Positions 1-64,000 of a DNA stretch of 64,000 nt are shown in pieces. Position 1 is the stretch's first letter. Each line of letters begins with the position of its first letter. The notes under the pieces are model-generated. The model did no database searches. It was given only the letters and a program-made list of their open reading frames with translations, and was not told the origin of the DNA. The stretch is from positions 1 through 64,000 of IMG/VR virus record IMGVR_UViG_3300044720_000021; one strand, written 5' to 3'. The translations under genes were made by a program, and so were the position numbers. Origin of the DNA: a virus.

Positions 1-1620
1 AAAAGGGGGAGCGAGACAGGGCGCGGCCGGTGGGTTTCAGTGCAGCGATGCCGGATTGTCAAGGACACACAAAAGCGAAGCGGCGAAGTGTGGGTGTTCG
101 GTGAGCGCGGGGACATCGGCTTCGTCAGCACCGCCGTTGATCCGACGATTCGCTCCTGGAAGCGCCGGCCGCTCAGGATCATCACGAGCTCTGACGCGAA
201 GAACCGAAAGGAGGCGCGCGAGGAAGCGTGGGAGGAGATCTTCGAGGGCAAGGTCGGCGCTCTCGAAATCGAACTGACAATCCCTTACGAGGGCACGATC
301 ATTCGTCAGAACCACATGGCGATGGTCAACATCGGCTCCATCGGCTTGACCGGGATTTTCTATGTGGTGGGTGTGAGCCTGTCGGGTGGGCTTGACGGCT
401 ACACGCAGACGGTGAGGATGCGCGAGAAGAACTACGCGATCTCCCGGCGCGCACCTTCCGACCCGGAGCTCCTGAAGGATCCGGGTGATCAGGCAAGCCT
501 TGGCGATGTCGGTACAGGCTTGGGGACAGCGCTCGGCAATGCGGGCGTCAGGTGGGCGCAGTCCTTCGCTTCTGCCGCCCGAGAATTTCATGGGGGGTGG
601 GACTACGCAACCTTCCTCGGCGTCCTGCTTGCCATGTGCGACAAGGAGACAGGGTTCCGCAACGTGCGCCAAACCGGAGACACGGAGTGGTATCCGGCAC
701 CGGACAGCTTCGGCACGGGCGTGCATGGAGACGCAGCTTTTCATAAATGGAAAGAGACTTTTGCTAACAAGGCAGGCAACCCACTCAACCCCCTCGGGGA
801 TGAGGAGGCCGGTACCGGGCCGATGCAGTTGACCACGCCAGCGTTCAAGGTGTGGGCGGACGAGTACGGAGGAAAATCTGACGAGTATTCCGGTGGGCGT
901 TGGGTGCCACAGGCGAACATCAGAGCCGGCGCTCGTGTGTTCGCAGGCAAGCTGTCCGGGCTCGACCCTCACAAGGACTCGAACATCTGGATCGGCGTCG
1001 AGAGGTACAATGGTGCGGGCGCGAAGGCAGTCGCCTATGCGGCCGATGTCAGGAAGCGGTACGAACAGAAGTTCAAGGAGACGGTGACAGAGGTTGTTGA
1101 TTCAGCAACCGTCATCCCTGGTGGTGAAAAGACTGAATACACGGTCAAGGACGCGAATGGCAATGGCTTTGAAGTCAGAGTTCCGGTCAACGCTCCTGCC
1201 GATGTAAAGGTTTTCATCAACTACCTGATTCGTCAGCTTGGCAAGCCCTATGGGTGGGGCGACGAGGGGCCGGGGTCGTTCGACTGCTCGGGGCTGATCA
1301 TCGCTGCCTCGAAACACGCCGGGAACAATCTTATTTTCAGCAACTCGACTCGGCCAACCACCTACTCGCTCGACACGAACAGCAGCTTGCAGAAGATCAC
1401 GAAGGATTCACTTCTGCCGGGAGACTTGGTACTGTTCGCCCGAGGCGGCGACGTTCATCACGTCGGCATCTACTTGAACGACGGGCACATGATCCATGCT
1501 CCCAAGCCCGGTGACGTGGTGAAAATTTCATCTATCAACTCGTCCTACTACATCAACGAGTGGCACGGAGCTCGTCGCATCTTCGACTGGCAGGGTCGCG
1601 GTCGAACTAGCGGAGACTGA
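1..1620 (+). CDS. Baseplate hub protein with lytic transglycosylase and NlpC/P60 domains (5' truncated)
   Basis: The frame is open to the first base of the window, so the N-terminus lies outside; GTG at 40 is only an internal codon or alternative start. The first ~140 visible residues look like the end of a tail hub (XkdQ/gpD-like) domain. Residues ~185-345 (from 40) resemble a soluble lytic transglycosylase, with catalytic Glu plausible in DKETGF. Residues ~385-520 are NlpC/P60: Cys in FDCSG, His in HHVGIYL and His in MIHAP form the expected triad. The protein would sit at the tail tip and cut glycan and peptide during DNA entry. It is the first of six consecutive baseplate genes. Domain calls are firm; the hub role is inferred from position. 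Confidence 0.85.
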   Translation, partial: KRGSETGRGRWVSVQRCRIVKDTQKRSGEVWVFGERGDIGFVSTAVDPTIRSWKRRPLRIITSSDAKNRKEAREEAWEEIFEGKVGALEIELTIPYEGTIIRQNHMAMVNIGSIGLTGIFYVVGVSLSGGLDGYTQTVRMREKNYAISRRAPSDPELLKDPGDQASLGDVGTGLGTALGNAGVRWAQSFASAAREFHGGWDYATFLGVLLAMCDKETGFRNVRQTGDTEWYPAPDSFGTGVHGDAAFHKWKETFANKAGNPLNPLGDEEAGTGPMQLTTPAFKVWADEYGGKSDEYSGGRWVPQANIRAGARVFAGKLSGLDPHKDSNIWIGVERYNGAGAKAVAYAADVRKRYEQKFKETVTEVVDSATVIPGGEKTEYTVKDANGNGFEVRVPVNAPADVKVFINYLIRQLGKPYGWGDEGPGSFDCSGLIIAASKHAGNNLIFSNSTRPTTYSLDTNSSLQKITKDSLLPGDLVLFARGGDVHHVGIYLNDGHMIHAPKPGDVVKISSINSSYYINEWHGARRIFDWQGRGRTSGD

Positions 1621-1621
1621 A

Positions 1622-1957
1622 ATGCTGACTGACGCTGACCAAAACACGATTTACGCAATGATCGAGCGGGCCATCCCCGCCGATACCATCGTCTATGGGA
1701 AAGTGATCTCCCGAGACGAGCGGAAGGGTCTGATCAAGCTGAAGGAATTCGGTGATCAGTGGATCCCTCTCGTCGGCTTTCGAGGGACAGCGAAAATCCA
1801 TGACGACAACGGCACCAATGTCAAAGTGAAAACCGTGAAGATCACACCTGAAGTCCCGAAGATCGGGGAGACGGTCGTGGTGCTGCGTCAGTTCGGCACC
1901 CGTCGTCTGCCCAAGTGTGTTGGCGTGATTCTCTCGACCGGCAACTACGTGAGCTAG
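1622..1957 (+). CDS. Baseplate protein, DUF2577/XkdR-like
   Basis: 111 residues, ATG one base after the hub stop codon. The predicted beta-rich sequence, with a cluster around GKVISRDERKGLIKLK and a C-terminal VVVLRQFGTRR, resembles the small baseplate protein (DUF2577, PBSX XkdR) that in contractile-tail phages always follows the hub gene. No catalytic motif is visible. Assignment rests mainly on size and on its place between hub and gp25-like genes. Confidence 0.55.
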   Translation: MLTDADQNTIYAMIERAIPADTIVYGKVISRDERKGLIKLKEFGDQWIPLVGFRGTAKIHDDNGTNVKVKTVKITPEVPKIGETVVVLRQFGTRRLPKCVGVILSTGNYVS

Positions 1958-1964
1958 GAGCAGC

Positions 1965-2372
1965 ATGGCGTTCGACATCGCAGTGGATTTCAAGAGGGGT
2001 GGAGACTTGGTTTTCACTCCGAACCTGGACTACCAGGGTGTGCGCGGCGAGCAAGTGGTTGCGCAGCGAATCATGCTCAGGCTGATGGTCGAGCGCGGTT
2101 GGATCGGAGATCCCACAGATGCCCTTGGCAGCCGGCTGAGAGACGCGCTCCATCTGCCTCGCGAGCGTGCGCTTCAGGAGCTCCGTCTGTACGTCGAGGA
2201 GGCGCTTGCGCCTATGAACGACGTGACGATCATGGACGTTGAGATCGAGCAGGATGAAAATGATGCGCGTAGCGTCAGGGTCATCCTCAGCTACGCGGTG
2301 ATCGAGCCCGGTGAACAGCCGGCGTTGGACATTCAAGTTCAGGAACGACTGACAATCGATATTCCCGTCTAA
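1965..2372 (+). CDS. Baseplate wedge protein, gp25/DUF2634-like
   Basis: 135 residues, ATG after GGAGCAG. It carries the gp25-like pattern: an N-terminal VDFKRGGDLVFTPN segment, a middle helix with RIMLRLMVERGWIGDPT, and a C-terminal paired-strand region ending in a VQERLTIDIPV strand. gp25-like proteins join baseplate J in the wedge and prime sheath assembly. The next gene is baseplate J, the canonical order. Confidence 0.7.
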   Translation: MAFDIAVDFKRGGDLVFTPNLDYQGVRGEQVVAQRIMLRLMVERGWIGDPTDALGSRLRDALHLPRERALQELRLYVEEALAPMNDVTIMDVEIEQDENDARSVRVILSYAVIEPGEQPALDIQVQERLTIDIPV

Positions 2373-2385
2373 GGAGGGGGTGAAA

Positions 2386-3795
2386 ATGAGTTCTGTCGAA
2401 GCCGAAGTCATCTACCGCAACAAGGAGCAAATTGTTGCTTCGCTGATCGCGGCGATGATGTCGCGCATCCCCGATATTTGGACGGAGGAGGACGGTGTTT
2501 TCAGGCTACTCACCGAAGTGTTCGGTGGAGAGGCTGAAGGCGTCTATCTGGCTAACCAACTTCTTCGTGACGACATGTTCATCACGACGGCCACTCGTGT
2601 CGCCTTGCGTCGGCATGGCGAGGAGTTCGGGCAGCAGATCAAGGCTGGAACGAAGGCGACTGGAACTCTGCTCTTTTCAGGAGAGGGAGGAACGTTCATT
2701 CCGACCGGATCTCAGGTCGCTTCGGATCCGGGCGCAGGAGATCTCCTCTACTACCTGACGACCGCAGACGGCACGATTCCCAACCCAGGCGACCCTGGCG
2801 CTCTCACGTCCGCTGACGGCGGCGCAGGAGCTCTCGGAGCGGGCACCTACGAATACGTCGTGACCTTCGTGACCGCAGGTGGCGAGACACTTCCTGGAAT
2901 CGAGTCAACGCCGCTCGTGCTCGGCGCGGCAAAGCAGATCAGCTTGACTGCCATCCCGCTCGGTGGCCCTGGGACGACGGCGAGGAAAATCTACCGCTCG
3001 AAGGATGGCGGTGCCTACGCTCTCGTGACCACGCTCGCCAATAACGTGACAGTGGTTTTCACTGACAACGTGGCGGCTCCGGTCGGAGATCCCCCGTCTG
3101 TCGGCACCGCAGAGCGTGTGACGGTGGCCGGCGAGGCTGAGGAGTCTGGAACGGCATACAACGCAATCATCGGTTCGATCACAGAGCTCTCCGATGTTCC
3201 TGACGGAGTGACCGACGTGACCAACCCAACAGCATTTTCAGGCGGCGGGGATGACGAGGAGATGGAGGACTTCCGAGTCCGATTGCTCGACTTCCTGCGC
3301 AACCCCAAGACGGGCTCGCCCTCCGACATGGAGGCATGGGCTGAGGAGATCGAGGGAGTCGATACCGCCACCGCGTTCAACAACGACAACAACGGCGTTG
3401 CGACGAACGGACACATCACCATCCGCATCGCAGGCCCGGATGGATCGATTCCAGGATCCCCGGTGATTGATGCCGTGCTCGCGCACCTTCAGAGCAAGGC
3501 GATCTCGGGCGTGACTGTCCACGTACACACCTTCACTCCGGTGAGCACCGCTGTCACGGTGACAATCACTTTGGAGTCGGGTTACGTGCTCGCAGACGTG
3601 ACGCCGGCAGTGCAGGATGCGATCGAGGACTACATCAACAACGTTCCGGTGGGCGGCACCGTCTACATGGCAGGACTGATCGATGCTGTGTTCGGACTCC
3701 CCGGAGTGAAAACCGTCGTGCTCAACACCCCCGCAACCGATCAGACGGCAACCGCTACGCAGAAGCGGACTCCTGGCGTCATCACGGTGAACTAG
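2386..3795 (+). CDS. Baseplate J-like protein
   Basis: 469 residues from ATG 2386. AAGGAGGGGG (2371-2380) sits right against the GTG at 2380 but well spaced for this ATG, hence the choice. The ends match the baseplate J family: the N-terminal half has RVALRRHGEEFGQQIKAGTKATGTLLFSG and the C-terminal half GGGDDEEMEDFRVRLLDFLRNP followed by SGVTVHV and VPVGGTVYMAGLIDAV. A Gly/Thr-rich Fn3-like insertion occupies about residues 125-245. The product forms the wedge ring around the hub. Confidence 0.88.
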   Translation: MSSVEAEVIYRNKEQIVASLIAAMMSRIPDIWTEEDGVFRLLTEVFGGEAEGVYLANQLLRDDMFITTATRVALRRHGEEFGQQIKAGTKATGTLLFSGEGGTFIPTGSQVASDPGAGDLLYYLTTADGTIPNPGDPGALTSADGGAGALGAGTYEYVVTFVTAGGETLPGIESTPLVLGAAKQISLTAIPLGGPGTTARKIYRSKDGGAYALVTTLANNVTVVFTDNVAAPVGDPPSVGTAERVTVAGEAEESGTAYNAIIGSITELSDVPDGVTDVTNPTAFSGGGDDEEMEDFRVRLLDFLRNPKTGSPSDMEAWAEEIEGVDTATAFNNDNNGVATNGHITIRIAGPDGSIPGSPVIDAVLAHLQSKAISGVTVHVHTFTPVSTAVTVTITLESGYVLADVTPAVQDAIEDYINNVPVGGTVYMAGLIDAVFGLPGVKTVVLNTPATDQTATATQKRTPGVITVN

Positions 3796-3796
3796 T

Positions 3797-5056
3797 ATGG
3801 CGCAGCCTGCACTCCCCGCTGAGGGTACATACGGCGAGATCGAACAGAATTTCATCGAGAACTCGCCGCCTGGGCTCTGGCCTGACAATCAGGACTCCAA
3901 CTTCGGTCAGCTTCGCAAGGTGCTCCTGGAACCGCTTCAGGAGTGTAGTGACAAGCTGACGGTTCTCGACTTGGAGATGTACGCAGCGACGGCTGAAATA
4001 TATCTGTCGCTGTGGGAGCAGGAGTTGAACCTGCCCATCGCACCCACAGGCAAGACTCCGCAGAACCGGCGGGACGTGATCGCATCGAAGTTGGTCTATG
4101 GGCCGTTCACGAGGACGAGACTCAATGCGCTGATCGAGTCTTTCATCGTGACGACATTCGGCTCTGCCGCTTCGCTGACGCCGGAAGGGCTCGCTCTCGA
4201 TGCTGGCGGCATCCCCCTCTTTTCAGGGGTGTCGTCGTTGGCCGATGCCTACCGAATCTACGAGGACATCAGAAACTACAGCTTCGAGCTCTGGATCAAG
4301 AGCGCCGTCACACCGGACATGTCCTCTCTGACGCGAGAGCTCACGCGGATCGTTCCGGGTGGGCACAGCTACACGATCGACAACACCAAAACCAATGTGC
4401 TCGATTACGCACGGACAGTTCGCAACAAGCAACCGAACGCGTTTTTCAGGCTCGGGCCTGACGCAAACGACACGTCGGGCTATGCAAATCACGGCACGCT
4501 CAACGGCACCCATGCTCTCGTCTCCTCTCCGGGCCTGCTCGCGCACACAGACGTGGCAGGTGCCAACGGGGCTCGGGACTTCGATGGCGCGAGCGGCTAT
4601 GTCTCGGTGCCCGACGCTCCTCAGCTTGATCTCGGTGATCACCTGACAATCGAGTTCTTGGCGCGGCCGGATGCAATCGGCGCGGTGATGCGGGTGGTGG
4701 ATAAGGGAGCGAATGCCTACTCCGTCTACATCAACGCAACAGGGGCCGTCGTGTTCGAGCAGAAGGGCGTCGGCACCATTGCTGCGTCAACGATCAACCT
4801 CGTGGCCGGCACGATCTACTACGTCGAGGTCAAGAAGTCCGGGCCTCTAGTGAAAATCCTAATCGACGACGTTGACAGAACCGGCACGGTCGTGAACAGG
4901 ACGCTGGTGGATACAGCAACGGCTCTGAACATCGGACGTAACGTCTCAGGTGGAGAGTTTTTCAACGGCGCGCTCGATGAAGTAGCTCTCTACGATCTGC
5001 GTCTGACGGCTGACGAGAGCACAAGCAACTACAAGACCGCCAAGAACATCGCCTGA
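3797..5056 (+). CDS. YmfQ-like (DUF2313) baseplate protein fused to a LamG/concanavalin-like domain
   Basis: 419 residues. The N-terminal ~200 residues follow the YmfQ/DUF2313 pattern of Mu-like baseplates (LEMYAATAEIYLSLWEQELNLPIAPTG is split here only for description), including the helical RRDVIASKLV stretch. From about residue 215 to the end there is a LamG/concanavalin-type sandwich: FRLGPDANDTSGYANHGTLN, then ARDFDGASGYVSVPD and a closing GALDEVALYDLRL. The fusion suggests a baseplate arm with a built-in glycan-binding module, perhaps for first contact with the cell wall. Confidence 0.75.
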   Translation: MAQPALPAEGTYGEIEQNFIENSPPGLWPDNQDSNFGQLRKVLLEPLQECSDKLTVLDLEMYAATAEIYLSLWEQELNLPIAPTGKTPQNRRDVIASKLVYGPFTRTRLNALIESFIVTTFGSAASLTPEGLALDAGGIPLFSGVSSLADAYRIYEDIRNYSFELWIKSAVTPDMSSLTRELTRIVPGGHSYTIDNTKTNVLDYARTVRNKQPNAFFRLGPDANDTSGYANHGTLNGTHALVSSPGLLAHTDVAGANGARDFDGASGYVSVPDAPQLDLGDHLTIEFLARPDAIGAVMRVVDKGANAYSVYINATGAVVFEQKGVGTIAASTINLVAGTIYYVEVKKSGPLVKILIDDVDRTGTVVNRTLVDTATALNIGRNVSGGEFFNGALDEVALYDLRLTADESTSNYKTAKNIA

Positions 5057-5068
5057 AAGGGGTGAAAA

Positions 5069-6076
5069 TTGATTAGGTACAAGTCATTCGAGGCTACCGG
5101 AATCGCCCCCAACGGCAAGCTGTATGCGGGCGACCTGAATGGAATTCAGGACGCGGCAGCCGCACTGGCGGACTTCACGCAGCAGATCGATCTCGGCACA
5201 CTCAGAATCGGTGAGGCCGGACTGACACTCTCGAAGTTCGGCACGGCAGAGGCGCAACTTGCAGGCCATCTGCGTGTGACGAAAATCCTTCGAGGATTGG
5301 AAGGGATCATCCCCGGTGCCTTCACGACCACGCAGAGGGATGCCATCGCTGCGGGTGGTGCTCCCTACGGCCTCGGGATCATCAACACGACCAAGAACAA
5401 GTGGGAGTGGAACACGGGCTCAGACGGAGCTCGCGTGTGGGCACCGTTCGGAATCGACTCAGGTGTTGGCACCCTCGCGTTGCGACCGGCTGCAAACGCA
5501 GTCACTCCGGGCTCGATCTACTTCGCGACCGATCAGGTGGTTGAGTACGTCAGCGACGGATCCTCTTGGTTCCGCAAGGGGTTGCCGGCGGGTGCAACGT
5601 GCGCATGGTTCGGCGCAGCGGCTCCAACAGGATGGGTGAAATACGACGGCACCAACCTCCCATCGTCCACGGGCATCTACGCAGACCTTGCGACACATCT
5701 GGGTGGCGTTGCGACAGTGGACACACAGGGTCGAACGATCTTCGGGCAGGGGACGCACGCCGACGTTGACACGGTGAAAACCGACAACGATGGCTTGGCC
5801 GTAGGTTTGCGTCGTCCGAAGCACAAGACGAGCATCACCGACCCTGGCCATCGGACGGACTTCGAGTATTCGGACAGCGGAGTGACCTTCACGGGCCTCA
5901 CCAACCGTCCCCGAATTGCTTGGAGCACGGCGTCGGACGTGAACAACCTTCTCGGTACGATCCCGGAATCCGATCGAGCGGCTACCCTGACCGGGATCAC
6001 GGCTGGCCCACAGACCGGAAACGAGCCCACAGACACGGTGCCGTACACCGTGGGGCTCTTTATCGCAAAGCTGTAA
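5069..6076 (+). CDS. Tail fibre / collar-domain protein
   Basis: 335 residues from TTG 5069, behind AAAGGGG and a TGAAAA site. The C-terminal third has the phage tail collar signature: GATCAWFGAAAPTGWVKYDG, then LATHLGGVATVDTQGRTIFG and late-strand residues ending in DTVPYTVGLFIAKL. The middle part (about 95-170) looks like a short intertwined-strand shaft. It lies directly after the YmfQ-like gene, the usual place of the receptor-binding fibre. No separate chaperone gene follows. Confidence 0.72.
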   Translation: MIRYKSFEATGIAPNGKLYAGDLNGIQDAAAALADFTQQIDLGTLRIGEAGLTLSKFGTAEAQLAGHLRVTKILRGLEGIIPGAFTTTQRDAIAAGGAPYGLGIINTTKNKWEWNTGSDGARVWAPFGIDSGVGTLALRPAANAVTPGSIYFATDQVVEYVSDGSSWFRKGLPAGATCAWFGAAAPTGWVKYDGTNLPSSTGIYADLATHLGGVATVDTQGRTIFGQGTHADVDTVKTDNDGLAVGLRRPKHKTSITDPGHRTDFEYSDSGVTFTGLTNRPRIAWSTASDVNNLLGTIPESDRAATLTGITAGPQTGNEPTDTVPYTVGLFIAKL

Positions 6077-6098
6077 GTGAAAAAAGGAGGGCGGGAAC

Positions 6099-6338
6099 AT
6101 GGCACAGCAAATGAACATGAATCAAGCGCTCGTCGTACTTGGCGAGTTCGCACTGAAAAACCGGCTACTCGAAGATCAACTCGAATCGACAGAGGAGACG
6201 CTGCTTGCAAAGACTCTGGAATTCGAAACAGAGAAGGAGAAGGCCGAAGCACTGGCAAGTGAAAAGCGCATTCTGCTTGCAGACATAGCGGAACAGCGCG
6301 AGGAGATTGAAAATCTGAAAGGAGGGCGGGAAACATGA
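6099..6338 (+). CDS. Small coiled-coil protein
   Basis: 79 residues, ATG behind AAAGGAGGGCGG. Apart from the first ten residues the sequence is a continuous heptad-like helix rich in Glu, Leu and Lys, ending in EEIENLKGGRET. It overlaps the endolysin gene by four bases and lies between fibre and lysis genes. Could be a fibre-assembly helper or a lysis regulator; no family recognised. Confidence 0.6.
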   Translation: MAQQMNMNQALVVLGEFALKNRLLEDQLESTEETLLAKTLEFETEKEKAEALASEKRILLADIAEQREEIENLKGGRET

Positions 6339-6961
6339 GCGTCACCAAAGCAGAGTTCCGATGGCGGGTGTGGGTTCTAGGGGAGGGCGAGTTCGCGGCC
6401 AAAGGGCCACGCTCGAAGCCACGCCCGGATTTCGGTTTCGGCGGCAAGGGGCAGAAGCCTGTGCCTAAGCCGTGGTTCAAGAGGTTGGGGGAGTTCGTTG
6501 CCAAGCGCGAGAAGGACTTCGAGCCCAAGCCCGAGGCTCCTCCCAAGGACGATCCACTGAAAAGACCGGGCATGATCTCGGAGCACTTCAACGTGCGCGA
6601 GTTCGACTGCCACGACGGCAGGAGGGTGCCCAAGGCTGCCGAGCCCGCTCTTGTCAGACTCGCGGTGCAGTTCCTCGAACCGATGCGGAAGAAGTTCGGG
6701 CCTGCGCGGGTGCTCTCGGGCTATCGGCACAAGGCGTACAACCGCAGCATTGGCGGTGCGCTTTTCAGTCAGCACGACTATGACGACGATCCCACGACGG
6801 TCGCTGCGGATCTGACCTTCGCGAAGGGCTCGCCGGCACAGTGGGCGGCTGAAGCGAGGCGGCTCTCTGACCGACTTGGCTTCGGCGGTGTGGGCGAGTA
6901 CCGCAACTCGGGCTTCGTCCACATGGACAACCGCCGTTACAAGGCTCGTTGGAGCGGCTGA
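6335..6961 (+). CDS. Endolysin, peptidase M15-type
   Basis: 208 residues. The N-terminal ~85 residues are Pro/Lys/Gly-rich and low in complexity, possibly a wall-binding or targeting segment. Residues ~95-205 form an M15 zinc peptidase: zinc ligands are likely His in LFSQHDYDDD, Asp in VAADLTF and His in SGFVHMDNR, with VLSGYRHKAYN upstream. M15 enzymes cut peptidoglycan stem peptides. Four membrane-protein genes follow, defining the lysis cassette. Overlaps 6099-6338 by four bases. Confidence 0.8.
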   Translation: MSVTKAEFRWRVWVLGEGEFAAKGPRSKPRPDFGFGGKGQKPVPKPWFKRLGEFVAKREKDFEPKPEAPPKDDPLKRPGMISEHFNVREFDCHDGRRVPKAAEPALVRLAVQFLEPMRKKFGPARVLSGYRHKAYNRSIGGALFSQHDYDDDPTTVAADLTFAKGSPAQWAAEARRLSDRLGFGGVGEYRNSGFVHMDNRRYKARWSG

Positions 6962-6966
6962 TTTTC

Positions 6967-7248
6967 ATGGACTTCCTTATTGGGGCGGCGGCAGAGATCC
7001 AGTGGATCGACACGATCCTCCGGGGCGGGTTTGCCGCCGCCCTCCTCTACGTCTTGTGGGGAGGTCACAAGGGGTGGTGGGTGTATGGGAAGGATCATCG
7101 AGCAGCACTAGCTGAAAAAGACAGGCAACTTGCCGACCTGGAAATGCGGCACGACAGGTTGCGGGATGAAAAAGACGCCTGGATGCAGACGGCGTTGAAA
7201 TCGGCTGGCGTAGCCTTCGCGTTGACCGAAGGAAAGGGCCAACAGTGA
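6967..7248 (+). CDS. Membrane protein with cytoplasmic coiled coil (holin-like)
   Basis: 93 residues from ATG 6967, five bases after the endolysin stop; a TTG at 6949 would be an in-frame alternative inside the endolysin gene. One strong membrane segment (LRGGFAAALLYVLWGG) is followed by a charged helix AEKDRQLADLEMRHDRLRDEK. This BhlA/holin-like layout and the position suggest a holin or holin modulator. Confidence 0.6.
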   Translation: MDFLIGAAAEIQWIDTILRGGFAAALLYVLWGGHKGWWVYGKDHRAALAEKDRQLADLEMRHDRLRDEKDAWMQTALKSAGVAFALTEGKGQQ

Positions 7249-7439
7249 AAATTCTTGATCGCTTGCGGCGGCGAGAAGAAAGGAACGCAGTGGAAGATGG
7301 ACATGTCAAGAAGGACGAGCTCGACATGCGTGTCGAGGAGGAAAAACGCACTCGGCGAAAGTTGAATGCGCGGCTGAACTCCATCGAAATCGAGTACGGG
7401 CTCGACATCAAACCCACGAAACTGAAGGAAGTGAATTAG
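7245..7439 (+). CDS. Small charged protein
   Basis: 64 residues from GTG 7245, overlapping the previous stop codon by four bases. Highly charged, predicted helical (RRREERN, RVEEEKRTRRKLN). It has no membrane segment. Translationally coupled to the membrane protein upstream and placed inside the lysis cassette; function unknown. Confidence 0.5.
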   Translation: MKILDRLRRREERNAVEDGHVKKDELDMRVEEEKRTRRKLNARLNSIEIEYGLDIKPTKLKEVN

Positions 7440-7880
7440 GTGAAAATGCTCGGCGCTCTACTGACCAACACCATTGCTGTGCCTGAGCTCCTGTGGACGA
7501 TATTCTGTTCGTTTGCGCTCTACTACGCAGTGCGTGTGACGCGGCGGGCGCGTCGAGCATTGCAGGCACTTCGTGAGGCAGGCATCAACTCCAATCGCGA
7601 GTATGCGGCCATCACGACCATCTTGTTCTATGCCACAGTGTCATTTGTTCTTTTCATGTTCACCTTCATCGGCATAGCGGTGATGTTCGTTCCATCCTCG
7701 AACGACCGGATCCAACCGATCACTTGGTTGGTCACGGGAGTTTTCATTGCAGGTGCAGCGGCTCTGGCGTTGGCGCTCTACATGAACGAGCGCCGGCGCG
7801 AGGGGCTGGAAAAGCGCATCGAGAAACATCTCCTTGACGCAGACGCAAAAGATCACCCTCTACGACGCAATGGCGATTGA
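7440..7880 (+). CDS. Three-span membrane protein in lysis cassette
   Basis: 146 residues from GTG 7440, which has good spacing from AAGGAAG; ATG 7446 is a second possible start. Three membrane segments are visible near residues 10-30 (LLWTIFCSFALYYAV), 58-82 (FYATVSFVLFMFTFIGIAV) and 98-117 (LVTGVFIAGAAALALALYM), then a basic tail. It could be a holin or antiholin. Directly abuts the next gene. Confidence 0.6.
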   Translation: MKMLGALLTNTIAVPELLWTIFCSFALYYAVRVTRRARRALQALREAGINSNREYAAITTILFYATVSFVLFMFTFIGIAVMFVPSSNDRIQPITWLVTGVFIAGAAALALALYMNERRREGLEKRIEKHLLDADAKDHPLRRNGD

Positions 7881-8096
7881 ATGGGCGGGGCACTGCTTTG
7901 GCGCAGGGTTCATGGCTGGCTGACAATCGCTTGGGCAATTCAGTTCTCTCTTGCATTCTGGATTTTCTCTGACCTACAACGAAGCGTTCCGTACTTGGTT
8001 GGCATCAGCATCGCAGCCGCGCTGCTCGGGGAAATGTCCTCGTGGCACGCAGTACGGGTCGAAGTGAAAATGGAGGAAAGGGGTGGTAGGGATTGA
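7881..8096 (+). CDS. Two-span small membrane protein
   Basis: 71 residues, ATG immediately after the previous stop. Two membrane spans (GWLTIAWAIQFSLAFWIF and LVGISIAAALLGEMS) with a charged C-terminus EVKMEERGGRD give a class II holin layout. It is the third consecutive membrane protein in the cassette, and which one is the actual holin cannot be told from sequence. Confidence 0.6.
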   Translation: MGGALLWRRVHGWLTIAWAIQFSLAFWIFSDLQRSVPYLVGISIAAALLGEMSSWHAVRVEVKMEERGGRD

Positions 8097-8098
8097 CA

Positions 8099-8136
8099 AC
8101 TAGCTACGCAGCCTGAAAGGGCGGGCTGTGCCTAGT
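8099..8136 (+). terminator. Hairpin between lysis genes
   Basis: ACTAG at 8099-8103 pairs with CTAGT at 8132-8136, with an inner CAGCC/GGCTG stem. There is no T-tract. It sits 23 bases before the GTG of the secreted lysozyme-like gene and could be a weak terminator or an RNA-processing site. Confidence 0.35.
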
Positions 8137-8158
8137 CAGCTATTAAGGAGTTTTCTAA

Positions 8159-8701
8159 GTGAAAAAACTGCTCGTACTAACCCTCGCCGCCGCCGTGCTC
8201 GGAGGCGGCGTCGGGACATCAGCAGATGCAGCAAGTGAAAACCTGAGATACCCCGACAACAACGCATGGATCAAGCTATGGACAAAACGAGATCAGAGCA
8301 TCTACTCCTCGATCAAAGTGGCCGCGAATATTTTCAGGGTCAGCGAATCGACCTTGCGTGCGGTCAACGGAGGCGAAGGAGGCAACGTCCACCCGGCCAA
8401 ACTTCGGGTGACAATCTGCAACCCGTCGGCTTACGGCGGGATCGGCTGGAACACGCAAGGCTCTGCCGCGTTTGGGCCGTTCCAGTTCATGCTCGACTAC
8501 CGAGGCGCTTGCAACCGGCAGAAAGCCTGGGGCACCTTCGGTTCATACGACGACGCGGCTTTTCAGGAAGCAAAGCGACAAGGCATCTCGGTGCCGTATC
8601 GGTTCAAGCATCCTGCGTCGAACGTCGGGCAAGCACTTACCGCCGCCTACATGATCTCACGCGGCGGGCTGTACGTCCATTGGTGCGCATCCATGTGCTA
8701 G
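8159..8701 (+). CDS. Secreted lysozyme/transglycosylase-like protein
   Basis: 180 residues from GTG 8159 with AAGGAG upstream. The N-terminus MKKLLVLTLAAAVLGGG ending in ADAAS is a clear Sec signal peptide. The mature part resembles small Rpf/lysozyme-like transglycosylases: VSESTLRAVNGGEGG with a possible catalytic Glu, then GSAAFGPFQFM, which is the typical GxxGxxQ-like substrate strand. Cysteines at VTICNP, RGACNR and the end (WCASMC) could form disulphides. Expected to act outside the membrane, either at lysis or as a superinfection-related wall enzyme. Confidence 0.65.
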   Translation: MKKLLVLTLAAAVLGGGVGTSADAASENLRYPDNNAWIKLWTKRDQSIYSSIKVAANIFRVSESTLRAVNGGEGGNVHPAKLRVTICNPSAYGGIGWNTQGSAAFGPFQFMLDYRGACNRQKAWGTFGSYDDAAFQEAKRQGISVPYRFKHPASNVGQALTAAYMISRGGLYVHWCASMC

Positions 8702-8711
8702 GAGGATGAAA

Positions 8712-8996
8712 ATGCCAACACAAAACACCTTGTCCACTCCCGACATCACACCGATCCAGAAACTCGTTGCTGCGGTCGGTGGACTGCTCGTGTCGGGAAT
8801 GCTCCTCGTCAACGCGTTCGACATCTACGACATCAGTGGAGAACAGAGCGCGGCAGTCGTCGGCTTCTGGACGACCATTGGTTCAGTCGTAGTGGTCGCA
8901 GACGCGGTGATTCGCAATGGGCGCGCTCGTGCTCTAGCCGCGAATCCTCCCGCGCAGGCCGTGGACAAGGCAGGCGAGGCAACGATCGCGGGCTGA
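8712..8996 (+). CDS. Holin-like two-span membrane protein
   Basis: 94 residues from ATG 8712; GGAGG (8701-8705) touches an earlier ATG at 8706, so the second ATG is preferred. Spans LVAAVGGLLVSGMLLVNAF and VVGFWTTIGSVVVVADAV are followed by a short polar tail. Size and topology match actinophage holins, and it is the last gene before a strong hairpin. Confidence 0.65.
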   Translation: MPTQNTLSTPDITPIQKLVAAVGGLLVSGMLLVNAFDIYDISGEQSAAVVGFWTTIGSVVVVADAVIRNGRARALAANPPAQAVDKAGEATIAG

Positions 8997-9012
8997 GAGC
9001 TCGCCACAAGGT

Positions 9013-9056
9013 CGGACGGGGCTGAACCGTGCCCGCCCTCGGGGAAGCCCCGTCCG
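9013..9056 (+). terminator. Strong hairpin after lysis cassette
   Basis: CGGACGGGGCT (9013-9023) pairs perfectly with AGCCCCGTCCG (9046-9056), 11 bp. There is no U-tract, as is common in high-GC phages. It separates the late genes from the promoter at 9095. Confidence 0.65.
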
Positions 9057-9094
9057 GCAACAACAGTAGCGTAGGAGGGCTCTCACGAGTCCGC

Positions 9095-9123
9095 TTGACG
9101 CCGGCTCAGGAGGGCGCTACAGT
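9095..9123 (+). promoter_or_regulatory. Promoter TTGACG-17-TACAGT
   Basis: TTGACG (9095-9100) and TACAGT (9118-9123) are separated by exactly 17 bases. It lies downstream of the 9013-9056 hairpin and upstream of the replication genes, and transcription would start near 9130. Confidence 0.6.
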
Positions 9124-9129
9124 CCCCGA

Positions 9130-9221
9130 TCTGAGTGACGATCAGGTGCAGGGGAGGGGCTACGGCCTCTCCCCGCTTCTTCTGATCGCGCCGCACCCGA
9201 ACCGTCAACGAAAGGATTTTC
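9130..9221 (+). promoter_or_regulatory. Structured 5' leader
   Basis: The ~90-nt leader between the promoter and ATG 9222 folds by eye into nested stems: GATCAG (about 9139) with CTGATC (about 9181), and inside it GGGGAG with CTCTCCCC. This could be a site for autoregulation of the following RNA-binding-like protein. Confidence 0.4.
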
Positions 9222-9521
9222 ATGAGCGAGCAGTTGGCAGAGAGAACTTCGCGTCGTCGCGGGGGTGAAAACAAGTCGCGCCCGAGGTCTGCTTATGACG
9301 CCGCACTGATCCAGGCAAAGATCGATGGCTCGTGCGTGGATCTCGTTCTTGCCGCTGACTTCGCGACACCCCTCGGAGGACTCCTCGACGCGGACAAGAC
9401 CATCGAGGCGAAGGTTTGTCACGTTGACACCTACGCCGTCGAGTTCGAAGTCATGGGAGCGAACGAAGGAAAAAAAGTTTGGATCAACAAAGGATTCATT
9501 GCAGGGGTGTGGGTGCGATGA
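9222..9521 (+). CDS. Putative Sm/Hfq-like small protein
   Basis: 99 residues, ATG behind AAAGGA. The N-terminal 25 residues are Arg-rich and probably disordered. The rest has an Sm-fold look: a helix SAYDAALIQAKIDG, strands VDLVLAADF and IEAKVCHVDTYAVEFEV, and a terminal KKVWINKGFIAGV. The last part parallels the Hfq Sm2 motif (VYKHAIST-like), and HVDTYAVEFE parallels the Sm1 strand. This is pattern recognition only. Overlaps the next gene by four bases. Confidence 0.45.
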   Translation: MSEQLAERTSRRRGGENKSRPRSAYDAALIQAKIDGSCVDLVLAADFATPLGGLLDADKTIEAKVCHVDTYAVEFEVMGANEGKKVWINKGFIAGVWVR

Positions 9522-9736
9522 AAATTCGAGTTCGTCCTCTGGGTGTTAGATCACCTGTGATTCGCAAGATCTCTCTGCGAAGATTTTTTGGTTCTCTTTT
9601 CGGAAACCCCACCCCCCTTCCCGTAGGGAAGGAAGGGGCTCCTAGGGGTGAGAGTGTGAGAGAGGGGCGCGCGGAAATCATTCAGCACCCGAGATTCGGG
9701 CCGATCATCGTGAAGTGGCCGGTGGCTGGCCAATGA
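9518..9736 (+). CDS. Small basic protein
   Basis: 72 residues, ATG 9518 overlapping the previous TGA. Arg-rich start (MKIRVRPLGVRSPVIRK) and a short hydrophobic patch FFGSLFGN, then a C-terminal strand FGPIIVKWPV. Coupled to the helicase gene downstream by an ATGA overlap. Function unknown. Confidence 0.5.
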   Translation: MKIRVRPLGVRSPVIRKISLRRFFGSLFGNPTPLPVGKEGAPRGESVREGRAEIIQHPRFGPIIVKWPVAGQ

Positions 9737-11091
9737 GTGTTGAAGCCCTAGTCGTCACCGCAATCGTGCAAGAGGGAGCTCAGGGGCTCCGCAAGGTCTA
9801 CCAGGAGGGAATTTCATCCGATGACTTCTTGGTCTACGAGGAGGAGTTCGCCTGGATCGAGGAGCGTGTTGCTTCGAGGCAGCCGCTCAACGGAAGGATT
9901 TTCAAGGGCAAATTTGACGAGTTCGAGTGGTTGCCGCCGAACGAGAACCTGAAGGATCTGCTCGCTGAACTGAAAAAGGAACGCGCGTTCACCGAACTTA
10001 CTCAGCTTGTCAACACGCTGGCTGACGAGCTCGACATCGACAATGCGCTCTCCAAGGCTGAGTTCGCGCGTGACAGGGTGGCTGAGATCACAAGACTGCA
10101 CGCGCCGGCATCCGACCATCTCCTGATCGCCGGGTGGCGCGACCACTTGGAGGAACAGAAGCATCTGCGGACTCTGCGACGGGGTGGTGCTCCTCCTGGG
10201 ATCCCGACAGGACTGGCCAACATCGATTTTCATTGGGACGGGCTAGTACCCGGCCGGATGATCGTCGTGCTCGGGCGACCGGGTGAGGGCAAGTCCTACC
10301 TGACGGCGCAGTTCGCCAAAGAAGCAATCCTTCAGCACTATCGTGTTCTGTTTTTCAGTCCTGAGATGAACAGGCGGGAGCATCTGTGCCGGCTGCACAC
10401 GCTCCTGTCGGCGGACTCACGAGTGAAGGAAGCCCTCGGGCTGAAGCATTCGTTCCGCAACAGGGCATTGATGAACGGGATGGGCTACAACATGAAAAGC
10501 TATTCCCGATTCATGAAGCACTTGGAGGAGAACTACGGCGAGATCATCCTGATGACAAACACGCATCGACGGCGGAAGATGTCACCTGCGTTCATCGAGG
10601 CGAAGATCGAGGACGTGAGGCCCGATCTCGTGATCATTGATCCGATCTACAAGCTGTCCGCTGTCCGGCCGCGTCAGAGCCGAGTCGAGGAACTGTCGGA
10701 GATCTCGGACTCGATCCAGGATCTTGCCGAGGCGTTCAGCATCCCGGTCGTGGTGACAAACCAAGCCCACCGGCAGGCGACGGGCAAGGACGACGCACCG
10801 CACAAGGACTCCTCGTTCAACTCGGACGTGCCGGTGCAGGAAGCAGATCATGTCATCGGAGTGAAAAACAAGAGCGACGAGAACCTGTTGCTGTGTCGTT
10901 GCTCGAAGTCGCGCTTCGGTGCGGATTTTCGTTTCGAGTCGCAGTTCTATCCCAACACCGGAGTGCTGCGAGAGCTCACGCAACCTGAAGGCAGCTACTA
11001 CAACGGCAGTGACGATCCCGACGAGGACGAGTTGCGGGAGATCGTCGGCAATGCAACACGAGCGACCCAGGAGGTCGAAGCAGATGACTGA
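9733..11091 (+). CDS. Replicative DnaB-like helicase
   Basis: 452 residues from ATG 9733, overlapping the previous stop. An N-terminal helical region (~1-155) precedes a RecA-fold core: Walker A GRPGEGKSY after GLVPGRMIVVL, the sensor-type FFSPEMNRREH, Walker B PDLVIIDPIYKL and an Arg-rich region before VVVTNQAHRQATG. This is the DnaB/gp41 pattern. It would unwind DNA ahead of the DnaE-type polymerase, with the primase gene 1 kb downstream. Confidence 0.88.
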   Translation: MSVEALVVTAIVQEGAQGLRKVYQEGISSDDFLVYEEEFAWIEERVASRQPLNGRIFKGKFDEFEWLPPNENLKDLLAELKKERAFTELTQLVNTLADELDIDNALSKAEFARDRVAEITRLHAPASDHLLIAGWRDHLEEQKHLRTLRRGGAPPGIPTGLANIDFHWDGLVPGRMIVVLGRPGEGKSYLTAQFAKEAILQHYRVLFFSPEMNRREHLCRLHTLLSADSRVKEALGLKHSFRNRALMNGMGYNMKSYSRFMKHLEENYGEIILMTNTHRRRKMSPAFIEAKIEDVRPDLVIIDPIYKLSAVRPRQSRVEELSEISDSIQDLAEAFSIPVVVTNQAHRQATGKDDAPHKDSSFNSDVPVQEADHVIGVKNKSDENLLLCRCSKSRFGADFRFESQFYPNTGVLRELTQPEGSYYNGSDDPDEDELREIVGNATRATQEVEADD

Positions 11092-11359
11092 TGAAAAGAT
11101 CAGCGTGTCGGCGCACGAGCGCAACAAGCCGCTGAAGTCGAAGCCGCCGCAAACGCGGGATGAAAAGATTCCGCACTCGCAGTTCTCGGATCCACAGCAG
11201 CGAGTGGCCAAGGGAGTGAAAATCCTCTCGAAGTCCGAGAAGAACGACGGCACCAACATCGAGTCGAAGTCGCGGGGCGGCACGCTCGAAACCACCGTCA
11301 CGCTTGGTCGCGGTGACACAGAGCCTCTGGACGCTGATGGGCGGCGGCAGCACTCGTGA
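11084..11359 (+). CDS. Small charged protein
   Basis: 91 residues; ATG 11084 overlaps the helicase stop by eight bases. Lys/Ser/Asp-rich and probably disordered (NKPLKSKPPQTRDEK, KSEKNDGTNIESKS). It lies between helicase and primase and could be a replisome accessory, but no family is recognised. Confidence 0.5.
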   Translation: MTDEKISVSAHERNKPLKSKPPQTRDEKIPHSQFSDPQQRVAKGVKILSKSEKNDGTNIESKSRGGTLETTVTLGRGDTEPLDADGRRQHS

Positions 11360-11526
11360 GCGAGCTCGAAGATGGAATTCCCGAGCCAACTCGTGAGGAG
11401 ATCGAAAAGCACATTCACGCTGAGGCTGAAAAGTCGCTTCAGACGATGGTGCGTCATGCGTTGATTCGATTGACGCCCGATCAAGTGATCGAGGTTGTCA
11501 CCAAGGAGGCGAGACTGCGTGGATGA
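11356..11526 (+). CDS. Small acidic helical protein
   Basis: 56 residues from GTG 11356, with a four-base overlap with the previous stop. Predicted helical (TREEIEKHIHAEAEKSLQTM, then IRLTPDQVIEVVTKE). No match recognised. Confidence 0.45.
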   Translation: MSELEDGIPEPTREEIEKHIHAEAEKSLQTMVRHALIRLTPDQVIEVVTKEARLRG

Positions 11527-11956
11527 AATTGTCAGCAAGATCTCCGACGAGGAGCGCAAGCGGCTGGCAGCGGAACATCGTGCAAAGGTCGCGTCCGGTG
11601 AAATCGACATCGGCCCGAAGCCGCATCACGAGCCCACTGACCCGAGCATTCGTGCAGACCGCAGGGATCCCCAGGCAATCGGTGAAAAGCTGATGGAGAT
11701 TCGACGGGCGACCATGCCGGCGACGAACGGGAACGCCAACGGTGCTGCCTACGCAGGGGTAGGGCCGAGTCTCAGCGCGCTTGCTGACGAGCACATGTCG
11801 GCGCTTCTGGCCGTGCCTGACGTGTCTCACAATGAAACCACGGTCGTTGGGACGGCACGGGCCTATCGTCAGGAGTTGGAGGAGCGTGCCGCCAAAGGTG
11901 ACAAGTTCGCCATCTCGATGCTGACGACAGGTCAGCCCGGTGATTCAGACTCGTGA
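11519..11956 (+). CDS. Hypothetical replication-region protein
   Basis: 145 residues; GTG 11519 has AAGGAGG nine bases upstream and overlaps the previous gene by eight bases. N-terminal charged helix (SDEERKRLAAEHRAKVASG), a disordered Asn/Ala middle, and a C-terminal helix (TARAYRQELEERAAKGDKF). Function unknown. Confidence 0.5.
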   Translation: MDEIVSKISDEERKRLAAEHRAKVASGEIDIGPKPHHEPTDPSIRADRRDPQAIGEKLMEIRRATMPATNGNANGAAYAGVGPSLSALADEHMSALLAVPDVSHNETTVVGTARAYRQELEERAAKGDKFAISMLTTGQPGDSDS

Positions 11957-12084
11957 CGGTCAGTGAAAAGATCCGAGGAGTTCTGATGCCTTGGCGTTGG
12001 GCTCGTCGGTGCGCGTGCCACAGCAATATTTGGCCGTGCCAATACATTGACCGACCGAATGACAATCACGGTAGCGGACGATGA
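11953..12084 (+). CDS. Very small Cys/Trp-rich protein
   Basis: 43 residues from GTG 11953, with four-base overlaps on both sides (GTGA and ATGA). The sequence contains MPWRWARRCACHSN and a later Cys, a possible metal knuckle. Supported mainly by perfect junction overlaps with both neighbours. Confidence 0.4.
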   Translation: MTVSEKIRGVLMPWRWARRCACHSNIWPCQYIDRPNDNHGSGR

Positions 12085-13127
12085 TCTACCGAGGGCGGGA
12101 TCTCAATGCTGTCGCGCTGTGGGAGCAGTGGTGCGACTTTCCTCCGAATTTCACCGGGGATGGTGGTGGCTTCTCACCGCTGGTCATCTGCCCCAACCCA
12201 GAGCACAACACAGACAAGCGACATTTTCAGGTCAACCTGGACAAGCCGCTTGTTCACTGCTTTGCATCATGCGGAATTTCAGGGACATACGAGCGGGCCA
12301 TCTCGATCATCACAGGATGCTCAGAACGAGAGGCCCGTAAGGAGCTCCTGAAACACGCTCGCGTCGGCCTCGGCCCGAGGTCAAAGCGAAAAGGACGCAC
12401 GCCGGACGGACAAGTCAAGAGGTTGCAGGATGAAATTCCAGCACCCTCGCTCGACTATGAGCGGTACATACCGCAAGCCGGCATGAATTACCTTTCTGCC
12501 CGAGGGGTCGGGGCCGACGAGATCGTGAAGTGGGAGATCGGATGGGATCCTGCCGAGAGACGGATTGTCATTCCGGCCCACGATGACAGGGGGATCGTCC
12601 GGTTCTTGATCAAGCGGGCAGTGAGCCCGAAGGACTTCCCCAAGTACCTCTACTGGCCCGAAAAAGCCCTCTGTGGGTGGGGAAAGACAGATATTCTCTA
12701 CGGTGCTTGCAGATTCGACCTGAAGCGCGTATCATCTTTTGGGCTCGTGCTCGTGGAGGGGAGCCTAGACACGGCGAGGATCGATTCCTTCGGTTTTCCG
12801 GCAGGAGGGATCCTGGGAACAGGGCTCAGTGAAAAGCAGAGAGGAGTGATCAATAGAACTAGACCCAAGCGGATTTTCCTTATGTTCGACAAGGACGCGG
12901 CGGGCGTCCAGAACATCTGGAAGGCAGAGGCGATGCTTCCAAAGCTACCGCTGTTCGTCTGCTTGTATCCCAAAGGAAAATCCGATCCTCAAGAATTGAC
13001 CCAAGAGGAGGCGGAATACTCCATTGAAAATGCACTGTCGTTGGTCAGATTCAAACGAAGGCTCCCGAAACGTCAAGCGAGAAGGAAGGTGACGCATGGC
13101 ACAGCCCACAGTCAGACGCGTTCGTAG
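12081..13127 (+). CDS. DNA primase (DnaG-type, zinc and TOPRIM)
   Basis: 348 residues. A zinc-binding N-terminus has Cys in LVICPNPEHNTD and Cys pairs in VHCFASCG. The TOPRIM core shows VLVEGSLDTARIDSFGF (catalytic Glu) and IFLMFDKDAAGVQN (DxD-type acidic pair). It makes RNA primers for lagging-strand synthesis beside the DnaB-like helicase. The last 32 bases overlap the ssDNA-binding gene, and the Arg/Lys-rich tail may contact the helicase. Confidence 0.85.
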   Translation: MIYRGRDLNAVALWEQWCDFPPNFTGDGGGFSPLVICPNPEHNTDKRHFQVNLDKPLVHCFASCGISGTYERAISIITGCSEREARKELLKHARVGLGPRSKRKGRTPDGQVKRLQDEIPAPSLDYERYIPQAGMNYLSARGVGADEIVKWEIGWDPAERRIVIPAHDDRGIVRFLIKRAVSPKDFPKYLYWPEKALCGWGKTDILYGACRFDLKRVSSFGLVLVEGSLDTARIDSFGFPAGGILGTGLSEKQRGVINRTRPKRIFLMFDKDAAGVQNIWKAEAMLPKLPLFVCLYPKGKSDPQELTQEEAEYSIENALSLVRFKRRLPKRQARRKVTHGTAHSQTRS

Positions 13128-14349
13128 CGTCGAAGATCGAAACGCCGGTCGTGGTCAGTTCATCACGCTGAAACAGACGAACGATCAGTTCGTTGGGTTC
13201 GCGCTTTTCAAGCCCGACCCCGAGCTCGATGACAACCCCGGCTATTTCGAATACTTCGAGCACTACACGCCAGCCACGGGGTACTTCCCGTGCATCGGAG
13301 ACGACTGCCCTCTCTGCGCGGAGGGTGACAATCCTTCCACGCGGGCAAAGACTCTCTGGCTGGTGCCGAACGACAACAAGGAAATGGATGCCGACGACGC
13401 GATCGTGAAGGTTTTCACGATGAACTGGTCGGTGATCCAGGAGTTCGCAGATCTTCATGCGGACGACGAGACGATCCTCAGTCGCGCGTTCCGCATCAAG
13501 CGGCTCGAAGGGAATGGGAAGTATGCGGTGCGTCCCAAGCCTGAAAAGCTGAAGGCTCCGCAGGTCAAGGCCGCGTTGAAGGACGCACCGGATCTCGAAC
13601 AGCTTGCGACCAAGCAGGCCGCTCGCGTGATGGAAGATCTCGACACGGCCGAGGCGATGGAGGCCGACGAGGACAAGGCCGAGGAGAAGGCCACGGCGAA
13701 GCAGTCGTCCACGTCCAAGGCGAAGAAGGGCAAGCCCGCAGAGGAGCCGGAGCCCGAGACGGGTGAGGACTTCGACCCGGAGGAGGCCAAGGAGTTCGCC
13801 GGGGAAGTCACGGTGAAAAAGCTGAACAAGTCCAAGCTGATCCTCACCGTCGAGACAGGGGACGTGTCGTTCGACGTGTACCTGATCGAAGGCGGCGACT
13901 TCGACATCGAGGACTACAACAAGGACGACACGCTGTATATCGAGGCTGCGAAGGACGAGGATGGCGATTTCATCGCCAGCGTGGTCACGAATGCAGAGGA
14001 GCCTGCCGAGGAGCCCGAGCCCGGTGACGAAGGTGACGAACCCGAACTGTTCGAGGGAGACGACTTCGACGGCAAGGTGACGGTCGTGTCGGTCAACTCG
14101 GAGAACGACACGCTCACGGTGAAAACCGAGGACGACAAGACGTTCGAGCTCTACTTCCTCGGTGAAGGAGAGGACGAGGACGGGAACGACTGGTCGAACC
14201 TCGATCTCGATGACTTCTCGGAGGACGAGGAGATTGTCGTCGTTGCGGAAAGGGACGGTGAGGGCGACATGCTCGCGTCCAAGTTTCCCGCGAAGGCGAA
14301 GGGCAAGAAGGCAGCAGCCGGCGCGAAGAAAGCGTCCGGTCGCAAGTAG
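13096..14349 (+). CDS. Single-stranded DNA-binding protein, gp32-like with long acidic tail
   Basis: 417 residues. The first ~150 residues look like a phage SSB core with a zinc knuckle PCIGDDCPLCAEGDN. The rest is built of very acidic linkers (EEPEPETGEDFDPEEA, EEPEPGDEGDEPE) around two similar beta domains beginning FAGEVTVKKLNKS and FDGKVTVVSVNSE, then a basic Lys/Ala tail. The two internal repeats are unusual for gp32-type SSBs. Position between primase and polymerase supports the call. Confidence 0.65.
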   Translation: MAQPTVRRVRSVEDRNAGRGQFITLKQTNDQFVGFALFKPDPELDDNPGYFEYFEHYTPATGYFPCIGDDCPLCAEGDNPSTRAKTLWLVPNDNKEMDADDAIVKVFTMNWSVIQEFADLHADDETILSRAFRIKRLEGNGKYAVRPKPEKLKAPQVKAALKDAPDLEQLATKQAARVMEDLDTAEAMEADEDKAEEKATAKQSSTSKAKKGKPAEEPEPETGEDFDPEEAKEFAGEVTVKKLNKSKLILTVETGDVSFDVYLIEGGDFDIEDYNKDDTLYIEAAKDEDGDFIASVVTNAEEPAEEPEPGDEGDEPELFEGDDFDGKVTVVSVNSENDTLTVKTEDDKTFELYFLGEGEDEDGNDWSNLDLDDFSEDEEIVVVAERDGEGDMLASKFPAKAKGKKAAAGAKKASGRK

Positions 14350-14370
14350 AGAACTACCCCGGTGTGGCTT

Positions 14371-14402
14371 CTGCGGGCTTCGAAACCACTTCAAGCCCGC
14401 AG
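14371..14402 (+). terminator. Hairpin terminator after SSB gene
   Basis: CTGCGGGCTT (14371-14380) pairs with AAGCCCGCAG (14393-14402), extended outward by GGTGTGG with CCACC. No T-tract. Confidence 0.6.
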
Positions 14403-14436
14403 ACCACCCGGTCAATCGATAGAGGGGAGAATGAAA

Positions 14437-15384
14437 ATGACCAAGAGGATCAGCACCATCATCTCAGCACTGATCGCAGCGATCGTTGTTGCCACCATTG
14501 CGTCCGCAGGCGCTCCGCAGTCGGCCAACCGGCCGCTCGGTGTCAGCGGGAACGTGATCACAGCCTGCGTCGAGTCGAGCAGCGCGAAGATCAGCAAGGA
14601 GTCGCGTGGCGACCTGAAGCTGCGCAATTGCCAGCCTGGGTTCACCAAGCTGTCATGGAACAAGGTCGGCCCGAAGGGCGCGGCTGGACAGAACGGTGCC
14701 GCAGGCCCGCAGGGCGTGCAGGGATTGTCAGGCGCACAGGGTGCAACTGGCCCGCAGGGTGCTCAGGGTGGCGCAGGCCCGAAGGGTGAAAAGGGCGATA
14801 CAGGTGCTACCGGCCCGCAGGGGCCAGCAGGCCCGCAGGGAGAGGCCGGCGCACCCGCACCGACTCTGCTTCGGCTCAGTGGTGACTTCGCAGGAACGAA
14901 TGCGACTGTCGCTACGTCGCTCGACGGCGTGCAGTTCGGCCCGTACCCCGATGGCGGACAGTGGGGCGGCTCGGTCGCTTACAACGGACTCAATGGGCAC
15001 ACGCTCAGTGAGATCACGCAGTTGTCCTACACGGTCAAGCACTCGTCTCTCGATGACAGTGCGATCTCGTCGCCGTACCTGCGGATTTTCCTCGTAGGTG
15101 ACAACGACGTGCTGTTCGACGCGACCGAGTGTGCCACCGTCGTGCCGACAGAGGACGAGTTCCACACCTACGAGGTCACCACGGCTGAAAAGCTGCGCTA
15201 CAGTGATGACCCATGCGGTGCCGAGTACGATCCGCAGACGTGGGAGGAGATCGTTGCAGCCCACGGTGAGGAGATCATCGACGGCATCTACGTGACGACG
15301 GGATTTGCTGGCGGTGCTCCGCTCGCGGCGATCCTTCGCTCGCTGAAGGTGAACGGAACCGACTTCGTGTTCGGGGCCGCGTAG
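14437..15384 (+). CDS. Secreted collagen-like protein
   Basis: 315 residues from ATG 14437, with AGAGGGGAG at good spacing; ATG 14431 would be too close. An N-terminal signal peptide ([20 protein letters not shown]) is followed by a domain with two Cys, then ~20 collagen triplets ([16 protein letters not shown] and on), which should form a trimeric triple helix. The C-terminal ~165 residues form a beta-rich domain with Cys at ECATVV and DPCGAEY. It lies isolated between two hairpins in the replication region, so it may be expressed separately and act outside the cell. Confidence 0.75.
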
Positions 15385-15394
15385 GATTGTCAGT

Positions 15395-15470
15395 TCGGGG
15401 GAGGGCCACGTCGAAGCGCTAGCGCGTGGAGGTCAGGGTGATCACCTTGATCTAACTGGCCCTCCCCCGA
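15395..15470 (+). terminator. Large structured element / terminator
   Basis: A perfect 14-bp stem, TCGGGGGAGGGCCA (15395-15408) with TGGCCCTCCCCCGA (15457-15470), encloses two further hairpins: CCACG...CGTGG and AGGTCAGG...CTTGATCT. This makes a three-way junction. It separates the collagen gene from the HU-like gene. Confidence 0.55.
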
Positions 15471-15498
15471 TTCAAACCCAACGAAAGGGCGGGTGAAA

Positions 15499-15966
15499 AT
15501 GGAGACAGTGACACAGGCACAGCTTCTCAGAGGCACGCTCGACATCATGGAGGACGATCTTCGGATCACGTCGAAGCAGGCGAATGACTTCGTGTCGTCG
15601 TTGCGTGCGGTAGTCGAGGAGCAGGTGGAGTTCGGGAACAAGGTCAACCTGCTTGGGCTCGGTATTTTCACTCCGGTTGGCGTTCTTGCCAAGCCGAAGC
15701 GGAAAGGCGTCAAGCCGCAGACTGGCGAGGAAGTTGTCTACCCGGCGAAGCCCGCGTCCGTGAAGCTGAAGTTCGGCATCGCCAAGCGCGTCAGGGAGGC
15801 TCTGCCGGCCACGACGAGTAGCGCAGGCAAGTCTCTCCTCTCTACGGCCAAGCAGCGGGCAGAGGCAGCCGCAGAGCGTCGGGCAAAGCGCGAGGAGGAG
15901 GAAGCCAAGGCGGCACGCAAGGCCGAGCGCGATGCGAAGAAGGCGGCGGGCGGGAAGAAGAAGTGA
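15499..15966 (+). CDS. HU/IHF-like DNA-binding protein with basic tail
   Basis: 155 residues from ATG 15499, behind AAAGGGCGGG. Residues ~1-95 follow the HU/IHF fold: helices with LLRGTLDIMEDDLRITSKQ and FVSSLRAVVEEQVEFG, the turn NKVNLLGLGIFTPVG, and the arm region ending in VKLKFGIAKRVREALP. The C-terminal ~50 residues are Lys/Ala/Glu-rich, like actinobacterial HupB extensions. A genome-bending or condensing role is likely. A candidate reader of the dispersed short motifs in this genome, though HU is usually non-specific. Confidence 0.75.
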   Translation: METVTQAQLLRGTLDIMEDDLRITSKQANDFVSSLRAVVEEQVEFGNKVNLLGLGIFTPVGVLAKPKRKGVKPQTGEEVVYPAKPASVKLKFGIAKRVREALPATTSSAGKSLLSTAKQRAEAAAERRAKREEEEAKAARKAERDAKKAAGGKKK

Positions 15967-16217
15967 GCGTCCACGACGCCAACTACCGCAAGCTGAAGAA
16001 GGAGCTCGGGATCCCCGAGGACGAGCCCATTTTCATTCTTCGTGCGAAAGACAGGCTGGCGTTGCCAGTCATCACTCGATACACGAACTCGGCTCGTCAG
16101 ATCGAGAGCGCAAAGGTGCGTCCGTCTGACGAGTGGTTCGAGCAGATGGGTGAGGTCGAGCGTCAGTTCGCAGACTTCGCAAGTGCCCATCCATCGCAAA
16201 TGAAAATCCCCGACTAG
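15963..16217 (+). CDS. Hypothetical protein
   Basis: 84 residues from GTG 15963 (GTGA overlap with the HU-like stop). Starts with SVHDANYRKLKKELGIPEDEP; mixed helix and strand; no motif recognised. Likely coupled to the HU-like gene. Confidence 0.5.
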   Translation: MSVHDANYRKLKKELGIPEDEPIFILRAKDRLALPVITRYTNSARQIESAKVRPSDEWFEQMGEVERQFADFASAHPSQMKIPD

Positions 16218-16229
16218 AAAGAGGCACGA

Positions 16230-16538
16230 ATGAGTTGGAGCGTAAGCAAGAACGGGATTGCCGAGCCGCATGACATCATGGACGCCGTTGGCGCTCAGTT
16301 CAAAGAGACGTACCCGGAGCCAGCCGAGGGCGTCGATGATCAGGCTCGCGCAGCGGCAGGCGTAGCGCAGGATCTCGCGTTCGAGGCGTTCGATGGTGAA
16401 GGCCCGTTCAACGTGCAGATGTCCGGCCATGTGAAAAACGAGGACTCGGACTCGTTTGTCTCGGTCATCGTCACGAAGGTCACAGAAGCCGAATCGGACG
16501 AGACGGCAGACGCACCTGCCGAAGCAGCGACGGTCTAA
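16230..16538 (+). CDS. Hypothetical protein
   Basis: 102 residues, ATG behind GAAAGAGG. A C-terminal strand pair (FNVQMSGHVKNEDSDSF and VSVIVTKV) precedes an acidic Ala-rich tail. Similar small proteins of unknown function are frequent near phage replication genes. Followed by a terminator. Confidence 0.5.
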   Translation: MSWSVSKNGIAEPHDIMDAVGAQFKETYPEPAEGVDDQARAAAGVAQDLAFEAFDGEGPFNVQMSGHVKNEDSDSFVSVIVTKVTEAESDETADAPAEAATV

Positions 16539-16542
16539 CCGA

Positions 16543-16578
16543 TTACCCCGCCGTTGGCTGACGCTGGCGGCGGGGTAA
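16543..16578 (+). terminator. Hairpin terminator before polymerase gene
   Basis: TTACCCCGCC (16543-16552) pairs with GGCGGGGTAA (16569-16578), 10 bp, followed by CTACTTTT. It isolates the polymerase operon. Confidence 0.65.
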
Positions 16579-16599
16579 CTACTTTTCAGAGGAGCTCGT

Positions 16600-19500
16600 A
16601 TGGCGCGTAAGTCACTCAGGGAATACACTGCTCCCGATTTTCATGTCCACAGTGGTTACTCTCTGCTCGATGGGCAGGGGAGTCCGGTGGACATCGTTGC
16701 GCGAGCCATCGAACTCGGGTGGGGAGCCGCAGCGCTCACAGAGCACGGCTGGATGGGATCAGCGCCGGCCTTCTATCAGATGTGCCGCGCGAAGCAGTGG
16801 CCGAATGGAGATCCCAAGCGGCAGATCAAGCCGATCCTCGGGTGCGAGTTCTACGTCGTGCCTGATGAAATTCTCGGAGTCAACAACAAGGACACGCAGA
16901 AGTCGAGCCGTCACCTGACTGTGCTCGCGCTCACGAAGGAGGGCTATCAGAACCTCGTTGCGTGGCAGACCCTCTCGATGCAGCGTGAAAATTTCTATCA
17001 CCGTCCTCGTCTGAGCATCGAAGCGATGATCGAGAGCGCCCCGTGGCCGCTCCATCACAACGTCGTGCTCTCAGGTTGCATGGGTGGCGAGCTCTGCATG
17101 ACGCTCGCGCAGTGCAACGGCAATGGACTCAGTGCCGGCGTTGAATATGTGGACGCAATGAAAAGCGTGTTCCCGAACTTCTATGTGGAGATCCAAAATC
17201 ACAGTCACGAGTTCTTCTTCGGCAAAGGTTTTCAGTCATACGAGGAGATGTGCGTCAAGCAGGATGCGCTGAACATCGTCTTGCATGAGATCTCAGTCAG
17301 GTCGGGAACGCCCATCGTCCTGACCAACGACTCGCACTACCAGTCGAAGGAACAGCGCAAGGCACACATCGCAATGCTCGCCTCGAAGATGAATCGGTGG
17401 TCGAAGGGCGACACGCATCGCGACGAGAGCGACGAGCACAACGTCAAGGGATACGTTCGCGACTATGCCTACTGGCGGAATTTCATGATGCCGATGGAGG
17501 AGTTGGAGGTCAGGACTCCTCTTGCGGCCGGCGCGTGCAAGACGATCTTGGAAATCGTGGACGAGGTTGACATCAGGCTCGATCCTCTCGATGACTTTAG
17601 CTACTCCATCGCATTTTCAGGCTACGACGACACGACGCACGAGATCCGGGCTCGCTGCAAAAAGCGACTGCATGAACTGATGATCAAGCACGGTGGCGAC
17701 ATCGCAGTCGAGCGGTTCGAGCACGAGCTCCGCGCGATGGGGAATTTCAAGCACTACCTCCTGATGATGTCCGACTTCATCAAGTGGGCTGAGGATCAGG
17801 GCATCTACACCGAGGTCAGAGGATCTGCGAATGCGTCCATCCTCTGCTACTGCCTGAAAATTCACGACATCGATTCAATCCAATACAAGCTGACGTTCGA
17901 GCGGTTCGTCAACCCTGAGCGGAAGAAGATGCCGGACATCGACATCGACATCGAGGCCGACCGCTACCCGGACTTCATGAAATTCGTCCAGCAGTACGTC
18001 GAGGAGCGCGAAGGGCCGGATCAAATCGCGCTGATCTGCAACCTCGGCACGATGGCAAACCGTTCGACCTTCCGCATGGCCGCTGAGGCATACGGAATCG
18101 AAAAGGAAACCATCGATGAAATTGCAGACCTACTGCCGCAGATGATCGACTCGGGCATCGTGGAGGAGGGCGACGACGCCTACTCCGTGCTCAAGGACGA
18201 GTTCCCTGAGCTCTATGACGTTGCGCGCGGGATCTTCGACAGTCCCAAGAACGTCAGTCAGCACGCCTGCGGCTGGATTTTCGGTACGAAGGAGCGTCCG
18301 CTCAAGGACTGGATCCCGCTCTACCTGATCGCGTCGAGCGGAGCGATGGTGACGCAGTACGACTACAAGACCATCGAGAAGTTCGGGCTCACCAAGGGAG
18401 ATTTTCTTCGCCAGAAATATCTGGCCGTGATGAAAAGATGCGCCCAGATGTCGGGCATGACGATCGCTGATCTGAAGGAGATCCCTCTGGATGATCCGGC
18501 GACGATGCAGCGGATCCGCGATGGACGTACCGAGGGTGTTTTCACCCTTCAGGGAAAGACCAACCGCACAGGTGGGATGGAAGTCGAGCCTGAAAATGAG
18601 CACGGTGTCATCGCCTCGGTTGCCATCTATCGCCCGAGCCTGACGCGTCCCGGCTACCACAAGGTCTACAACAACCGTCGTCGTGGTGACGAGCATGTCA
18701 CCTACCCGCACGAGCTAGCGGAGAGCGTCCTGGGTGAGTCGTTCGGTCTGCCGATTTTTCAGGAGCAGATCCTCGATCTTGGTTACGCCATCGGGTTCGA
18801 CCACAACGACGCGCAGGAGCTCTTGGACGCGATCAAGCTGGCGAAGGGCATCGGTCGTGGTGCGAAGGAAGCGTTCGCAAAGATCAAGCCCAAGTTCATC
18901 GAAACCGCTAGTGAAAAGATGACCGTCAAGCAGGCGACGGAGATGTGGGACACGTACATGGAATCCTTCCAGGGCTACGGGTTCAACCGAGCCCACGCGA
19001 CGGGCTACGGGATCCGCGCCGACAGGGCCGCGTACCTGCTCGAACATCACACGCAGAACTTCTACGTCAGCTTGCTCGACGTGTACCCTGAAAAGCACAA
19101 GTATGTGGCGGGTGCAAGGTCGGAGGGGTTCCGGTTCCTCCCCCCGGACATCAATCAGTCATCGGCCGGCTTCACGAAGGGGACAGATGAAAACTCGATC
19201 CGTGTCGGTCTTGCCCGAATTCATGGTGTCGGGCCGGCGGCTCTCAAGTCTATCCTTGTTGGCCAGCCTTTTTCATCGCTTGACGATCTCAAAGAGCGAA
19301 CGCCGGGAACTTCGGTCAAGGTCACGACGATCAACAACCTCGCGGCAGCGGGAGCGCTCTCGTCTTTGGGTGTAGAGGCGACCGAAGATGACAGCGAGAT
19401 GTTGAAAATCCTCGGCTTCCTTTGCGACAGCCCGAAGGCGATGGAGGGCATCGAACCTGACAAGGGCGCAGTCAGGCGGTGGACGAGTGATCGAGGCTCG

Positions 19501-19947
19501 CATCACCTGGGGCTCTACCGGGGTGTCGAGATCACGGACTACAAAGAGAGCGTCAGTAAGCTGTTCTGGATCCCCGAGCTACCTGACGACGAGCTACTGA
19601 AAAAGAAGGCGAGCTCTTGGGCGCGAGTCAAGACGTGGCTCATGTTGGTGGTGGATGAAAATGGCATACCGTTTCACATCATGGTCAACGAGGACAGGAA
19701 GGAGGAAGTCGCCTACCTCGATTTCATCATCAAGAGGCACAAGGGCGCAGTCATCTGCTTCGACGGCTCGATCAAGAAGCCGTTCGACACAGACGGCCCG
19801 ATGGGGTTCCGCTTCTACGAGGTCACAGGTGCTAACCGTGACAATCCGCAGGTGTGGAGCCCAAATGAGGACGAGCGCATGACAAGGGGCTTCTGCCTCC
19901 TCAGCAAGAAGAAGCGACAAGCGCGAACCAAAACAACAGGAGGGTGA
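16600..19947 (+). CDS. DNA polymerase III alpha subunit (DnaE-like) with PHP domain
   Basis: 1115 residues, ATG behind GAGGAGC. The N-terminal PHP domain opens with DFHVHSGYSLLDG and AALTEHGWMG, including the HxH metal ligands. The polymerase core has KKMPDIDIDIEADRYPDF with the catalytic aspartates, and later RAHATGYGIRADRAAYL. The C-terminal part has LARIHGVGPAAL, a helix-hairpin-helix. This is a C-family replicative polymerase, acting with the DnaB-like helicase and primase. No separate proofreading subunit was recognised; the PHP domain may provide that activity. Confidence 0.93.
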   Translation: MARKSLREYTAPDFHVHSGYSLLDGQGSPVDIVARAIELGWGAAALTEHGWMGSAPAFYQMCRAKQWPNGDPKRQIKPILGCEFYVVPDEILGVNNKDTQKSSRHLTVLALTKEGYQNLVAWQTLSMQRENFYHRPRLSIEAMIESAPWPLHHNVVLSGCMGGELCMTLAQCNGNGLSAGVEYVDAMKSVFPNFYVEIQNHSHEFFFGKGFQSYEEMCVKQDALNIVLHEISVRSGTPIVLTNDSHYQSKEQRKAHIAMLASKMNRWSKGDTHRDESDEHNVKGYVRDYAYWRNFMMPMEELEVRTPLAAGACKTILEIVDEVDIRLDPLDDFSYSIAFSGYDDTTHEIRARCKKRLHELMIKHGGDIAVERFEHELRAMGNFKHYLLMMSDFIKWAEDQGIYTEVRGSANASILCYCLKIHDIDSIQYKLTFERFVNPERKKMPDIDIDIEADRYPDFMKFVQQYVEEREGPDQIALICNLGTMANRSTFRMAAEAYGIEKETIDEIADLLPQMIDSGIVEEGDDAYSVLKDEFPELYDVARGIFDSPKNVSQHACGWIFGTKERPLKDWIPLYLIASSGAMVTQYDYKTIEKFGLTKGDFLRQKYLAVMKRCAQMSGMTIADLKEIPLDDPATMQRIRDGRTEGVFTLQGKTNRTGGMEVEPENEHGVIASVAIYRPSLTRPGYHKVYNNRRRGDEHVTYPHELAESVLGESFGLPIFQEQILDLGYAIGFDHNDAQELLDAIKLAKGIGRGAKEAFAKIKPKFIETASEKMTVKQATEMWDTYMESFQGYGFNRAHATGYGIRADRAAYLLEHHTQNFYVSLLDVYPEKHKYVAGARSEGFRFLPPDINQSSAGFTKGTDENSIRVGLARIHGVGPAALKSILVGQPFSSLDDLKERTPGTSVKVTTINNLAAAGALSSLGVEATEDDSEMLKILGFLCDSPKAMEGIEPDKGAVRRWTSDRGSHHLGLYRGVEITDYKESVSKLFWIPELPDDELLKKKASSWARVKTWLMLVVDENGIPFHIMVNEDRKEEVAYLDFIIKRHKGAVICFDGSIKKPFDTDGPMGFRFYEVTGANRDNPQVWSPNEDERMTRGFCLLSKKKRQARTKTTGG

Positions 19948-19949
19948 AA

Positions 19950-20510
19950 ATGGCACCATTTCCACAGATCGATCACTACATGGGTCGCAAGATCGAAGCG
20001 ATCGAGGATCACGAGCTCGGGTGGGCGCTCCTTCTTGAAGGTGGCGTTCGCTTCGTGGTCACGGATTCGCTCGCAGAGCGGCCCTTGGAGGAGCACGTCG
20101 TCGGCAAGGCGCTTCAGCGGCAGGATCTCTCGGCGCACGGCACGACGCTGTGGTTCGGGACGGATGAAAACCGTCTCGCGATGAAGCTGATCCTGACGCC
20201 GAACAAGTACGCCGTCGCGGAGCCGAACTACGAGGGCGGTCTGCTTGTCAATCCTCAGCAGCCCGAGGAGTACGCGGACATTCAGACCGTGGAGCCTGTC
20301 GCTCCGGGCGAGCGCAGCGTGGAAGGCCCGGACGAGGAAGGCGTTGCGGAGCGCGAGCTACTTGACCCTCAGCTTGCAGAAGCCGACGCGGCCGGCGAGG
20401 CAGCAGAAGCAGAGCGGCCCGCTCGTGAGGCGGCGGAAGCAGCAGAGGCCGAACGACTCGCGCAGGAAGCCGCTGCGGGCGACGAAACGGATCCTAGGAC
20501 TGATTCCTAG
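19950..20510 (+). CDS. Hypothetical acidic protein
   Basis: 186 residues from ATG 19950 (AGGAGGG upstream; a TGAAAA site covers the spacer). The first ~100 residues are a mixed beta region (RKIEAIEDHELGWALLLEGG); the last ~80 are an Ala/Glu-rich helix (AEAERPAREAAEAAEAER). Immediately downstream of the polymerase, so possibly an accessory factor. No family recognised. Confidence 0.55.
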   Translation: MAPFPQIDHYMGRKIEAIEDHELGWALLLEGGVRFVVTDSLAERPLEEHVVGKALQRQDLSAHGTTLWFGTDENRLAMKLILTPNKYAVAEPNYEGGLLVNPQQPEEYADIQTVEPVAPGERSVEGPDEEGVAERELLDPQLAEADAAGEAAEAERPAREAAEAAEAERLAQEAAAGDETDPRTDS

Positions 20511-20807
20511 GTGGAGCGCTCTCAGGGGCGTAGAGGGCCGCTCAGTCGGCTGGCCGACCACTTCAGCATGGACTCGCTGCGAGCCCGTCAGCAGCGCGAC
20601 CATGACGCCGAGCAAGCGCTGAAGCGTCTACAGGCGCAGGTGGCTGAAAGGCAGAAGGGTGGCCCGAGGAAGAAAATCAGCACCACCCCGCGTAAGACGA
20701 AGGTGGTAATGAAACGTCGGGACAAGAAATCGAACAAACCGATTCGCAAGAACAAGACGCGGCGGCTTCGGTATCTAAAGGCTGAGAAGCAGAGAATCAA
20801 CAGATGA
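20511..20807 (+). CDS. Small basic protein
   Basis: 98 residues from GTG 20511, directly after the previous stop. Strongly Arg/Lys-rich (KKISTTPRKTKVVMKRRDKK, then RKNKTRRLRYLK), so probably nucleic-acid binding. Overlaps the RecA gene by four bases. Confidence 0.55.
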   Translation: MERSQGRRGPLSRLADHFSMDSLRARQQRDHDAEQALKRLQAQVAERQKGGPRKKISTTPRKTKVVMKRRDKKSNKPIRKNKTRRLRYLKAEKQRINR

Positions 20808-21874
20808 AAAGACGACCGCCCTCAGCAGCAGCACAGATCCGCGATGCGGTCAACACCGCGTTGAGTGCGGACGTGATCGGGCTCGCGTCCGACTCACGGT
20901 TCAAGGTCGAGAAGATCACGACTGGCAGCCTGACAATCGACAGGATCACAGGTGGTGGGCTTCCGCGTGGCCGGCACGTCGAGCTCTCTGGCGACTACGC
21001 CGCAGGGAAGTCCACCATCGCCTATCGAACGATGGCTCTCGCGCAGCAACGGGGAGAGTTGTGCGCACTCGCGGATCCCGAGAAGGTGTTCGAGGCAGAT
21101 TGGTTCCGTCAGCAAGGAGGCGATCCTGAAAATCTACTAATGATGCGACCGGATGAAGGGCAACACGCAGCAGAGCACCTGATCGAAGTGCTGATGCTGT
21201 TCGCTCGCGGCGGTGAGGGTCTGCCCAAGGTCAGCATCGTCACTATCGACTCGGTTGCATCTCTCCTGCCGGGAGAGGAACTGAAAAAGCAGCCGACCGA
21301 GGGTGAGGACAGAACGGCATCCCGAGCTCGGATGATGTCGCGTCTGCTTCGGCGGGTGACGACGGTGAATCAGGACACGCTTTTCATCTGGACGAATCAG
21401 ACCATCGACAAGGTGTCCGGTTACGGCGGCACGACGACGCCGGGAGGTCGGGCGCTCAAGTTCTATGCGTCGGTGCGGCTCGAACTGAAAAAGCTGGACA
21501 GGAAGAAAGCCGAGCGCAACATCGTGGTCAAGGGCAAGATGACGAAGAAGGAAGTTCCAGTCGGGCAGTGGGTTGCAGTCCGCGCTGAAAAGCAAAAGAC
21601 GGCAAGGCCCGAGATGGAGGGGACGTTCCTGTTCGACTTCGACCGCAAGTGCATCGATCGCGAGCGCGAGATCCTGTTCCTCGGGCTCCAAGACGGGCTG
21701 ATCGATCGGCGCGGTAACGTGTACCACTTCGAGGACTCAGACGGTCAGGCGTGGTCGGGCATGGAGACAGCGTTCGTCAACCTGCTCCGCGATACGCCAG
21801 AGATGGCCGATGAAATTGCCTGGGCAATCAATGCCAACACAATGATGATGGGAGGAGATGAAAATGGCTCGTGA
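20804..21874 (+). CDS. RecA-like recombinase
   Basis: 356 residues, ATG 20804. Walker A GDYAAGKST, Walker B VSIVTIDSVASLLP, the L1/L2 region LFIWTNQTIDKVSGYGGTT, and TTPGGRALKFYASVRLEL are all RecA hallmarks. It should form filaments on ssDNA and drive strand exchange for repair or recombination-dependent replication. Neighbours include a Cas4-like exonuclease and, further on, a RuvC-like resolvase, forming a near-complete recombination set. Confidence 0.9.
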   Translation: MKRRPPSAAAQIRDAVNTALSADVIGLASDSRFKVEKITTGSLTIDRITGGGLPRGRHVELSGDYAAGKSTIAYRTMALAQQRGELCALADPEKVFEADWFRQQGGDPENLLMMRPDEGQHAAEHLIEVLMLFARGGEGLPKVSIVTIDSVASLLPGEELKKQPTEGEDRTASRARMMSRLLRRVTTVNQDTLFIWTNQTIDKVSGYGGTTTPGGRALKFYASVRLELKKLDRKKAERNIVVKGKMTKKEVPVGQWVAVRAEKQKTARPEMEGTFLFDFDRKCIDREREILFLGLQDGLIDRRGNVYHFEDSDGQAWSGMETAFVNLLRDTPEMADEIAWAINANTMMMGGDENGS

Positions 21875-22085
21875 GCAGACATGCGACATCTGCAATAAAC
21901 CAGCAGAGCTCGCCGCCAAGCTGTATCTCGGGCCGCGCGGTAGAGGGAAGGACTTCTCCTCCTACACCGCACACCTTGACGTGGGGACGTGTTGCCTCGT
22001 GAGGGTGCAGGGCTTTGGCAAGTGGCAGAAGCGCCGGAAGATCAATCGTGAGAAGAAGCCGGTCGAGGAGCCGCAGGCAGCCTGA
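21864..22085 (+). CDS. Small zinc-knuckle protein
   Basis: 73 residues from ATG 21864 (GGGAGG upstream; ATG 21858 is too close), overlapping the end of RecA. It begins with CDICNKP and later has TCCLVR, a possible four-Cys zinc site. The C-terminal half is basic. Function unknown. Confidence 0.55.
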   Translation: MAREQTCDICNKPAELAAKLYLGPRGRGKDFSSYTAHLDVGTCCLVRVQGFGKWQKRRKINREKKPVEEPQAA

Positions 22086-22462
22086 TGGACACTCCGTGGT
22101 CACGCGCAAACTCGCAAAGAAAATCTGAGAGGCAAGAGCAGAGGATTGCGGCAAAGCCGGGTGGCAAGAAGCAAGTCAACTCGGGCCGGCACTGGCCGTA
22201 CAAGCGTGACAACAGGCTAAATGGGTTCCTCGTGGAAGCGAGGACGACCGACGCGGGCAGCTACCGCATCTCGAAAGAGGAGTATGAAAAGCTGATCAAC
22301 GACGCGATCTTGACCCCGCCAGGGCTCCTGCCTGGGATGGCCGTGGATCTCGGTGGGCTTGAGCTTTTCATCATTCGACAAGACGATCACGACTACCGCG
22401 AGAAGCTGATCGGGGATCTGATCGATGAAGTGAAAACACTGAAGGAGAAGGGTGGAAGCTGA
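22085..22462 (+). CDS. Hypothetical protein
   Basis: 125 residues, ATG overlapping the previous TGA by one base. Basic N-terminus (SQRKSERQEQRIAAKPGGKK), then a mixed fold ending in a Lys/Glu-rich helix. Part of the RecA-exonuclease run of coupled genes. No family recognised. Confidence 0.5.
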   Translation: MDTPWSRANSQRKSERQEQRIAAKPGGKKQVNSGRHWPYKRDNRLNGFLVEARTTDAGSYRISKEEYEKLINDAILTPPGLLPGMAVDLGGLELFIIRQDDHDYREKLIGDLIDEVKTLKEKGGS

Positions 22463-22760
22463 CGTTCTCATGTGCCCGCGATGCGGGAATGCTTACGGTA
22501 CCGAGGAGGCACAGGTGATCCCGGCCATCGCTGCGCTCGGCGGCAATGGCGTGGCGATTCCCGAGCGGTACTTGATTTTCTGTCGCGGGTGTGACGTGCC
22601 GTTCTACACGCCGACCAAAAGCGCTGAGGAGTTCACTCGCGTCGATGGTGGGTGGGAATGTTCTGAGTGCGGGGAACAGGCACGCGAGCACGCTGAGGCC
22701 AAAATGCCGCATGAGGGTAGCTTCGTCCGGCTCTGCGATGGACGGCTGGCGAAGTTGTAG
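22452..22760 (+). CDS. Zinc-ribbon protein
   Basis: 102 residues from GTG 22452. Three Cys pairs are visible: MCPRCGNAYG, FCRGCDVPF and ECSECGEQA, consistent with one or two zinc ribbons. Likely a nucleic-acid or protein adaptor. Overlaps both neighbours by a few bases. Confidence 0.6.
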   Translation: MEADVLMCPRCGNAYGTEEAQVIPAIAALGGNGVAIPERYLIFCRGCDVPFYTPTKSAEEFTRVDGGWECSECGEQAREHAEAKMPHEGSFVRLCDGRLAKL

Positions 22761-23740
22761 TGGCGCGCACGGCGCTTGAAAAGAGAATCGTGGAGGAGCG
22801 CCGCGCAAAGGGCGTCCTCGTGCCGCTGCTCGAAATGCTGCTAGAGCAGTACCAGTGCGTCGAGGACGAGGAAGATCAGTGGTTCATGATCGAGCTCATG
22901 AAGGCCCGCGCAAAGGAGCGGGAGAAGGGTGTCTTTTCACCTTCGATGCTTTCCTCGTGTCTGCGTCAGTCTTACTTCGCAAAGACACAGGTGGAGAAGC
23001 GGTTGCCGGCGATGCCGCGCACGAACGGCTACTTCGTGGACGGGGATTTTCGTCACTACAAGTGGCAGTTCCTTCTCTGGAAGCTGCACCGCGCCGGCAA
23101 GCTGATACTGCTCGGTTGCGAAGTCCGCGTCTATCACCCGAACGGCGACTTCGCTGGCACGATCGACGCGCTCGTGGAGATCGACGGCAAGCTGTACGTC
23201 GTGGACTTCAAGGGCATGAACGTCTCAGATTTTCAGAAGCTAGAGAGATACGGTACGCAGGTGAAGCACCGTGTTCAGATTGTGGGCTACGGATTGATTC
23301 TCGAACTCTCGCAGACCGCTGAGGGGTTCATGGGCACGTTCCTTGGTCTGAAAATCGAGGGCTGTCTGCTCGTCGGTGAGAACAAGGGAGGCCCGTCGCA
23401 GTCGGGCTCGCCGCTCGGGTTGCACGAGGACTTTGTTCCGATCCCAAGATACAAGAGCGAAGTGAAAAGACTGATGCACAAATTGAGGAGGTACGTCGAT
23501 GCCGAGGAAATCCCCGAGCCCGCCTGCACGAGCACGCGGATCAAGCAGTACCAAGAGTGCCCATTCAAGTACCGCTGCCGGGAGGAAGTCGAACGCATCC
23601 AGCGGGAGCGTGAAGGAACTGAAAATCGCAACTCCTCGGGGCCAAAAGTTGCAGTTTCTACGCGATCTACAACTGATCGTGCCGAGCGATCTGCCAGCGG
23701 ACGAAAGACGCGTGCCGCTCGACCTGACGGGGACGAGTAG
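22760..23740 (+). CDS. Cas4/RecB-like PD-(D/E)XK exonuclease with Fe-S cysteines
   Basis: 326 residues from GTG 22760. The nuclease core has GTIDALVEIDGKLYVVDFKG, i.e. D...(D)xK, preceded by FRHYKWQFLLWKLHRAG. One Cys near SSCLRQSYF and three in EPACTSTRIKQYQECPFKYRC match the Cas4/AddB-type iron-sulphur cluster. It probably resects DNA ends for RecA. The last ~43 residues overlap the next gene in another frame and look like low-constraint sequence. Confidence 0.8.
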   Translation: MARTALEKRIVEERRAKGVLVPLLEMLLEQYQCVEDEEDQWFMIELMKARAKEREKGVFSPSMLSSCLRQSYFAKTQVEKRLPAMPRTNGYFVDGDFRHYKWQFLLWKLHRAGKLILLGCEVRVYHPNGDFAGTIDALVEIDGKLYVVDFKGMNVSDFQKLERYGTQVKHRVQIVGYGLILELSQTAEGFMGTFLGLKIEGCLLVGENKGGPSQSGSPLGLHEDFVPIPRYKSEVKRLMHKLRRYVDAEEIPEPACTSTRIKQYQECPFKYRCREEVERIQREREGTENRNSSGPKVAVSTRSTTDRAERSASGRKTRAARPDGDE

Positions 23741-24089
23741 CGCAGCCGTAGGACACATTCACAACGAATTTTCAGTACGCCTCGGGTATGCGATCACTAA
23801 CGCCTCGATCTTCGAGGGCCACCTGATCGAGTTGCGCCGCGCGAGCAAGCTATTGCGCGCGAACTACACGCTGCACCATCAGGGATCCGGTGACAAGAAG
23901 TACGAACTCGATGCGGCCATGATGACCGACAAGGACATCAAGGAGGTCGAGGACGAGATCGCGTTGGAGGAGATGAAGCTGACGATCTTGAACGGGGTCA
24001 TTGGCGGCTACATGAAAATCGTTGAGGGCGCTAGCCGTGAGATCAGCCGGCGCGAGAACGAGGGGAAACGTGGTGGGGGCTACGTTTGA
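23610..24089 (+). CDS. Hypothetical helical protein
   Basis: 159 residues from GTG 23610 (GCGGGAG upstream), overlapping the nuclease gene by 131 bases in another frame. Mostly helical: IFEGHLIELRRASKLLRANYT, then DKDIKEVEDEIALEEMKLTI and a C-terminal SREISRRENEGKRGG. The stop TGA forms part of the -35 box of the next promoter. Function unknown. Confidence 0.55.
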   Translation: MKELKIATPRGQKLQFLRDLQLIVPSDLPADERRVPLDLTGTSSAAVGHIHNEFSVRLGYAITNASIFEGHLIELRRASKLLRANYTLHHQGSGDKKYELDAAMMTDKDIKEVEDEIALEEMKLTILNGVIGGYMKIVEGASREISRRENEGKRGGGYV

Positions 24090-24114
24090 CATAAATCCAC
24101 CTAGGGTGTAGACT
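24086..24114 (+). promoter_or_regulatory. Promoter P1 with CACCTAGGGTG operator
   Basis: TTGACA (24086-24091), 17-bp spacer, TAGACT (24109-24114). The spacer holds AAATCCACCTAGGGTG, a near-palindrome shared with promoters at 27610 and 30779. The TGA of TTGACA is the stop codon of the upstream gene. A repressor or activator binding the spacer is likely. Confidence 0.75.
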
Positions 24115-24148
24115 TCCCTGGAATCGTCACTGACAGGGGAGGTAACTG

Positions 24149-24313
24149 ATGCTCGAACCGATCGTGAACGCGGATCCCGGCGACGAGATAGACGTGAACA
24201 AGGATTGCACCGCGAGTCCCAAGTGCTTCGGCTGTGACGGACGCGAGGGATGCACACACGTCGAAGTCATCCATCTGTCGCTCGACAATTACATGAGCAA
24301 CGGGGGTCGCTGA
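24149..24313 (+). CDS. Small Cys-rich protein
   Basis: 54 residues from ATG 24149, behind GGGGAGGTAAC. Contains CTASPKCFGCDGREGC followed by THVEVIH, a likely zinc site. First gene after promoter P1; overlaps the next gene by one base. Confidence 0.55.
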   Translation: MLEPIVNADPGDEIDVNKDCTASPKCFGCDGREGCTHVEVIHLSLDNYMSNGGR

Positions 24314-24648
24314 TGGCGTCCGCGAAAGAACGCAAGGAACGTCAGCCCGAGCCCGAGGCAAAGCCGGGTCGATCAGGGAGGGTGAAGATCTACACCATCA
24401 GAGGCACCAAGGGTGAAAAGCAGAAGCGACAAGCCATCAACAAGGCGTTCCTTCCTGCGATGGGCAAGAGTGAAGGACTGTCGGCAGAGGCTCGCTTCGA
24501 CATGCTGAAGCCCAGGGAGGTACACCCCTTGGAATGGTTCCGGCTTTTCACTCCGAACGAGGAACTGTGGGAGGCGATTCGCGAGGAGGCAATCGCAGCA
24601 GTCCAGAGCGGGGAGATGGAAAAGTACGATGGCCCGGTGGGACGGTAG
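24313..24648 (+). CDS. Hypothetical basic protein
   Basis: 111 residues from ATG 24313. N-terminus is disordered and charged (KERKERQPEPEAKPGRSG); the middle has KQKRQAINKAFLPAMGKSEG and the end a helical WEAIREEAIAAVQSGEMEKY. In the P1 operon. Unknown function. Confidence 0.5.
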   Translation: MASAKERKERQPEPEAKPGRSGRVKIYTIRGTKGEKQKRQAINKAFLPAMGKSEGLSAEARFDMLKPREVHPLEWFRLFTPNEELWEAIREEAIAAVQSGEMEKYDGPVGR

Positions 24649-24850
24649 CTTCCTCGTCCATGCGACGGTCAACCTCACCCTTCAGCGCACGCTGCACGAG
24701 GAGTCAGACGACGTGCTGATCAACTTCGACGCCTACGTGCCGGCGCTCAATCACGGGCTCCGTGAAATCCTGGACGACGGCCCGATCTACATGCACATGC
24801 CCGCAACGCCACCGCTATGCGCATCCTGCCGAGAGGAGACTGAAAAATGA
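24629..24850 (+). CDS. Hypothetical protein
   Basis: 73 residues, ATG 24629, overlapping the previous gene by 20 bases. Ends in PPLCASCREE, a CxxC motif seen also at the end of several neighbours (25019, 25542). No family recognised. Confidence 0.5.
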   Translation: MARWDGSFLVHATVNLTLQRTLHEESDDVLINFDAYVPALNHGLREILDDGPIYMHMPATPPLCASCREETEK

Positions 24851-25029
24851 TCATCTCTGAAAAGACAATGGATCTAGGTGAGGGTCGTTCTGTGACGCTC
24901 GCTTTGCACGAAGGAGGAGTTTTCACTATCGCGCTTGAGGATCCCATCTCGGTAGCTGTTACCGAGATCAGCCGCGAGCTCTTGCAGGAGTTCATCGACA
25001 CAGGAAGTCTGATGCTCGATGCCGCGTAA
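24847..25029 (+). CDS. Hypothetical protein
   Basis: 60 residues, ATG 24847, ATGA overlap. Beta-rich (GEGRSVTLALHEGGVFTIAL) with a short C-terminal helix (SRELLQEFIDTG). Unknown function. Confidence 0.5.
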   Translation: MIISEKTMDLGEGRSVTLALHEGGVFTIALEDPISVAVTEISRELLQEFIDTGSLMLDAA

Positions 25030-25417
25030 GACCGCCATCCAGAACGACGCAAACGTAGTGGAGGCGCTAGGGGAGTGGAAGGCGCTGACTGAGGTTCGGT
25101 ACGAGCTCGCAAAGGAGGCATACGATTTTCAGGACGACGAGACGAAGGCTCTCCTCGACCGGATCGTGAATCGTCTCCGTGTCGGCGCGAGCGGGTACAT
25201 CACCGTTCGAGTCAACGGCAAGCACGGATCCACGGTGCCCGTCAAGATCGAGCAGCAGTACCTCGACTTCAATCTCCTCTACGTGGCAACTGAAATTCTG
25301 AAGGATCTTGCCCTGTTCGACATCAGAGTCGGCACCTACGAGATCCCGCCGTCGCACTGCGTTCTCTGTGCGGCCGAGATCGTCAAGGAACAGCCGAAGA
25401 AGCGGAGGCGCGTATGA
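25019..25417 (+). CDS. Hypothetical protein with C-terminal CxxC
   Basis: 132 residues, ATG 25019; the upstream stop TAA lies inside the first codons (ATGCCGCGTAAG). A helical first half (EWKALTEVRYELAKEAYDF), a strand IVNRLRVGASGYITVRV, and a C-terminal SHCVLCAAEIVKEQ. Unknown function. Confidence 0.5.
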   Translation: MPRKTAIQNDANVVEALGEWKALTEVRYELAKEAYDFQDDETKALLDRIVNRLRVGASGYITVRVNGKHGSTVPVKIEQQYLDFNLLYVATEILKDLALFDIRVGTYEIPPSHCVLCAAEIVKEQPKKRRRV

Positions 25418-25542
25418 GATTGTCATTCATTACTTGTGCGTCTACGGTCGGGTTCGCCTACCTGATCAACGGCTGGCCCGCAGTTGCCGGTTGGTGCATC
25501 GGCGCGCTTGCCGGCTTCTGCTTCTGCGCGAGGATGGTCTGA
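25414..25542 (+). CDS. Tiny membrane protein
   Basis: 42 residues, ATG 25414 with ATGA overlap. Almost entirely hydrophobic (CASTVGFAYLING, then AVAGWCIGALAGFCFCA), so one or two membrane spans. It carries a TGACAATC-type site at its start. Confidence 0.5.
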   Translation: MRLSFITCASTVGFAYLINGWPAVAGWCIGALAGFCFCARMV

Positions 25543-26018
25543 TGCGAAAGGGAATGAAAACCTCAACTGTCCTCGTGGCCACGCCGCCTTCGGTGTGGGC
25601 TCCCGCATTCAAGTGGCTCGAAAAGTGGACGCTCGATACCACGCAGTCCGTTCACGGTTCGACAGTTCGTTGCAAGCTGTGTGAACTTTTCATCCCGTTC
25701 AACCCAACGGCGCGCGAGGCTCACTTGCACACGCACGTCGAAGAACTGTGGGCGTTCACCGGCAAGACCATCACGGGTGCTGACTTCTTCGACGTGCCGG
25801 ACGCGGAGCTCAGGCAACTCCTCTACGACACGCTGATGAAAACACATGACGCACTGGATGATCGTCTTGTTCACCTGAAGGGGCTCGAACGTTCCCGCGA
25901 GCTCAAACTGGTCGCGAACGAGTTGATCGGTGAGATGAAAAACGCACACGTCAAGATCGGAGAGCACGAGTTCGACGCGCCGATGTGTGCCGGCTGCATT
26001 GCGGAGATCGCTGCATGA
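25542..26018 (+). CDS. C2H2 zinc-finger-like protein
   Basis: 158 residues, ATG 25542. RCKLCELFIPFNPTAREAHLH then THVEE gives a C-x2-C...H-x3-H finger near residues 43-68. A long helix follows, and the end has APMCAGCIAEIAA. Possibly a nucleic-acid-binding regulator; no family recognised. Confidence 0.55.
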   Translation: MRKGMKTSTVLVATPPSVWAPAFKWLEKWTLDTTQSVHGSTVRCKLCELFIPFNPTAREAHLHTHVEELWAFTGKTITGADFFDVPDAELRQLLYDTLMKTHDALDDRLVHLKGLERSRELKLVANELIGEMKNAHVKIGEHEFDAPMCAGCIAEIAA

Positions 26019-26185
26019 CTGAGGAGCGCATCTGTCCGACGTGTTTGCGGCCATATAAGCCGAACGATCAAGACAGACGTGTGTGCGCCAAATGCGGCAA
26101 TCCCATCCTCAAGCATGACAAATACCGCTTTGTGAAAAGCGCGGTGGAGCATCGTAATTGCGACAACCCAACGGCCTATCACTGA
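26015..26185 (+). CDS. Zinc-ribbon small protein
   Basis: 56 residues, ATG 26015. ICPTCLRPY and VCAKCGNPI form a four-Cys ribbon. Coupled by overlaps to both neighbours. Confidence 0.55.
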   Translation: MTEERICPTCLRPYKPNDQDRRVCAKCGNPILKHDKYRFVKSAVEHRNCDNPTAYH

Positions 26186-26376
26186 TGTCACGTTTGACGC
26201 TCAAGCAGAAGAAGGCGTTGATCAAGCCGTGGCGCGCGAAGTTCGACGGGACGTGCCCGGACTGCAAGAGCAAGATCAATGCCGACCGTGATCTCGTTTG
26301 CCGTCTCAACGGCAGGGTGATCCACTACGTCTGTCATCCCGATTGGTTTCCTGCGCCGATGCCGAACCTGTCATGA
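26185..26376 (+). CDS. Zinc-binding small protein
   Basis: 63 residues, ATG 26185. TCPDCKSKINADRDLVC and HYVCHPDWF provide likely zinc ligands. Third zinc-type protein in a row. Confidence 0.55.
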   Translation: MSRLTLKQKKALIKPWRAKFDGTCPDCKSKINADRDLVCRLNGRVIHYVCHPDWFPAPMPNLS

Positions 26377-26391
26377 AAAGATTGGATTACT

Positions 26392-26943
26392 GTGGCTCGT
26401 AAATTCAACGGAAAGAATTTCACCTACGCAGGTATTGGCTCGCGAGAGACGCCACAGGACGTGCTCGATGGCATGGAGGCCATTGCCTACACGCTTGCCG
26501 CAGGATGGAACCTTCGATCGGGCGCGGCTGACGGTGCTGATTCGGCGTTCGAGCGTGGTGCAGAACACGGGGGTGCAGGGCACGCCACCGAGCTCTATCT
26601 TCCCTGGCCTGGGTACAACGATCGCAAGGAAGCAACTCTGCATCATCCCACGCCCGAGGCATATCTATTGTCCTCTGATTTTCACCCTGCGTGGCCGCAT
26701 CTGAGCAGAGGGGCCAAGTCTTTGCACGCCCGCAATGCGCACATCATTCTCGGGGCGGATCTCGACGCGCCGGCTCGCTTCGTTCTGTGCTGGACGCCGC
26801 GCGCCAAAGGGGGAGGGGGTACCGGGCAGGGCATTCGAATCGCACGCCATTACAAGGTGCCAGTCTACGACTTGGCTGATGAAAAGATTCGAGAACGTGT
26901 CCTCTCGACTACGAATTTCATGAGGACTCTCGGTGGCTCGTAA
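26392..26943 (+). CDS. SLOG/DprA-like Rossmann-fold protein
   Basis: 183 residues from GTG 26392. The N-terminus FTYAGIGSRETPQD and LRSGAADGADSAFERGA are the classic SLOG/LOG-like nucleotide-binding loops, and GTGQGIRIARHYKVPVYDL matches the C-terminal half of the fold. SLOG domains bind nucleotides or NAD-derived ligands. It precedes a RuvC-like resolvase, and both genes begin with the same 15 bases (GTGGCTCGTAAATTC). The role could be in nucleotide signalling or ADP-ribose handling; not proven. Confidence 0.7.
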   Translation: MARKFNGKNFTYAGIGSRETPQDVLDGMEAIAYTLAAGWNLRSGAADGADSAFERGAEHGGAGHATELYLPWPGYNDRKEATLHHPTPEAYLLSSDFHPAWPHLSRGAKSLHARNAHIILGADLDAPARFVLCWTPRAKGGGGTGQGIRIARHYKVPVYDLADEKIRERVLSTTNFMRTLGGS

Positions 26944-27613
26944 ATTCCCGTCCAAGAAGAAGGCGACTGGCGCTCGCAAGAACCCGGCCTGGGGGGTCAT
27001 CGGCGTGGACTTGTCGATGACAAGCATCTCGGGTGCGATGATTTTGCACGATGAAATGCTTGGCAAGGTGAAGGGGCCGTCGCTTCATTGCGTCCGTTGG
27101 ACGAGAGACGTTCATTGGTTCGAGCGCATGGCCGCAGTGAGTCGCGCTGAAAATTTTATTCACGACCTGATGTCAGGGATCCCTGGGTGCGTGGTCGAAT
27201 TGGATCGGCTTTTCATTGGGGTTGAGGAGCCCTGGCCTTTGGGGATGGTAAAGCGAATGGAAAGCGGTTGGCTAAAGCAGCAGTCGCAGATCCACGGCGC
27301 ATTCATGGGCGGACTTCTGCGCTACGGCTACCGGAACATCTTCGAGGTCAACAACATGGCGTGGAAGTCGCCCGTCGCTCGCGACCTAGGAGTGAAAATC
27401 ACCAAGGATTTCAAGTGGCGAGTGCCGGCGTGGGCGATAGAGGCATACGGGGTGCCTGAGTACCCCGATCTGATTGAGAGCTCCAAGGGGCTCGTTCCAC
27501 GGCCAGAGGAGAGCCGTGCGAAGGCCAAGCAGCCCGACGATCGCTACGACGCGCTCGGGATCATGAATTGGATGGAGAACGAGATCCTGTCCGGCTCCGT
27601 AGTGATGCTTTGA
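26933..27613 (+). CDS. RuvC-like Holliday-junction resolvase
   Basis: 226 residues from GTG 26933. The RNase H-like core has GVIGVDLSMTSISGAMI (first acidic residue), FIGVEEPWPLG (Glu) and DDRYDALGIMNWM (final Asp), the RuvC/phage resolvase pattern. It would cut branched intermediates before packaging. Overlaps the SLOG gene by 11 bases; its stop codon lies in the -35 box of promoter P2. Confidence 0.75.
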   Translation: MARKFPSKKKATGARKNPAWGVIGVDLSMTSISGAMILHDEMLGKVKGPSLHCVRWTRDVHWFERMAAVSRAENFIHDLMSGIPGCVVELDRLFIGVEEPWPLGMVKRMESGWLKQQSQIHGAFMGGLLRYGYRNIFEVNNMAWKSPVARDLGVKITKDFKWRVPAWAIEAYGVPEYPDLIESSKGLVPRPEESRAKAKQPDDRYDALGIMNWMENEILSGSVVML

Positions 27614-27638
27614 CAAAAATCCACCCTGGGTATAGGAT
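27610..27638 (+). promoter_or_regulatory. Promoter P2 with CACCCTGGGTA operator
   Basis: TTGACA (27610-27615), 17-bp spacer, TAGGAT (27633-27638). The spacer contains AAATCCACCCTGGGTA, as in P1 and P3. The TGA of the -35 box is the resolvase stop codon. Confidence 0.75.
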
Positions 27639-27670
27639 CAACTCCGAAACGTCGAGAGAGGGAGGTAGCT

Positions 27671-27955
27671 ATGCTGAAAATCCCGAAGATCAAGGCGCTC
27701 GATCTGCGAACTGGTTTTCACCGGATGGATCCGACGCGCAGCTTCTTCGAACCGGACGACTGGTTCCAGACGCGCAGGTATTTCGGTCGGTTCGGAGTAG
27801 GTGGCCCTGTCGTCTCTGTTCAAGTGTCTGCCGCTGACATTGAGTGGGGCTGGCCTGTGGTGCCGGCGTGTGCCGGGGGGCCGGTGCTTGTGAATTTGGC
27901 GCACGCAAGGCAACACGCTGTTGCCCTTTTGAGAGGGCTCGATGTCCGAGGTTAG
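27671..27955 (+). CDS. Hypothetical protein
   Basis: 94 residues, ATG 27671, behind GAGGGAGGTAGC, a leader shared with other early genes. Aromatic-rich middle (FFEPDDWFQTRRYFGRF). First gene under promoter P2. Unknown function. Confidence 0.5.
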   Translation: MLKIPKIKALDLRTGFHRMDPTRSFFEPDDWFQTRRYFGRFGVGGPVVSVQVSAADIEWGWPVVPACAGGPVLVNLAHARQHAVALLRGLDVRG

Positions 27956-28223
27956 GCAGCGCACCGTCCGGCTTCATGCTGTCCGCAAGGGTGACGAATT
28001 TCACCACGATCACAAGTGGTGGATTGTCAAGCAACACAATGTTCCACCCGGCGCGAAGTTCTCAGGGCTCGACAAGGATGGGAACAAGCGCGAGGATATC
28101 GTGCCCTCGTTCAGTTTGGAGCGCTCGTGTGCCATCTGGATCTCGCGCGGTCGTTTCAGCACTGTTGTTTTTGGCCCGAAGATCCAAGTGGTGAAAATCA
28201 TCAGGAGGAATCATGGGAAATAG
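27942..28223 (+). CDS. Hypothetical protein
   Basis: 93 residues, ATG 27942, overlapping the previous gene by 14 bases. Beta-rich with HHDHKWWIVKQHNVPPGAKF; basic C-terminus. Unknown function. Confidence 0.5.
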   Translation: MSEVRQRTVRLHAVRKGDEFHHDHKWWIVKQHNVPPGAKFSGLDKDGNKREDIVPSFSLERSCAIWISRGRFSTVVFGPKIQVVKIIRRNHGK

Positions 28224-28413
28224 AGGACATTTCATCTTCCGTCGATTCAAGGTTCGCTCTGCCAATCCCGAGGAGCATGAAAAGGTGGGCCAGTGTTTCA
28301 AAGAGACGATGTGGGGACGCGGCAACGTGCGATGGGTTTGGCTTCGCTTCGAGGACGGAAGTGAAAAGGCGTTCGCGCCATCGCATCTGACGCCGGCAGG
28401 GGTAAAGCGATGA
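28213..28413 (+). CDS. Hypothetical protein
   Basis: 66 residues, ATG 28213 (AGGAGG upstream). Arg-rich strands (FIFRRFKVRS, VRWVWLRFEDGSEK) suggest a small beta fold. Unknown function. Confidence 0.5.
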   Translation: MGNRGHFIFRRFKVRSANPEEHEKVGQCFKETMWGRGNVRWVWLRFEDGSEKAFAPSHLTPAGVKR

Positions 28414-28508
28414 TCAATTGGCTTCGCGATACCTTCGAGGTTCCGAACTGGTTGGGCCTTCTGCTTGTCATCCAGATTGTCTTGAAGGTGGTCGATCTAC
28501 TGACGTGA
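28410..28508 (+). CDS. Tiny membrane peptide
   Basis: 32 residues, ATG 28410, ATGA overlap upstream and GTGA overlap downstream. One hydrophobic span (WLGLLLVIQIVLKVV). Supported by the junctions on both sides. Confidence 0.45.
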   Translation: MINWLRDTFEVPNWLGLLLVIQIVLKVVDLLT

Positions 28509-29953
28509 AAGTTTCGTCGGACATTCTGCTTGGCCCGAGCGAGCTCACGCCGATCGAGTTGCGTCAGCTTTTCAAGAAGCTGGCATTCCTCGACGGCGAG
28601 CAGAATGAGGTCAAGCCGTACCGCGTAGAGCGAGGGGGTCAAATCAGACTCCCTCGTGGTGCGTGGGCGCTCCTGCCTGATCATGTGCGCTACCACGATG
28701 ACAGGATCCGGCCGATCCGTCTCGACGCGCTTGGCTTTGACCTAGAGCTAGACGCTGAAGGCTTTTCAGGTCAGAAGGCGGCGCTCGAAGCGATCATGCA
28801 AGAGGAGCAGGGGCTCGTTATTGCGCAACCGGGATTCGGCAAGACAGCGGTGGCGCTCGCAGCTTTTCATGAATCTCAAACGACGGCGCTTGTGCTGGTT
28901 CACACTGAGGATATTTTCAATCAGTGGGTCGGGTACATCAAGAGGTACATGCCCGACGCCGACGTGGGGACGATCCAGGGCTCGCAGTGGCGGCTTGGAG
29001 ACATCACCGTGGGGATGGTGCAGACCATCACTCGGCAGATGACACGCTACCGTCGTCTTGCGCACAGGTTCGGCATGGTGATTGTGGACGAGACGCATCA
29101 TGCGCCGGCTGAATCGTGGGAGAAAATCCTGAACGAAACACCCGCGCATTATCGGCTCGGGTTCACTGCGACTGAGAGTCGTGCCGATGGGATGCATCCG
29201 TTGATGCGTCATCTGATTGGCCCGGTGATTTTCAAGCAGGCGTTTGAACTGAAGGTGCCGACCAAGATCATCCCACTGAAAAGCGGATTCCAGTTCACCT
29301 ATCGTGGACGCTACGATTGGGGACGCCTACAGGACGCGCTGATCAAGAATGACGATCGCAATGCGCTGATTGCAAAGACGATCGCGCGACAGATGAAAAA
29401 GGGTCACTCATGCCTTGTGCTCTCCCGCAGGATCGAGCACCTAGAGCAGATCCACGAGCATCTGCGGCTCGCGCTCGATTTTGACGAGGGATGGATCCAA
29501 CTTGTGACGACGCTGACCGGGCAGGTGCCCAAGCCGCGCCGACTGAAAATGCTGAAAGACTTTCGTGCCGGCGAGATCAAGTGCATCCTTGCAACGCAGC
29601 TAGCGGACGAAGCGCTCGACGTGCCGATCCTCTCTCGCGTGTTCCTCACCTACCCCGGCAAGCACGACGGTCGGATCATTCAACAGGTAGGCCGAGCTCT
29701 GCGCGAGCACGATGAAAAGAACGACGCTCTGATCTTCGATGTGGTGGATGACAGGATCGGCCCATTGCGTCGGCAGTGGATGGAGCGGAAGCAGACCTAT
29801 GGCAAGTTGGGAATCAAGATTGTCAGGAAACCGAACGAGGAGGACAACTATGTCTCTAGTGCAGCAAGACGACGGGTCGTTTCAGATCGAATCCGCAAGC
29901 GACTACGAACACGCATGGGAAGTGCTCGCAACGCTGGAAGAAAGCGTCCGTGA
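28505..29953 (+). CDS. SF2 DNA helicase (UvsW/XPB-like)
   Basis: 482 residues from GTG 28505. Motif I AQPGFGKTA, motif II MVIVDETHH (DExH), motif III GFTATESRADG and motif VI QQVGRALRE are all visible, with HTEDIFNQWV as motif Ia region. The family remodels branched DNA (T4 UvsW-like). With RecA, the resolvase and HIRAN protein it supports recombination-dependent replication. The last 104 bases overlap the next gene in another frame, and the extra Arg-rich tail may be lightly constrained. Confidence 0.88.
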   Translation: MKVSSDILLGPSELTPIELRQLFKKLAFLDGEQNEVKPYRVERGGQIRLPRGAWALLPDHVRYHDDRIRPIRLDALGFDLELDAEGFSGQKAALEAIMQEEQGLVIAQPGFGKTAVALAAFHESQTTALVLVHTEDIFNQWVGYIKRYMPDADVGTIQGSQWRLGDITVGMVQTITRQMTRYRRLAHRFGMVIVDETHHAPAESWEKILNETPAHYRLGFTATESRADGMHPLMRHLIGPVIFKQAFELKVPTKIIPLKSGFQFTYRGRYDWGRLQDALIKNDDRNALIAKTIARQMKKGHSCLVLSRRIEHLEQIHEHLRLALDFDEGWIQLVTTLTGQVPKPRRLKMLKDFRAGEIKCILATQLADEALDVPILSRVFLTYPGKHDGRIIQQVGRALREHDEKNDALIFDVVDDRIGPLRRQWMERKQTYGKLGIKIVRKPNEEDNYVSSAARRRVVSDRIRKRLRTRMGSARNAGRKRP

Positions 29954-30347
29954 GATCGAGGCGCTGTTGGAGGAGGAGTACGACTGGCTGACAATCCAGC
30001 GAGACATCGACCAACTGAAAGCTGCGCTGGCTTCGTTCATGACGCGCAACGATGTCGCCAAGCAGATCACAGACGAGGGCCACTGGTCGTTGATTCGGCG
30101 CACGCGCGGAAGGTGGGACGAATCCAAGCTGAAGGAAAGGCTTGGCAAGTCGATGTGGCTGAAAATCACCAAGCAGGTTCTCGACACAGAGAAGCTGGAC
30201 GACATGGTGCGCAAAGGCGGGATCAAGAAAGAGGAAGTCAAAGGCGCGTACATCGAGACGCCTGAAAAGCCGCACCTTCGTTTCTATGCGAAGGGCACGA
30301 GCAATGAGGACGAGGCGGTTGCACTTAAGGAGGCGATGGGCTCGTGA
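29850..30347 (+). CDS. Coiled-coil protein, possibly Gam-like
   Basis: 165 residues from ATG 29850 (ACGAGGAGG upstream) inside the helicase 3' end. An N-terminal coiled coil (LATLEESVREIEALLEEEYD, then IDQLKAALASFM) is followed by a compact part with EGHWSLIRRTRGRWDESKL. The layout resembles Mu Gam-type end-binding proteins, but the match is not secure. Position in the recombination block fits. Confidence 0.5.
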   Translation: MSLVQQDDGSFQIESASDYEHAWEVLATLEESVREIEALLEEEYDWLTIQRDIDQLKAALASFMTRNDVAKQITDEGHWSLIRRTRGRWDESKLKERLGKSMWLKITKQVLDTEKLDDMVRKGGIKKEEVKGAYIETPEKPHLRFYAKGTSNEDEAVALKEAMGS

Positions 30348-30520
30348 TTTCATGGTGGGGCAGACTTCGCAACCCAGATCGATTTCGGCTGGACGTGAAG
30401 CGCGTTGTTGTCATCGACGGGCTCGACTTCATCATTCGTGACTTTCATGCGATTGGTGCGTACAGTCAAGACGACTGCGACGAGATCATGGTCAGGTTCG
30501 AGCGGTGGAATGGCTCGTAA
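30344..30520 (+). CDS. Hypothetical protein
   Basis: 58 residues from GTG 30344 (AAGGAGG upstream). Mixed strands (FRLDVKRVVVIDGLDFIIR) and a helix. Coupled to both neighbours. Unknown function. Confidence 0.5.
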   Translation: MISWWGRLRNPDRFRLDVKRVVVIDGLDFIIRDFHAIGAYSQDDCDEIMVRFERWNGS

Positions 30521-30782
30521 GAGCGCAGCCAAGTCACGCCGAGCCCCACAGGTGGCGCATCTGAAGCCGCCCAAGTTCGCGCACTATCTCACGCTCGGTG
30601 AACTGTCAGTGAAAATCGGGAGGGATCCAAGCCGGATCCGCGCCCTCGAACGAGAGGGCCGTTTGCCTGAAGCGAAGCGAGCTCAGGTGGGCAAGCTGCC
30701 TGTCCGGCTCTACTCGCCCGAGCAGGTGGTCGAGATCGAGAGGATTTTCAAAGAGATGCGCCCTGGCCGTCCGCGTGCTTGA
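30510..30782 (+). CDS. MerR-like helix-turn-helix DNA-binding protein
   Basis: 90 residues, ATG 30510. After a basic tail comes YLTLGELSVKIGRDPSRIRAL and EREGRLPEAKRAQVG, then RLYSPEQVVEIERIF: a MerR/excisionase-type winged HTH. Its stop codon is part of the -35 box of promoter P3, whose spacer carries the CACCC operator. It is therefore a candidate regulator of the P1-P3 family; MerR proteins typically bind in promoter spacers. That link is inference. Confidence 0.65.
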   Translation: MARKSAAKSRRAPQVAHLKPPKFAHYLTLGELSVKIGRDPSRIRALEREGRLPEAKRAQVGKLPVRLYSPEQVVEIERIFKEMRPGRPRA

Positions 30783-30807
30783 CGAAAACCCACCCAGGGT
30801 GTAGACT
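30779..30807 (+). promoter_or_regulatory. Promoter P3 with CACCCAGGGTG operator
   Basis: TTGACG (30779-30784), 17-bp spacer, TAGACT (30802-30807). The spacer contains ACCCACCCAGGGTG. The -35 TGA is the stop codon of the HTH gene upstream. Confidence 0.75.
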
Positions 30808-30831
30808 TGGTGAAAATCGAGAGGAGGAAGC

Positions 30832-30978
30832 ATGAGAAAGCACAAGATCGAGTTGACAGAACGGGAACTGCGGGACGTGCTCAACGCGTTCGACTTCGCG
30901 GGTGAGAAGCACGACTTGTGGTTCAAGAGCAAGCGGATTGTCAAGCTGTACGAGAAGCTGAGGGGGCACGGGCTCTGA
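30832..30978 (+). CDS. Small basic protein
   Basis: 48 residues, ATG 30832, behind GAGGAGGAAG. Charged helix (IELTERELRDVLNAFDFAG) and basic end. First gene after promoter P3. Confidence 0.55.
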   Translation: MRKHKIELTERELRDVLNAFDFAGEKHDLWFKSKRIVKLYEKLRGHGL

Positions 30979-31166
30979 TGGCCGCGAAGGAACCGACCGT
31001 CAGCGACTACATGGAATTGCACGATCTTGCCAAGTCGCTGATCGACAAGCTGGAAGATGCGAGACTCGACTGGAAGGAAGGCACGTCCGACGAGCCCGCT
31101 ATCCGCAATGAAATGAAGGGTTATCGCGGCCGGCTTACTCGGTTGCGTCGGAAGGCGGGGCTCTGA
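30978..31166 (+). CDS. Small helical protein
   Basis: 62 residues, ATG 30978, one-base overlap. Helical (DYMELHDLAKSLIDKLEDAR) with a basic end RGRLTRLRRKAGL. Unknown function. Confidence 0.5.
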   Translation: MAAKEPTVSDYMELHDLAKSLIDKLEDARLDWKEGTSDEPAIRNEMKGYRGRLTRLRRKAGL

Positions 31167-31348
31167 TGGAAGCGCGAGAGATGTTCGAGAAGGCGTCAGA
31201 ACTGACTGCCACTGCGCCGTTTGGATTCGTTTACGGTCACGATGAAAACGGGCAGGCAGCGCTCGTGCTCGTGGCACGCAGCGATTCTGCTCGACAACTT
31301 CAGCCTTTCGTCAGTGCTCTTTTCAGGCTGATGGAACGGAGCAAGTGA
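31166..31348 (+). CDS. Hypothetical protein
   Basis: 60 residues, ATG 31166. Short strand region (FGFVYGHDENGQAALVLVA) and a helix. Unknown function. Confidence 0.5.
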   Translation: MEAREMFEKASELTATAPFGFVYGHDENGQAALVLVARSDSARQLQPFVSALFRLMERSK

Positions 31349-31668
31349 TGGCTACAAACAAGAAGCCCATCACGGAAGTTCAGCGCGCGGAATTTCAGGC
31401 CAACGTCATCGACGTGGTGAATGCGTTCCTCGACTCCGACATCGCGAACCAACTGCATGTCGAATTCACGCAGCATCTTGGGGATGCGCACGGGCATAAG
31501 CCCAAGGACATCACGACTCATTACGCGGTGGTGAAATTCCCTCACCGGGGATGCAACCACGAGCGCCTTATGCAGATCATCGATCTTGCAACGTTCCTCG
31601 ACTGCAAGGTGTCTCTGAGTGAGGACGCTGAGGTTGTCATCTGGCCGGGGAGCGCGCGAGAGTCATGA
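31348..31668 (+). CDS. Hypothetical protein
   Basis: 106 residues, ATG 31348 (GTG 31345 also possible). Helix ITEVQRAEFQANVIDVVNAF, then HAVVK-type strands with CNHERLMQIIDLATFLDCKV. Unknown function. Confidence 0.5.
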   Translation: MATNKKPITEVQRAEFQANVIDVVNAFLDSDIANQLHVEFTQHLGDAHGHKPKDITTHYAVVKFPHRGCNHERLMQIIDLATFLDCKVSLSEDAEVVIWPGSARES

Positions 31669-32063
31669 GAAAAGGCGGCGGGCGCACATGGTCAGCGACG
31701 GTCACGGTTGTTGGTCTGCAATTCCGTTGGAAGGCAGATGGTCGCGAGACGTTGGCTCGCAACGTGCCGATCCCGGTGCTTCTCGAACGAGAGCCGGCGA
31801 ACGAGCACGATGAAAACGCGGTCAAGGTGATCATCGCTCAGAACTACAGCCTGAAGGCGCTGAGGGGAATCCACTTGGGCTACCTGCGTCGAGAGGTTGC
31901 GGCGATGATCGCGCCCAAGCTGGACGAGGGGAGCATCGAGCCTGTCGTGCTGCGGGTCACTGCGGTGGATCCGAAGCCGGGAGAGGCGGCGCTCGAAATG
32001 ACGTTCCGCGATGTCAAGCTAAAGACGACCGCTGTGAAAAAGGGTCGCAAACAAGCCAAGTGA
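31665..32063 (+). CDS. HIRAN-domain protein
   Basis: 132 residues, ATG 31665. VTVVGLQFRW, LLEREPANEHDENAVKVII and IHLGYLRREVAAMIAPKLD reproduce the HIRAN domain pattern almost end to end, so this is a stand-alone HIRAN module. In HLTF the domain binds 3' ends of ssDNA at stalled forks. In this phage it may guide repair or helicase loading together with the SF2 helicase. Confidence 0.75.
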   Translation: MRKGGGRTWSATVTVVGLQFRWKADGRETLARNVPIPVLLEREPANEHDENAVKVIIAQNYSLKALRGIHLGYLRREVAAMIAPKLDEGSIEPVVLRVTAVDPKPGEAALEMTFRDVKLKTTAVKKGRKQAK

Positions 32064-32071
32064 CAAGCCAC

Positions 32072-32100
32072 TTGACAATCTGATTGTCAGCGTGTAGTTT
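32072..32100 (+). promoter_or_regulatory. Promoter with perfect TGACAATC palindrome operator
   Basis: TTGACA (32072-32077), 17-bp spacer, TAGTTT (32095-32100). TGACAATCTGATTGTCA (32073-32089) is a perfect inverted repeat with one central base, covering the -35 box and most of the spacer. It is the full-site version of the 8-mer dispersed through the genome. Drives the histone-like gene. Confidence 0.75.
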
Positions 32101-32135
32101 GTCAGTGTCCGAGACGGCGACGAAGGAGGAGAAAG

Positions 32136-33053
32136 ATGGCAGAGAACGCAATCACGCTCCGCGCAAAGGCGAAGGTGGCAGGCATCGAGGGCTACAAGTT
32201 GATGACTGTTCCCGAGCTCGAAGCGGCGCTGAAAAAGTCCGGGGGCTCGACGGGTCGCAAGGCCGCACCCGCAGCTTCCTCGAACGGATCCGGGCGCAAG
32301 CAGGCCACGGGTCGCAAGGTGGCGAGCACGACCGTCAAGAAGCCGGCGGCGTCCACCGGGCGCAAGCAGGCCACGAGTGCGAAGCAGGCACCTGCCGCGA
32401 AGTCCGAAACTTCGGGCAAGGCGAAGCGGCCTGCCACTGGCACTCGCAAGCAGGCGGCGGCGACCACGAAGAAGGCACCCGCCACGACCAAGAAGCAGGC
32501 CGCGCCGAAGGCGGCAAAGGTCAACGCCGATGCTCCGGGTCGCGCGGCCATCGACAACAAGGCCGTGGACTGGAAGAAGGACACGACCATCGGCAAGGCG
32601 GACGGCCCGCGCCAGGACATCATGCGTGCGCTGCGCAAGTTCAACGGGAACAAGGAGAAGGTTTTCACCGCGCTCAAGGATGCGGCGCAGACCCTCTACC
32701 CGAGGAACAAGCGGAGCGGCGAGCGCTACAACAAGGCCAAGTCGCTCGAACTGCTCCGCTGGCACATCGGTCGGGTGGCGTTCGACTACGTGGTTCAGAC
32801 GGGGCAGCACACTGTCTCCTCGAACCGCGCGGCCTACGGCCACTCGACGGATCCGCAGGCGGTCAAGCGGCGCGAGGCACGCGGGGTGAGCTCTACGGGC
32901 ACCACAGGCCGCAAGAGCGCGCCGAAGGCCCAGACCGCTCGGAAGCCCGCGCCGACGCCGAAGAAGGCACAGACGCCCGCACGCAAGCCCGCAGCGGCGT
33001 CCACGCCGAAGTCGGCAGCCGGTCGCAAGACGGCCGCAGCGCGGAAGCGGTAG
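32136..33053 (+). CDS. Lys/Ala-rich histone H1-like DNA-binding protein
   Basis: 305 residues, ATG behind AAGGAGG. A short N-terminal helical domain (YKLMTVPELEAALKKSGG, SAP/Rho-N-like) precedes ~100 residues of Lys/Ala/Thr-rich tail with repeated TGRK/GRKQ blocks. A folded middle (QDIMRALRKFNGNKEKVF to LLRWHIGRVAFDYVVQ) is followed by a second basic tail ending in AGRKTAAARKR. It probably binds DNA non-specifically and may condense the genome. Its promoter carries the palindromic operator, so its synthesis looks tightly regulated, perhaps by itself. Confidence 0.65.
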   Translation: MAENAITLRAKAKVAGIEGYKLMTVPELEAALKKSGGSTGRKAAPAASSNGSGRKQATGRKVASTTVKKPAASTGRKQATSAKQAPAAKSETSGKAKRPATGTRKQAAATTKKAPATTKKQAAPKAAKVNADAPGRAAIDNKAVDWKKDTTIGKADGPRQDIMRALRKFNGNKEKVFTALKDAAQTLYPRNKRSGERYNKAKSLELLRWHIGRVAFDYVVQTGQHTVSSNRAAYGHSTDPQAVKRREARGVSSTGTTGRKSAPKAQTARKPAPTPKKAQTPARKPAAASTPKSAAGRKTAAARKR

Positions 33054-33076
33054 GTGTCGGCAACTCGGACAGGTGG

Positions 33077-33100
33077 GAGGCCCGGAGAGATCCGGGCCTC
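33077..33100 (+). terminator. Hairpin terminator
   Basis: GAGGCCCGGA (33077-33086) and TCCGGGCCTC (33091-33100) make a perfect 10-bp stem with a GAGA tetraloop, just after the histone-like gene. Confidence 0.7.
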
Positions 33101-33109
33101 TACCGTCTG

Positions 33110-33373
33110 ATGATCGCACAGACTTTCACGCTGTCGGAGTACGCGATTGCAGGCTGGCTCGCGCTTGCACTCACGCTGCTCGTGCTACACGCCCTGGTCG
33201 ATTTGTCTAGGCTTTTCACGCGCCTGATGAATCGCACGCCGACAGTCAACGTGGACGCCGACGTGCAGGCAGTCATCACAGAGTCGCTGCATGTTCATCG
33301 CGACCCGCTTGCGCCTGACGCTCGATACGGGGCATTCAACGAAGCCCGAGAGAGATTGAGAAGGAGGAGATGA
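33110..33373 (+). CDS. Single-span membrane protein
   Basis: 87 residues, ATG 33110, close behind the hairpin. One membrane segment (IAGWLALALTLLVLHALVDL) and a charged cytoplasmic tail ending in RERLRRRR. Unknown function. Confidence 0.5.
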   Translation: MIAQTFTLSEYAIAGWLALALTLLVLHALVDLSRLFTRLMNRTPTVNVDADVQAVITESLHVHRDPLAPDARYGAFNEARERLRRRR

Positions 33374-33375
33374 AA

Positions 33376-33537
33376 ATGCCAAGCAGATCGATCAAGGTCA
33401 AGGCAGGTGACAGGGTGAACTACGAGAACCGTCCCGTCACCGTGCTGCAAGTCAAAGGCTCGACCGTCCAGATCCGCAACACGTTCGGCTATCCGCAGGA
33501 CGTGAAGAAGTCGGAGCTCACCGAAATCAAAACCTGA
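33376..33537 (+). CDS. Small beta-rich protein
   Basis: 53 residues, ATG 33376 (AAGGAGG upstream). IKVKAGDRVNYENRPVTVLQ and VQIRNTFGY suggest a small SH3-like barrel. Unknown function. Confidence 0.5.
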   Translation: MPSRSIKVKAGDRVNYENRPVTVLQVKGSTVQIRNTFGYPQDVKKSELTEIKT

Positions 33538-33540
33538 CCA

Positions 33541-33566
33541 AATTTTCACCCGGTTGCCCGTGTCAG
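33541..33566 (+). repeat. 26-bp box, copy 1
   Basis: AATTTTCAC(C)CG(G)TTGCC then TGTCAG matches the copy at 36294-36319 at 22 of 26 positions. Both lie just after the end of a gene and before a non-coding, hairpin-ended stretch. Confidence 0.5.
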
Positions 33567-33589
33567 GGAATTGCCGGCGACGTTCCATC

Positions 33590-33617
33590 TTGACGTTCTG
33601 CGGAATGCTGCTACGAT
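33590..33617 (+). promoter_or_regulatory. Promoter TTGACG-16-TACGAT for a small RNA
   Basis: TTGACG (33590-33595) and TACGAT (33612-33617), spacer 16. No open reading frame of note follows for 300 bases, so the product is probably RNA. Confidence 0.55.
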
Positions 33618-33623
33618 TTGCTG

Positions 33624-33764
33624 GTGCCAGAGCGTCAAGTGGCTCGGTCGCAAAGCGGGGAGGGTAAACAGGCGTGAGCTCTCCCCGCAGATTTTCATAG
33701 CTCACTACCTCCCTGAGTAGAGAGCGGAACATGACGGCCCGTCCTTCACCGGCACGGGCCGTCA
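33624..33764 (+). ncRNA. Candidate structured small RNA
   Basis: Between the promoter at 33590 and a strong terminal hairpin lie two clear stems: GCGGGGAG (33655-33662) with CTCCCCGC (33681-33688), and TGACGGCCCGT (33732-33742) with ACGGGCCGTCA (33754-33764). A smaller CTCA/TGAG stem lies between. No coding potential is evident. About 140 nt; function unknown. Confidence 0.5.
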
Positions 33765-33862
33765 CCGTTCTAGGGCTCAACGCTCGAACCGTAGAGCCGG
33801 ATCCGTGAGTAGGTGCGCTAGCTGCGAAGGTGGATCGCGTAGCCATGCATGAAAATCCACCC

Positions 33863-33891
33863 TTGACATGCCGTGGCCGTTCAGGTAGATT
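33863..33891 (+). promoter_or_regulatory. Promoter P5 for the anti-restriction operon
   Basis: TTGACA (33863-33868), 17-bp spacer, TAGATT (33886-33891). The -10 box runs into GATTGTCA and a second TTGTCA, i.e. the genome-wide 8-mer. A half operator AAAATCCACCC lies just before the -35 box. Confidence 0.7.
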
Positions 33892-33924
33892 GTCATTGTC
33901 AAGCAAACGAGAGGGAGGTAGCGC

Positions 33925-34269
33925 ATGAGCGAAACCCTGGATACGCGGCAGTTGATTGAGGAGTTGGACGCGCTGGATGATCGCGATAGCGCGGATTCCG
34001 ACGATCCACTGGACGACGAGGAGCGCGAGCGCCGCGATGCAATCCGCGAACTGGCCGATGCCGGGATCGAGGATTGGGAGCACGGTGCGACTCTGATTCC
34101 AGAGGACGGGTTCGAGGACTACGCGCGTGAACTCGCTGAGGACATCGGCGCAGTCGATCCCAACGCCGCATGGCCGGCCACGTACATCGATTGGGAAGCC
34201 GCCGCTACGGCTCTGCAACAGGACTACACGTCCGTAGAGTTCATGGGCGTCACGTACTACGTCCGATGA
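33925..34269 (+). CDS. ArdA-like anti-restriction protein
   Basis: 114 residues, ATG behind GAGGGAGGTAGC. The acidic N-terminus leads into IPEDGFEDYARELAEDIGAV, WPATYIDWEAAATALQQDY and VEFMGVTYYVR, the C-terminal ArdA pattern. ArdA mimics B-form DNA and blocks type I restriction enzymes. It is shorter than full ArdA (about 165 residues), carrying only the last domain plus a Glu/Asp-rich segment. First gene of promoter P5, as expected for an early defence-evasion gene. Confidence 0.65.
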   Translation: MSETLDTRQLIEELDALDDRDSADSDDPLDDEERERRDAIRELADAGIEDWEHGATLIPEDGFEDYARELAEDIGAVDPNAAWPATYIDWEAAATALQQDYTSVEFMGVTYYVR

Positions 34270-34292
34270 AAAACTCAAATAGGGAGGTAGCA

Positions 34293-35240
34293 ATGAGCGA
34301 AACCCTCAAATGTCCGGAATGCGGTGAGGTCGTATGGGATTTGCCGCACGGATCCAAACTCGCAAAGTGTTGGGCCGTTCACCCTTCGACGGGTGGAACT
34401 CTCGCGTTCGACACTATGAGCGATGACGACGATGACGAGGAGGAAAACGTGACAGTCGAAACCCGAACAATCCAGATTTTCAAATTCGAGGAACTGTCCG
34501 AGGAGAGCCCTCGTGCCTACATCGGGAGTATGTCTCCAAAGGATCGGGCTCGTGACAAGATCAGTCAGTGGCTTCACGAGGATGCAAACGAAACACTGAA
34601 TGATCTTTTCAGTGAGCGTTTGGACGAATACGGATTCCCAACCGATACGATTGAGTGGTCGCTCGGCTACTCTCAGGGTGACGGAATGGCTTTCTACGGA
34701 TCCGTGGACGTGAACGCTTTCCTTCGCAAAATCAAGCAGGTGAAAAGGTTCCGCACTCTGCTCAGTGAAAATGTGGACGTGTCTGCCGACATCTCGCGCA
34801 ATTCGTTCGGTTCTCACTACTCGCATTGGAACACGATGAACGTGGACGTGGATTACAGCGGGGTCGAGACTCCCAAGCGCGATGCCCTCCTGAAAGAACT
34901 CTGTGATGTCATGACTGAAAAGGTGCAAGACATCTCGCGCGAGCTCGAACAGGCAGGCTATGCCGCGCTGGAAGTCTCAGACGAGATAATTGCCGAGCAC
35001 TGTGAGGCAAATGAGTACCGTTTCCTCGTTACTGGCGAGTTCGCGCCGGAAGGGGAGAGCACTGAAAAGTCAGAGCCCAACACCGCTGCTAAGGCACGCC
35101 TAGAGGAGCTAAGAATCGAACTTCGAGCCGAACGCATGAGCTACGGCGAATTGGCCGAATTGCAAGGTCTAGCCGAGCACATCGACCCGAGCGATGCCGA
35201 GCTACTTGAGGCCGCAGGCGTTCCCGAGGGGGATTCATGA
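34293..35240 (+). CDS. Hypothetical zinc-ribbon protein
   Basis: 315 residues from ATG 34293 (AGGGAGGTAGC upstream); ATG 34266 is possible but lacks a site. It starts MSETLKCPECGEVVWDL, one half of a zinc ribbon, then an Asp/Glu run. The centre has IEWSLGYSQGDGMAFYGSV, seen in other phage proteins of unknown function. Its initiation region nearly duplicates that of the ArdA-like gene. Unknown function. Confidence 0.55.
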   Translation: MSETLKCPECGEVVWDLPHGSKLAKCWAVHPSTGGTLAFDTMSDDDDDEEENVTVETRTIQIFKFEELSEESPRAYIGSMSPKDRARDKISQWLHEDANETLNDLFSERLDEYGFPTDTIEWSLGYSQGDGMAFYGSVDVNAFLRKIKQVKRFRTLLSENVDVSADISRNSFGSHYSHWNTMNVDVDYSGVETPKRDALLKELCDVMTEKVQDISRELEQAGYAALEVSDEIIAEHCEANEYRFLVTGEFAPEGESTEKSEPNTAAKARLEELRIELRAERMSYGELAELQGLAEHIDPSDAELLEAAGVPEGDS

Positions 35241-35962
35241 ACTGGCGCGAGGCTCGTGACATGCTCGATGGCAAGGGCAAGCGGAGAGGGCCGCAGGACA
35301 GTCTGAAAATCGCTCGAAACACTGTGCTCGAACGTGGACGTTCATTCAACCCCGCGCTTGCTCGTGCGCCAGTGTCGAATTCGCAGTACCCCGAGACTGC
35401 AATTGGGCTCAGGTTCCACAACACATATGTGGCAGTCCTCACGCCGCGTTGGACGGAGCTCAACACGGGAGGATGGAATACGAGGTCTACGCGCGACAGG
35501 ATCGAATTCGTGAGTGGAATTTCAGTAGGCAATCAAAGCGGCAAGGGGTGGGCCGTCTACCTCACGCGTGACGATCTCCCGTGCTACTGCCTACGCCATG
35601 CCGAGGCAGGGAAGCCGACAGGGGATCCTGAGAGGGCAATCGTCATCCGTGGCGACTACGCACCGGGGCTCGATTTTCATTTCACGGGAGAGTACGAGGG
35701 TACGTCTGACGTGAACCCGTCCGGCAAGCCGATCTATGAATGGATCCCATGTTCGACGTGCAAAGGCTCAACATTGCGCGCCGGCATCGACTACGAAAGT
35801 GGCGGGCATCCTTTCTACGACGGGATCCGCGTTAGTGCGGACGGAAAGCGGATCATGAAAAGCCAACCGCACAAGCCGGCACGCGTCACGCCTGTCATCA
35901 CTGAATCCGGGTTCGACATGGCAAGTAGTTACTCACGCCCGCGCATCTACGGGGGATGGTAG
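35237..35962 (+). CDS. Hypothetical protein
   Basis: 241 residues, ATGA overlap. Motifs CYCLRHAEAGKP and PCSTCKGSTLRAGIDYES could bind metal. The end has HPFYDGIRVSADGKRI. No family recognised with confidence. Confidence 0.5.
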   Translation: MNWREARDMLDGKGKRRGPQDSLKIARNTVLERGRSFNPALARAPVSNSQYPETAIGLRFHNTYVAVLTPRWTELNTGGWNTRSTRDRIEFVSGISVGNQSGKGWAVYLTRDDLPCYCLRHAEAGKPTGDPERAIVIRGDYAPGLDFHFTGEYEGTSDVNPSGKPIYEWIPCSTCKGSTLRAGIDYESGGHPFYDGIRVSADGKRIMKSQPHKPARVTPVITESGFDMASSYSRPRIYGGW

Positions 35963-35964
35963 GT

Positions 35965-36246
35965 ATGACGCCCGCGCCGACGCGCCACGCCGCGCCTAAG
36001 CGCCGTCGATATCTTGTCGGATGGTCGGAGCACGGGGTGCTGTTCGAGCCGCTTACGGGGCTCTACGCAACGCACGAGAGAGCTCTAGCTCGATTGGACA
36101 GGATCCTCGGAGAGATGCGGCGCAAAAGGATCCGCGAACCGGACGGTTGGTATTTCATCTACGGCCCGGATGGCGTTCAGGACGTGGTTGGGACGGGAAA
36201 GGAGAAAGGCAAGGAGATGCCTAAATTCAGCGCCAGCGTTCGCTAG
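35965..36246 (+). CDS. Hypothetical basic protein
   Basis: 93 residues from ATG 35965 (ATG 35956 also in frame). Arg-rich helices (HERALARLDRILGEMRRKRI) and a strand GWYFIYGPDGVQD. Last gene before a classical terminator. Confidence 0.5.
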   Translation: MTPAPTRHAAPKRRRYLVGWSEHGVLFEPLTGLYATHERALARLDRILGEMRRKRIREPDGWYFIYGPDGVQDVVGTGKEKGKEMPKFSASVR

Positions 36247-36250
36247 AAAC

Positions 36251-36280
36251 AGGGCCGGGAAACCGGCCCTTTTTCTTTCT
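36251..36280 (+). terminator. Rho-independent terminator
   Basis: AGGGCCGG, GAAA loop, CCGGCCCT, then TTTTCTTTCT. This is the most canonical terminator in the window and ends the P5 operon. Confidence 0.85.
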
Positions 36281-36293
36281 GAAAATCTGGGAT

Positions 36294-36319
36294 AATTTTC
36301 ACGCGTTTGCCGATGTCAG
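36294..36319 (+). repeat. 26-bp box, copy 2
   Basis: Second copy of the box at 33541-33566 (22 of 26 identical), 14 bases after the terminator. Confidence 0.5.
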
Positions 36320-36492
36320 ACGATCTCACCGGCGAAGCTGGACGCGCTTTTCAGGAATGCGCGAGCGATACCCGGATGAAATGCATCCCGGAGCTCAAGC
36401 GCAATGCAGACGTGCAAAGACAGATCGACGTTGCGGCCGGCATTCTTCTGCCGACAGGGAACGACAAAATACCCGGCGGTTGCCGGGTTTGT
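36320..36492 (+). other. Non-coding stretch ending in a terminator
   Basis: No convincing gene is seen. It ends with ACCCGGC (36471-36477) paired to GCCGGGT (36482-36488) and TTGTT. By analogy with 33541-33764, which starts with the same box, it could encode a small RNA; a promoter was not found. Confidence 0.35.
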
Positions 36493-36597
36493 TGAAAATC
36501 TCTCGATTGTGGGATCCTCGCAACCCGTAGCGGACTGCAAGCGATGATCCCTAAAACGTCCTCGCAGGTCTACGCATAGCCCTCCTCGAACTCTCTA

Positions 36598-36631
36598 CAT
36601 ACATGCATGAAAAACCGTTGTGGATAGCGGC
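36598..36631 (+). repeat. Inverted repeat, left copy, with DnaA-box-like core
   Basis: CATACATGCATG, then AAAAACCGTTGTGGATAGCGGC. The complement of 37554-37586 matches almost completely. TGTGGATAG is the complement of CTATCCACA, one mismatch from a DnaA box. The stretch 36493-36652 otherwise shows nothing. Confidence 0.55.
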
Positions 36632-36652
36632 TATACGCGCAATTGAGTTTAC

Positions 36653-36892
36653 TTAGACGAAGGTAGGTTTGCCATCGACAATTTTCACGGTGCCGATGAA
36701 CTCGTTAGACCCGGATCCGCTAGACCCGGACGTTGCATAGAGGTTGAAAACGTCCTGTCCCTCGAAAACGTGGCCATCGACAAGAACGCCAACATTCCAA
36801 CCTTGTGCTTGCGCGCGGATCCCGCTTGCGGAAGAACCTAGGCGGGATGCTTCTCCGCGTGAGCCCTTCACGTAGCCTATGAATTGCGCCAT
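36653..36892 (-). CDS. Small conserved phage protein, RGEASRLG type
   Basis: 79 residues, leftward, ATG behind GAGAGGAG. AQFIGYVKGSRGEASRLG, AQAQGWNVGV and LYATSGSSGSGS are features I associate with a small protein common in phages, of unknown function, with beta-rich character. Last gene of the leftward set. Confidence 0.6.
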   Translation of the reverse strand: MAQFIGYVKGSRGEASRLGSSASGIRAQAQGWNVGVLVDGHVFEGQDVFNLYATSGSSGSGSNEFIGTVKIVDGKPTFV

Positions 36893-37009
36893 GACTTTGA
36901 CTCCTCTCTGAGCCCGTTACGGACTGTCCTGCGACTGTCACGCGGTTTCAGTACGCGGCCATCGGAACGCTTTTCGTCTCGCATACGGATCCGCGAGTCT
37001 TTGAACGTC

Positions 37010-37525
37010 CTAGACATAGCCGGTACCTGCGTGCTTGAGCGTTGCCGGGTTTTCAGGATCGACCACGAGCAGTTCGGTATTGCCTCGCTCGTTCACTTCC
37101 CACATTTCGGGAAAGTAGTTGTGCTCGTTAGTCCACGAGACGAGGAATTCCCTAGCAGCGTCGATGTCAGCGAACGTCCCTAGGTGGAACTGCTCGCTTG
37201 ACACTGAAAACCCGTCGCGCGTCTCGGAAATAAACGCGTCCGATTCCTGATCGGGTCTAGGCGGCTCGCTTTCGCGAATCACCTTGCCGCAGTCATCGCA
37301 CGTAATGCCATTTTCCGTTTCATCCCACGGCGCGATTGCGCCTACGGGATTCCCTTCACTGTCTCGCGCTGATTCCGGGATAAAGCCATTTTCATCGACC
37401 CCGAACATTTCAGCGGTGCAAGCAGGACAGTTCTCGGACGCGTTGTAGGTATAAGCGATCGGGTGCGGGTATTCCTGGTTCAGATAGTCGCCTGCACCTT
37501 CCGTACCTGCGGGTAGAGCTCGCAT
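37010..37525 (-). CDS. Hypothetical zinc-binding protein
   Basis: 171 residues, leftward, ATG behind AGGGAGGAAG. CPACTAEMFG and ITCDDCGKVI form a possible zinc ribbon. The C-terminal half has FHLGTFADIDAAREFLVSW. Similar proteins occur in actinophages without known function. Its upstream region carries the right copy of the inverted repeat. Confidence 0.6.
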   Translation of the reverse strand: MRALPAGTEGAGDYLNQEYPHPIAYTYNASENCPACTAEMFGVDENGFIPESARDSEGNPVGAIAPWDETENGITCDDCGKVIRESEPPRPDQESDAFISETRDGFSVSSEQFHLGTFADIDAAREFLVSWTNEHNYFPEMWEVNERGNTELLVVDPENPATLKHAGTGYV

Positions 37526-37553
37526 TGCTTCCTCCCTGAGAGAAAGCGCGCAC

Positions 37554-37586
37554 GCCGCTATCCATAACGGTTTTTCATGCTGTATG
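37554..37586 (-). repeat. Inverted repeat, right copy
   Basis: Complement of the 36598-36631 element with about two differences and one gap. On the minus strand TTGACA lies at 37596-37591, five bases upstream, but no fitting -10 box is seen at 16-18 bases, so the element may replace or cover it. Confidence 0.55.
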
Positions 37587-37608
37587 CAGTTGTCAAAGAA
37601 CGTCGGAG

Positions 37609-37631
37609 CGGGTTCTAGTGCTCCGAACCCG
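37609..37631 (-). terminator. Hairpin between leftward genes
   Basis: CGGGTTC (37609-37615) pairs with GAACCCG (37625-37631), with an alternative CGGAGC/GCTCCG pairing. It ends the 38960-37661 operon before the 37525 gene. Confidence 0.5.
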
Positions 37632-37660
37632 TCCCCCGCGAGGGAGGACGGATCCGCAAC

Positions 37661-37894
37661 CTAGCTACCGTGAAAAGCCGTGAGGCATTGCGCGCAATGC
37701 TCCTCCTCGGACGGATCCTCCAAAACTTGCAGTCCTTCGAGCCGCCAACCGTCTGCCTCTCCTCCGGCATGGACAGGATTGGAGGGCTCGTTCATGCAGT
37801 CGCCGCATAGCATCTCGCTATCGTCCATGACGTAGCCGATTGGATAACCGCCCGGCCATGCGTACTTTTCAGCGGGTGCAAATGGGAAGTTCAT
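37661..37894 (-). CDS. Hypothetical Cys-pair protein
   Basis: 77 residues, leftward, ATG 37894 (GAAGGGAAAG upstream, ATGA overlap with the gene before it); a longer TTG start lacks a site. MLCGDCMNEP and EEHCAQCLTA give a four-Cys zinc site; the middle has YPIGYVMDD. Unknown function. Confidence 0.55.
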   Translation of the reverse strand: MNFPFAPAEKYAWPGGYPIGYVMDDSEMLCGDCMNEPSNPVHAGGEADGWRLEGLQVLEDPSEEEHCAQCLTAFHGS

Positions 37895-38022
37895 CGAACT
37901 CGCTTTCCCTTCGAGGTCGGCCGGATATGAAAAGCGCGAGCAGGGCGCTTGTGCTTCCCCTTCTCTGTACGCGTCTGAAAGCGTCTCCAACCATTCTCAG
38001 ACTTGTGAACGTTATCGGCCAT
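37891..38022 (-). CDS. Tiny basic protein
   Basis: 43 residues, leftward, ATG 38022 behind GGGGGAAG. Sequence HKSENGWRRFQTRTEKGKHK is basic. A TGACAATC site overlaps its upstream region. Supported by the ATGA overlap with 37661-37894. Confidence 0.5.
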   Translation of the reverse strand: MADNVHKSENGWRRFQTRTEKGKHKRPARAFHIRPTSKGKRVR

Positions 38023-38030
38023 GCTTCCCC

Positions 38031-38249
38031 CTAGATTGTCATTCGATTGACTGTGCGAGGCTTGAGCGCTTCCGCTGAGATGCCATAGCGCGCGAGAACC
38101 TCGGAAACGACACCTAGCTTTTCTTCCTCGTCCAACCACGCTGCTACCCGGATCCCTTCGAGCGTGAGCAAATCGACCGTGGACGGGCTCAACTCTCGAC
38201 CCGTGAGCGTGTCGATGGCCAGAGAAGCCAACTGTGCCGAGTTCAGCAT
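38031..38249 (-). CDS. Hypothetical helical protein
   Basis: 72 residues, leftward, ATG 38249. Helical (AQLASLAIDTLTGRE, EEEKLGVVSEVLARYG). Overlaps the upstream gene by seven bases. Confidence 0.55.
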   Translation of the reverse strand: MLNSAQLASLAIDTLTGRELSPSTVDLLTLEGIRVAAWLDEEEKLGVVSEVLARYGISAEALKPRTVNRMTI

Positions 38250-38533
38250 GGCAATGCCCGCGCGATGTCTGCGTAATGCGGCGACACGAGATGCATCATG
38301 CTCCGCATCTCGGCTTGCCAGTCGCGGCCGGCGCGCTCGTTCAAGCGGGTATCCATGAGGAACCGTCCGGCAAGATCCTTCGTCCTCTCGTCGGCAGTGA
38401 AAAGCATTTCATGGACTGAGCACGTCCGGTAGATGAAGTTGATTGCCTCGTCCTCGAACGCGACCACGGCGGTTTCGTTGCAGTAGTCGCACGGCTTCCC
38501 GGAGACTGATAGACGGTATGACGAGATTGTCAC
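38243..38533 (-). CDS. Hypothetical CxxC protein
   Basis: 96 residues, leftward, GTG 38533. KPCDYCNETAVVAFEDEA then IYRTCSVHEMLF form a Cys/His cluster. C-terminal helix. Unknown function. Confidence 0.55.
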   Translation of the reverse strand: MTISSYRLSVSGKPCDYCNETAVVAFEDEAINFIYRTCSVHEMLFTADERTKDLAGRFLMDTRLNERAGRDWQAEMRSMMHLVSPHYADIARALPC

Positions 38534-38712
38534 GGTAGGAACCTTTCTTTGTAGTCATCGACGCATTGAGTGAAAAGGGATGAATCGTAGGCATCCCCTG
38601 CGAGAACTTCGGCGGTGCAGGCGAAAGCGGCATCCGTTGTCATGCGGACGGATGAAAAAAGCGCGAACGTCACAAGGACGATAAGCAGGAAGAACGCGAT
38701 AGCGCCTCTCAT
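38530..38712 (-). CDS. Small membrane protein
   Basis: 60 residues, leftward, ATG 38712 behind GAGAGG. N-terminal membrane span or signal anchor (AIAFFLLIVLVTFALF); Cys at FACTAE and TQCVDD may form a disulphide outside the membrane. GTGA overlap with the next gene. Confidence 0.5.
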   Translation of the reverse strand: MRGAIAFFLLIVLVTFALFSSVRMTTDAAFACTAEVLAGDAYDSSLFTQCVDDYKERFLP

Positions 38713-38960
38713 GACTGCCTCTCGCCTGCCGCCGCACGCAAGCCATCGCGAAGCGTGCGCGCGAGGATGGCCGCTAGGCACTGTCCACGGGATGCTTGCG
38801 ACCATCCCTCGCAACGGTAGATCACTTCCCCCGTCTCAGTGTTGCGCGCTTGCGCCTCTCTCTGCGGGGTAGTCAGCTCGATCGACCACGGCGCGTAGCG
38901 CTCGTTCAATGAGGCAACGTCGGCCGTTCTGACCATCGGGTGTGCGTGCGTGGATCCCAT
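38709..38960 (-). CDS. Hypothetical protein, first gene of leftward operon
   Basis: 83 residues, leftward, ATG 38960 behind GAGAGGAG; longer upstream frames lack a site. Contains SIELTTPQREAQARNTETGE and a helical C-terminus QCLAAILARTLRDGL. A weak -10 (TAGATT, near 38993 on the minus strand) precedes it. Confidence 0.55.
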   Translation of the reverse strand: MGSTHAHPMVRTADVASLNERYAPWSIELTTPQREAQARNTETGEVIYRCEGWSQASRGQCLAAILARTLRDGLRAAAGERQS

Positions 38961-39280
38961 GCTGCTCCTCTCGTCTCGTGATGTAAGTGAAAATCTAGCA
39001 CAGTCAGCGGACAAATGCAGGTTCGGCGTCAACGCGTCCGCTCCTCCTCTACCCCGCAAGCGGGGGAAGGGTCGGACTGTGGGATCCTGCCAACTGACCA
39101 TCTCCCCCTAGATCGGCGGCTAGAGGAGCATCCTGCATCCCTCACTAGGGGGATCCCCTCTCCGGGCTCGTGCGGCACCGCTGCGGGGATGCCCGTAGGC
39201 GGGAGAAGGGATCTACCCCGCTATAGATACGCACCCCCTGAGAGCCCTCTCTGTGAGCCCCTATGCCTAGGGTCGTGCTC

Positions 39281-39310
39281 GTGCGCGCGCGCGTGCGTGC
39301 GTGCGCGCAT
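39281..39310. repeat. 30-bp alternating purine/pyrimidine tract
   Basis: All 30 bases alternate purine and pyrimidine (GTGCGCGC, GTGCGTGC blocks, ending GCGCAT). Such tracts can adopt Z-DNA under negative supercoiling. Confidence 0.8.
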
Positions 39311-39420
39311 AGGGGGATTGTCATGGGCTAATGCAAGCAGGGTGCTAGCCCTCTATCCATGCCACATTGAGCGCTATATGAAAACCCGTCCCTGAAAGCG
39401 GGCAATGGGAGACTATTCAC

Positions 39421-39429
39421 CTATCCACA
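39421..39429 (+). other. DnaA-box-like site CTATCCACA
   Basis: One mismatch from TTATCCACA. Similar CTATCC words lie at about 39353 and in both inverted-repeat copies (36617, 37557). Confidence 0.35.
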
Positions 39430-39766
39430 CTGCATAGAGAACAGGCATTCAATCCCTTCCTTTCCTAGTCTCATTCTCCCCTTGCACGGGGCCGCTCAGC
39501 ACAGTGACAGGATGAAAAAAGAATCTGATCATGGCATCACTGGATTGTCACTCTACTGGCATGTACCTATGCAGGGATGCCCGCTTAGATTTTCACCTAT
39601 GCCACTGTCTGAGGGCTCAAGTAGTGAAAATCACAAGTACGATTCAAGCGACCTTCCGAGGCAGTACCGGATATTTTCATCGAGAAGGTGTTTGGACGTA
39701 TCGGTGCGGGGGGCGCATCAACACACCGCTTCTCGGATTCTGGATCAGGGAGTATTTTCATGAGGA

Positions 39767-39783
39767 ATACCCTGGGTGGATTT
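39767..39783 (-). promoter_or_regulatory. Promoter-less copy of the CACCC operator
   Basis: The minus strand reads AAATCCACCCAGGGTAT, equal to the P1-P3 spacer core, but no TTGACA or TAGACT flanks it. It resembles the stoperator idea known from mycobacteriophage L5 (operator sites outside promoters). Confidence 0.55.
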
Positions 39784-39926
39784 TTTCTGGGTAGGAAAAA
39801 GCACTCGGGAGGACGAGGGCGCAAGCGGAGGCACAGCAAACGGGGACAGGAAGCGCTGAGAGGCCCAAAGCGGGGTGAAGGGGGGTGGAGGACGGATTCC
39901 CGCTTCCGGGGAGCCTGTGGGCGGGT

Positions 39927-39955
39927 TTGACAGGCAAGGGAAAGGGGAGCAGACT
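39927..39955 (+). promoter_or_regulatory. Promoter TTGACA-17-CAGACT
   Basis: TTGACA (39927-39932), 17-bp spacer, CAGACT (39950-39955), a weak version of the TAGACT box. Precedes the rightward gene at 40014. Confidence 0.5.
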
Positions 39956-40013
39956 CGATCTACCCGAAAGGCCAAGACCCCGCCGAAAGAGTGCAGGAAC
40001 GAGAGGAGGAGGA

Positions 40014-40373
40014 ATGCTGGTGGCAGAACACGGACTCGGAGTCGTTTGGCACTGCCCATCGTGCGGTGCTCACTCCAAACGGCGCTTCGACAGTGTGGAG
40101 GTAGCTGCTGTCGCGCTGAAAAGACACAAGACGATGCTGCATGGCCCATCGACTGAGCGGTGGATCCGGCTGCGTGCGGGTCACTACCGATTGCTTCGAG
40201 ATGGGGAGAGCGTCGGGGACGTGATCTACGAAGTGGACGTGTGGCACATCTACCCGTTCGCGGAGATCGCTGTCTACACGAAGGACATGGACGAGCCCTT
40301 CGGCACAAAGCGCGAAGCGAAGGTCGCGTTGCGGGAGGTTGCACATTCGACGGCGAAGGTTGCTTTCGTCTGA
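40014..40373 (+). CDS. Hypothetical C2H2-type protein
   Basis: 119 residues, ATG 40014 behind AGAGGAGGAGG. WHCPSCGAHSKRR followed by LKRHKTMLHG gives a C-x2-C...H-x4-H finger at residues ~14-45. The remainder is beta-rich (RLLRDGESVGDVIYEVDVWH). First rightward gene after the divergent region, so a possible regulator. Confidence 0.6.
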   Translation: MLVAEHGLGVVWHCPSCGAHSKRRFDSVEVAAVALKRHKTMLHGPSTERWIRLRAGHYRLLRDGESVGDVIYEVDVWHIYPFAEIAVYTKDMDEPFGTKREAKVALREVAHSTAKVAFV

Positions 40374-40427
40374 TGCGGCTGCTAGCTTTCGCGCGGAGCG
40401 AGATGGGGTTCCCCTTGATCGCTTTGG

Positions 40428-40561
40428 TGGAGCTCGGTGTTACCCCGGACGGTGCCGAAAGGGTTAGGCCAGAGGGGCGACGTGACATCGGCCGGCGAGT
40501 AGTGGTCACGCACTTGCTGACTCGGCGGCATGGAGGTTCGAAACCTCCCACCGGGCCTCCA
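40428..40561 (+). ncRNA. Candidate structured RNA with a tRNA-like T-arm
   Basis: TGGAGCTCGGTG (40428-40439) pairs with CACCGGGCCTCCA (40549-40561) over 12 bp with one bulge. Just inside the 3' strand lies GGAGG, TTCGAAA, CCTCC (40532-40548), a perfect T-arm. A further hairpin, GCCG...GAGT...ACTC...GGC, spans 40491-40530. It ends in CCA. A normal tRNA cloverleaf does not fit (see rejected). The stretch 40374-40586 has no convincing gene. Confidence 0.4.
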
Positions 40562-40586
40562 CCGCCAACTCTGAGGGGAGGTAGCG

Positions 40587-40928
40587 ATGGAAGCAGAATT
40601 CGAAGTCAATCCTGAAAAGCTGAAGGAGCTACAGGATTGGGCCAACTCCGAGCAAGGGCGCGGCGCGGCGGCTGTCGGGCTTTCCTTCGAGACGACATGG
40701 TGCCCGAAACACCTTGAGCCCTACCGCGCAAACTGGCCCATGTGTGCCGCCGCTGCGATGGTGAAGCTGTTCGAGGCGTTTGTCGAGGACGAGCGGGCTA
40801 TCAGCATGGCGGGGGGAGACTCGCTCAAGTTGAACGCAGTCATGATCGAATGCAGCCCAATCTGCTGCTTCATCTCTGAGGACGCGCTGAAAAGAGTCTA
40901 CGAGGAAACGGGGGTCAGCAATGGATGA
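40587..40928 (+). CDS. Hypothetical protein
   Basis: 113 residues, ATG behind GGGGAGGTAGC. Helical with several Cys (TTWCPKHLEPYRANWPMC; IECSPICCFIS). Unknown function. Confidence 0.55.
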   Translation: MEAEFEVNPEKLKELQDWANSEQGRGAAAVGLSFETTWCPKHLEPYRANWPMCAAAAMVKLFEAFVEDERAISMAGGDSLKLNAVMIECSPICCFISEDALKRVYEETGVSNG

Positions 40929-41088
40929 AAAGCAGATCGCGGCGCTGCGCTACATCGCTGGTGGTTCGCCTTGGAAGGAAAAGCTAGGAGCGGAGTCGAT
41001 TGTCATTGAGTACGAGGAGGTTGCCAAGGCTGCGTTGCGAGGCGACTACAAGGAACCCGCGACTCCGGCGCAAGCGGAGGGTGCATGA
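40921..41088 (+). CDS. Small helical protein
   Basis: 55 residues, ATG 40921, eight-base overlap. Sequence IAALRYIAGGSPWKEKLG then VIEYEEVAKAALRGDY. Unknown function. Confidence 0.5.
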   Translation: MDEKQIAALRYIAGGSPWKEKLGAESIVIEYEEVAKAALRGDYKEPATPAQAEGA

Positions 41089-41312
41089 GCAATCTCGACA
41101 GGGCAGCAATAAGGCGCGTCAATCGAGCGGTCGAGACAGCGAAGAAGGCTGCGACAGACCGGCAGTTACAAGACATTCATCTCAGACGTTTTCATCGAGC
41201 GATGGATGACTTGGAATCGCGCGAGGAAGGCGAGGCGGTATACGACCAGTTGCGCAGTGAGGGCTGGTACGAGATGGCGGCGCGGGCGTTGTCGAAAGCC
41301 GGCCGGTCATGA
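41085..41312 (+). CDS. Small basic helical protein
   Basis: 75 residues, ATG 41085, ATGA overlap. Arg/Lys-rich helix (AAIRRVNRAVETAKKAATDR). Unknown function. Confidence 0.5.
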   Translation: MSNLDRAAIRRVNRAVETAKKAATDRQLQDIHLRRFHRAMDDLESREEGEAVYDQLRSEGWYEMAARALSKAGRS

Positions 41313-41629
41313 ATATCGAGGAGCAGTTCGAGCTCTCGTCACGGATCCGCGAGTTGATCCGCGTCACGTACAAGGCGGACGGCATCACGATCTCGAAGGC
41401 GCAGGAGATCCTTGGTGGCTACGCAGATGCCGACCATCTGATCCAGAAGATGTGGGACGACAAGATCCTTTTTCAGTCTGCGATGCGAGAGGACGAGGCG
41501 AAGTACGAGTTCACGTTCGAGGGACTTCAACAGGTTTTCAAGGTAGCGATCCCGGAAGCGCGCGACCACTACGGCGTCGAGGACGTGAACGAGGATCAGC
41601 TACTCACTTTCGTTACGAGGCATTGGTAG
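41309..41629 (+). CDS. Hypothetical protein, possible winged helix
   Basis: 106 residues, ATG 41309, ATGA overlap. SSRIRELIRVTYKADGITIS, KAQEILGGYADADHLIQKMW and DKILFQ have the spacing of a winged-helix DNA-binding domain, but this is weak. Confidence 0.5.
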   Translation: MNIEEQFELSSRIRELIRVTYKADGITISKAQEILGGYADADHLIQKMWDDKILFQSAMREDEAKYEFTFEGLQQVFKVAIPEARDHYGVEDVNEDQLLTFVTRHW

Positions 41630-41640
41630 AGGAGGTTTTC

Positions 41641-41745
41641 ATGTTCGCAGGAATGTTCGATCCGAAGAACCACAGTGAAAAGGCGTGGGTGCTGCGAGGC
41701 ATCGCAATCGCTTGGGTGGGCTATCTGATCTGGACTCTCGCATGA
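41641..41745 (+). CDS. Tiny membrane protein
   Basis: 34 residues, ATG 41641 behind GAGGAGG and TTTTCA. One span (VLRGIAIAWVGYLIWTLA). Overlaps the next ATG by four bases. Confidence 0.5.
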   Translation: MFAGMFDPKNHSEKAWVLRGIAIAWVGYLIWTLA

Positions 41746-42077
41746 ACGGTCATCAGGAATCCGGCCGGATTCTCGCGGAGAGGCTGGAACTGGATACTGA
41801 CAATCCAGACATCGAGTTTTCGTTCAACGGAAAGCTAGGCGCTCTGCTCGACGCAGCCCAACGACTTGCGTTCAAGGGGACGCAGGCAACGCACATGCCC
41901 AAGACAGGTGAAAATACCGAACGGGGCACGGTGATCTTCGGAGGGACGACGGATGCTGCCACGACGCCGGACGGAGCTCCGTACCACGCGTCTCTCGAAT
42001 TCCCGGCCTATCTTTGGCAGGTGCTTGACCGGCCCGAGGAGATCGAAGTGTTCTTCCGCGTCAGGAAGCCGGCATGA
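41742..42077 (+). CDS. Hypothetical protein
   Basis: 111 residues, ATG 41742. Middle Gly/Thr-rich (TGENTERGTVIFGGTTDA); C-terminal strand EIEVFFRVRKPA. Unknown function. Confidence 0.5.
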   Translation: MNGHQESGRILAERLELDTDNPDIEFSFNGKLGALLDAAQRLAFKGTQATHMPKTGENTERGTVIFGGTTDAATTPDGAPYHASLEFPAYLWQVLDRPEEIEVFFRVRKPA

Positions 42078-42319
42078 GCGTCCACGATGACAAGCCGGTG
42101 CGTTACATGGAGGAACTAATCAGGCCCAAGTTCATCGGAGGGGAATTTCATACAAACGAACTGTTCGAGCAATGCCCTGCGATCGTTCTGGCCGAAGCTG
42201 TGATTGCGGGCGGCAACATCGCCTTCGACATGCATCACACGGCCGAATACACACCACACGGTCAGGCGGTCGAGAACTTCTGGGTGCCGACAAACTTCAG
42301 GGTGGTGAAGCCGCGATGA
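42074..42319 (+). CDS. Hypothetical protein
   Basis: 81 residues, ATG 42074, ATGA overlap. Begins MSVHDDKPVRYMEEL. Unknown function. Confidence 0.5.
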   Translation: MSVHDDKPVRYMEELIRPKFIGGEFHTNELFEQCPAIVLAEAVIAGGNIAFDMHHTAEYTPHGQAVENFWVPTNFRVVKPR

Positions 42320-42444
42320 AAATAACAGACAGGCTGCTCGACATGGGGTGGCACGACGATGACATATGGTGGGTGATCGGCTTCTTTGTCGCGGTCATTT
42401 TGCTTGTCATCGTCGCTATCGGGCTCGTGTCGGTGTACTTGTGA
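42316..42444 (+). CDS. Tiny membrane protein
   Basis: 42 residues, ATG 42316, ATGA overlap. Span WWVIGFFVAVILLVIVAIGL. Unknown function. Confidence 0.5.
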   Translation: MKITDRLLDMGWHDDDIWWVIGFFVAVILLVIVAIGLVSVYL

Positions 42445-42644
42445 AAACCACGGAGTCGGTCAAAGGTGAAATTACCGAGGTCAAGTGGAATCACGAAGCG
42501 CAAGGTACGAACAAGCACACGGCATTCGTTCACGTCAAAACCGACTCAGGAGCTCGACTGACAATCGAAGTAGAGCGGAGTCGCAACATGGACGAGTGGA
42601 AGGTGTCGGTGCGTCGTCAGTTCGAGGTCAGGGTGCGGCGCTGA
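42441..42644 (+). CDS. Small beta-rich protein
   Basis: 67 residues, GTG 42441, GTGA overlap. Strands VKGEITEVKW, HTAFVHVKTDSG and LTIEVER suggest an OB- or SH3-like barrel. Unknown function. Confidence 0.5.
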   Translation: MKTTESVKGEITEVKWNHEAQGTNKHTAFVHVKTDSGARLTIEVERSRNMDEWKVSVRRQFEVRVRR

Positions 42645-42649
42645 ACTTC

Positions 42650-42718
42650 ATGGAGAACGCGATCTTTCGAATGCTCGTTCACTTCGTCATGCTTGACGGG
42701 GTTGACGAGGAGAAGTAG
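42650..42718 (+). CDS. Possible micro-protein
   Basis: 22 residues, ATG 42650, with no clear ribosome-binding site. Sequence MENAIFRMLVHFVMLDG. Listed only because it fills the gap between two genes. Confidence 0.2.
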   Translation: MENAIFRMLVHFVMLDGVDEEK

Positions 42719-42768
42719 GCTCGCGCAGCGCCGAAATCGTTCGACGCGTCTACCATTGGAGGAAAAGC

Positions 42769-43041
42769 ATGAAAAGACTAATCCTCGTTCCGCTTCTGGC
42801 GCTCACGTTTTTCATCGGGCTTGCGGTTGGCCCCGGTGACTCAGTAGCGGACTCGTGCGCTGCCGGCTTCGTGCAAGACGCAGCGGCGTGCGGCAGCACT
42901 GGCCCTACCAACGTGCATCTCTACGACTACAACTGTAGCCAGCGTTGGGAGCCGCCGGTCACGTTGCAGGGTCAGACTTCGACCTACGCAATGTGGTGCA
43001 ACAACAATCACATCGGGCTGCACCAGCACAACAACATGTGA
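42769..43041 (+). CDS. Small secreted Cys/His-rich protein
   Basis: 90 residues, ATG behind TTGGAGGAAAAG. Signal peptide LILVPLLALTFFIGLAVG ending near SVADS; the mature part has Cys at DSCAAG, AACGST, YNCSQR and MWCNNN and a His/Asn-rich end. Probably disulphide-bonded and extracellular. Followed by a terminator. Confidence 0.55.
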   Translation: MKRLILVPLLALTFFIGLAVGPGDSVADSCAAGFVQDAAACGSTGPTNVHLYDYNCSQRWEPPVTLQGQTSTYAMWCNNNHIGLHQHNNM

Positions 43042-43119
43042 TCTTGCAATTCGTCGTCTGACGAAGTATGCTTCCCTTCGGTGCGCCGGTTTCCCCCGGT
43101 TCATCCCCAATAGCACGCG

Positions 43120-43143
43120 AGGCCCGCTCTTGACGGCGGGCCT
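43120..43143 (+). terminator. Terminator hairpin overlapping a promoter
   Basis: AGGCCCGC (43120-43127) pairs with GCGGGCCT (43136-43143). Its 3' arm lies in the spacer of the promoter at 43130, so one sequence serves both functions. Confidence 0.65.
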
Positions 43144-43158
43144 TCGTGTCTCTAGGAT
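43130..43158 (+). promoter_or_regulatory. Promoter TTGACG-17-TAGGAT
   Basis: TTGACG (43130-43135), spacer 17, TAGGAT (43153-43158). Transcription would start near 43165 and run into four successive hairpins. Confidence 0.65.
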
Positions 43159-43164
43159 CTGATT

Positions 43165-43270
43165 CTCACGAGTCGGCGTCGTGCTCCTAGGCTTCAGGAG
43201 TTCAACGGCCGGCTCAAGTTGGAGCCACAGGCGGCGGATCTCTCACAGATCCCAGGAGATCCGTCGCCTG
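43165..43270 (+). ncRNA. Structured leader or small RNA with four hairpins
   Basis: In order: CACGA/TCGTG (43168-43184), CTCCT/AGGAG (43184-43200), GGCTC/GAGCC (about 43210-43226), and a 15-bp stem CAGGCGGCGGATCTC (43228-43242) with GAGATCCGTCGCCTG (43256-43270). Then TGACAATC, a ribosome-binding site and a 10-codon frame. It could be an attenuator or riboswitch-like leader for the NADAR operon, or an independent small RNA. Confidence 0.5.
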
Positions 43271-43292
43271 ACAATCTAAGGAGGGAGCCCAA

Positions 43293-43325
43293 GTGGCTGA
43301 GAACTCAGAATTGATGAAAAGATGA
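43293..43325 (+). CDS. Possible 10-residue leader peptide
   Basis: GTG 43293 behind AAGGAGGGAG, reading MAENSELMKR then TGA, which overlaps the ATG of the next gene. A spaced, strong ribosome-binding site for so short a frame suggests a leader peptide; unproven. Confidence 0.35.
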   Translation: MAENSELMKR

Positions 43326-43444
43326 TTGCCTGGGTGGAAGTCCTAGCATGGCCGGTGGCTGTCATTATCGCGTCTGCGAATCTGCGGCGTGCGATCGGCG
43401 CGCTCGCGCTTGTGTGGTTCGAGAAAGTGAAGTCGGGTGCGTAA
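43322..43444 (+). CDS. Tiny membrane protein
   Basis: 40 residues, ATG 43322, ATGA-type overlap with the leader frame. Hydrophobic (VEVLAWPVAVIIASANL). Overlaps the NADAR gene by eight bases. Confidence 0.45.
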   Translation: MIAWVEVLAWPVAVIIASANLRRAIGALALVWFEKVKSGA

Positions 43445-43994
43445 GGGCTCACACCCGATCGCGCAGTTCGATGGCGAGGCTGCGTTCCTCTCGAACTTCT
43501 GGCCCTGGAACGGGAAGGTCTACGTTGCAGATCATCCGGTCACGTACAACGGCGTTCACTACAAGACGGCTGAACATGCTTTTCAGTCAGCCAAGACGCG
43601 GTTCCCATCTCAGAAGCGCATGATCGCCGCTGCGTTGACTCCGGGGCAGGCCAAGCGGTATGGCCGGCGAGTCGATCTCCGTGAGGATTGGGAGGACGTG
43701 AAAGTCTCTGTGATGCGGACAGTGCTTCGCTCGAAGTTCGAAGTCCTCGCTCTCCACGAGAAGCTGCTCGCGACCGGCGACCGCTTGCTGATCGAGGGCA
43801 ACAGTTGGGGTGATGCATTTTGGGGTGCTGTCTCGATGTCTCAAATGCCGATGACCAGCGAGCTTGCTGACGTGACGATGTGGAAGCTGCCGCCAGGGCC
43901 GAATAGCAACTTGTTCGGTGAAAATCATTTGGGCAAGTTGCTCATGGAGCTCAGAGAGGAACTGCGTGCCGAAGCCAGTCACCCCCATCGTTGA
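43437..43994 (+). CDS. NADAR-domain protein (YbiA-like, predicted ADP-ribose hydrolase)
   Basis: 185 residues from GTG 43437. Family marks are complete: AAFLSNFWPWNGKVY, YKTAEHAFQSAKTRF, LTPGQAKRYGRRVDL, LIEGNSWGDAFWG and ENHLGKLLMELREEL. NADAR proteins handle ADP-ribose-type substrates; phage-borne members have been linked to reversing guanine ADP-ribosylation in DNA by DarT1-type toxins. A counter-defence role is therefore plausible. It heads an operon with MazG-like proteins and a phosphatase. Confidence 0.85.
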   Translation: MRKGSHPIAQFDGEAAFLSNFWPWNGKVYVADHPVTYNGVHYKTAEHAFQSAKTRFPSQKRMIAAALTPGQAKRYGRRVDLREDWEDVKVSVMRTVLRSKFEVLALHEKLLATGDRLLIEGNSWGDAFWGAVSMSQMPMTSELADVTMWKLPPGPNSNLFGENHLGKLLMELREELRAEASHPHR

Positions 43995-44115
43995 GAGATT
44001 CGAGAAGCTGAAAATAACTTGCCCTGCGTGTCAGTTCACCGTGGTTCGCAAGCTGACGGAGAAATTGCCGGCGTCATGCCAGCGATGCGAGGTTCCGTTC
44101 GAGAGAGGAGACTGA
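43966..44115 (+). CDS. Zinc-ribbon small protein
   Basis: 49 residues from GTG 43966 (AGAGAGGAAC upstream), overlapping the NADAR end. KITCPACQFTVV and SCQRCEVPF form a ribbon. Unknown function. Confidence 0.55.
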   Translation: MPKPVTPIVERFEKLKITCPACQFTVVRKLTEKLPASCQRCEVPFERGD

Positions 44116-44116
44116 A

Positions 44117-44287
44117 ATGAAAAATTGGATCGAGATGTATCTGTTTGCCATGCTTTTCATGATCTACTACCGCGCATCTAGGCCCGGTAGCTACCCGACG
44201 CAGGACGGAGCCATTGCCCTGATCGTCGGGCTCGTGCTTGCGTTCCTCGGCCTCGTCTACATGTGGGGCGATCTTGTCCGTTCCTAA
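44117..44287 (+). CDS. Two-span small membrane protein
   Basis: 56 residues, ATG 44117 (AGAGGAGAC upstream). Spans MYLFAMLFMIYY and AIALIVGLVLAFLGLVYMW-like. Unknown function. Confidence 0.5.
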   Translation: MKNWIEMYLFAMLFMIYYRASRPGSYPTQDGAIALIVGLVLAFLGLVYMWGDLVRS

Positions 44288-44732
44288 TCTCCTCACCCGG
44301 TCGGTCGCAATCTCGCTGATCCTGAAGGAGCGCGAGCGGCAGGAGGATCTGAAAGCCGAAGGGCGCTTTCGGTTCACGCTCTACGATGATCCAGGGCTCA
44401 GCGAAGATGAAAAGCTGTTAGGGATCCTCGAAGAAGTCGCGGAAGTCGGCAAGAACCTCTTGGCCCGTCGTGGGCTTGTCACAGATGGCGACACAACCGA
44501 CGCGGCGCTCTTGAAAGAGATTGTTCAAATCGCGGCTCTTTCTCTTGCTTGGATCGAGCGCATGGCCGAGGACGCAGGCATGGAGGAGACGACGAGTGAG
44601 ACTTTTCAGTCTACCGTGTTGCTCGATGAAATTAATCTGATGCGTCGAGTCATGCAAAATGCTGGCTATTGGGATCGGTTCATCGCTGACTACACCGCCT
44701 ACAAGTACGACAGGGTAGTGCGCAATGGGTGA
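44274..44732 (+). CDS. MazG-like nucleotide pyrophosphohydrolase
   Basis: 152 residues from TTG 44274, which overlaps the previous gene. RERQEDLKAEGRF, GILEEVAEVGKNLLARRG and LLKEIVQIAALSLAWIE follow the MazG helix pattern EExxE with the second acidic pair partly changed (KEIVQ in place of ExxD). A C-terminal 50-residue helical extension follows. MazG proteins cleave NTPs or alarmone-related nucleotides, and phage forms may reset host starvation signalling. Confidence 0.6.
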   Translation: MSVPNLLTRSVAISLILKERERQEDLKAEGRFRFTLYDDPGLSEDEKLLGILEEVAEVGKNLLARRGLVTDGDTTDAALLKEIVQIAALSLAWIERMAEDAGMEETTSETFQSTVLLDEINLMRRVMQNAGYWDRFIADYTAYKYDRVVRNG

Positions 44733-45123
44733 AAACCCTGAAGCTGAAGGCGGACGACAGAGGATTTTCGAAGGAGAAGCGGTGTGGGTTATCCTGCCCG
44801 GAGATCCGCTGCCTACGGTCGAGCCTCTTGGCACGGCTGACCCATCAGTCCCTTGCTATGGGATTACTCCGACGAAGATTTTTGCTTTTCATCCCCAGAC
44901 GTTCTGGCGTCGAGCTTCACAGGTGGACGAATGGATGCGGAGGTCGCAGGCTATCTTGCGGTTGATGATCGCGCAGCGAGTCGGGCTTGACAATCACATT
45001 CGAGAGCTTCTACCCAAGGCGCAGCGATACGATGAAATCATGGAGGCGGTCGAAAATGATTCGCTCGCCCGAGACGGCCTTGAGATGATCGAGGCAGGAG
45101 AGAGGAGACTGAAAAATGGATGA
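44725..45123 (+). CDS. Hypothetical protein
   Basis: 132 residues, ATG 44725. Strand-rich N-terminus (RIFEGEAVWVILPGDPLPTV) and a helical C-terminal half (QAILRLMIAQRVGLDNHIRE). Overlaps both neighbours by eight bases. Unknown function. Confidence 0.5.
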   Translation: MGENPEAEGGRQRIFEGEAVWVILPGDPLPTVEPLGTADPSVPCYGITPTKIFAFHPQTFWRRASQVDEWMRRSQAILRLMIAQRVGLDNHIRELLPKAQRYDEIMEAVENDSLARDGLEMIEAGERRLKNG

Positions 45124-45775
45124 CGCGCAAGATGCAGTGATCAGTGACATCGAGATTCCGTATCCGCTCATGAAAGGTAACGCGAGAATGGCTCTGGGGG
45201 CGGGCTATTTCGAGGTTCCGCTTTTCACTCCGTTGACACGATTCCTGTGGACGGGCTGCTCGCCGGCTGAATTCCCGAACGAGATGGAGGAGTTCGACTA
45301 CGATCCGATGAAGGTCTACTTCTCTGGCCCGTTCAAAGAACCTATCGAGTGCAAGTGGCTCTGGCAGTCGAAGTCGTCAAGCGAAGCGGCGGCTGAAAAT
45401 GATTGGGAGGAGCCCCCGCCGTTCTTCGATTCGATCCTCAATCTCTACCCTTGGGGCAAGTATGTGGTGCCCGAAGGCGTCGAGTACCGCGAGGTCGAGC
45501 TATACGACTCGGCTGACGAGCCCGACGTGGAACAGATCGAGGAGTTGGCCGCGTGGGTGATCTCTCGCCGGGGCGAAGGGCAGACAGGACGCGTGCTTGT
45601 GCATTGTCAGGCGGGGCTCAATCGCTCGGCGCTCGTGGCGGCGCGGGCGTTGATGGTTGCCAAGGGAATGACAGCGGACGACGCAATCGGACTGATCCGT
45701 GAAAAGCGCAGCCCCACTTGCCTATGCAATCCCACCTTCGAGCGGTTTCTGAGGAAGTTCGATGCCAAGTCCTGA
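45116..45775 (+). CDS. Dual-specificity protein phosphatase
   Basis: 219 residues, ATG 45116. The P-loop is VLVHCQAGLNRSALVAARAL, i.e. HCxxGxxRS with catalytic Cys and Arg; the C-terminal LIREKRSPTCLCNPTFERFL is typical of DSP/PTP folds. The N-terminal ~120 residues are longer than the minimal domain and may set specificity. It may dephosphorylate host kinase targets or a nucleotide substrate. In an operon with NADAR and MazG-like genes. Confidence 0.8.
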   Translation: MDDAQDAVISDIEIPYPLMKGNARMALGAGYFEVPLFTPLTRFLWTGCSPAEFPNEMEEFDYDPMKVYFSGPFKEPIECKWLWQSKSSSEAAAENDWEEPPPFFDSILNLYPWGKYVVPEGVEYREVELYDSADEPDVEQIEELAAWVISRRGEGQTGRVLVHCQAGLNRSALVAARALMVAKGMTADDAIGLIREKRSPTCLCNPTFERFLRKFDAKS

Positions 45776-46166
45776 AAAGCCCCCGTGCGTGCTATGCACC
45801 AAACCGATCTATGCGGGGAAGCCGCACGAGACGAGTATCGGCTTGATGTGCCCTGACTCGACGGGTTGCCGGCGTCGGGCCTACGATCTGCTCCACCCCC
45901 CTCTGCGCAACCGTGAGGGAGATCAGCCACTTCCGGTCATCAACGATGAAAAGTCGATTCAGGATCGGGTGATCGAGGACATCTTGGCGCGGAAGGAACT
46001 CGGCATCAAACGGTACGGGACGGCGCTTCAGCCGTTCAATGGCCGGGATCCTTTGCAAGACCTGTACGACGAACTGATCGATGCAACGCAGTACGTGAAG
46101 CAGGAACTTGTCGAACGCGATGAAAAAGGGGGTTCTAATGCCACAGAGGAGAGTAGTGCTAGGTGA
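45762..46166 (+). CDS. MazG-like / dNTP pyrophosphohydrolase-type protein with Cys N-terminus
   Basis: 134 residues, ATG 45762. The N-terminus has PPCVLCTKPIYAG and GLMCPDSTGCRRR (zinc-like). The C-terminal half, VIEDILARKELGIKRYGTAL, then GRDPLQDLYDELIDATQYVK, matches a phage pyrophosphohydrolase family in which the helices carry E and D metal ligands. Likely trims nucleotide pools. Confidence 0.65.
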   Translation: MPSPEKPPCVLCTKPIYAGKPHETSIGLMCPDSTGCRRRAYDLLHPPLRNREGDQPLPVINDEKSIQDRVIEDILARKELGIKRYGTALQPFNGRDPLQDLYDELIDATQYVKQELVERDEKGGSNATEESSAR

Positions 46167-46476
46167 TGATCGGGGTGGGGTTGCTTATGCAGAGCTCGGC
46201 CCGGTCAAGGTGCCGAGGCGCAGCGACGGCCGCATTATCCAGCCCACAGGCGACCGGAGGCACATCACCGGGATCCGCGAGGGTCGGATCAGCTTCGAGT
46301 CTTTCAGTCGGGCGAATCGGGAGAAAATCCCGGTCGATCATGACGTGGAGACTGTCGTTGCAGTGAAGTCGGCAAAAGCCGAGGTCGTGCCTGTCAAGGT
46401 CAAGGTCACTGATGAAAAGCCTGTGTCTACGGCCAAGGCTCGCAAGAGACAAGTGACGAAGAAGAAGTCGGTCTAG
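46138..46476 (+). CDS. Hypothetical basic protein
   Basis: 112 residues, ATG 46138 (AAAGGGGG upstream), overlapping the previous gene by 29 bases. Lys-rich C-terminus (KARKRQVTKKKSV). Unknown function. Confidence 0.5.
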   Translation: MPQRRVVLGDDRGGVAYAELGPVKVPRRSDGRIIQPTGDRRHITGIREGRISFESFSRANREKIPVDHDVETVVAVKSAKAEVVPVKVKVTDEKPVSTAKARKRQVTKKKSV

Positions 46477-46967
46477 TGGCTTCGCGGCAGAAGCATCCCG
46501 GCTTTACCAACGCTGAGTTCAAACGGCTCGGGGAATATTTTCGGTGGGCAGCCGATCAGATGGGGCTCCGCGATTGGTACATCGATCTGATGTATCGACC
46601 GCCAGAGGAGAAGGACGGCACCCCGGACACGAACGCGGCTGCTCGTGTCGAGATCCCGTGGGGGAAGCGATATGTGCAGGTTTTCATCTGCGCCGAATTC
46701 ATGGAGTATCGGCCTGAACGGCAGAGGCAGTTCGTCGTGCATGAACTTCTGCATTGCCACTTCGATCATCTCGATTCGCTCACTCAGAACGAACTGCGTG
46801 ACCATGTAGGTGAGATCTACTGGCAGGCGTGGCATCCTGGGTTTTGGCTCATGTTCGAGAACACCATCGATGCAATCGCAAACGCGTGGGCTGAAAAGCT
46901 ACCTGTGATCTCGTGGCCGAAGCCGCCTCCGAAGGCAGCGCCTAGGCGGAAGGGTAAGCGGGGTTAG
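46476..46967 (+). CDS. Putative HExxH zinc metalloprotein
   Basis: 163 residues from GTG 46476, one-base overlap. RQFVVHELLHCHFDHLD contains HExxH with another His five residues on, a minimal metallopeptidase motif. The rest is helical with a basic tail PKAAPRRKGKRG. No family recognised; perhaps a small protease or anti-defence factor. Confidence 0.5.
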   Translation: MASRQKHPGFTNAEFKRLGEYFRWAADQMGLRDWYIDLMYRPPEEKDGTPDTNAAARVEIPWGKRYVQVFICAEFMEYRPERQRQFVVHELLHCHFDHLDSLTQNELRDHVGEIYWQAWHPGFWLMFENTIDAIANAWAEKLPVISWPKPPPKAAPRRKGKRG

Positions 46968-47674
46968 TGCCGTCGAATCGACTGCCGGCCAGATTCACCA
47001 CTCCACTCCCTCTCCCGCCGAAGGAGGAGATGGAAAGGCTCTATCTCAGTGAAAATCTGAGCATGGGGAAATTGGCCAAACACTACGGCGTTGGCATCGG
47101 CACGATTCACAGGTGGATCCATCAGCTTGAAATTCCGGCTCGGCCAAAAGCGACCAACGCCATCGTTGCTGTCAAGCGAGGTCGGAAGATGCGGTTGTGC
47201 AAGGGAGTCCTCCACCCCGAGGGAGAGTGGGTGAAGGAGTCCAATTTTCATCACTACCGAAAGGTGGGTCGGAAGAACAAGGTCATCCGGCTCACCTGCC
47301 TCGACTGTGACGAGATGGCCGGACGCCGCCATTCTGTTGCCTACAGTCCGATCTACCAGGGGTGGGTGAAAAGCATCATCAATCGCCTCGGTGTGATGGA
47401 AGCTGCTCGGCGGATTGGCATTCACGATCACACACTGCGCCGCTGGCGAGCCTCTGACAAGCCGAAGCATCTTTGGAGGCCGCACGCAAAGGCCATCGTC
47501 AGGGTGATGGGAGAGCTCCGGGTGACTGGTGAGGTTCGTCATCGGGACTCGATCCATTACGGAGCCACTGCGCGAGGCGGGGATGAAAAGGCGGTACAGC
47601 GATCGGCCGATCTCTACCGCCGTCACGGCGACCACGACACTGAAGTTCGTCGTCGGCATCGTTTGACAAGCTGA
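46967..47674 (+). CDS. HTH DNA-binding protein, candidate late regulator
   Basis: 235 residues from GTG 46967, one-base overlap. Two helix-turn-helix segments: SMGKLAKHYGVGIGTIHRWI (residues ~30-50) and GVMEAARRIGIHDHTLRRW (~143-162), with a Cys pair TCLDCDEM between. It is the last gene before the terminator and packaging genes, so it could control the late block or be part of terminase recognition. A candidate reader of the dispersed operator words. Confidence 0.6.
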   Translation: MPSNRLPARFTTPLPLPPKEEMERLYLSENLSMGKLAKHYGVGIGTIHRWIHQLEIPARPKATNAIVAVKRGRKMRLCKGVLHPEGEWVKESNFHHYRKVGRKNKVIRLTCLDCDEMAGRRHSVAYSPIYQGWVKSIINRLGVMEAARRIGIHDHTLRRWRASDKPKHLWRPHAKAIVRVMGELRVTGEVRHRDSIHYGATARGGDEKAVQRSADLYRRHGDHDTEVRRRHRLTS

Positions 47675-47675
47675 T

Positions 47676-47692
47676 CGAGGGGACATACCCTC
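47676..47692 (+). other. Short hairpin after HTH gene
   Basis: ATCGAGGG and CCCTCGAT pair with a GACATA-type loop, followed by GCCGC/GCGGC and then the strong terminator. Possibly an RNA-processing or protective 3' structure. Confidence 0.4.
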
Positions 47693-47732
47693 GATTCGCT
47701 GCCGCCTTTCGAGGACGCGGCGTTTCGGGTAC

Positions 47733-47775
47733 AGGCCCGGTGGGTTCCTCCTCTCCCCACCGGGCCTTTTTGTTT
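47733..47775 (+). terminator. Rho-independent terminator
   Basis: AGGCCCGGTGGG (47733-47744) pairs with CCCACCGGGCCT (47756-47767), followed by TTTTGTTT. Separates early/accessory genes from the late block. Confidence 0.85.
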
Positions 47776-47839
47776 GTCATGTAAGCCTCGCGTACACTGG
47801 TACACGCATTCATGAGCAGCGAATTGTCAGAGGCCGGGG

Positions 47840-49549
47840 TTGGCGCGTAAAGCGACGAAAATCCCAGGAAAAACTGTGATTTCATCGTCGCAACCGTCTG
47901 CGTTCTCTCAGCGAGCTCAGGCGAATGTCTACGCAGACGCTTGGGCGGCTCTCCTGAAGTTGAAAGTAGACGGACATGATTTCGACCTGAGAGGCCGGGA
48001 GTACCAAATCCCGATCATCAGGGACGAATCAGATTGGATTGTCATGCCCAAGGGGGCTCAGATGGGTTTGACGACCATCTTCCTCGTTCGCACTTTTCAT
48101 TGGATTGTCAAGCGGCGCTGGCATGGGCTCTATCTGATGCCGCTGAAAACAGGAGCCATCCCGTTCGTCCAGGGCAGGATCGACCCAATCATCAACTCGA
48201 ACCCGGAGCTAGCGAGTCTGTTCAAGTCAGTGGACAACAGGCTTCACAAGCAGACGATCCACGACATCGCCCTGCGAATCCGAGGAACGAACATCTGGAC
48301 GGAACTGCGCGAGATCCCGGCCGACTTCGCCGTCTTTGACGAGCGCGACAAGATGATCGAGGACAACATTCCCGAGGCGATGGCTCGACTCGACGGATCC
48401 AAGGTTAAAAGGATCACCGAGCTCTCGACGCCGACGCAGCCGGGACACGGTGTAGACGCAGAGGATGCATGGCACGCGAGCGATCAGCACAGATGGTTCG
48501 TTCCCTGTCCTCACTGCTCGCGCCGGCAGACCTTCATAGTCGATGAAAATATCTACATCGGTGACACGAAAGAGGAGTGCTACCTGCACTGCGCGCACTG
48601 CAAGAAGAAGATCAGTGACGACGATCGGGCTCTTGCCAACGCCTTCGGAACTTGGGAGCCTGACAATCCAAGCGGCTCGAAGCGTGGCTACCACATCAAC
48701 CAGCTTCACAGCCCGACGCAGACAATCTCCTCGTTCATGCACAACTACTTCCTCGGGCAGACTGACTCGCGGAAGCTGAGGGCGTGGTTCAACAACAACC
48801 GAGGCGAGCCCTTCGTCGCCTTCGGTGATCAGATCACCCCGGAGCTATTGGACAAGTGCCGCAAGGCGGGTCTTGTGCTCGGCGGGATTCCACCCGGCCC
48901 TCTCTACATCGGGGTGGACGTAGGAAACGTCCTCCACGTCAGGGCCAACTATCTCGACCGTGCAGGCAACACGATAGCGTGGCAGTTCAAGATTTTCACG
49001 GACAAGAAGGGCCAGTCGATGTGGAAGCAGTTGGACGAGTGGTTCTACGGGCTCGGTTCTTTCACGGCTGTCATCGACGCTCACCCTGAAAAGAGTGAGG
49101 CCAAGACGCTCGCACTGAAGTACCACAAGCGAGTGTGGATCGGATTCGAGCAGGATCGGCCCAATCAGGCTGAGACGGCTCTTTTCAACAACCCTGGCCC
49201 TGGCGAGGTTGGCAAGGTCAACATCGACCGGACAGCCGCGTTCGACAACGTGATCCGGCGCGTCATCGATGGGCGTTTTCATCTGCCGCCCGATGCTCGT
49301 GAGATCGGTGAGCTCATGGCTCGGATGCCGTACAACGGCTACTACTACCACCTGAGCCAGCAGGTGCGTGACGAGGAGGAGGACGCGAACGGTCGCATCG
49401 TCGCTCGGTGGAAGAAGAACAGGAACCCCGATCACTGGCACCACGCAGAGATGTTCGCGGAGGTAGCCACGGCCAAGCCTCCCTACGTTTCAATCACCCC
49501 CGAGATTGGTGAACTTTTCGCCAAGGCAGGAAACCTCGTTGCCGCGTAA
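47840..49549 (+). CDS. Terminase large subunit, GpA-like
   Basis: 569 residues from TTG 47840 (GAGGCCGGGG upstream). The ATPase has a degenerate Walker A PKGAQMGLTT and Walker B FAVFDERDK; a zinc finger with PCPHCSRRQ and HCAHCKKK is typical of the lambda GpA type. The nuclease half has YIGVDVGNVLHVR and VIDAHPEKSEAK with catalytic acids. It translocates and cuts DNA at packaging. Start codon choice is uncertain because of TTG. Confidence 0.9.
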   Translation: MARKATKIPGKTVISSSQPSAFSQRAQANVYADAWAALLKLKVDGHDFDLRGREYQIPIIRDESDWIVMPKGAQMGLTTIFLVRTFHWIVKRRWHGLYLMPLKTGAIPFVQGRIDPIINSNPELASLFKSVDNRLHKQTIHDIALRIRGTNIWTELREIPADFAVFDERDKMIEDNIPEAMARLDGSKVKRITELSTPTQPGHGVDAEDAWHASDQHRWFVPCPHCSRRQTFIVDENIYIGDTKEECYLHCAHCKKKISDDDRALANAFGTWEPDNPSGSKRGYHINQLHSPTQTISSFMHNYFLGQTDSRKLRAWFNNNRGEPFVAFGDQITPELLDKCRKAGLVLGGIPPGPLYIGVDVGNVLHVRANYLDRAGNTIAWQFKIFTDKKGQSMWKQLDEWFYGLGSFTAVIDAHPEKSEAKTLALKYHKRVWIGFEQDRPNQAETALFNNPGPGEVGKVNIDRTAAFDNVIRRVIDGRFHLPPDAREIGELMARMPYNGYYYHLSQQVRDEEEDANGRIVARWKKNRNPDHWHHAEMFAEVATAKPPYVSITPEIGELFAKAGNLVAA

Positions 49550-50126
49550 GCTAGACGATCCAATGGTTTTCATCGCACCCCGCAACAAGGCGGGTGCTTC
49601 TGTGTTGAGCCGGCGAAAATCCGCCAAGGTCACGAACCTCGATGACATCACGAAGGCAGAGTTGCAATTCGCTCGGGTCTACTCAGCAACGCTCAAGGCA
49701 ACCGGGTGGTCGTGGCGGTACATCTCCGACACGGTGAATATCCAAGGCTCGCTTGTGAAGGCGTGGGCTGATGACCCCGAGTGGATCGCGATGGTCGAGA
49801 AGGTTGCCGGCGACATCGTGGAGGGATCCGTCGAGCACCTGAAGCGTCACTCCATCGACCTGACTGAAATGCTGCTTGAGCTCGCACGCAAGACCACGGA
49901 CGACGCAGTGAAGCTGCGAGCGATCGAGTCGGGTCTGGATCGTGTCGGAGTCACCAAGGTGAACAAGTCCGAGTCGATTGTCACCAAGAAGGATCAGCAG
50001 GAGCATTCGTTGGCCGCAGATCTGTTCGAGCGCATGGAGGGACTGCCGCTCGAAACACAGCAGAAGATCGCGGCGCTTGCAACTGAACTGGACGAGCTAG
50101 TCACGTCCGCGAGAGGAACAGAATGA
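49539..50126 (+). CDS. Probable terminase small subunit / HTH head protein
   Basis: 195 residues from TTG 49539 (AGGAAA upstream), overlapping the terminase stop; ATG 49563 is an alternative. ATGWSWRYISDTVNIQGSLV then KAWADDPEW has a HTH look, followed by long helices for oligomerisation. Lying between terminase and portal, it may recognise the packaging site. If so, its position after TerL is unusual. Confidence 0.5.
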   Translation: MPRKLDDPMVFIAPRNKAGASVLSRRKSAKVTNLDDITKAELQFARVYSATLKATGWSWRYISDTVNIQGSLVKAWADDPEWIAMVEKVAGDIVEGSVEHLKRHSIDLTEMLLELARKTTDDAVKLRAIESGLDRVGVTKVNKSESIVTKKDQQEHSLAADLFERMEGLPLETQQKIAALATELDELVTSARGTE

Positions 50127-51709
50127 AATTCTTTCAGACATTGACCGAACAATTCGTTCCCGCCTTCGGGCTCCCGACCTGGGGTGGGACACTGCGTTCG
50201 GTTTTCAGGGTTGTCAGCAGTGCGTTCTTCCCGGCGCAGCCGGCTTACGACAAGACGGTGATCAATTACGACGTGGCGCGGCAGCTATATCGCAACGATG
50301 GTTCGGACACGAATCTCGGGGCAGGCTTCTGCAAGCCGATCATCGACAGGGCCGTCGAATTCATGGGCATCCCGTCTGTCTCCTCGGATGACGACGAACT
50401 CGACGCAGAGGTAAACAACGCGATCGAGCGACACTGGAAGCCTCAGCTTCAGGAGATTTTCAGAAACTCGATGCGCGACAGCAAAACGATCGTTCGGATC
50501 TGGCAGCCTCTCCTCAATGACAAGCTGACGACAGAGGAGGAGCGAACCGCTTGCGTCCTTCAGGTGTACGAGCCCGAGCGTGTGACGCTCACCTATGACC
50601 CAAAGAATCCGAAGCGGGTCATTCGGGCTCTAGTCATCTCCAACGTCGAGTGGCCGGACATCGAGACGCAGCCCAGGCCGGATCCGCAGCGCGGAGCAAG
50701 GCCCAACGTGAAAATACACGAAATTTGGGAGATCATCACCCCCGATCGGTACACCTACTACGACAAGACGGACAACAGGTGGCTGGACACATGGGCGCGT
50801 GACAATACGGCTGGCTTCGTGCCGATGCTCGAAGTCTGGAACGAGTACGACAGCGCGCTTTCAGGTGGGCAAAGCGACTTGGAGAGCCCGTTCCCGTTCA
50901 TCAAGGCTTTTCATGAGGTCATGCGTCAGGCACTTCAAGCGCACAAGTACCATTCGACTCCGAAGTTGGGGATCAAGGTTGCGCAAATGGAAGGCTTCCT
51001 GAAAAACAACTACCCGGACGTGTTCGACGCCGATGGGAAGGTCATCTCCGGCGCTACGATCTCGTGGAAGGGTCGGGAAGTGTTTTTCATCGGTGAGAAC
51101 GACGAGATCAGTTTCATCGAGGCCAAGTCGGTGCTCGGTGACTCGAAGGTGATGATGGAGTTCCTGATCGACTGCATCTCGATCTCGTCCGAGACACCCG
51201 AGGAGATGTTCATGCGTTCGGAGTCCGGCGTCTCGGGCTCGTCTGACAAGAAGATCATCGCCTTCGAGAAGAAGATCGAGCGCAAGCGAACCAACTACCA
51301 GCCTTACGTTCAGCAGATGGTGAAAATGATGATGGTCATGAGTGGACGAACTCCCGCGAATGTGGACGTTCTCTGGGAGGAGATCCGCACGGAAACCCTC
51401 GTCACGCTCTCGCAGTCTATGCAGCAGCTTGTCATGTCGCTGGAAGTGCTCTTGGAGCGCAAGCTGATCAGCGACAACACGGCCCGCTACACTCTGCGCA
51501 GCTTCCGGCTGTTCCGCAAGATGAAAACTCCGGCAATCGAGGCCAGGGAGGCACAAAGCAACCTGAGCCTGGACGAGCGGAACGCAGAGCTCGATCAGAA
51601 AACGCAAAGACTCGCCATCACGGCGGGCGGCGGGAGCAGCAGCAACGGAAATGGCTCCACTCGCACTCCGGTGACAAGTAGTCGCAATGGAGGGGGCAAG
51701 AACGAGTGA
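50123..51709 (+). CDS. Portal protein
   Basis: 528 residues, ATGA overlap. Typical portal order and content: N-terminal KPIIDRAVEFMGIPS, wing region VYEPERVTLTYDPKNPKR, middle WNEYDSALSGGQSDLESP with FPFIKAFHEVMRQALQ, stem region near MRSESGVSGSSDKK and a C-terminal disordered Gly/Ser/Asn tail. Forms the dodecameric ring at the head vertex. Confidence 0.85.
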   Translation: MKFFQTLTEQFVPAFGLPTWGGTLRSVFRVVSSAFFPAQPAYDKTVINYDVARQLYRNDGSDTNLGAGFCKPIIDRAVEFMGIPSVSSDDDELDAEVNNAIERHWKPQLQEIFRNSMRDSKTIVRIWQPLLNDKLTTEEERTACVLQVYEPERVTLTYDPKNPKRVIRALVISNVEWPDIETQPRPDPQRGARPNVKIHEIWEIITPDRYTYYDKTDNRWLDTWARDNTAGFVPMLEVWNEYDSALSGGQSDLESPFPFIKAFHEVMRQALQAHKYHSTPKLGIKVAQMEGFLKNNYPDVFDADGKVISGATISWKGREVFFIGENDEISFIEAKSVLGDSKVMMEFLIDCISISSETPEEMFMRSESGVSGSSDKKIIAFEKKIERKRTNYQPYVQQMVKMMMVMSGRTPANVDVLWEEIRTETLVTLSQSMQQLVMSLEVLLERKLISDNTARYTLRSFRLFRKMKTPAIEAREAQSNLSLDERNAELDQKTQRLAITAGGGSSSNGNGSTRTPVTSSRNGGGKNE

Positions 51710-51855
51710 GAGTTGGCCGGCCACGCAGCATCAGGGTGAAAAAGTCCGTGAAGCGGCGTCGGTATGGCAATCGTCGCAAGGGCATGAAAAATCCGAAGCA
51801 GGTAGCAGCCAAGGTAGGGCGGAATCGCGTCCGCAGACGCAGAAGGAGAAGATGA
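51706..51855 (+). CDS. Tiny Arg/Lys-rich protein 1
   Basis: 49 residues, GTG 51706 (GTGA overlap with portal). Nearly half basic, e.g. VKKSVKRRRYGNRRKG and a run of Arg at the end. Protamine-like; may enter the head or bind RNA. Confidence 0.6.
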   Translation: MRVGRPRSIRVKKSVKRRRYGNRRKGMKNPKQVAAKVGRNRVRRRRRRR

Positions 51856-51858
51856 AAA

Positions 51859-51993
51859 ATGCGTTGGAACAACAAGAGCGGCAAACTGAGTCCCAAGTCG
51901 AGGACTCGTTCGCCTGCCGCGAAACAGCGGATCGCTCGTCGGCGCACCATCGTGCCCTACGGCCGCGAGATCCGGGTCAGGGGTTCTGTCTGA
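51859..51993 (+). CDS. Tiny Arg/Lys-rich protein 2
   Basis: 44 residues, ATG 51859 (AGAAGGAGAAG upstream). Basic (KLSPKSRTRSPAAKQRIARR). Overlaps the next ATG by one base. Confidence 0.6.
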   Translation: MRWNNKSGKLSPKSRTRSPAAKQRIARRRTIVPYGREIRVRGSV

Positions 51994-52124
51994 TGGCGCT
52001 TAGGGTTTTCAACGCCAATGGCGACTACGGCAAGACAAAGGTTGGTCGGACACGTTCGAACCGCAAGAGGGGTTCCACGCCTCCCGGCCTGCATCTGAAA
52101 ATCCGACGTAGAGGAAGGAGGTAG
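51993..52124 (+). CDS. Tiny Arg/Lys-rich protein 3
   Basis: 43 residues, ATG 51993. Contains YGKTKVGRTRSNRKRG and ends KIRRRGRR. Third small basic protein in tandem. Confidence 0.6.
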   Translation: MALRVFNANGDYGKTKVGRTRSNRKRGSTPPGLHLKIRRRGRR

Positions 52125-52129
52125 ACCGC

Positions 52130-52420
52130 ATGAGGATCCTCAGTGGAGGCGCACACAAGGCAGTCGGCCGTCCCGGCTATTACCCGCTGTCGCGGGCAAT
52201 GGGCAGCGCAAAGCGCGGCGTTCGTCGTCTGATCAAGCGTGACCCGGCCAAGGGAACGTCACTGCCCGAGTTCGACCGTTACACCGAGGTTCATGGCGTG
52301 ACGGGGCTCTCCGGGCCTACGTCGGCTACGCAGATGTCCAAGGCTCGCTCTGCACGCCCAGGAGCAGGGCAGACGCGGATTCGTGATCGAGGCAAGAACA
52401 CGAACCTGAAGAAGCGGTAG
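52130..52420 (+). CDS. Small basic head-region protein 4
   Basis: 96 residues, ATG behind GAAGGAGGTAG. Basic (AKRGVRRLIKRDPAKG, RIRDRGKNTNLKKR) with a Gly/Pro-rich start. Ends just before the capsid protease gene. Confidence 0.6.
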   Translation: MRILSGGAHKAVGRPGYYPLSRAMGSAKRGVRRLIKRDPAKGTSLPEFDRYTEVHGVTGLSGPTSATQMSKARSARPGAGQTRIRDRGKNTNLKKR

Positions 52421-52426
52421 GTCATC

Positions 52427-53539
52427 ATGAGCAATATTTTCACCGACATCGAACTGGAACTCCCCCTCGAAGTCTCCGAGATGGCGACGGAGGCGGGCCA
52501 GATCGTGACGTTGAATCAGACCCGCGTTGCAGAGCTCCTGGCGGACTATGGTGATGAAAAGCCACAGTTCCCAATTCTGCGGGTCGAGGCCGGCCTGAGC
52601 AACAACAACAACAACTGGTCGGAATCCCTGCTCGTGGACATCGCGGAGCAAGTGAACAAGTCTGAAAAGCCTGGGTATTGGGGGCACATCAAGCCGGATG
52701 AACGTGGCTATGTGTTCCCTGACCCGGAAACGCTGTGGCTCGGTGCCACGGTGAAAAGGGAAGGTGGCAAACAAGTCCTGTACGTCAAGGGCTACAACAT
52801 TCCTGGTGGTCGAGCTCGGAGGCATCGCTCGCTCGCGAAGGTGACTTCGTGGGCAGGCAAGGCGTCCGGCAAGGTCGTCGGGGGTGTGCGCATGATCGAG
52901 AAGTTCGCGCTCGAAAGCATCGATTGGGCTCGCCCAGGTGCCGAAGGCATGAACGCGCGAGTCGTCGGAATCGCAACGGAAATGGAAGGGAGTGACAACG
53001 AAGTGGACGATCTGAGCAAAGTCACGGTCGATCAGCTTCGGGCAGCGAACCCGTCGCTTTTCACCCTGGTCAAGAACGAGGTCGAGAAGGACTACGAGTC
53101 GCAGGTTCAGGAGATGACCGAGAAGGCGAAGAAGGCCGACGAGGCCGAGTCGCTTTTCAGCAAGCTGCGCACGTTGCTGAAGATCGATGAAAAGGACGAC
53201 ATCGTGGAGGCTGTGACCAAAGCAGTCGAGACGGTCGAGAACGTCGGCAAGGGCGAACTTCGCGAGAAGATCGCGGCCTACCTGAAGGGCAAGGTCAAGT
53301 CGGACTCGGCGCAGAGCACGCTCATGCGTCTGATCCCCGTGACCGAGATGGCGGGAAAGTCGGACGAGGAAATCGGCAAGTACGTCGATGAATTCCTCAC
53401 GACCGATGACGACGCCAAGTCGGTTGTCACCGAGATGGAGCAGGCACCTGCCCCTCTCACGCGACATCGGACTGGCGACGGGCAGCGGGACAAGATCGGC
53501 TCGTCCGGCATGGTTCGCAAGCAGACCGTCAAGCTGTAA
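52427..53539 (+). CDS. Capsid maturation protease fused to scaffold
   Basis: 370 residues. The N-terminal ~185 residues resemble actinophage prohead proteases: YWGHIKPDERGYVFPDPETL, YVKGYNIPGG and EKFALESIDWARPGAEG, with catalytic Ser/His plausible there. From ~190 on there is a coiled-coil, Lys/Glu-rich scaffold (YESQVQEMTEKAKKADEAES). It shapes and then processes the prohead. Confidence 0.72.
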   Translation: MSNIFTDIELELPLEVSEMATEAGQIVTLNQTRVAELLADYGDEKPQFPILRVEAGLSNNNNNWSESLLVDIAEQVNKSEKPGYWGHIKPDERGYVFPDPETLWLGATVKREGGKQVLYVKGYNIPGGRARRHRSLAKVTSWAGKASGKVVGGVRMIEKFALESIDWARPGAEGMNARVVGIATEMEGSDNEVDDLSKVTVDQLRAANPSLFTLVKNEVEKDYESQVQEMTEKAKKADEAESLFSKLRTLLKIDEKDDIVEAVTKAVETVENVGKGELREKIAAYLKGKVKSDSAQSTLMRLIPVTEMAGKSDEEIGKYVDEFLTTDDDAKSVVTEMEQAPAPLTRHRTGDGQRDKIGSSGMVRKQTVKL

Positions 53540-53559
53540 CGGGAAAGGAGCAGCTTTTC

Positions 53560-54147
53560 ATGGCAACCACGAAAGACAATCTGGAAGTCGCACGCGCAGT
53601 CGTCGGTGACACGCCGCCTTCTGCTCTCGTCAACCCCTCACTTCGACAGGAGGATCAGCACATGGCTGAGGAACTTCAGCCTGTCGTTGTCGGCCCGCCC
53701 GCCTACGCGAGCCCGGATCCGGCGACGAACCAGGGCCGGCTCGTTCCGGTCGAGACGCACCCGCTCTCTGGGGACATCTCCGACGACTACGGCGCGGCCG
53801 TAGCGGATCGGACTCCGGGTCAGCCCGACACCCTCACTGCGACCGAGGCAGACGCAAAGCCTCGCGAGGAGTGGGAGGGCGAGGACTGGCGCAATCAGGC
53901 CGAGAAGTACGGTCTGTCGAAGGGCGGCTCGAACGCAGATGTTCAGGCGCGCGTCGAGGATCACGAGAAGGCGCTCGAAGCGGACAAGGAGATGGGCGCG
54001 AAGGAATGGATCTCCGAGTTCGAGGACGCCGACAACGCCGAGTCACTCTCAGCGGTGAAAAGCCGCTTCGACGCATCCGGCGCGACGTTCACCACGTCCC
54101 AGGCCGCGTATGACAAGCGGTACCAGGAACTCAACGCGGGCTCGTAA
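53560..54147 (+). CDS. Head protein with SAP-like segment
   Basis: 195 residues, ATG 53560 (AAAGGAG upstream). Pro/Asp-rich N-terminal half; EEWEGEDWRNQAEKYGLSKG then NADVQARVEDHEKAL is a SAP-like nucleic-acid-binding pattern. Between scaffold and decoration genes. Role unknown; possibly a minor capsid protein. Confidence 0.5.
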   Translation: MATTKDNLEVARAVVGDTPPSALVNPSLRQEDQHMAEELQPVVVGPPAYASPDPATNQGRLVPVETHPLSGDISDDYGAAVADRTPGQPDTLTATEADAKPREEWEGEDWRNQAEKYGLSKGGSNADVQARVEDHEKALEADKEMGAKEWISEFEDADNAESLSAVKSRFDASGATFTTSQAAYDKRYQELNAGS

Positions 54148-54181
54148 GCCCGGTGAACACCCGAAAGGAGTGAAAAGCTAA

Positions 54182-54556
54182 ATGGGTAACAAGATCAGCG
54201 ATGGCAAGGCCATCGATGTGCAGGCACCCGGCGCAACCGTCATCAACGATGGCGACATGTACCGGATCTCCGGGTTCACCGGGTTTGCAATCGGCAAGAA
54301 GGACGGCGTTCAGACCGATCTCGGGATGGCTCTCGAAGTCGATACGAATGCCGTGTGGTCGGTCAAGCTGCCCGCAGCACTGAACCCCGCCGTGGGGACG
54401 AACCTGAAGTGGTCTGCCGGCGCAGGCTTCAAGAAGGGCGACACCGACTTGATCGCTGGCGGTGCGCTCGAAACCGGAGTCTGCAAGGTCGTCGCAGTGA
54501 AAAATGCCGCTGGCTACGCGCAGGTTCGCCTGACGGGCCAGATCCCCGAGGTCTAA
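54182..54556 (+). CDS. Capsid decoration protein, DUF2190-like
   Basis: 124 residues, ATG 54182. GNKISDGKAIDVQAPGATVI, DMYRISGFTGFAIGK, LEVDTNAVWSVKLP and VVAVKNAAGYAQVRLTGQ match the DUF2190 family of small beta-barrel head-stabilising proteins usually placed just before the major capsid gene. Confidence 0.7.
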   Translation: MGNKISDGKAIDVQAPGATVINDGDMYRISGFTGFAIGKKDGVQTDLGMALEVDTNAVWSVKLPAALNPAVGTNLKWSAGAGFKKGDTDLIAGGALETGVCKVVAVKNAAGYAQVRLTGQIPEV

Positions 54557-54590
54557 GCCTCTAACTGAAGTGAAGGGAGTGAAAAACTAG

Positions 54591-55652
54591 ATGCAGCCTT
54601 ACTGGCAGACCCTCGACAAGTCCTCCGCGCTGAAAGCGTGGCGGACAGCGATCAACGAGGGTGATCTTCGCCGCGAGCTCCTGATCTCGGAGATGATCTG
54701 CGAGATGGTGGACGTGGAGAACGGCGGGATCCAGAACATCGAATGGGGCTCAGAGGACGCGGTGAACATCGCAGAGATGATCAACACGTCCCAGGGCTCG
54801 ATGGATCTGCTCGAAAAGGTGCGGGTGGACGTGGCCTTCGGGCTCGCTGAAATTCCGCTTCTCTACGGGCCGATCTACGAGCGGGTCGATGGCCCGTTCC
54901 CCGGCGGCGTGTTTCAGATCGATGAAAACACGTTGCAGGCCGATGTCGTTTTCCTCGAAAAGTTCGAGGGAGGCGAGGTTCAGTTCGGAACGCTCCGCAA
55001 GGGAGCTCCGTCGCTCGGGAAGATCCAGACCTACGCGGCTGGATTCGAGTGGACGGAGGACATGGTGGAGTTCGATCAGACGTGGAGCATCACGCTTCAC
55101 AACCGCGCCTTCGGGCGTGCGTACAACGCTCTGATCAACCATCTCCACCTGTCTCCGATCATCGGCTTCACCTACGGCGCAGGGAACTCGTCAGCCGCCG
55201 TGACCACCGGAGCAACGCTTCAGGAGGACACGCACCTGACGTTCCAGGCGGCGTACAAGGAGACGGTGATGGCTGCTCCGCAGCGCAGGGGCTCCGTGCT
55301 GCTCGCGTCCGAGTCGGATCGCTTCCAGATCGAGGAAGCGCTTCTGACCCCAGTGCGGGACGTGCAGGGCAACTCGCTGCCGACCATCCCCATCGACACC
55401 ATCATCTACTACGACGGCGAGACGTTGCAGCGCGGCTCGGACGTTTTCACCTATCCGGGTGTGACGCCGGGAACCGCGTTCATGATCTTCCCGAAGCAGA
55501 AGATGAAGGAGATGCTGCATCACGATCTCCGCATCGACATCGGCCCTGCCGACATCTCTCGGTTGGTCGAAGGTCAGCAGGTTGGTCGGGCTCGGCGCGG
55601 TCTGTACGCAGACATCGCCGGGAGCGTCGAGAAGATCACGCTGCCGACCTAA
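54591..55652 (+). CDS. Major capsid protein
   Basis: 353 residues, ATG behind AAGGGAG. HK97-fold character: N-terminal helix KSSALKAWRTAINEGDLRRE, E-loop-like RVDGPFPGGVFQ, P-domain around WTEDMVEFDQTWSITLHNRA, and C-terminal VGRARRGLYADIAGSVEKI. Position after scaffold and decoration proteins is canonical. Confidence 0.85.
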   Translation: MQPYWQTLDKSSALKAWRTAINEGDLRRELLISEMICEMVDVENGGIQNIEWGSEDAVNIAEMINTSQGSMDLLEKVRVDVAFGLAEIPLLYGPIYERVDGPFPGGVFQIDENTLQADVVFLEKFEGGEVQFGTLRKGAPSLGKIQTYAAGFEWTEDMVEFDQTWSITLHNRAFGRAYNALINHLHLSPIIGFTYGAGNSSAAVTTGATLQEDTHLTFQAAYKETVMAAPQRRGSVLLASESDRFQIEEALLTPVRDVQGNSLPTIPIDTIIYYDGETLQRGSDVFTYPGVTPGTAFMIFPKQKMKEMLHHDLRIDIGPADISRLVEGQQVGRARRGLYADIAGSVEKITLPT

Positions 55653-55654
55653 CA

Positions 55655-55702
55655 GATGAAAAACTGATGGGTGGCGGCGCGGGCCACCCTGATGTTTTCA
55701 TC
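55655..55702 (+). terminator. Composite hairpin built on TGAAAA and TTTTCA
   Basis: GATGAAAA (55655-55662) and TTTTCATC (55695-55702) pair as outer arms around GGGTGG (55669-55674) and CCACCC (55684-55689). It follows the major capsid gene, where partial termination is common. Confidence 0.55.
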
Positions 55703-55714
55703 AAGGAGACGTGA

Positions 55715-55948
55715 ATGTCGCATCTCAAGAAAGCAGAGCCCTCTCGGGCGAAGGTGAAAGTGAAACTAGGAGCCGTGAAAATCCACGGCCCCAATTCGCC
55801 TATCGGCTTGGAGGGAACACGCGAGCACGTCGAGGGCAGTGAGATCGCTGCCGAGCTCACCTACGCAGAAATCGAAGCAGGGTGGGGGAAGGAAGCAGCC
55901 GACGCCGTATTCGCCGGAATCGACCCCGAGGAGGCACAGGATGGCTGA
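55715..55948 (+). CDS. Small head-region protein
   Basis: 77 residues, ATG 55715 (AAGGAGACG upstream). Basic start (KKAEPSRAKVKVKLGAVKIH) and acidic end. Unknown function. Confidence 0.5.
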   Translation: MSHLKKAEPSRAKVKVKLGAVKIHGPNSPIGLEGTREHVEGSEIAAELTYAEIEAGWGKEAADAVFAGIDPEEAQDG

Positions 55949-56390
55949 TGAAAATAGCGGCCTTCCCAACACCATCGTTCAGTGCGATGGTTGCGAGAAG
56001 CCGTTGAACGTCCTGAAGCCCTTCCTCTCTGTCGTCGTCAAGGCGCAGCGGCAGGTACTCGTCACAACGGTCGCACAGGCCGAAGGTGACAACTTCGAGG
56101 AAGTGGAAAATCCCGAGGCGGAAGCCCCGGACGTGTACCTCGGCACTCGCTCAGGTCGCGGTCGGATTCTCTCGCTCCACGATTTTTCATGCCTCAATCG
56201 CTACGCAAGGGACGACAAGCGGAAGGACGCACCCGCAAAGATCATGCAGCATCACGAACCGGGCGAGATCTACGTGCCGGCTGACAATCGCTCCCCCGAG
56301 GAGTTGGTCGAGGCCGGAGATCTTCCCGAGGCGATGCTGGCGGTCTACGCGGAACAGGCCGATGCAATCGAACCAGGGGAGGGTGAGTGA
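55941..56390 (+). CDS. Hypothetical protein with zinc knuckle
   Basis: 149 residues, ATG 55941. VQCDGCEKPL at the start; HDFSCLNRYARDDKRKDAPA later. Acidic C-terminus. Unknown function, in the head-connector block. Confidence 0.5.
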   Translation: MADENSGLPNTIVQCDGCEKPLNVLKPFLSVVVKAQRQVLVTTVAQAEGDNFEEVENPEAEAPDVYLGTRSGRGRILSLHDFSCLNRYARDDKRKDAPAKIMQHHEPGEIYVPADNRSPEELVEAGDLPEAMLAVYAEQADAIEPGEGE

Positions 56391-56845
56391 TGGATCACGC
56401 ACTCGATCTGCCACGGGCCTTCCCGAGCCTGCGTGAGCTCTGGCGGCGGCTGATCCACTTGGCCGTCGTCGTGACAAACGCAGGTGAGGAGTTCGTGGTT
56501 GACAAGCTGAACGAGACAGTGCAGACCAAGCCCGAGTATTGCGGTTGGGGTGAGGGGGCGGGAACGGCTGCGAAGGCCGACACCGATCTTTTCACCCCTG
56601 TGAACACGGATCAGGCGAACACGACTCTCCGTCAGCTTTCAACGACGAGCAAGACCGGCACGGGAGCCACGGCGAAGTATCAGGCCATTGCCACGCTCAC
56701 GAGCCCGAACGCGAACAACAAGACGAACGCCGGCTTGTGGACGGCGGCGACGGCGGGGACGTTGATTGTCAAGGGCGACCATGCATCGACCCCGATGGCG
56801 ATTGGCGACCGAATCGAATACACGTTCACCATCGACCCGAGCTAG
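56390..56845 (+). CDS. Possible minor head or connector protein
   Basis: 151 residues, ATG 56390 (GTG 56387 in frame). LRELWRRLIHLAVVVTNAGE is helical, followed by Thr/Ala-rich strands (TLRQLSTTSKTGTGATAKYQ). Ends before a hairpin. Unknown function. Confidence 0.5.
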   Translation: MDHALDLPRAFPSLRELWRRLIHLAVVVTNAGEEFVVDKLNETVQTKPEYCGWGEGAGTAAKADTDLFTPVNTDQANTTLRQLSTTSKTGTGATAKYQAIATLTSPNANNKTNAGLWTAATAGTLIVKGDHASTPMAIGDRIEYTFTIDPS

Positions 56846-56872
56846 ACCATGAGCTCCTGGGCTGATGAAAAC

Positions 56873-56906
56873 AGGGTCGGGTAGTGCAATCAGGCTGCCC
56901 GACCCT
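56873..56906 (+). terminator. Hairpin terminator
   Basis: AGGGTCGGGTAG (56873-56884) pairs with CTGCCCGACCCT (56895-56906), 12 bp with one wobble. Confidence 0.6.
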
Positions 56907-56942
56907 CGGCGTCGAAGGGTGGGATGAAAAATAGCGACGTTC

Positions 56943-57137
56943 GTGCCCAAGGACTTCGATCAGGCGTTGAAACTGGCAACAATGTGCCCGGTGCAGGTGT
57001 ATGCCAAGACGGGAGCTACCTACACGATAGCTTTTCTTCCGCTCGACATGGTGCGAACCGGAGTAACGCAGGCGCAACTCGATAGAGCAAAGGCAATGCT
57101 TCCTGATCTCGAAGAAGTAACCAGCATCACACCCTAG
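56943..57137 (+). CDS. Small head-region protein, paralogue A
   Basis: 64 residues from GTG 56943. CPVQVYAKTGATYTIAF then LDMVRTGVTQAQLDRAKAML; clearly related to the next gene. Unknown function. Confidence 0.55.
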   Translation: MPKDFDQALKLATMCPVQVYAKTGATYTIAFLPLDMVRTGVTQAQLDRAKAMLPDLEEVTSITP

Positions 57138-57145
57138 GAGGAACC

Positions 57146-57349
57146 TTGGCGCAAGTGACACCCAAGAACGTGAACGACTTCATTGCATTGGCAGGAGCAT
57201 GTCCCCTGTCGGTCTATACCGATGACGGCGGGACGTACACCGTCGCAGGTTGCCCCTTCGACGCGATCCTGTCCAATGTGTCGCAGGCTGACTTCGATGA
57301 AATTCTGCTTGCGCTGCCCGGCATCATGGAGGTCGAGCGGATCGCATGA
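57146..57349 (+). CDS. Small head-region protein, paralogue B
   Basis: 67 residues from TTG 57146 (AGGAGGAACC upstream). CPLSVYTDDGGTYTVAG then DAILSNVSQADFDEILLAL parallels paralogue A in order and spacing. Overlaps the next gene by four bases. Confidence 0.55.
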   Translation: MAQVTPKNVNDFIALAGACPLSVYTDDGGTYTVAGCPFDAILSNVSQADFDEILLALPGIMEVERIA

Positions 57350-57888
57350 AAATCGAGGACGGCATCATCCTGGATCCGATCACCGGCAAGCCGCGTGACT
57401 CACTCGATCATATCGAGGAGATGCTGTCGCTCTCTGAAAAGTATCCCTGGCTTGTAGGGACGACGACGACCCGCCGCTACCTCTGTACCCCGGCGGCGGC
57501 GGCGGGTCTGACGTACACGATGAACGCGACCGCTTGGAACGCGGCGAGCACTTGGACGCAGATTGTCGCGTCAGGTGGCATCGGAGATCCCTACTACATC
57601 ACGGGCTTTACCTGCCAGTACCACAACACGCCGACGATCACGGTGGACACGACCCTTCAGGTCGAGATGCAGATTGCGACCGGCGCAGCGGCGTCAGAAG
57701 TGATGAAAATTCAGTATCCGTTCAGCGTGCGCGTGGACTCCGCAGTTGGACACCATCCTGTACTCAGCTTCGATCTTCCCGAGCCCTTCACTGTCACCGG
57801 CAACCCCCGACTTGCCTTCCGCATGTTGTCCTCGATGGCTGTGGCAACCGTGTGGCAGGGCATCAAGTTCAAGTATCAGATCACATGA
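57346..57888 (+). CDS. Beta-sandwich protein paralogous to the next gene's second domain
   Basis: 180 residues, ATG 57346. The strand-rich body (TLQVEMQIATGAAASEVMKI, then FDLPEPFTVTGNPRLAFRML) matches the domain at about residues 225-350 of the 850-residue protein downstream. Possibly a fibre or decoration head domain. Confidence 0.55.
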   Translation: MKIEDGIILDPITGKPRDSLDHIEEMLSLSEKYPWLVGTTTTRRYLCTPAAAAGLTYTMNATAWNAASTWTQIVASGGIGDPYYITGFTCQYHNTPTITVDTTLQVEMQIATGAAASEVMKIQYPFSVRVDSAVGHHPVLSFDLPEPFTVTGNPRLAFRMLSSMAVATVWQGIKFKYQIT

Positions 57889-60437
57889 GTGCCTACGGAC
57901 TGAAAAGCGCGTTCACAGGTGCGGAGACTCCTCTGTCCGAGGGTGGCAATTGGGACGGTGTTGGTGATGGCACTGGAACAGGTCAGTACGTTTTCTTGGA
58001 CATCGGGATCTTCGTTGCGTCTGACAACTCGATGATCAAGAACGCCGACAAGGCCAGGGCTGTAGCAGTTGCAGGAACGCAAGGGTATGCAGCTTGGACA
58101 CCTGAATCTTTGGACATGACAAAACGAGTGAAAATCGGCGCTGACTTGACAGGATACGCGGGTGCCAACACTGCAAGCACTGATCAGGTTGGCATTTTCA
58201 TTCTGGGGTCGAGCGGCAGTGTCTCTGACGGGTACGGAGTCACAATTCGCGACAACGGAACCACGGGTGCGGCCTACTTCGCCTGTCTGCGCAAGCTGAC
58301 TGGATCATCGACTTTTGGGAACCTTGGCGAGTTTTCACTCGGTGCAACCGCGACTGCCTTTGTCGAGCTAGAGATTTATGGCGATTACGTGATCATGTAC
58401 GTCAATGGCGTTGAGCGTGTGCGCTGGCGCGACGATGACTACAGGTACGCGACTGCATACGGCGTGATCGCAGCATCCTGCGATCCTCTTAGTGGTGCAA
58501 CATTTTCAACGGTTGACAACTTCAACCTTGGCACTCTTGCTGACATCACTGAGGAGAGGCACATCTCTTTGCCTGGTGGCCAAAGCGGCTTCGCGACCGT
58601 GGCAGCAGGTGCAAGCGCGTGGGCGAATACCGCCTGGGTAGAGCTCGTAGGCAGCCACCCATTCGGGTTGGCGCTTGAGCGAGTTGACTTCTATCCCCAG
58701 GTGGCAAGTGCAACCTATCTCGTGAACACAACTTACGAGATGGAGATTGTCATTGGTATCGGTGCTCCCGGTTCAGAAGTTGAGAAGGTTGTCATCCCCT
58801 GCTCTTGGAGAATCAACGATCGCACCGGCCATTGCGAGATTACGTTGCCTCCGAACCTCCCTGAGCCGTATGAAATTCCGGCTTTTACCAGGGTGGCTGT
58901 GAGAACGAGACAAAGCGTTGCGTCTGCTCCGGGGATCCAGGCGCTCAAGGGAATGTTCAAGGAAGTTGTCCCGGCAGGAGTCGTGACTACTCCGCTCACC
59001 CTCGCAGCAACGTTGGTGCTGACTCCTCTCGTCGCCCGACAGATGAAGCCGCTTCCCAAGGCAGTGACGCTGACGTTGACGCCGGCCGTGTCGAGGCGAG
59101 TCTACGTGCCTGAAAATGTGGCAGCCAGTCTGACTGCTCAGGTGAGCCAAGTGAAAAAAAGCCTTGTGCCTCTCAGCGCCAGCATTCCTCTCGTGCCGGC
59201 GCAGATCAGGAAACGACTGATCCCCCTCAGTGGTGGGCTCACGGACGTGGGCGCGGTCGTGCGGAAGATGTACGTGGCCGAGGCAGCCTCTCTGCCGCTT
59301 GCGAACGCACTGGCCAAGAAGGTCAGCCGTCAGGAAAGTGCCAGCCTCAGCACGTCACCTGTCATGCTTTTCACCAAGACGGCTCCGCGATCGTTGGCGG
59401 CGAGTCTCGCTCTGACAAGCAACGTGGCCATGCGCCGTACCGGACTGATCGCACTTGGTGCTGGCCTTCCGCTGATTATCACCGAGGCAGACATCGTGCA
59501 GCACTACCTCACGCTCAACGGTGGGCTCGTGGTCACACCTGCGCTTGTGAAGGAGCCCTCGCGCACAATGGCGGCGAACCTGATCGAGACGGCGGCGCTC
59601 GCGAAGAAGGTCAGTCGGCTGATGGCGCTGACAGTCTCGATGAATCCAGCAATGACAATCAGAAAAACTGCTCCTCGGTCATTGGCTGCGAACTTGCCTC
59701 TGGCGGCAGACATGATCAGATTGAAACTGCCGACAGCCATTCCACTTGCCGCAGGATTGTCATTGGCTTCCGCAATCACGAAAGAGCCCTCTCGTCAGCT
59801 TGCGATCACGCTGGCGCTCGCGGCAGAGCTCAACAAAGAGCCCTCGCGGACGATGGCGACAGGACTGCCGCTGACAACTGCTTTGTTGCGTGAAAAGCAG
59901 TTGCTTCTTGTGGCCCTTCTGCCGATGGGGCAGAACATGACCTTCCTCAAATTGGCCGGATTGTTCCCAATCTCTCTCAGCGCGTCTCTCGTGCTCGTTC
60001 CTACGCTGGCGAAGGTCAAGACTGCCCCGAGGCAGTTGAGCAGCACTGTGGCGCTCTCAGCGGCGCTGACGCGGTTGCTGTGGCGGGACATGGCAGCAGG
60101 GATTCCGCTCGACGCGGCGATCCTTCGGGAGTTCGACAAGACGATGGCTGTCAATCTTCAGCTTTTCAATGAGTTGGCGTTCCAGAGACTCGGCGGCGAG
60201 ATCGCGATGGACGTGACTCTCAATCTGACCGCAACCTTGCTCGAACTGATACAGCGTTTCCGCGATGGACTGATCAGCAGTGGATTGTCACCTGCGGTCT
60301 TGCTCGCAGCAGGCGCGGAACCGGCAACGCTGTTCGGCTCTGCCCCGAGCGAGGGTAGTCTGCACGAGGTACACGAGGAAGTTCCTGAGTTGTCCATCAA
60401 GCCCGTCTCCATTCCGCACATCACAGAGGTCAGGTGA
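57885..60437 (+). CDS. Large repeat protein, candidate head fibre or tail whisker
   Basis: 850 residues from ATG 57885 (ATGA overlap). Residues ~1-220: LamG/concanavalin-like sandwich (VELEIYGDYVIMYVNGVERV). Residues ~225-350: second sandwich, paralogous to the previous gene. Residues ~365-800: about twenty imperfect repeats of 18-24 residues, with the form A-x-L-x-L-x3-L-x-K-x-PSRxLA (e.g. KEPSRTMAANLIETAALAKK). The last ~50 residues are acidic. The repeats alternate a hydrophobic strand and a basic turn, as in an elongated beta or amphipathic rod. Probably a virion surface fibre; no family recognised. Confidence 0.6.
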   Translation: MSAYGLKSAFTGAETPLSEGGNWDGVGDGTGTGQYVFLDIGIFVASDNSMIKNADKARAVAVAGTQGYAAWTPESLDMTKRVKIGADLTGYAGANTASTDQVGIFILGSSGSVSDGYGVTIRDNGTTGAAYFACLRKLTGSSTFGNLGEFSLGATATAFVELEIYGDYVIMYVNGVERVRWRDDDYRYATAYGVIAASCDPLSGATFSTVDNFNLGTLADITEERHISLPGGQSGFATVAAGASAWANTAWVELVGSHPFGLALERVDFYPQVASATYLVNTTYEMEIVIGIGAPGSEVEKVVIPCSWRINDRTGHCEITLPPNLPEPYEIPAFTRVAVRTRQSVASAPGIQALKGMFKEVVPAGVVTTPLTLAATLVLTPLVARQMKPLPKAVTLTLTPAVSRRVYVPENVAASLTAQVSQVKKSLVPLSASIPLVPAQIRKRLIPLSGGLTDVGAVVRKMYVAEAASLPLANALAKKVSRQESASLSTSPVMLFTKTAPRSLAASLALTSNVAMRRTGLIALGAGLPLIITEADIVQHYLTLNGGLVVTPALVKEPSRTMAANLIETAALAKKVSRLMALTVSMNPAMTIRKTAPRSLAANLPLAADMIRLKLPTAIPLAAGLSLASAITKEPSRQLAITLALAAELNKEPSRTMATGLPLTTALLREKQLLLVALLPMGQNMTFLKLAGLFPISLSASLVLVPTLAKVKTAPRQLSSTVALSAALTRLLWRDMAAGIPLDAAILREFDKTMAVNLQLFNELAFQRLGGEIAMDVTLNLTATLLELIQRFRDGLISSGLSPAVLLAAGAEPATLFGSAPSEGSLHEVHEEVPELSIKPVSIPHITEVR

Positions 60438-60440
60438 AAA

Positions 60441-61130
60441 ATGGCATCAGCACGTCTTGACTTTGTACCGCCTCCTGAACCTGACATCGTTGCGCTTCGG
60501 ATCTATGAAGCTGCGACACAGGACGGTGTGTATGCGCAGATCGAACGAACCACAGCGGTCGGCACGGCACCCGACTGGATCAGCTACTACACGACCGACG
60601 ATGCAGCTTCGGCAACAGGGTGGTTCAGGATTGCCTGGGAGACGACCGGGGGAGTCGTCGGGCCATTTTCACCGCCAGTGCAAGGGGGAACTTCCTCACT
60701 TATCTCGAAAGTGGTCGCGCGGGTGATGCAGCGCAACGTGAACTTGGACGAGGCTTTGGTCTACCAGTCGGCGCAGTACGTCATCGCCACGTTCCTCAAC
60801 ACTGAAAACCCGGATGATCCTGCGTTGACTGTCACGATCAAGGAGCTCGAAGGGCTCACGCTCCTGACGTTGGCCCGAGCCTCGATGCAGACGGTGATGC
60901 AAGGTGGACAGAGTGAGTCCTTCACTGCCGGCCTCGTCAGCATGAAAAGCGAAACAAAGGTGGGGGATCTGCGCGACCTGATCAAGTACCTCACCGACGA
61001 AGCCGCTCTCTTGCTCGGGATCACGAACGTCTACATCATGCTCTTGGAGGACATCGACCCGACAGGGATCGGCAGCATCTCTGCGATCGATTACGACCAG
61101 TCCCGCCTCTTGATGACGGAGATCCCGTAG
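60441..61130 (+). CDS. Head-tail adaptor (Fn3-like N-terminus)
   Basis: 229 residues, ATG 60441. A short Fn3-like domain (PPPEPDIVALRIYEAATQDG) precedes a helical connector part (RVMQRNVNLDEALVYQSAQY, LTLLTLARASMQTVM, GDLRDLIKYLTDEAALLLG). Sits between fibre and closure genes in the usual adaptor place. Confidence 0.55.
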   Translation: MASARLDFVPPPEPDIVALRIYEAATQDGVYAQIERTTAVGTAPDWISYYTTDDAASATGWFRIAWETTGGVVGPFSPPVQGGTSSLISKVVARVMQRNVNLDEALVYQSAQYVIATFLNTENPDDPALTVTIKELEGLTLLTLARASMQTVMQGGQSESFTAGLVSMKSETKVGDLRDLIKYLTDEAALLLGITNVYIMLLEDIDPTGIGSISAIDYDQSRLLMTEIP

Positions 61131-61679
61131 ATGGCGGGCAACCGCGATAGGTTCCTCGCTCTCCTAGCGCTGCGGGGAGCAGACGTGACTTTTCATCGGG
61201 AGACGGGTGGGATCGATTGCCCCTGCTTGTCACCCGAGGGCTACCGAAGCCCGAAGTGGCATCGCGACCATCCGACAGGCACTCCGAACGCTGCGCTGGC
61301 CGGCCCTCCTTGGAACGGGCTCAACCCGCCTCCGTGCAATGAGGAGGGCAAGCAGGCAACGGTCATCATCAACAGAATCATCAAGGGGTTCGTTCAGCCG
61401 GCGCAGAGTACGAGGGCGACTCGCATGAGCCCGGAGACGGTGGAACTGATGTTCGGTGAAGTGCAGACCGATGACCACATTGGGATTTTCCCCGCAACCT
61501 GGGCCGGGAGCTCCGTGGACTTCGAAGCGTGGTCGCAGGACGGCGAGGACTACCTTCTCTACGACGGCAAGCGGTACATGGTCGTCGCATGGAACTCAAT
61601 GCCGGATCCCGCAGACCATGAAAAGCATCATTGGGAAGTCGGAATGCGCCTGATCAAGTCGGGGAGGCCCGTTGCCTAG
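61131..61679 (+). CDS. Head closure / stopper protein
   Basis: 182 residues, ATG directly after the previous stop. GTPNAALAGPPWNGLNPPPC, then IIKGFVQPAQSTRATRMSPE and YMVVAWNSMPDPADHE fit the gp16/stopper-type beta proteins. Cys at DCPCLSP and PPPCNEE may bind metal. Confidence 0.5.
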   Translation: MAGNRDRFLALLALRGADVTFHRETGGIDCPCLSPEGYRSPKWHRDHPTGTPNAALAGPPWNGLNPPPCNEEGKQATVIINRIIKGFVQPAQSTRATRMSPETVELMFGEVQTDDHIGIFPATWAGSSVDFEAWSQDGEDYLLYDGKRYMVVAWNSMPDPADHEKHHWEVGMRLIKSGRPVA

Positions 61680-62253
61680 GTGGCCCTCGTCAGCAGGCTC
61701 GCACAACAACCTCCCCGGCGCGTTTGGGATCTCTCGCTCGACGTTCAACGATGTCGATGCGTTGATCTCCTCCGTGCGCATGGGCTCAAGGGAATTTCAG
61801 TCCGTGATGAACGTCGCCGCAGAGTTGCTTGCCAAGACAAGTCAGGGCTTCGTTCAGCAGAAGATGCGCGGGCCATACGACCCGCAGCAGCGTCGTCGCT
61901 CTGCCGCGTTCAAGATCCCGGTCAGGCGGATCACGCAGCGCACCTATCGCGGCTGGCTCGTCCGGCAGATCCGTCCGGGCATGTGGGAACTTTTCAACGA
62001 GGAGCGCGGAGCCTATGTGGTCGAGACAGGAATGACGCCGGAAGGCAAGTCTGTCGGCCCTCGCAGACCCGTGCTGAAAATGTCCTCGATCGCCACCCTT
62101 CGCTACGTCCAACGCACTCGCTTTGCGGAACGGATCATGCATGATACGTTTGGCAGCCTCAGAACCAACCGGGGTCAGTTCCGCACCTTTTCAGCGAGGA
62201 TGCGTGGCTCAAGCCTCCTTGGAGTGACTGGCCCGACGGGATACCTGCCGTGA
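61672..62253 (+). CDS. Tail completion protein, HK97 gp10-like
   Basis: 193 residues from TTG 61672, overlapping the previous stop. Basic middle (KMRGPYDPQQRRRSAAFKIP; RQIRPGMWELFNEERGAYVV) and helices resembling gp10-type neck proteins. GTGA overlap with the tail terminator gene. Confidence 0.5.
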   Translation: MPRWPSSAGSHNNLPGAFGISRSTFNDVDALISSVRMGSREFQSVMNVAAELLAKTSQGFVQQKMRGPYDPQQRRRSAAFKIPVRRITQRTYRGWLVRQIRPGMWELFNEERGAYVVETGMTPEGKSVGPRRPVLKMSSIATLRYVQRTRFAERIMHDTFGSLRTNRGQFRTFSARMRGSSLLGVTGPTGYLP

Positions 62254-62855
62254 GCACATACAACCCTGACAATCACGTCACGACGATGTTCCGTGCGCTG
62301 CGTGCGTACATGGAAACGCTTTTCACTTCCGATCTCTACACCTTGATCGATTCCTTCCCTGAGCCCGACGAGATGCAGACACGGATGCCTCTTGAAAAGA
62401 CTTTGGTTCATATAGACATCGACAACATCGAGCCCATCGTGTTCGGACTCGGTGACAATCTCGTGGACGCTCTCTACGACAACGGAGCAGGAACCGTCGA
62501 GGAATGGGAGGCTCGTTGCCATGAAGTAACGTTCGACATCGGCGTGTGGGCTAGCGCTGAAACGGGTGGAGTGACGGCCCGGATGGAGGCGCGAGAGTTG
62601 CTTGACAAGCTGTTCGTCGGATCCACGGCGTATGAGGCTTGTCAGACAACGACGGATGGCGTCGAGATCCTTGGCTTTTCAGGGGGACAGAACATCATCG
62701 ATACTGTTGGTGACGTGAAGGTTTTCAGGACGATCGGACTCGAACTCGTCGTTCGGATCTTCTCGCGGATCCGCAGACCCGTCACTGAGTTCATCGACGT
62801 GATCGAACAAGATCCTCAGAACGTCATCGACGGCAATGTAACCATCACCGGATAG
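62250..62855 (+). CDS. Tail terminator protein
   Basis: 201 residues, GTG 62250. HVTTMFRALRAYMETLFTSD and CHEVTFDIGVWASAETGGVT, then RMEARELLDKLF and VFRTIGLELVVRIFSRI agree with tail-terminator folds and with the place just before the sheath. Confidence 0.6.
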   Translation: MSTYNPDNHVTTMFRALRAYMETLFTSDLYTLIDSFPEPDEMQTRMPLEKTLVHIDIDNIEPIVFGLGDNLVDALYDNGAGTVEEWEARCHEVTFDIGVWASAETGGVTARMEARELLDKLFVGSTAYEACQTTTDGVEILGFSGGQNIIDTVGDVKVFRTIGLELVVRIFSRIRRPVTEFIDVIEQDPQNVIDGNVTITG

Positions 62856-62872
62856 AAAGAAGGGAGTGAAAA

Positions 62873-63997
62873 TTGTCTACGCAGCTTTACCCCGAAGTGA
62901 AGGATGCCACAACTCTCGGCGCTCGCTTTTCACAGCCGCTTTTCCTGCCCATCGGCGTCGAAGGCGCTAGTGCGGTAGGAGGCACGGCTGTCGAGGCAAC
63001 GCTGTACGACGTGTCGCGGCCCGCAGATGCCGACACGTTGTTCGGAGCGGCGTCCTCACTGTCTACGTTGGTGAAATTCCTTCTTGGTCGGGGAGTCCCG
63101 ACTGTGAAGGCAATCTCGTCCGAGACGGACGGCACGGCACCAACGCTCGTGGAACGTCAGGCGGCATGGGCTCTGCTCGAATCGGATCAGTCGATCCGCC
63201 TTCGTCTGACCGACTCCGTGACGCAGGCGGATCTCGTCGCGCTCGCGGACTCTGCCGAGTGGGCAGAGGGGATCCAGAACAAGCAGGTGGCGATCATGGG
63301 CATGGCGGCTGCAACAGCGTCGGCCGGATTGATCACCGCCGCAGGAGCGATCCTGTCGAAGCGGGGAGTGCTCGTTGCTCCTGGCTTCTACGATGAAAAT
63401 GGTGTTCTTCGTGGTGGCAACTATCTCGCAGCCGCAATCGCGGCCGAGGTTGCGAAGAACAGCGATTTGGGCGACGATCTCGACACCCTCGCGCTCGCTG
63501 GCTTCACCGGGGTCGAGAAGGACGCGAACGGGATGCCGCTGTTCCGCATCAAGGCCGGCGCAGGCACCCCGATCAACGACTTCGAGACTCTGCTCGTCGG
63601 TGGCGTGAGCCCCGTCCGGGCAGGGCGGAACGGTGGAGTCGAGATCACCCATCTGCGGACGACGTGGACGACAGATGCCACGTTCGACTCGCTGATGACG
63701 CGTCTCATTGTCGATCAAATTTTCATCGACGTGAGGAACTACTGCGAAGCACAGAACTTCCTTCGCAGGGGCAACACGCAGAAGAACCGCGACGACTTGA
63801 AAGCTGGCGTCGAGGCGCTTCTGAATGAGCGCTCGAACTGGATCAAGCCGCTGGTGCAGCCGGACAATACGTTCGGCTACTCGGTCGCGATTATCCCCTC
63901 GGGCGACAACCGATCGGTGACAATCAGCTACAAGGGCGAAGTCGTGCGTGGGATCCAGACGATCCTCGTTGCCCCTGAGCTCGTCATCGCAGCGTAG
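62873..63997 (+). CDS. Contractile tail sheath protein
   Basis: 374 residues from TTG 62873, behind GAAGGGAGTG. LLGRGVPTVKAISSE, then QVAIMGMAAATASAGLITA and ILSKRGVLVAPGFYDENG, NYLAAAIAAEVAKNSDLGDD, and C-terminal VEALLNERSNWIKPLVQPDN have the phage sheath pattern. It is complete within the window. Tail tube and tape measure should follow outside. Confidence 0.82.
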   Translation: MSTQLYPEVKDATTLGARFSQPLFLPIGVEGASAVGGTAVEATLYDVSRPADADTLFGAASSLSTLVKFLLGRGVPTVKAISSETDGTAPTLVERQAAWALLESDQSIRLRLTDSVTQADLVALADSAEWAEGIQNKQVAIMGMAAATASAGLITAAGAILSKRGVLVAPGFYDENGVLRGGNYLAAAIAAEVAKNSDLGDDLDTLALAGFTGVEKDANGMPLFRIKAGAGTPINDFETLLVGGVSPVRAGRNGGVEITHLRTTWTTDATFDSLMTRLIVDQIFIDVRNYCEAQNFLRRGNTQKNRDDLKAGVEALLNERSNWIKPLVQPDNTFGYSVAIIPSGDNRSVTISYKGEVVRGIQTILVAPELVIAA

Positions 63998-64000
63998 GAA

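Follow-up and report, generated by a model that had tools for sequence, protein, structure and literature searches.

Dense networks of short words in a clade of soil phages suggest a phage protein that recognises hundreds of sites in its own genome

A perfect 17-bp palindrome lies on the promoter of a gene for a Lys/Ala-rich protein in an uncultured tailed soil phage, and its half-site, the octamer TGACAATC, is dispersed through the rest of the genome. What reads this word, and why are there so many copies? The window analysed here comprises the first 64,000 nucleotides of the 69,205-b virus record IMGVR_UViG_3300044720_000021, a phage that carries genes for a contractile tail as well as for its own DnaE, DnaB, primase, and RecA. 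The first-pass annotation put the octamer at about 40 single copies on both strands where about 1 was expected, and our count agreed, with 45 matches in the window (23 on the plus strand and 22 on the minus strand) against 2.35 ± 1.5 expected, and 52 in the whole record. A codon-aware shuffle, proposed in that annotation as a check, left the excess in place: 31 copies lie in genes, compared with 2.1 ± 1.4 (maximum 8) in 200 synonymous-codon shuffles. The octamer therefore stands, and codon usage was ruled out as the cause of the words.

The locus contains the following features, of which the palindrome and the two promoters were read from the sequence:

31665–32063, plus strand, gene of a HIRAN-domain protein (Pfam PF08797, E 1e-10), directly upstream of the Lys/Ala-rich gene both here and in the relatives (conserved in 6/6)
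32061–32104, either strand, proposed operator with TGACAA half-sites at +32061, +32073, −32084, and −32099 within 44 bp, a closer packing of half-sites than anywhere else in the record
32072–32100, plus strand, sigma70-type promoter of the 32136 gene (TTGACA at 32072–32077, 17 bp, TAGTTT at 32095–32100)
32073–32089, either strand, perfect 17-bp palindrome TGACAATCTGATTGTCA, composed of TGACAATC-T-GATTGTCA, the closest inverted pair of the genome
32136–33053, plus strand, gene of the Lys/Ala-rich protein (305 aa, with an N-terminal Rho_N/SAP-like helical domain, disordered basic stretches, a helical core, and a basic tail), found in 6/6 long relatives
33863–33901, plus strand, second promoter (TTGACA at 33863–33868, TAGATT at 33886–33891)

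Because the −35 element occupies 32072–32077 and is followed by a 17-bp spacer, the palindrome takes in most of the −35 and reaches into the spacer, which is where it had been placed. It forms the core of the four-half-site cluster, whose members are 11–15 bp apart, whereas elsewhere pairs closer than ~50 bp are strongly depleted. MerR-type operators are palindromes between the −35 and −10 of a regulated promoter; the palindrome here lies on the −35 and spacer, and the spacer has 17 bp rather than the 19–20 bp of activated MerR promoters. The second promoter carries two tandem TGACAA half-sites on the minus strand (33890–33895 and 33896–33901), on and just after its −10. The octamer had also been reported at this promoter and beside ribosome-binding sites at 38034 and 43268. 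Accordingly, we found one copy at 33888–33895, overlapping the −10 element, and copies at 38034 and 43269 just 5′ of Shine-Dalgarno-like stretches. A second close inverted pair, TGAAAATCTGGGATAATTTTCA, is located at 36280–36301, in the intergenic space that separates the last rightward gene from the leftward ones, and may be an operator or belong to a terminator.

A search for over-represented words revealed that TGACAATC is a minor spelling of a much larger word system led by TGAAAA, which occurs 300 times in the window against 25 expected. The one-letter neighbours of TGAAAA are at or below expectation, save TGACAA (104 versus 29 expected) and TGAAAT (54 versus 24 expected). These two weaker cores depend on the flank. 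Over the entire record, the enrichment of TGACAA is 13.4-fold when [TG]C follows and 1.6-fold with other flanks, and that of TGAAAT 6.9-fold and 1.3-fold, respectively, whereas TGAAAA is enriched 23.5-fold before [TG]C and still 9.5-fold otherwise. Thus, TGACAATC consists of a weaker core together with the TC that rescues it, and TGAAAATC, which combines TGAAAA with the preference for [T/G]C, is the best core with its favoured flank; TGACAAGG is predicted to be a weak site. Such a flank pattern would be expected from selection by a protein with a single affinity rule, under which the best core suffices unaided and weaker cores need a favourable flank. The network can be listed as follows:

1–64000, either strand, dispersed network of TGAAAA (300) and TGACAATC (45), with the weaker TGACAAGC and TGAAAT[TG]C, from counts

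Both orientations are used, and 234 of the 300 TGAAAA sites in the window lie inside genes. Word density is 5.56 per kb in core genes, 5.57 per kb in accessory genes, and 9.82 per kb between genes. At many gene starts (for example 2386, 8712, 15499, 33376, and 60441), TGAAAA falls in the interval from the ribosome-binding site to the start codon (GGTGAAAATG), a position in which it leaves the protein sequence unaffected. Two palindromic words, GGATCC (136 versus 48 expected) and GCCGGC (146 versus 64 expected), are also enriched in the window.

The spacing of the sites is more uniform than expected by chance. The gaps between TGAAAA sites have a coefficient of variation of 0.65, compared with 1.00 ± 0.06 for random placement, and only 3 gaps are shorter than 30 bp where 38 were expected. 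The combined word set occurs about once per 160 bp, occupies every 1-kb bin of the window, and has a variance among bins of 2.5 against 6.0 under random placement. Moreover, the spellings exclude one another. TGACAATC lies within 30 bp of TGAAAA once, against 13.7 ± 3.2 expected, and none of 1000 shifted controls was as low; the control words GGATCC and GAGGAG showed no spacing relation to TGAAAA in the same test. TGACAA and TGAAAT exclude TGAAAA only when [TG]C comes next, and hardly at all without that flank. Mutual exclusion of spellings was observed in seven genomes, again with negative controls.

Pooled over five genomes, pair density is near zero at contact and reaches 1 at about 60 bp, giving an exclusion zone of about 50–60 bp that is alike for same-strand, convergent, and divergent pairs. 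The system therefore counts sites on double-stranded DNA whatever their orientation. Neither longer-range order nor 10.5-bp helical phasing appeared in the pooled pair density of these five genomes, and a nucleosome-like periodic array is thus not indicated; a period-3 signal in pair spacing reflects codons. What seems to matter is coverage, with no fixed lattice required. A requirement for conserved site positions was also set aside, as the words and control words are retained at aligned positions with similar frequency in relatives at 64–72% DNA identity. Judged from these alignments, density and spacing seem to be kept rather than places, with positions turning over.

Since TGACAATC avoids TGAAAA as TGAAAA avoids itself, both words probably share one double-strand reader. 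An earlier suggestion that two words one base apart may share a reader was strengthened by the short-range mutual exclusion and the single affinity-like rule, and TGACAATC and TGAAAA/TGAAAATC very probably do so. More generally, the counts and spacing make it highly probable that the words are a network of binding sites on double-stranded DNA, recognised in each genome by a single reader.

The network extends across a clade of phages. The conserved gene at 54591–55652 (phrog_3116), whose product we guess from gene position to be the capsid protein, retrieved 76 relatives in IMG/VR as well as a 70,839-b contig from the bin of an uncultured Acidobacteria MAG. Nearly all relatives with a capsid identity of ≥53% carry a dense word network, spelled in other dialects, and the network is absent from relatives at ≤43%. 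The dialects comprise TGAAAA (12 loci, including the record of the window), TGACAA with TGAAAA (G001 and G021p), TGCCAA (seven loci, including G007 with TGCCAAG), and TGNAATT (37 loci, including G008). Motif-bearing genomes contain about 430–590 sites each, one per ~95–170 bp, mostly in genes and also between them. On the capsid-protein tree, word-bearing rows form one side of a branch with 100/100 support, all 12 of the 12 outgroup rows lack a word, and the TGCCAA rows form one clade. At least 11 changes of dialect label are needed on this tree, a count that is approximate because the labels were set by a simple threshold; four rows within the clade were labelled as having none, three of them from contigs shorter than 5 kb.

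Some relatives depart from this pattern. G003, G011, and G022 showed weaker enrichment and near-random spacing under the words chosen. Mixed weaker words (TGAAATT, TGACAA, and TGACATT) with near-random spacing were seen in G003 and G002 (L096–L099 and L119–L121), a lineage that is perhaps between dialects. In L002 (1–8396, GC 48%), whose capsid protein is 77% identical to that of the window, the network is absent from the 8.4 kb available, a possible loss of the word system. The bacterial contigs sampled from the Acidobacteria MAG showed no enrichment of the hexamer; the word therefore belongs to the phage, and a host-derived word was ruled out. Binning suggested this MAG as the host. In the same bin, contig C138 of G021 (L155) is strongly enriched in AAGGATGA-type repeats. 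A DNA search of phages for a cultured relative gave no match, and the capsid relatives among cultured phages are all below 43% identity.

The promoter of the Lys/Ala-rich gene was compared across the clade. The orthologous genes of six relatives keep a TTGACR-17/18-TANNNT promoter, with TTGACA or TTGACG. In G007, this promoter carries the densest cluster of its genome, four tandem TGACAA/TGCCAA half-sites on and just upstream of it. One or two spread sites only are present at the ortholog promoter in G001 and G021p, and the cluster is absent there in G008, G011, and G015. Because the densest clusters of both genomes lie at the promoters of the window and G007, regulation of the 32136 gene by the reader is likely in these two and unproven elsewhere. 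Repression of the 32136 gene has about an even chance.

Several conserved proteins could serve as the reader or its partner:

15499–15966, plus strand, gene of an HU/IHF-family DNA-binding protein (Pfam PF00216, E 6e-11), candidate second reader or co-factor
30510–30782, plus strand, gene of a 90-aa MerR/RacA/BldC-like winged helix-turn-helix protein, the best reader candidate on the basis of Pfam, AlphaFold, Foldseek, and conservation

The 30510 gene starts with ATG at 30510; the gene caller had chosen the GTG at 30552, which is in the same frame. Its product has a MerR-type winged helix-turn-helix (Pfam MerR_1, 23.2 bits against a cut-off of 21.6) and ends in an AT-hook-like PGRPR. The AlphaFold model (pLDDT 83.5) matched RacA–DNA best in Foldseek (E 0.012), with HiNmlR, BmrR, and BldC among the other top matches (E 0.012–0.05 for the four together); it contains no coiled coil, the predicted helices stopping at residue 69 of the 76 modelled. 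The MerR-like gene is kept in every long motif-bearing relative, and the genes found in 6/6 long relatives include 32136, the HIRAN gene, and the MerR-like gene within ~2 kb upstream. In G007, which has the least A/T-rich word, the AT-hook-like core of the tail is lost, a single case and hence an anecdote. Gordonia phage GMA6 (NC_030906) is the only cultured phage with a match to the candidate, a weak one at 56385–56627 (30.6% over 62 aa, E 0.01), and its genome has no comparable dense word. The modest fold match predicted for the 30510 protein (E 0.012) and the commonness of MerR-like domains count against it as the reader. Moreover, the reader is not singled out, because HU-like and 32136-like proteins are conserved too. 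On conservation and predicted fold, the case for the 30510 protein as the reader is evenly balanced, with the HU-like and 32136 proteins as alternatives.

The HU-like protein was found in 7 of the 12 records searched and in the Acidobacteria-bin contig. It was not found in G015, but this contig breaks exactly at the expected place of the gene, so its absence there says nothing. For the 32136 protein, no Pfam or PHROG family and no known histone or H1 domain was detected; a Rho_N match in the G001 ortholog fell just below the cut-off, and the predicted fold has low overall confidence, with a helical core that found no PDB match. The products of genes 32136 and 46967 had been named as possible readers, and the better candidate, the MerR-like 30510 protein, was not among them. 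Of the two, the former lacks any recognised domain for sequence-specific binding and its tails are mostly disordered, and the latter was not found in the seven motif-bearing relatives longer than 45 kb that were searched, which discounts the 46967 helix-turn-helix protein as a universal reader. Among other phage genes, 45116–45775 encodes a dual-specificity protein phosphatase domain (PF00782, E 7e-15), and 13096–14349 encodes an SSB-like protein whose acidic segments vary in length among relatives.

We propose the following model. A single protein encoded by the phage would bind the words, recognising them in double-stranded DNA whichever way they point. Selection would keep a site within reach across the whole phage genome, and a second site within ~50 bp would earn no credit. 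The reader might load at each site and so nucleate a genome-wide, sequence-addressed nucleoprotein coat, which the Lys/Ala-rich 32136 protein and/or the HU-like 15499 protein could join in covering, folding, or marking the phage genome. Such a coat would distinguish the phage genome from host DNA, and the four half-sites on the 32136 promoter, palindrome included, would let the reader repress that gene. Of the earlier proposal that a regulator represses its own gene and coats the genome, binding-site behaviour throughout the genome was borne out and a protein that regulates the 32136 promoter is plausible, but the L5 model was not supported and the named readers were not the best candidates. 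We infer the identity of the reader, the coating, and the autoregulation from sequence patterns and predicted structures. A coating or organising function seems to us neither favoured nor disfavoured, and the best explanation as a whole, with one phage reader, a genome-wide coat, and probable repression of 32136, may be right about half the time. A fuller picture, a soil-phage clade with sequence-addressed chromatin in which a MerR-like protein at evenly spaced words and co-evolving dialects separate self from host, is tentative and falls somewhat short of an even prospect.

Transcription silencing, in which a repressor on dispersed sites blocks transcription in the prophage state and the sites have no structural role, appears unlikely. 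Half-sites do lie on two promoters (32061–32104 and 33890–33901), and L5-type phages offer a precedent in which the stoperator consensus also differs between relatives (PMC5712189). However, most sites here are inside genes, in both orientations and at equal density in core and accessory genes; they number about 430–590 per genome against 24 in L5; and neither the even coverage nor the ~50-bp exclusion is necessary for stopping transcription. In addition, no integrase was among the proteins scanned.

Slightly less probable are Chi-like recombination words or uptake-like self words that would make RecA, a nuclease, or a helicase favour the phage's own DNA. Phage genes for RecA, a PD-(D/E)XK nuclease, and a helicase are present, and neisserial uptake sequences likewise occur in dialects, at one per 400–1100 bp (PMC7371117). 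Chi, however, acts in one orientation and predicts that opposite sites are independent, yet opposite sites exclude here; the words are several times denser than uptake sequences, and uptake machinery is not expected in a tailed phage. Improbable to much the same degree, and perhaps a shade more so, is a target of a phage- or host-encoded DNA modification system that marks phage DNA. The targets of asymmetric methyltransferases resemble such asymmetric, adenine-containing words of 6–7 bp, and a mark would need even coverage too. A methyltransferase was, however, not among the proteins scanned, short accessory genes being only partly covered, and the promoter clusters of half-sites would be left unexplained.

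Recognition sites for a primase or another single-strand, strand-specific replication enzyme are very improbable. Replication enzymes would want short intervals, and primase, DnaB, and DnaE are all encoded, but a strand-specific enzyme is not expected to produce exclusion that is as strong between strands as within one; half-sites also form a palindromic promoter cluster, and strand bias is not consistent across relatives. Same-strand, convergent, and divergent pairs behave alike, and primase and Chi-type sites were both rejected on this ground. A reader-free origin in intrinsic DNA mechanics (A-tract or TG-step bending) or in mutation bias can practically be dismissed: every spelling joins a TG/CA step to an A/T-rich part, but one-letter variants of similar mechanics are depleted, the TGCCAA and TGAAAT dialects differ mechanically, and mutation bias explains neither the even spacing nor the exclusion between spellings.

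If the model of one phage reader is true, a virus places a binding site every ~100–170 bp genome-wide, in genes and between them, and rewrites hundreds of sites as the preference of its reader drifts. The network would then be a virus-specific self mark or chromatin, and the clade, with at least 11 dialect changes, a natural experiment on the evolution of DNA-binding specificity. Metagenomic fragments could moreover be assigned to the phage clade by their dialect. These findings suggest that a phage protein recognises hundreds of sites in its own genome, something of which we found no description in any virus in the open-access literature; nor did open-access papers yield a description of a dense, evenly spaced word network in a phage.

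The known systems each share a part of this arrangement. The stoperators of mycobacteriophage L5 comprise 24 sites of 13 bp, which mostly lie between genes and face one way relative to transcription (PMC5712189). Like the present words, they are dispersed copies of one word in a phage genome, with one on a promoter and a consensus that varies between relatives (PMC5712189). In contrast, our system has about 430–590 sites of 6–8 bp, mostly in genes, in both orientations, evenly spread, and with an exclusion zone. The stoperator model invoked in the first-pass annotation was thus not supported, as number, place, orientation, and spacing all differ, and no L5 gp71-type repressor was matched among the proteins scanned. 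The DNA uptake sequences of Neisseriaceae, about 12 bp long, occur once per 400–1100 bp in a bacterial chromosome and are linked to competence (PMC7371117). They too are over-represented genome-wide words with related spellings in related lineages (PMC7371117), and dialects of this kind were found here, but in a tailed phage, with words of 6–8 bp that are far denser, and where uptake machinery is not expected.

Among MerR-like proteins, BldC of Streptomyces has a small domain solved with DNA and is one of the candidate's fold matches, but it is a cellular regulator. We know of no genome-wide word network for BldC. RacA of Bacillus subtilis is a MerR-like winged helix that binds dispersed ram sites, spreads, and condenses DNA, an example of a MerR-like protein organising a chromosome from scattered sites (PMC6593407). 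It shares the winged helix with the candidate and is its best Foldseek match, whereas RacA has a coiled coil and anchors the chromosome at the cell pole, and the candidate has 90 aa, an AT-hook-like tail, and 16% identity. Finally, gp94 of mycobacteriophage Alexphander is a phage MerR-type DNA-binding protein that is essential for lytic growth and forms large complexes along phage DNA (PMC11242194). With 228 aa, a DinB-like domain, little sequence discrimination, and no known binding word, it differs from the candidate; like the candidate it is phage-encoded and MerR-like, and it shows that such a protein can coat phage DNA (PMC11242194).

Follow-up and report, generated by a model that had tools for sequence, protein, structure and literature searches.

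Lactococcal phages bear a neck-associated assembly, the neck passage structure (NPS), which according to excerpts of two reports may carry carbohydrate-binding modules and may aid adsorption (PMC9863714; PMC6669499). The collar and whiskers (fibritin) of the contractile-tailed phage T4 are described, again in excerpt, as trimeric neck fibres that serve as environmental sensors (PMC9863714). On the head, the long flexible fibres of phages 7-7-1 and phiCbK are credited in part of one article with first host contact, the capsid fibre of 7-7-1 being present once per vertex and having a structure that its authors call unknown (PMC12796354), while the head fibres of phi29, made of supercoiled helix-turn-helix repeats according to the title of a work cited in two articles (PMC12796354; PMC9863714), are thought to boost adsorption (PMC9863714).

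The protein analysed here, P0001, has 850 residues and is encoded at 57885..60437 in a 64,000-nucleotide stretch of viral DNA (the window hereafter; IMG/VR record IMGVR_UViG_3300044720_000021); P0001, its parts and its two neighbouring genes lie on the plus strand. We propose that it is a neck or head fibre, on the basis of its open reading frame and of its syntenic position. It may resemble the NPS as a neck-associated protein that assists adsorption. LamG exceeds the Pfam cut-off in two of the ten relatives scanned at the same genomic position (L003, 51.6 bits; L050, 79.4 bits), but no carbohydrate-binding or lectin-like domain was recognised in P0001 itself with Pfam, PHROGs or NCBIfam. The NPS belongs to lactococcal siphoviruses, and no sequence match between it and P0001 was found. 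We know of no exchangeable shaft of 20-residue repeats in the NPS. Fibritin is a coiled coil and the phi29 fibre repeats are helical, whereas the repeats of P0001 are strand-like by sequence pattern. To the capsid fibres of 7-7-1 and phiCbK it may be likened as a long fibre predicted to meet the host early.

Two further systems resemble the repeats themselves. The triple beta-spiral of the adenovirus shaft is built of 15-residue units, each a strand with a Pro/Gly turn, in variable number. P0001 resembles it in its short repeats, a strand-like pattern with a Pro/Gly turn and a variable number, but the unit of its repeat family (type A) has 18 or 20 residues. The phase of the hydrophobics with respect to the proline differs as well: in P0001's type they fall at even offsets before and after it. 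This misfit makes a canonical triple beta-spiral less likely. Curli (CsgA) also has degenerate repeats of near 20 residues in variable number, as given in excerpts of PMC10192328; P0001 differs in having no Gln-x10-Gln ladder (judged by eye) and no Pfam curlin match at E 0.1 or better. In titles and abstract openings of the open-licence literature we found no description of a comparable genomic slot or repeat.

A repeat protein between capsid and sheath genes

The P0001 gene sits in a head and neck structural cluster, downstream of the capsid gene (54591-55652; Phage_capsid_4, E 3.9e-9; phrog_3116, E 1.3e-81) and upstream of a conserved gene (60441..61130) that is followed by the sheath cluster, so that the position between head and connector genes given in the initial annotation holds. 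Its start overlaps the stop of a 180-residue gene (57346..57888) by four bases, ATGA, and three bases separate its own stop from the ATG of the conserved gene. The 229-residue product of the latter, which has 29 homologues in 76 capsid loci, is probably a head-tail adaptor with an FN3-like N-terminus, a role suggested by its position; it matches phrog_31 weakly (E 0.005), and as a single-protein query it retrieved nothing from viral contigs. Elsewhere in the window, the gene at 14362-15384 has collagen-like tail-fibre PHROG matches (phrog_5073, E 5.9e-20) and lies amid genes of replication and well away from those of the baseplate, and the gene at 3797-5056 is baseplate-wedge-like (phrog_203, E 1.2e-6), its C-terminal part matching virion structural families that are also matched by the LamG of L050.

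P0001 had been described as starting with two beta-sandwich domains. Its N-terminal region (residues 1-215; 57885..58529) has no family match; a ConA-like nature, considered for residues 1-222, was set aside as unproven, as hhalign against the ConA-like domains of relatives gave a probability of 1%. The following domain (residues 221-360; 58545..58964) is a genuine unit, because it recurs as a separate gene directly upstream: the C-terminal part of the 180-residue product is a paralogue of residues 221-359 (33% identity over about 221-360, E 2.3e-13, tblastn within the same genome). A beta-sandwich fold is unconfirmed for either part.

The statement that the repeats belong to no recognisable family agrees with our searches. 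Neither Pfam nor NCBIfam gave a match for P0001 at E 0.1 or better, its best matches in PHROGs and among PDB sequences were phrog_7273 (E 0.093) and 5d0y (E 0.074), and none reached E 0.01 among 50,697 phage records (INPHARED). The whole protein also found no relatives in viral contigs. In the BLAST searches for relatives, here and below, the low-complexity filter may mask repeat matches.

The repeat array itself (residues 367-790; 58983..60254) is clearly detectable. BLOSUM self-comparison peaks at lag 18, a peak matched by 0 of 200 shuffles. With a 20-column repeat HMM built from the units of five relatives only, P0001 being left out, P0001 reaches 12.9 bits, whereas none of 100 copies in which the array was shuffled exceeds 4.2; the same HMM finds 8 units at 3 bits or more, as against at most 1 in array-shuffled copies. 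Segmentation by hand gives 22 units of 17-22 residues, so the original count of about twenty degenerate repeats stands and the lengths quoted with it, 18-24 residues, were slightly long. The basic PSR turn that was singled out is present three times, as one among several turns (APR 3, VSR 3), and the array as a whole has 44 Lys+Arg and 21 Asp+Glu.

In the other type-A proteins (those of L036, L041, L050, L062 and L063) the unit has the consensus R-T-L-A-A/V-T-L/V-T-L/F-T-P-A/T-M/L-T-R-x5, with hydrophobic residues at positions 3, 5, 7, 9 and 13 alternating with Thr/Ser/Ala and basic residues at positions 15 and 1. Unit spacing in these five relatives is even in 109 of 112 cases (23 of 18, 75 of 20 and 11 others), although not all of these are independent, since recent block duplication shares some of the evenness by descent; in L062 the series 20-20-20-18 recurs. 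P0001 is less strict, its own spacing being even in 9 of 13 cases and odd in 4. Steps of two residues preserve the in/out alternation of a beta strand, and the type-A unit is therefore most simply read from its sequence as one long strand plus a basic turn, the quantised length (18 or 20) being what an extended strand would need. AlphaFold2 models were too poor for use, both for P0001 (10-row alignment, pLDDT 33.4) and for an eight-unit stretch of the L062 protein (15 rows, pLDDT 41.8), and lend no support to any fold of the shaft, known or new.

Exchange of shafts in a conserved slot

A search with the capsid gene yielded 76 viral loci and a second scan 14 more (L103-L116). As a possible pointer to the host, one capsid relative, L088 (83%), is on a contig from an Acidobacteria bin, although this contig could be a viral stray in that bin. 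Homologues of the genes starting at 60441, 61131, 61672 and 62250 and of the sheath gene are conserved downstream in the capsid loci, and we defined the slot as the stretch from the capsid gene to the homologue of the 60441..61130 gene, both on one contig. With duplicates removed (L008, of L007; L058, of L057), there are 31 complete slots, window included. A long periodic open reading frame (at least 230 residues, with a period whose z exceeds 4 and which 0 of 200 shuffles reached) occupies 26 of the 31; that of L037 falls just under the cut (z 4.0, 0 of 200 shuffles), and the remaining four (L009, L046, L054, L056) have no open reading frame of at least 230 residues. The period of the main slot gene is 17-24 residues, mostly 18 or 20, with L030 (14) as the sole exception, and the longest product, in L041, has 2,205 residues. 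In many relatives the distance from the slot gene to the downstream conserved gene is near zero. In L103 the slot has two adjoining genes whose repeats are alike in kind (12084-14159, 691 residues; 14159-16288, 709 residues), and in some loci a gene for a collagen-like GPP protein separates the repeat gene from the adaptor-like one (L041, 13887-14540; L042, 12959-13528). Used as queries, the slot proteins of L050 and L062 found only LamG domains or themselves, while tblastn against the 50,697 phage records gave no match for the 60441..61130 gene or for L005 and L027, and for L043 only its ConA-like piece, in four records.

The repeats in the slot fall into at least eight sequence types without cross-match, scattered over the capsid tree. 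The types were sorted by eye and, for type A only, checked by HMM: six members score 12.9 bits or more, and no other slot protein with a reported score exceeds 3.6. On a capsid tree of 21 rows carrying eight labels, 12 type changes are needed (minimum possible 7), against a mean of 13.5 for shuffled labels, and a number as low was reached in 23 of 200 shuffles. On the tree of the downstream gene, 10 changes are needed, a number to which 0 of 200 shuffles (mean 13.6) came down. L041 and L043 are close on both trees and differ in shaft type, and the nearest relatives of the window by path (L088, L003, L005) have type C where the window has type A. Capsid phylogeny and shaft type thus disagree, and shafts have been exchanged between relatives. 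As the types cluster somewhat on the downstream-gene tree, this exchange is not free, linkage to the neighbouring gene being somewhat closer.

This bears on the suggestion that length variation by repeat number tunes the reach of the fibre. Repeat number does vary, the profile detecting between 15 and 32 units per protein among the six of type A (P0001 included), but whole shafts are also swapped for unrelated repeats, and length tuning alone is therefore an insufficient explanation.

Two candidate ends

The C-terminal tail of P0001 (residues 791-850; 60255..60434) has a hydrophobic ladder (small or polar, any, hydrophobic, and so on to Ala/Ser/Gly) that is common to slot proteins of all repeat types. 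Three or more copies of the ladder are present in 21 of 21 tails, after inspection of which the pattern was drawn, and in 6.5% of 491 other genes of the same loci, with mean copy numbers of 4.0 in tails, 1.0 in other genes and 1.7 in shuffled tails. Among six held-out repeat proteins (L014, L016 of 424 residues, L029, L042, L103 of 709 residues, and L110), four reach three copies and two have two. This set leaves out L017, L023 and L024 (tails of 1, 3 and 1 copies; period not tested), the collagen-like L038 (4 copies) and the upstream repeat protein of L103 (691 residues, 2 copies). That the ladder is common to the slot proteins hints at the C-terminus as the end used for attachment or assembly within this capsid group.

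The N-terminal modules, on the other hand, differ among slot proteins. Beside the LamG domains, a domain named ConA-like by eye is present in the proteins of L041, L043, L063 and L088, and in other loci, L062 and L006 among them, it has a small gene to itself. The duplicated domain of P0001 is found by blastp in only L057/L058 among the slot proteins of the capsid group. Short N-terminal motifs recur as well: one resembling MARxGRxxPxxP in repeat proteins that are unrelated in other respects (the slot proteins of L050, L063, L014 and L110 and the protein encoded from 7994 in L096), and a start resembling GIFDPEL or WFDPEL in L005, L062, L030 and L016. These motifs are possible anchors.

A scan found the duplicated domain in other phages too (L094-L102), eight further loci of which were read. 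In L094, L096, L098, L099, L100 and L101 a stand-alone copy is followed immediately by a gene that starts with another copy. This second gene runs into a repeat array in L094, L098, L099 and L100, but not in L101; L096 has its array one gene further on. The coat protein is P22-like in L094 (PF11651, E 5.5e-52) and Phage_capsid_4 in L100, and the plan of P0001 is thus not confined to one capsid lineage. The tandem pair in these phages would point to the N-terminal domain as the attached end instead. The L096 array gene (7994-9292, 432 residues), which adjoins the gene starting with the duplicated domain, has units of about 14 residues (TQTITGKARITAT); 14-residue units of another spelling (TTSDNRSARTKGVA) are found in L094 (6425-8968) and L099 (6425-9169), which have a common C-terminal cap and are preceded by the stand-alone domain gene.

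Proposed role and competing explanations

We give an even chance to P0001 being a fibre on the virion of a phage with a contractile tail. Neck or head would be its likeliest place, judging from the position of its gene, and such a fibre would probably help the virus find or hold its host. The head fibre or neck whisker first proposed is partly supported, by the fixed slot in 31 loci, the long strand-like repeat shaft, the LamG domains of relatives and a length that varies down to absence. We infer virion location, oligomer, buried and exposed sides, attached end and adsorption role as follows. Residues 1-360 would form a globular part and the 22 repeats an elongated beta shaft, each unit contributing one long strand in which buried hydrophobics alternate with exposed Thr/Ser, and the C-terminal ladder would serve the slot proteins in common for docking or assembly. 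Ahead of baseplate binding, such a fibre might touch the cell surface, or what surrounds the cell, in a reversible and accessory way. In such an accessory role the gene could be lost, and its shaft and N-terminal domains swapped, while slot, ladder and unit length were kept.

Receptor-binding proteins are typically hypervariable and have lectin-like N-terminal domains, and location need not follow gene order, so P0001 could be a receptor-binding fibre of the tail or baseplate whose gene is merely placed in the neck cluster. We hold this to be distinctly unlikely: genes for a baseplate wedge, a tail protein and a collagen-like fibre lie elsewhere in the window, and P0001 therefore need not be the main receptor-binding protein, which, being essential, could not be missing from four of 31 slots unless replaced elsewhere. 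Another possibility, that P0001 is the minor extended copy of a many-copy capsid decoration protein akin to the small upstream domain, would make the N-terminal domain and not the C-terminal tail the anchor. The stand-alone copy directly upstream favours it, as does the occurrence of the same tandem pair near the capsid genes of the unrelated phages L094 and L100; most slot proteins of the capsid group nevertheless have no such domain, and a decoration-like gene is already present at 54182 (phrog_122, E 7e-4), which makes this reading unlikely.

That P0001 is not a virion protein at all, and is for example secreted or acts on the host from within the cell, is very improbable, as the gene is inside the head-tail cluster and tightly packed against both neighbours, in many relatives as well on the downstream side; for it speaks the dispensability of the slot genes. 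The fold of the shaft is a separate question, compatible with a neck or head fibre. A monomeric beta-solenoid of the curli or tailspike kind, instead of an intertwined oligomer, would also fit a repeat that is degenerate, some 20 residues long and alternating in its hydrophobics, with one coil per unit, and curlin repeats average 23 residues in the excerpts of PMC10192328. Curlin homologues are modelled with a mean pLDDT of 83 in the same source, as against 33 and 42 here, a difference that is not decisive given our shallow alignments (10 and 15 rows); P0001 also has no curlin family match, and we regard the solenoid as doubtful.

Returning to the neck or head fibre, we tentatively suggest, at somewhat less than even confidence, that a single fibre architecture with a near-fixed unit of 18-20 residues (changing by two at a time in the type of the window) is filled in one slot by at least eight repeat families unrelated in sequence. 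With the C-terminal ladder kept, its shafts would be swapped, or made anew by tandem duplication, more quickly than the capsids diverge. The same plan beside P22-like and other capsids would then represent a general kind of phage fibre that has no name yet, with the spelling of the shaft free or under diversifying selection and backbone spacing alone constrained. If so, many unannotated low-complexity proteins of uncultured phages would be recognisable as fibres by slot, period and tail, and not by sequence; they would form a set, provided by nature, of beta shafts that can replace one another and share a unit of length, and phages of soil bacteria would bear an accessory organ of adhesion with a quicker turnover than the capsid.
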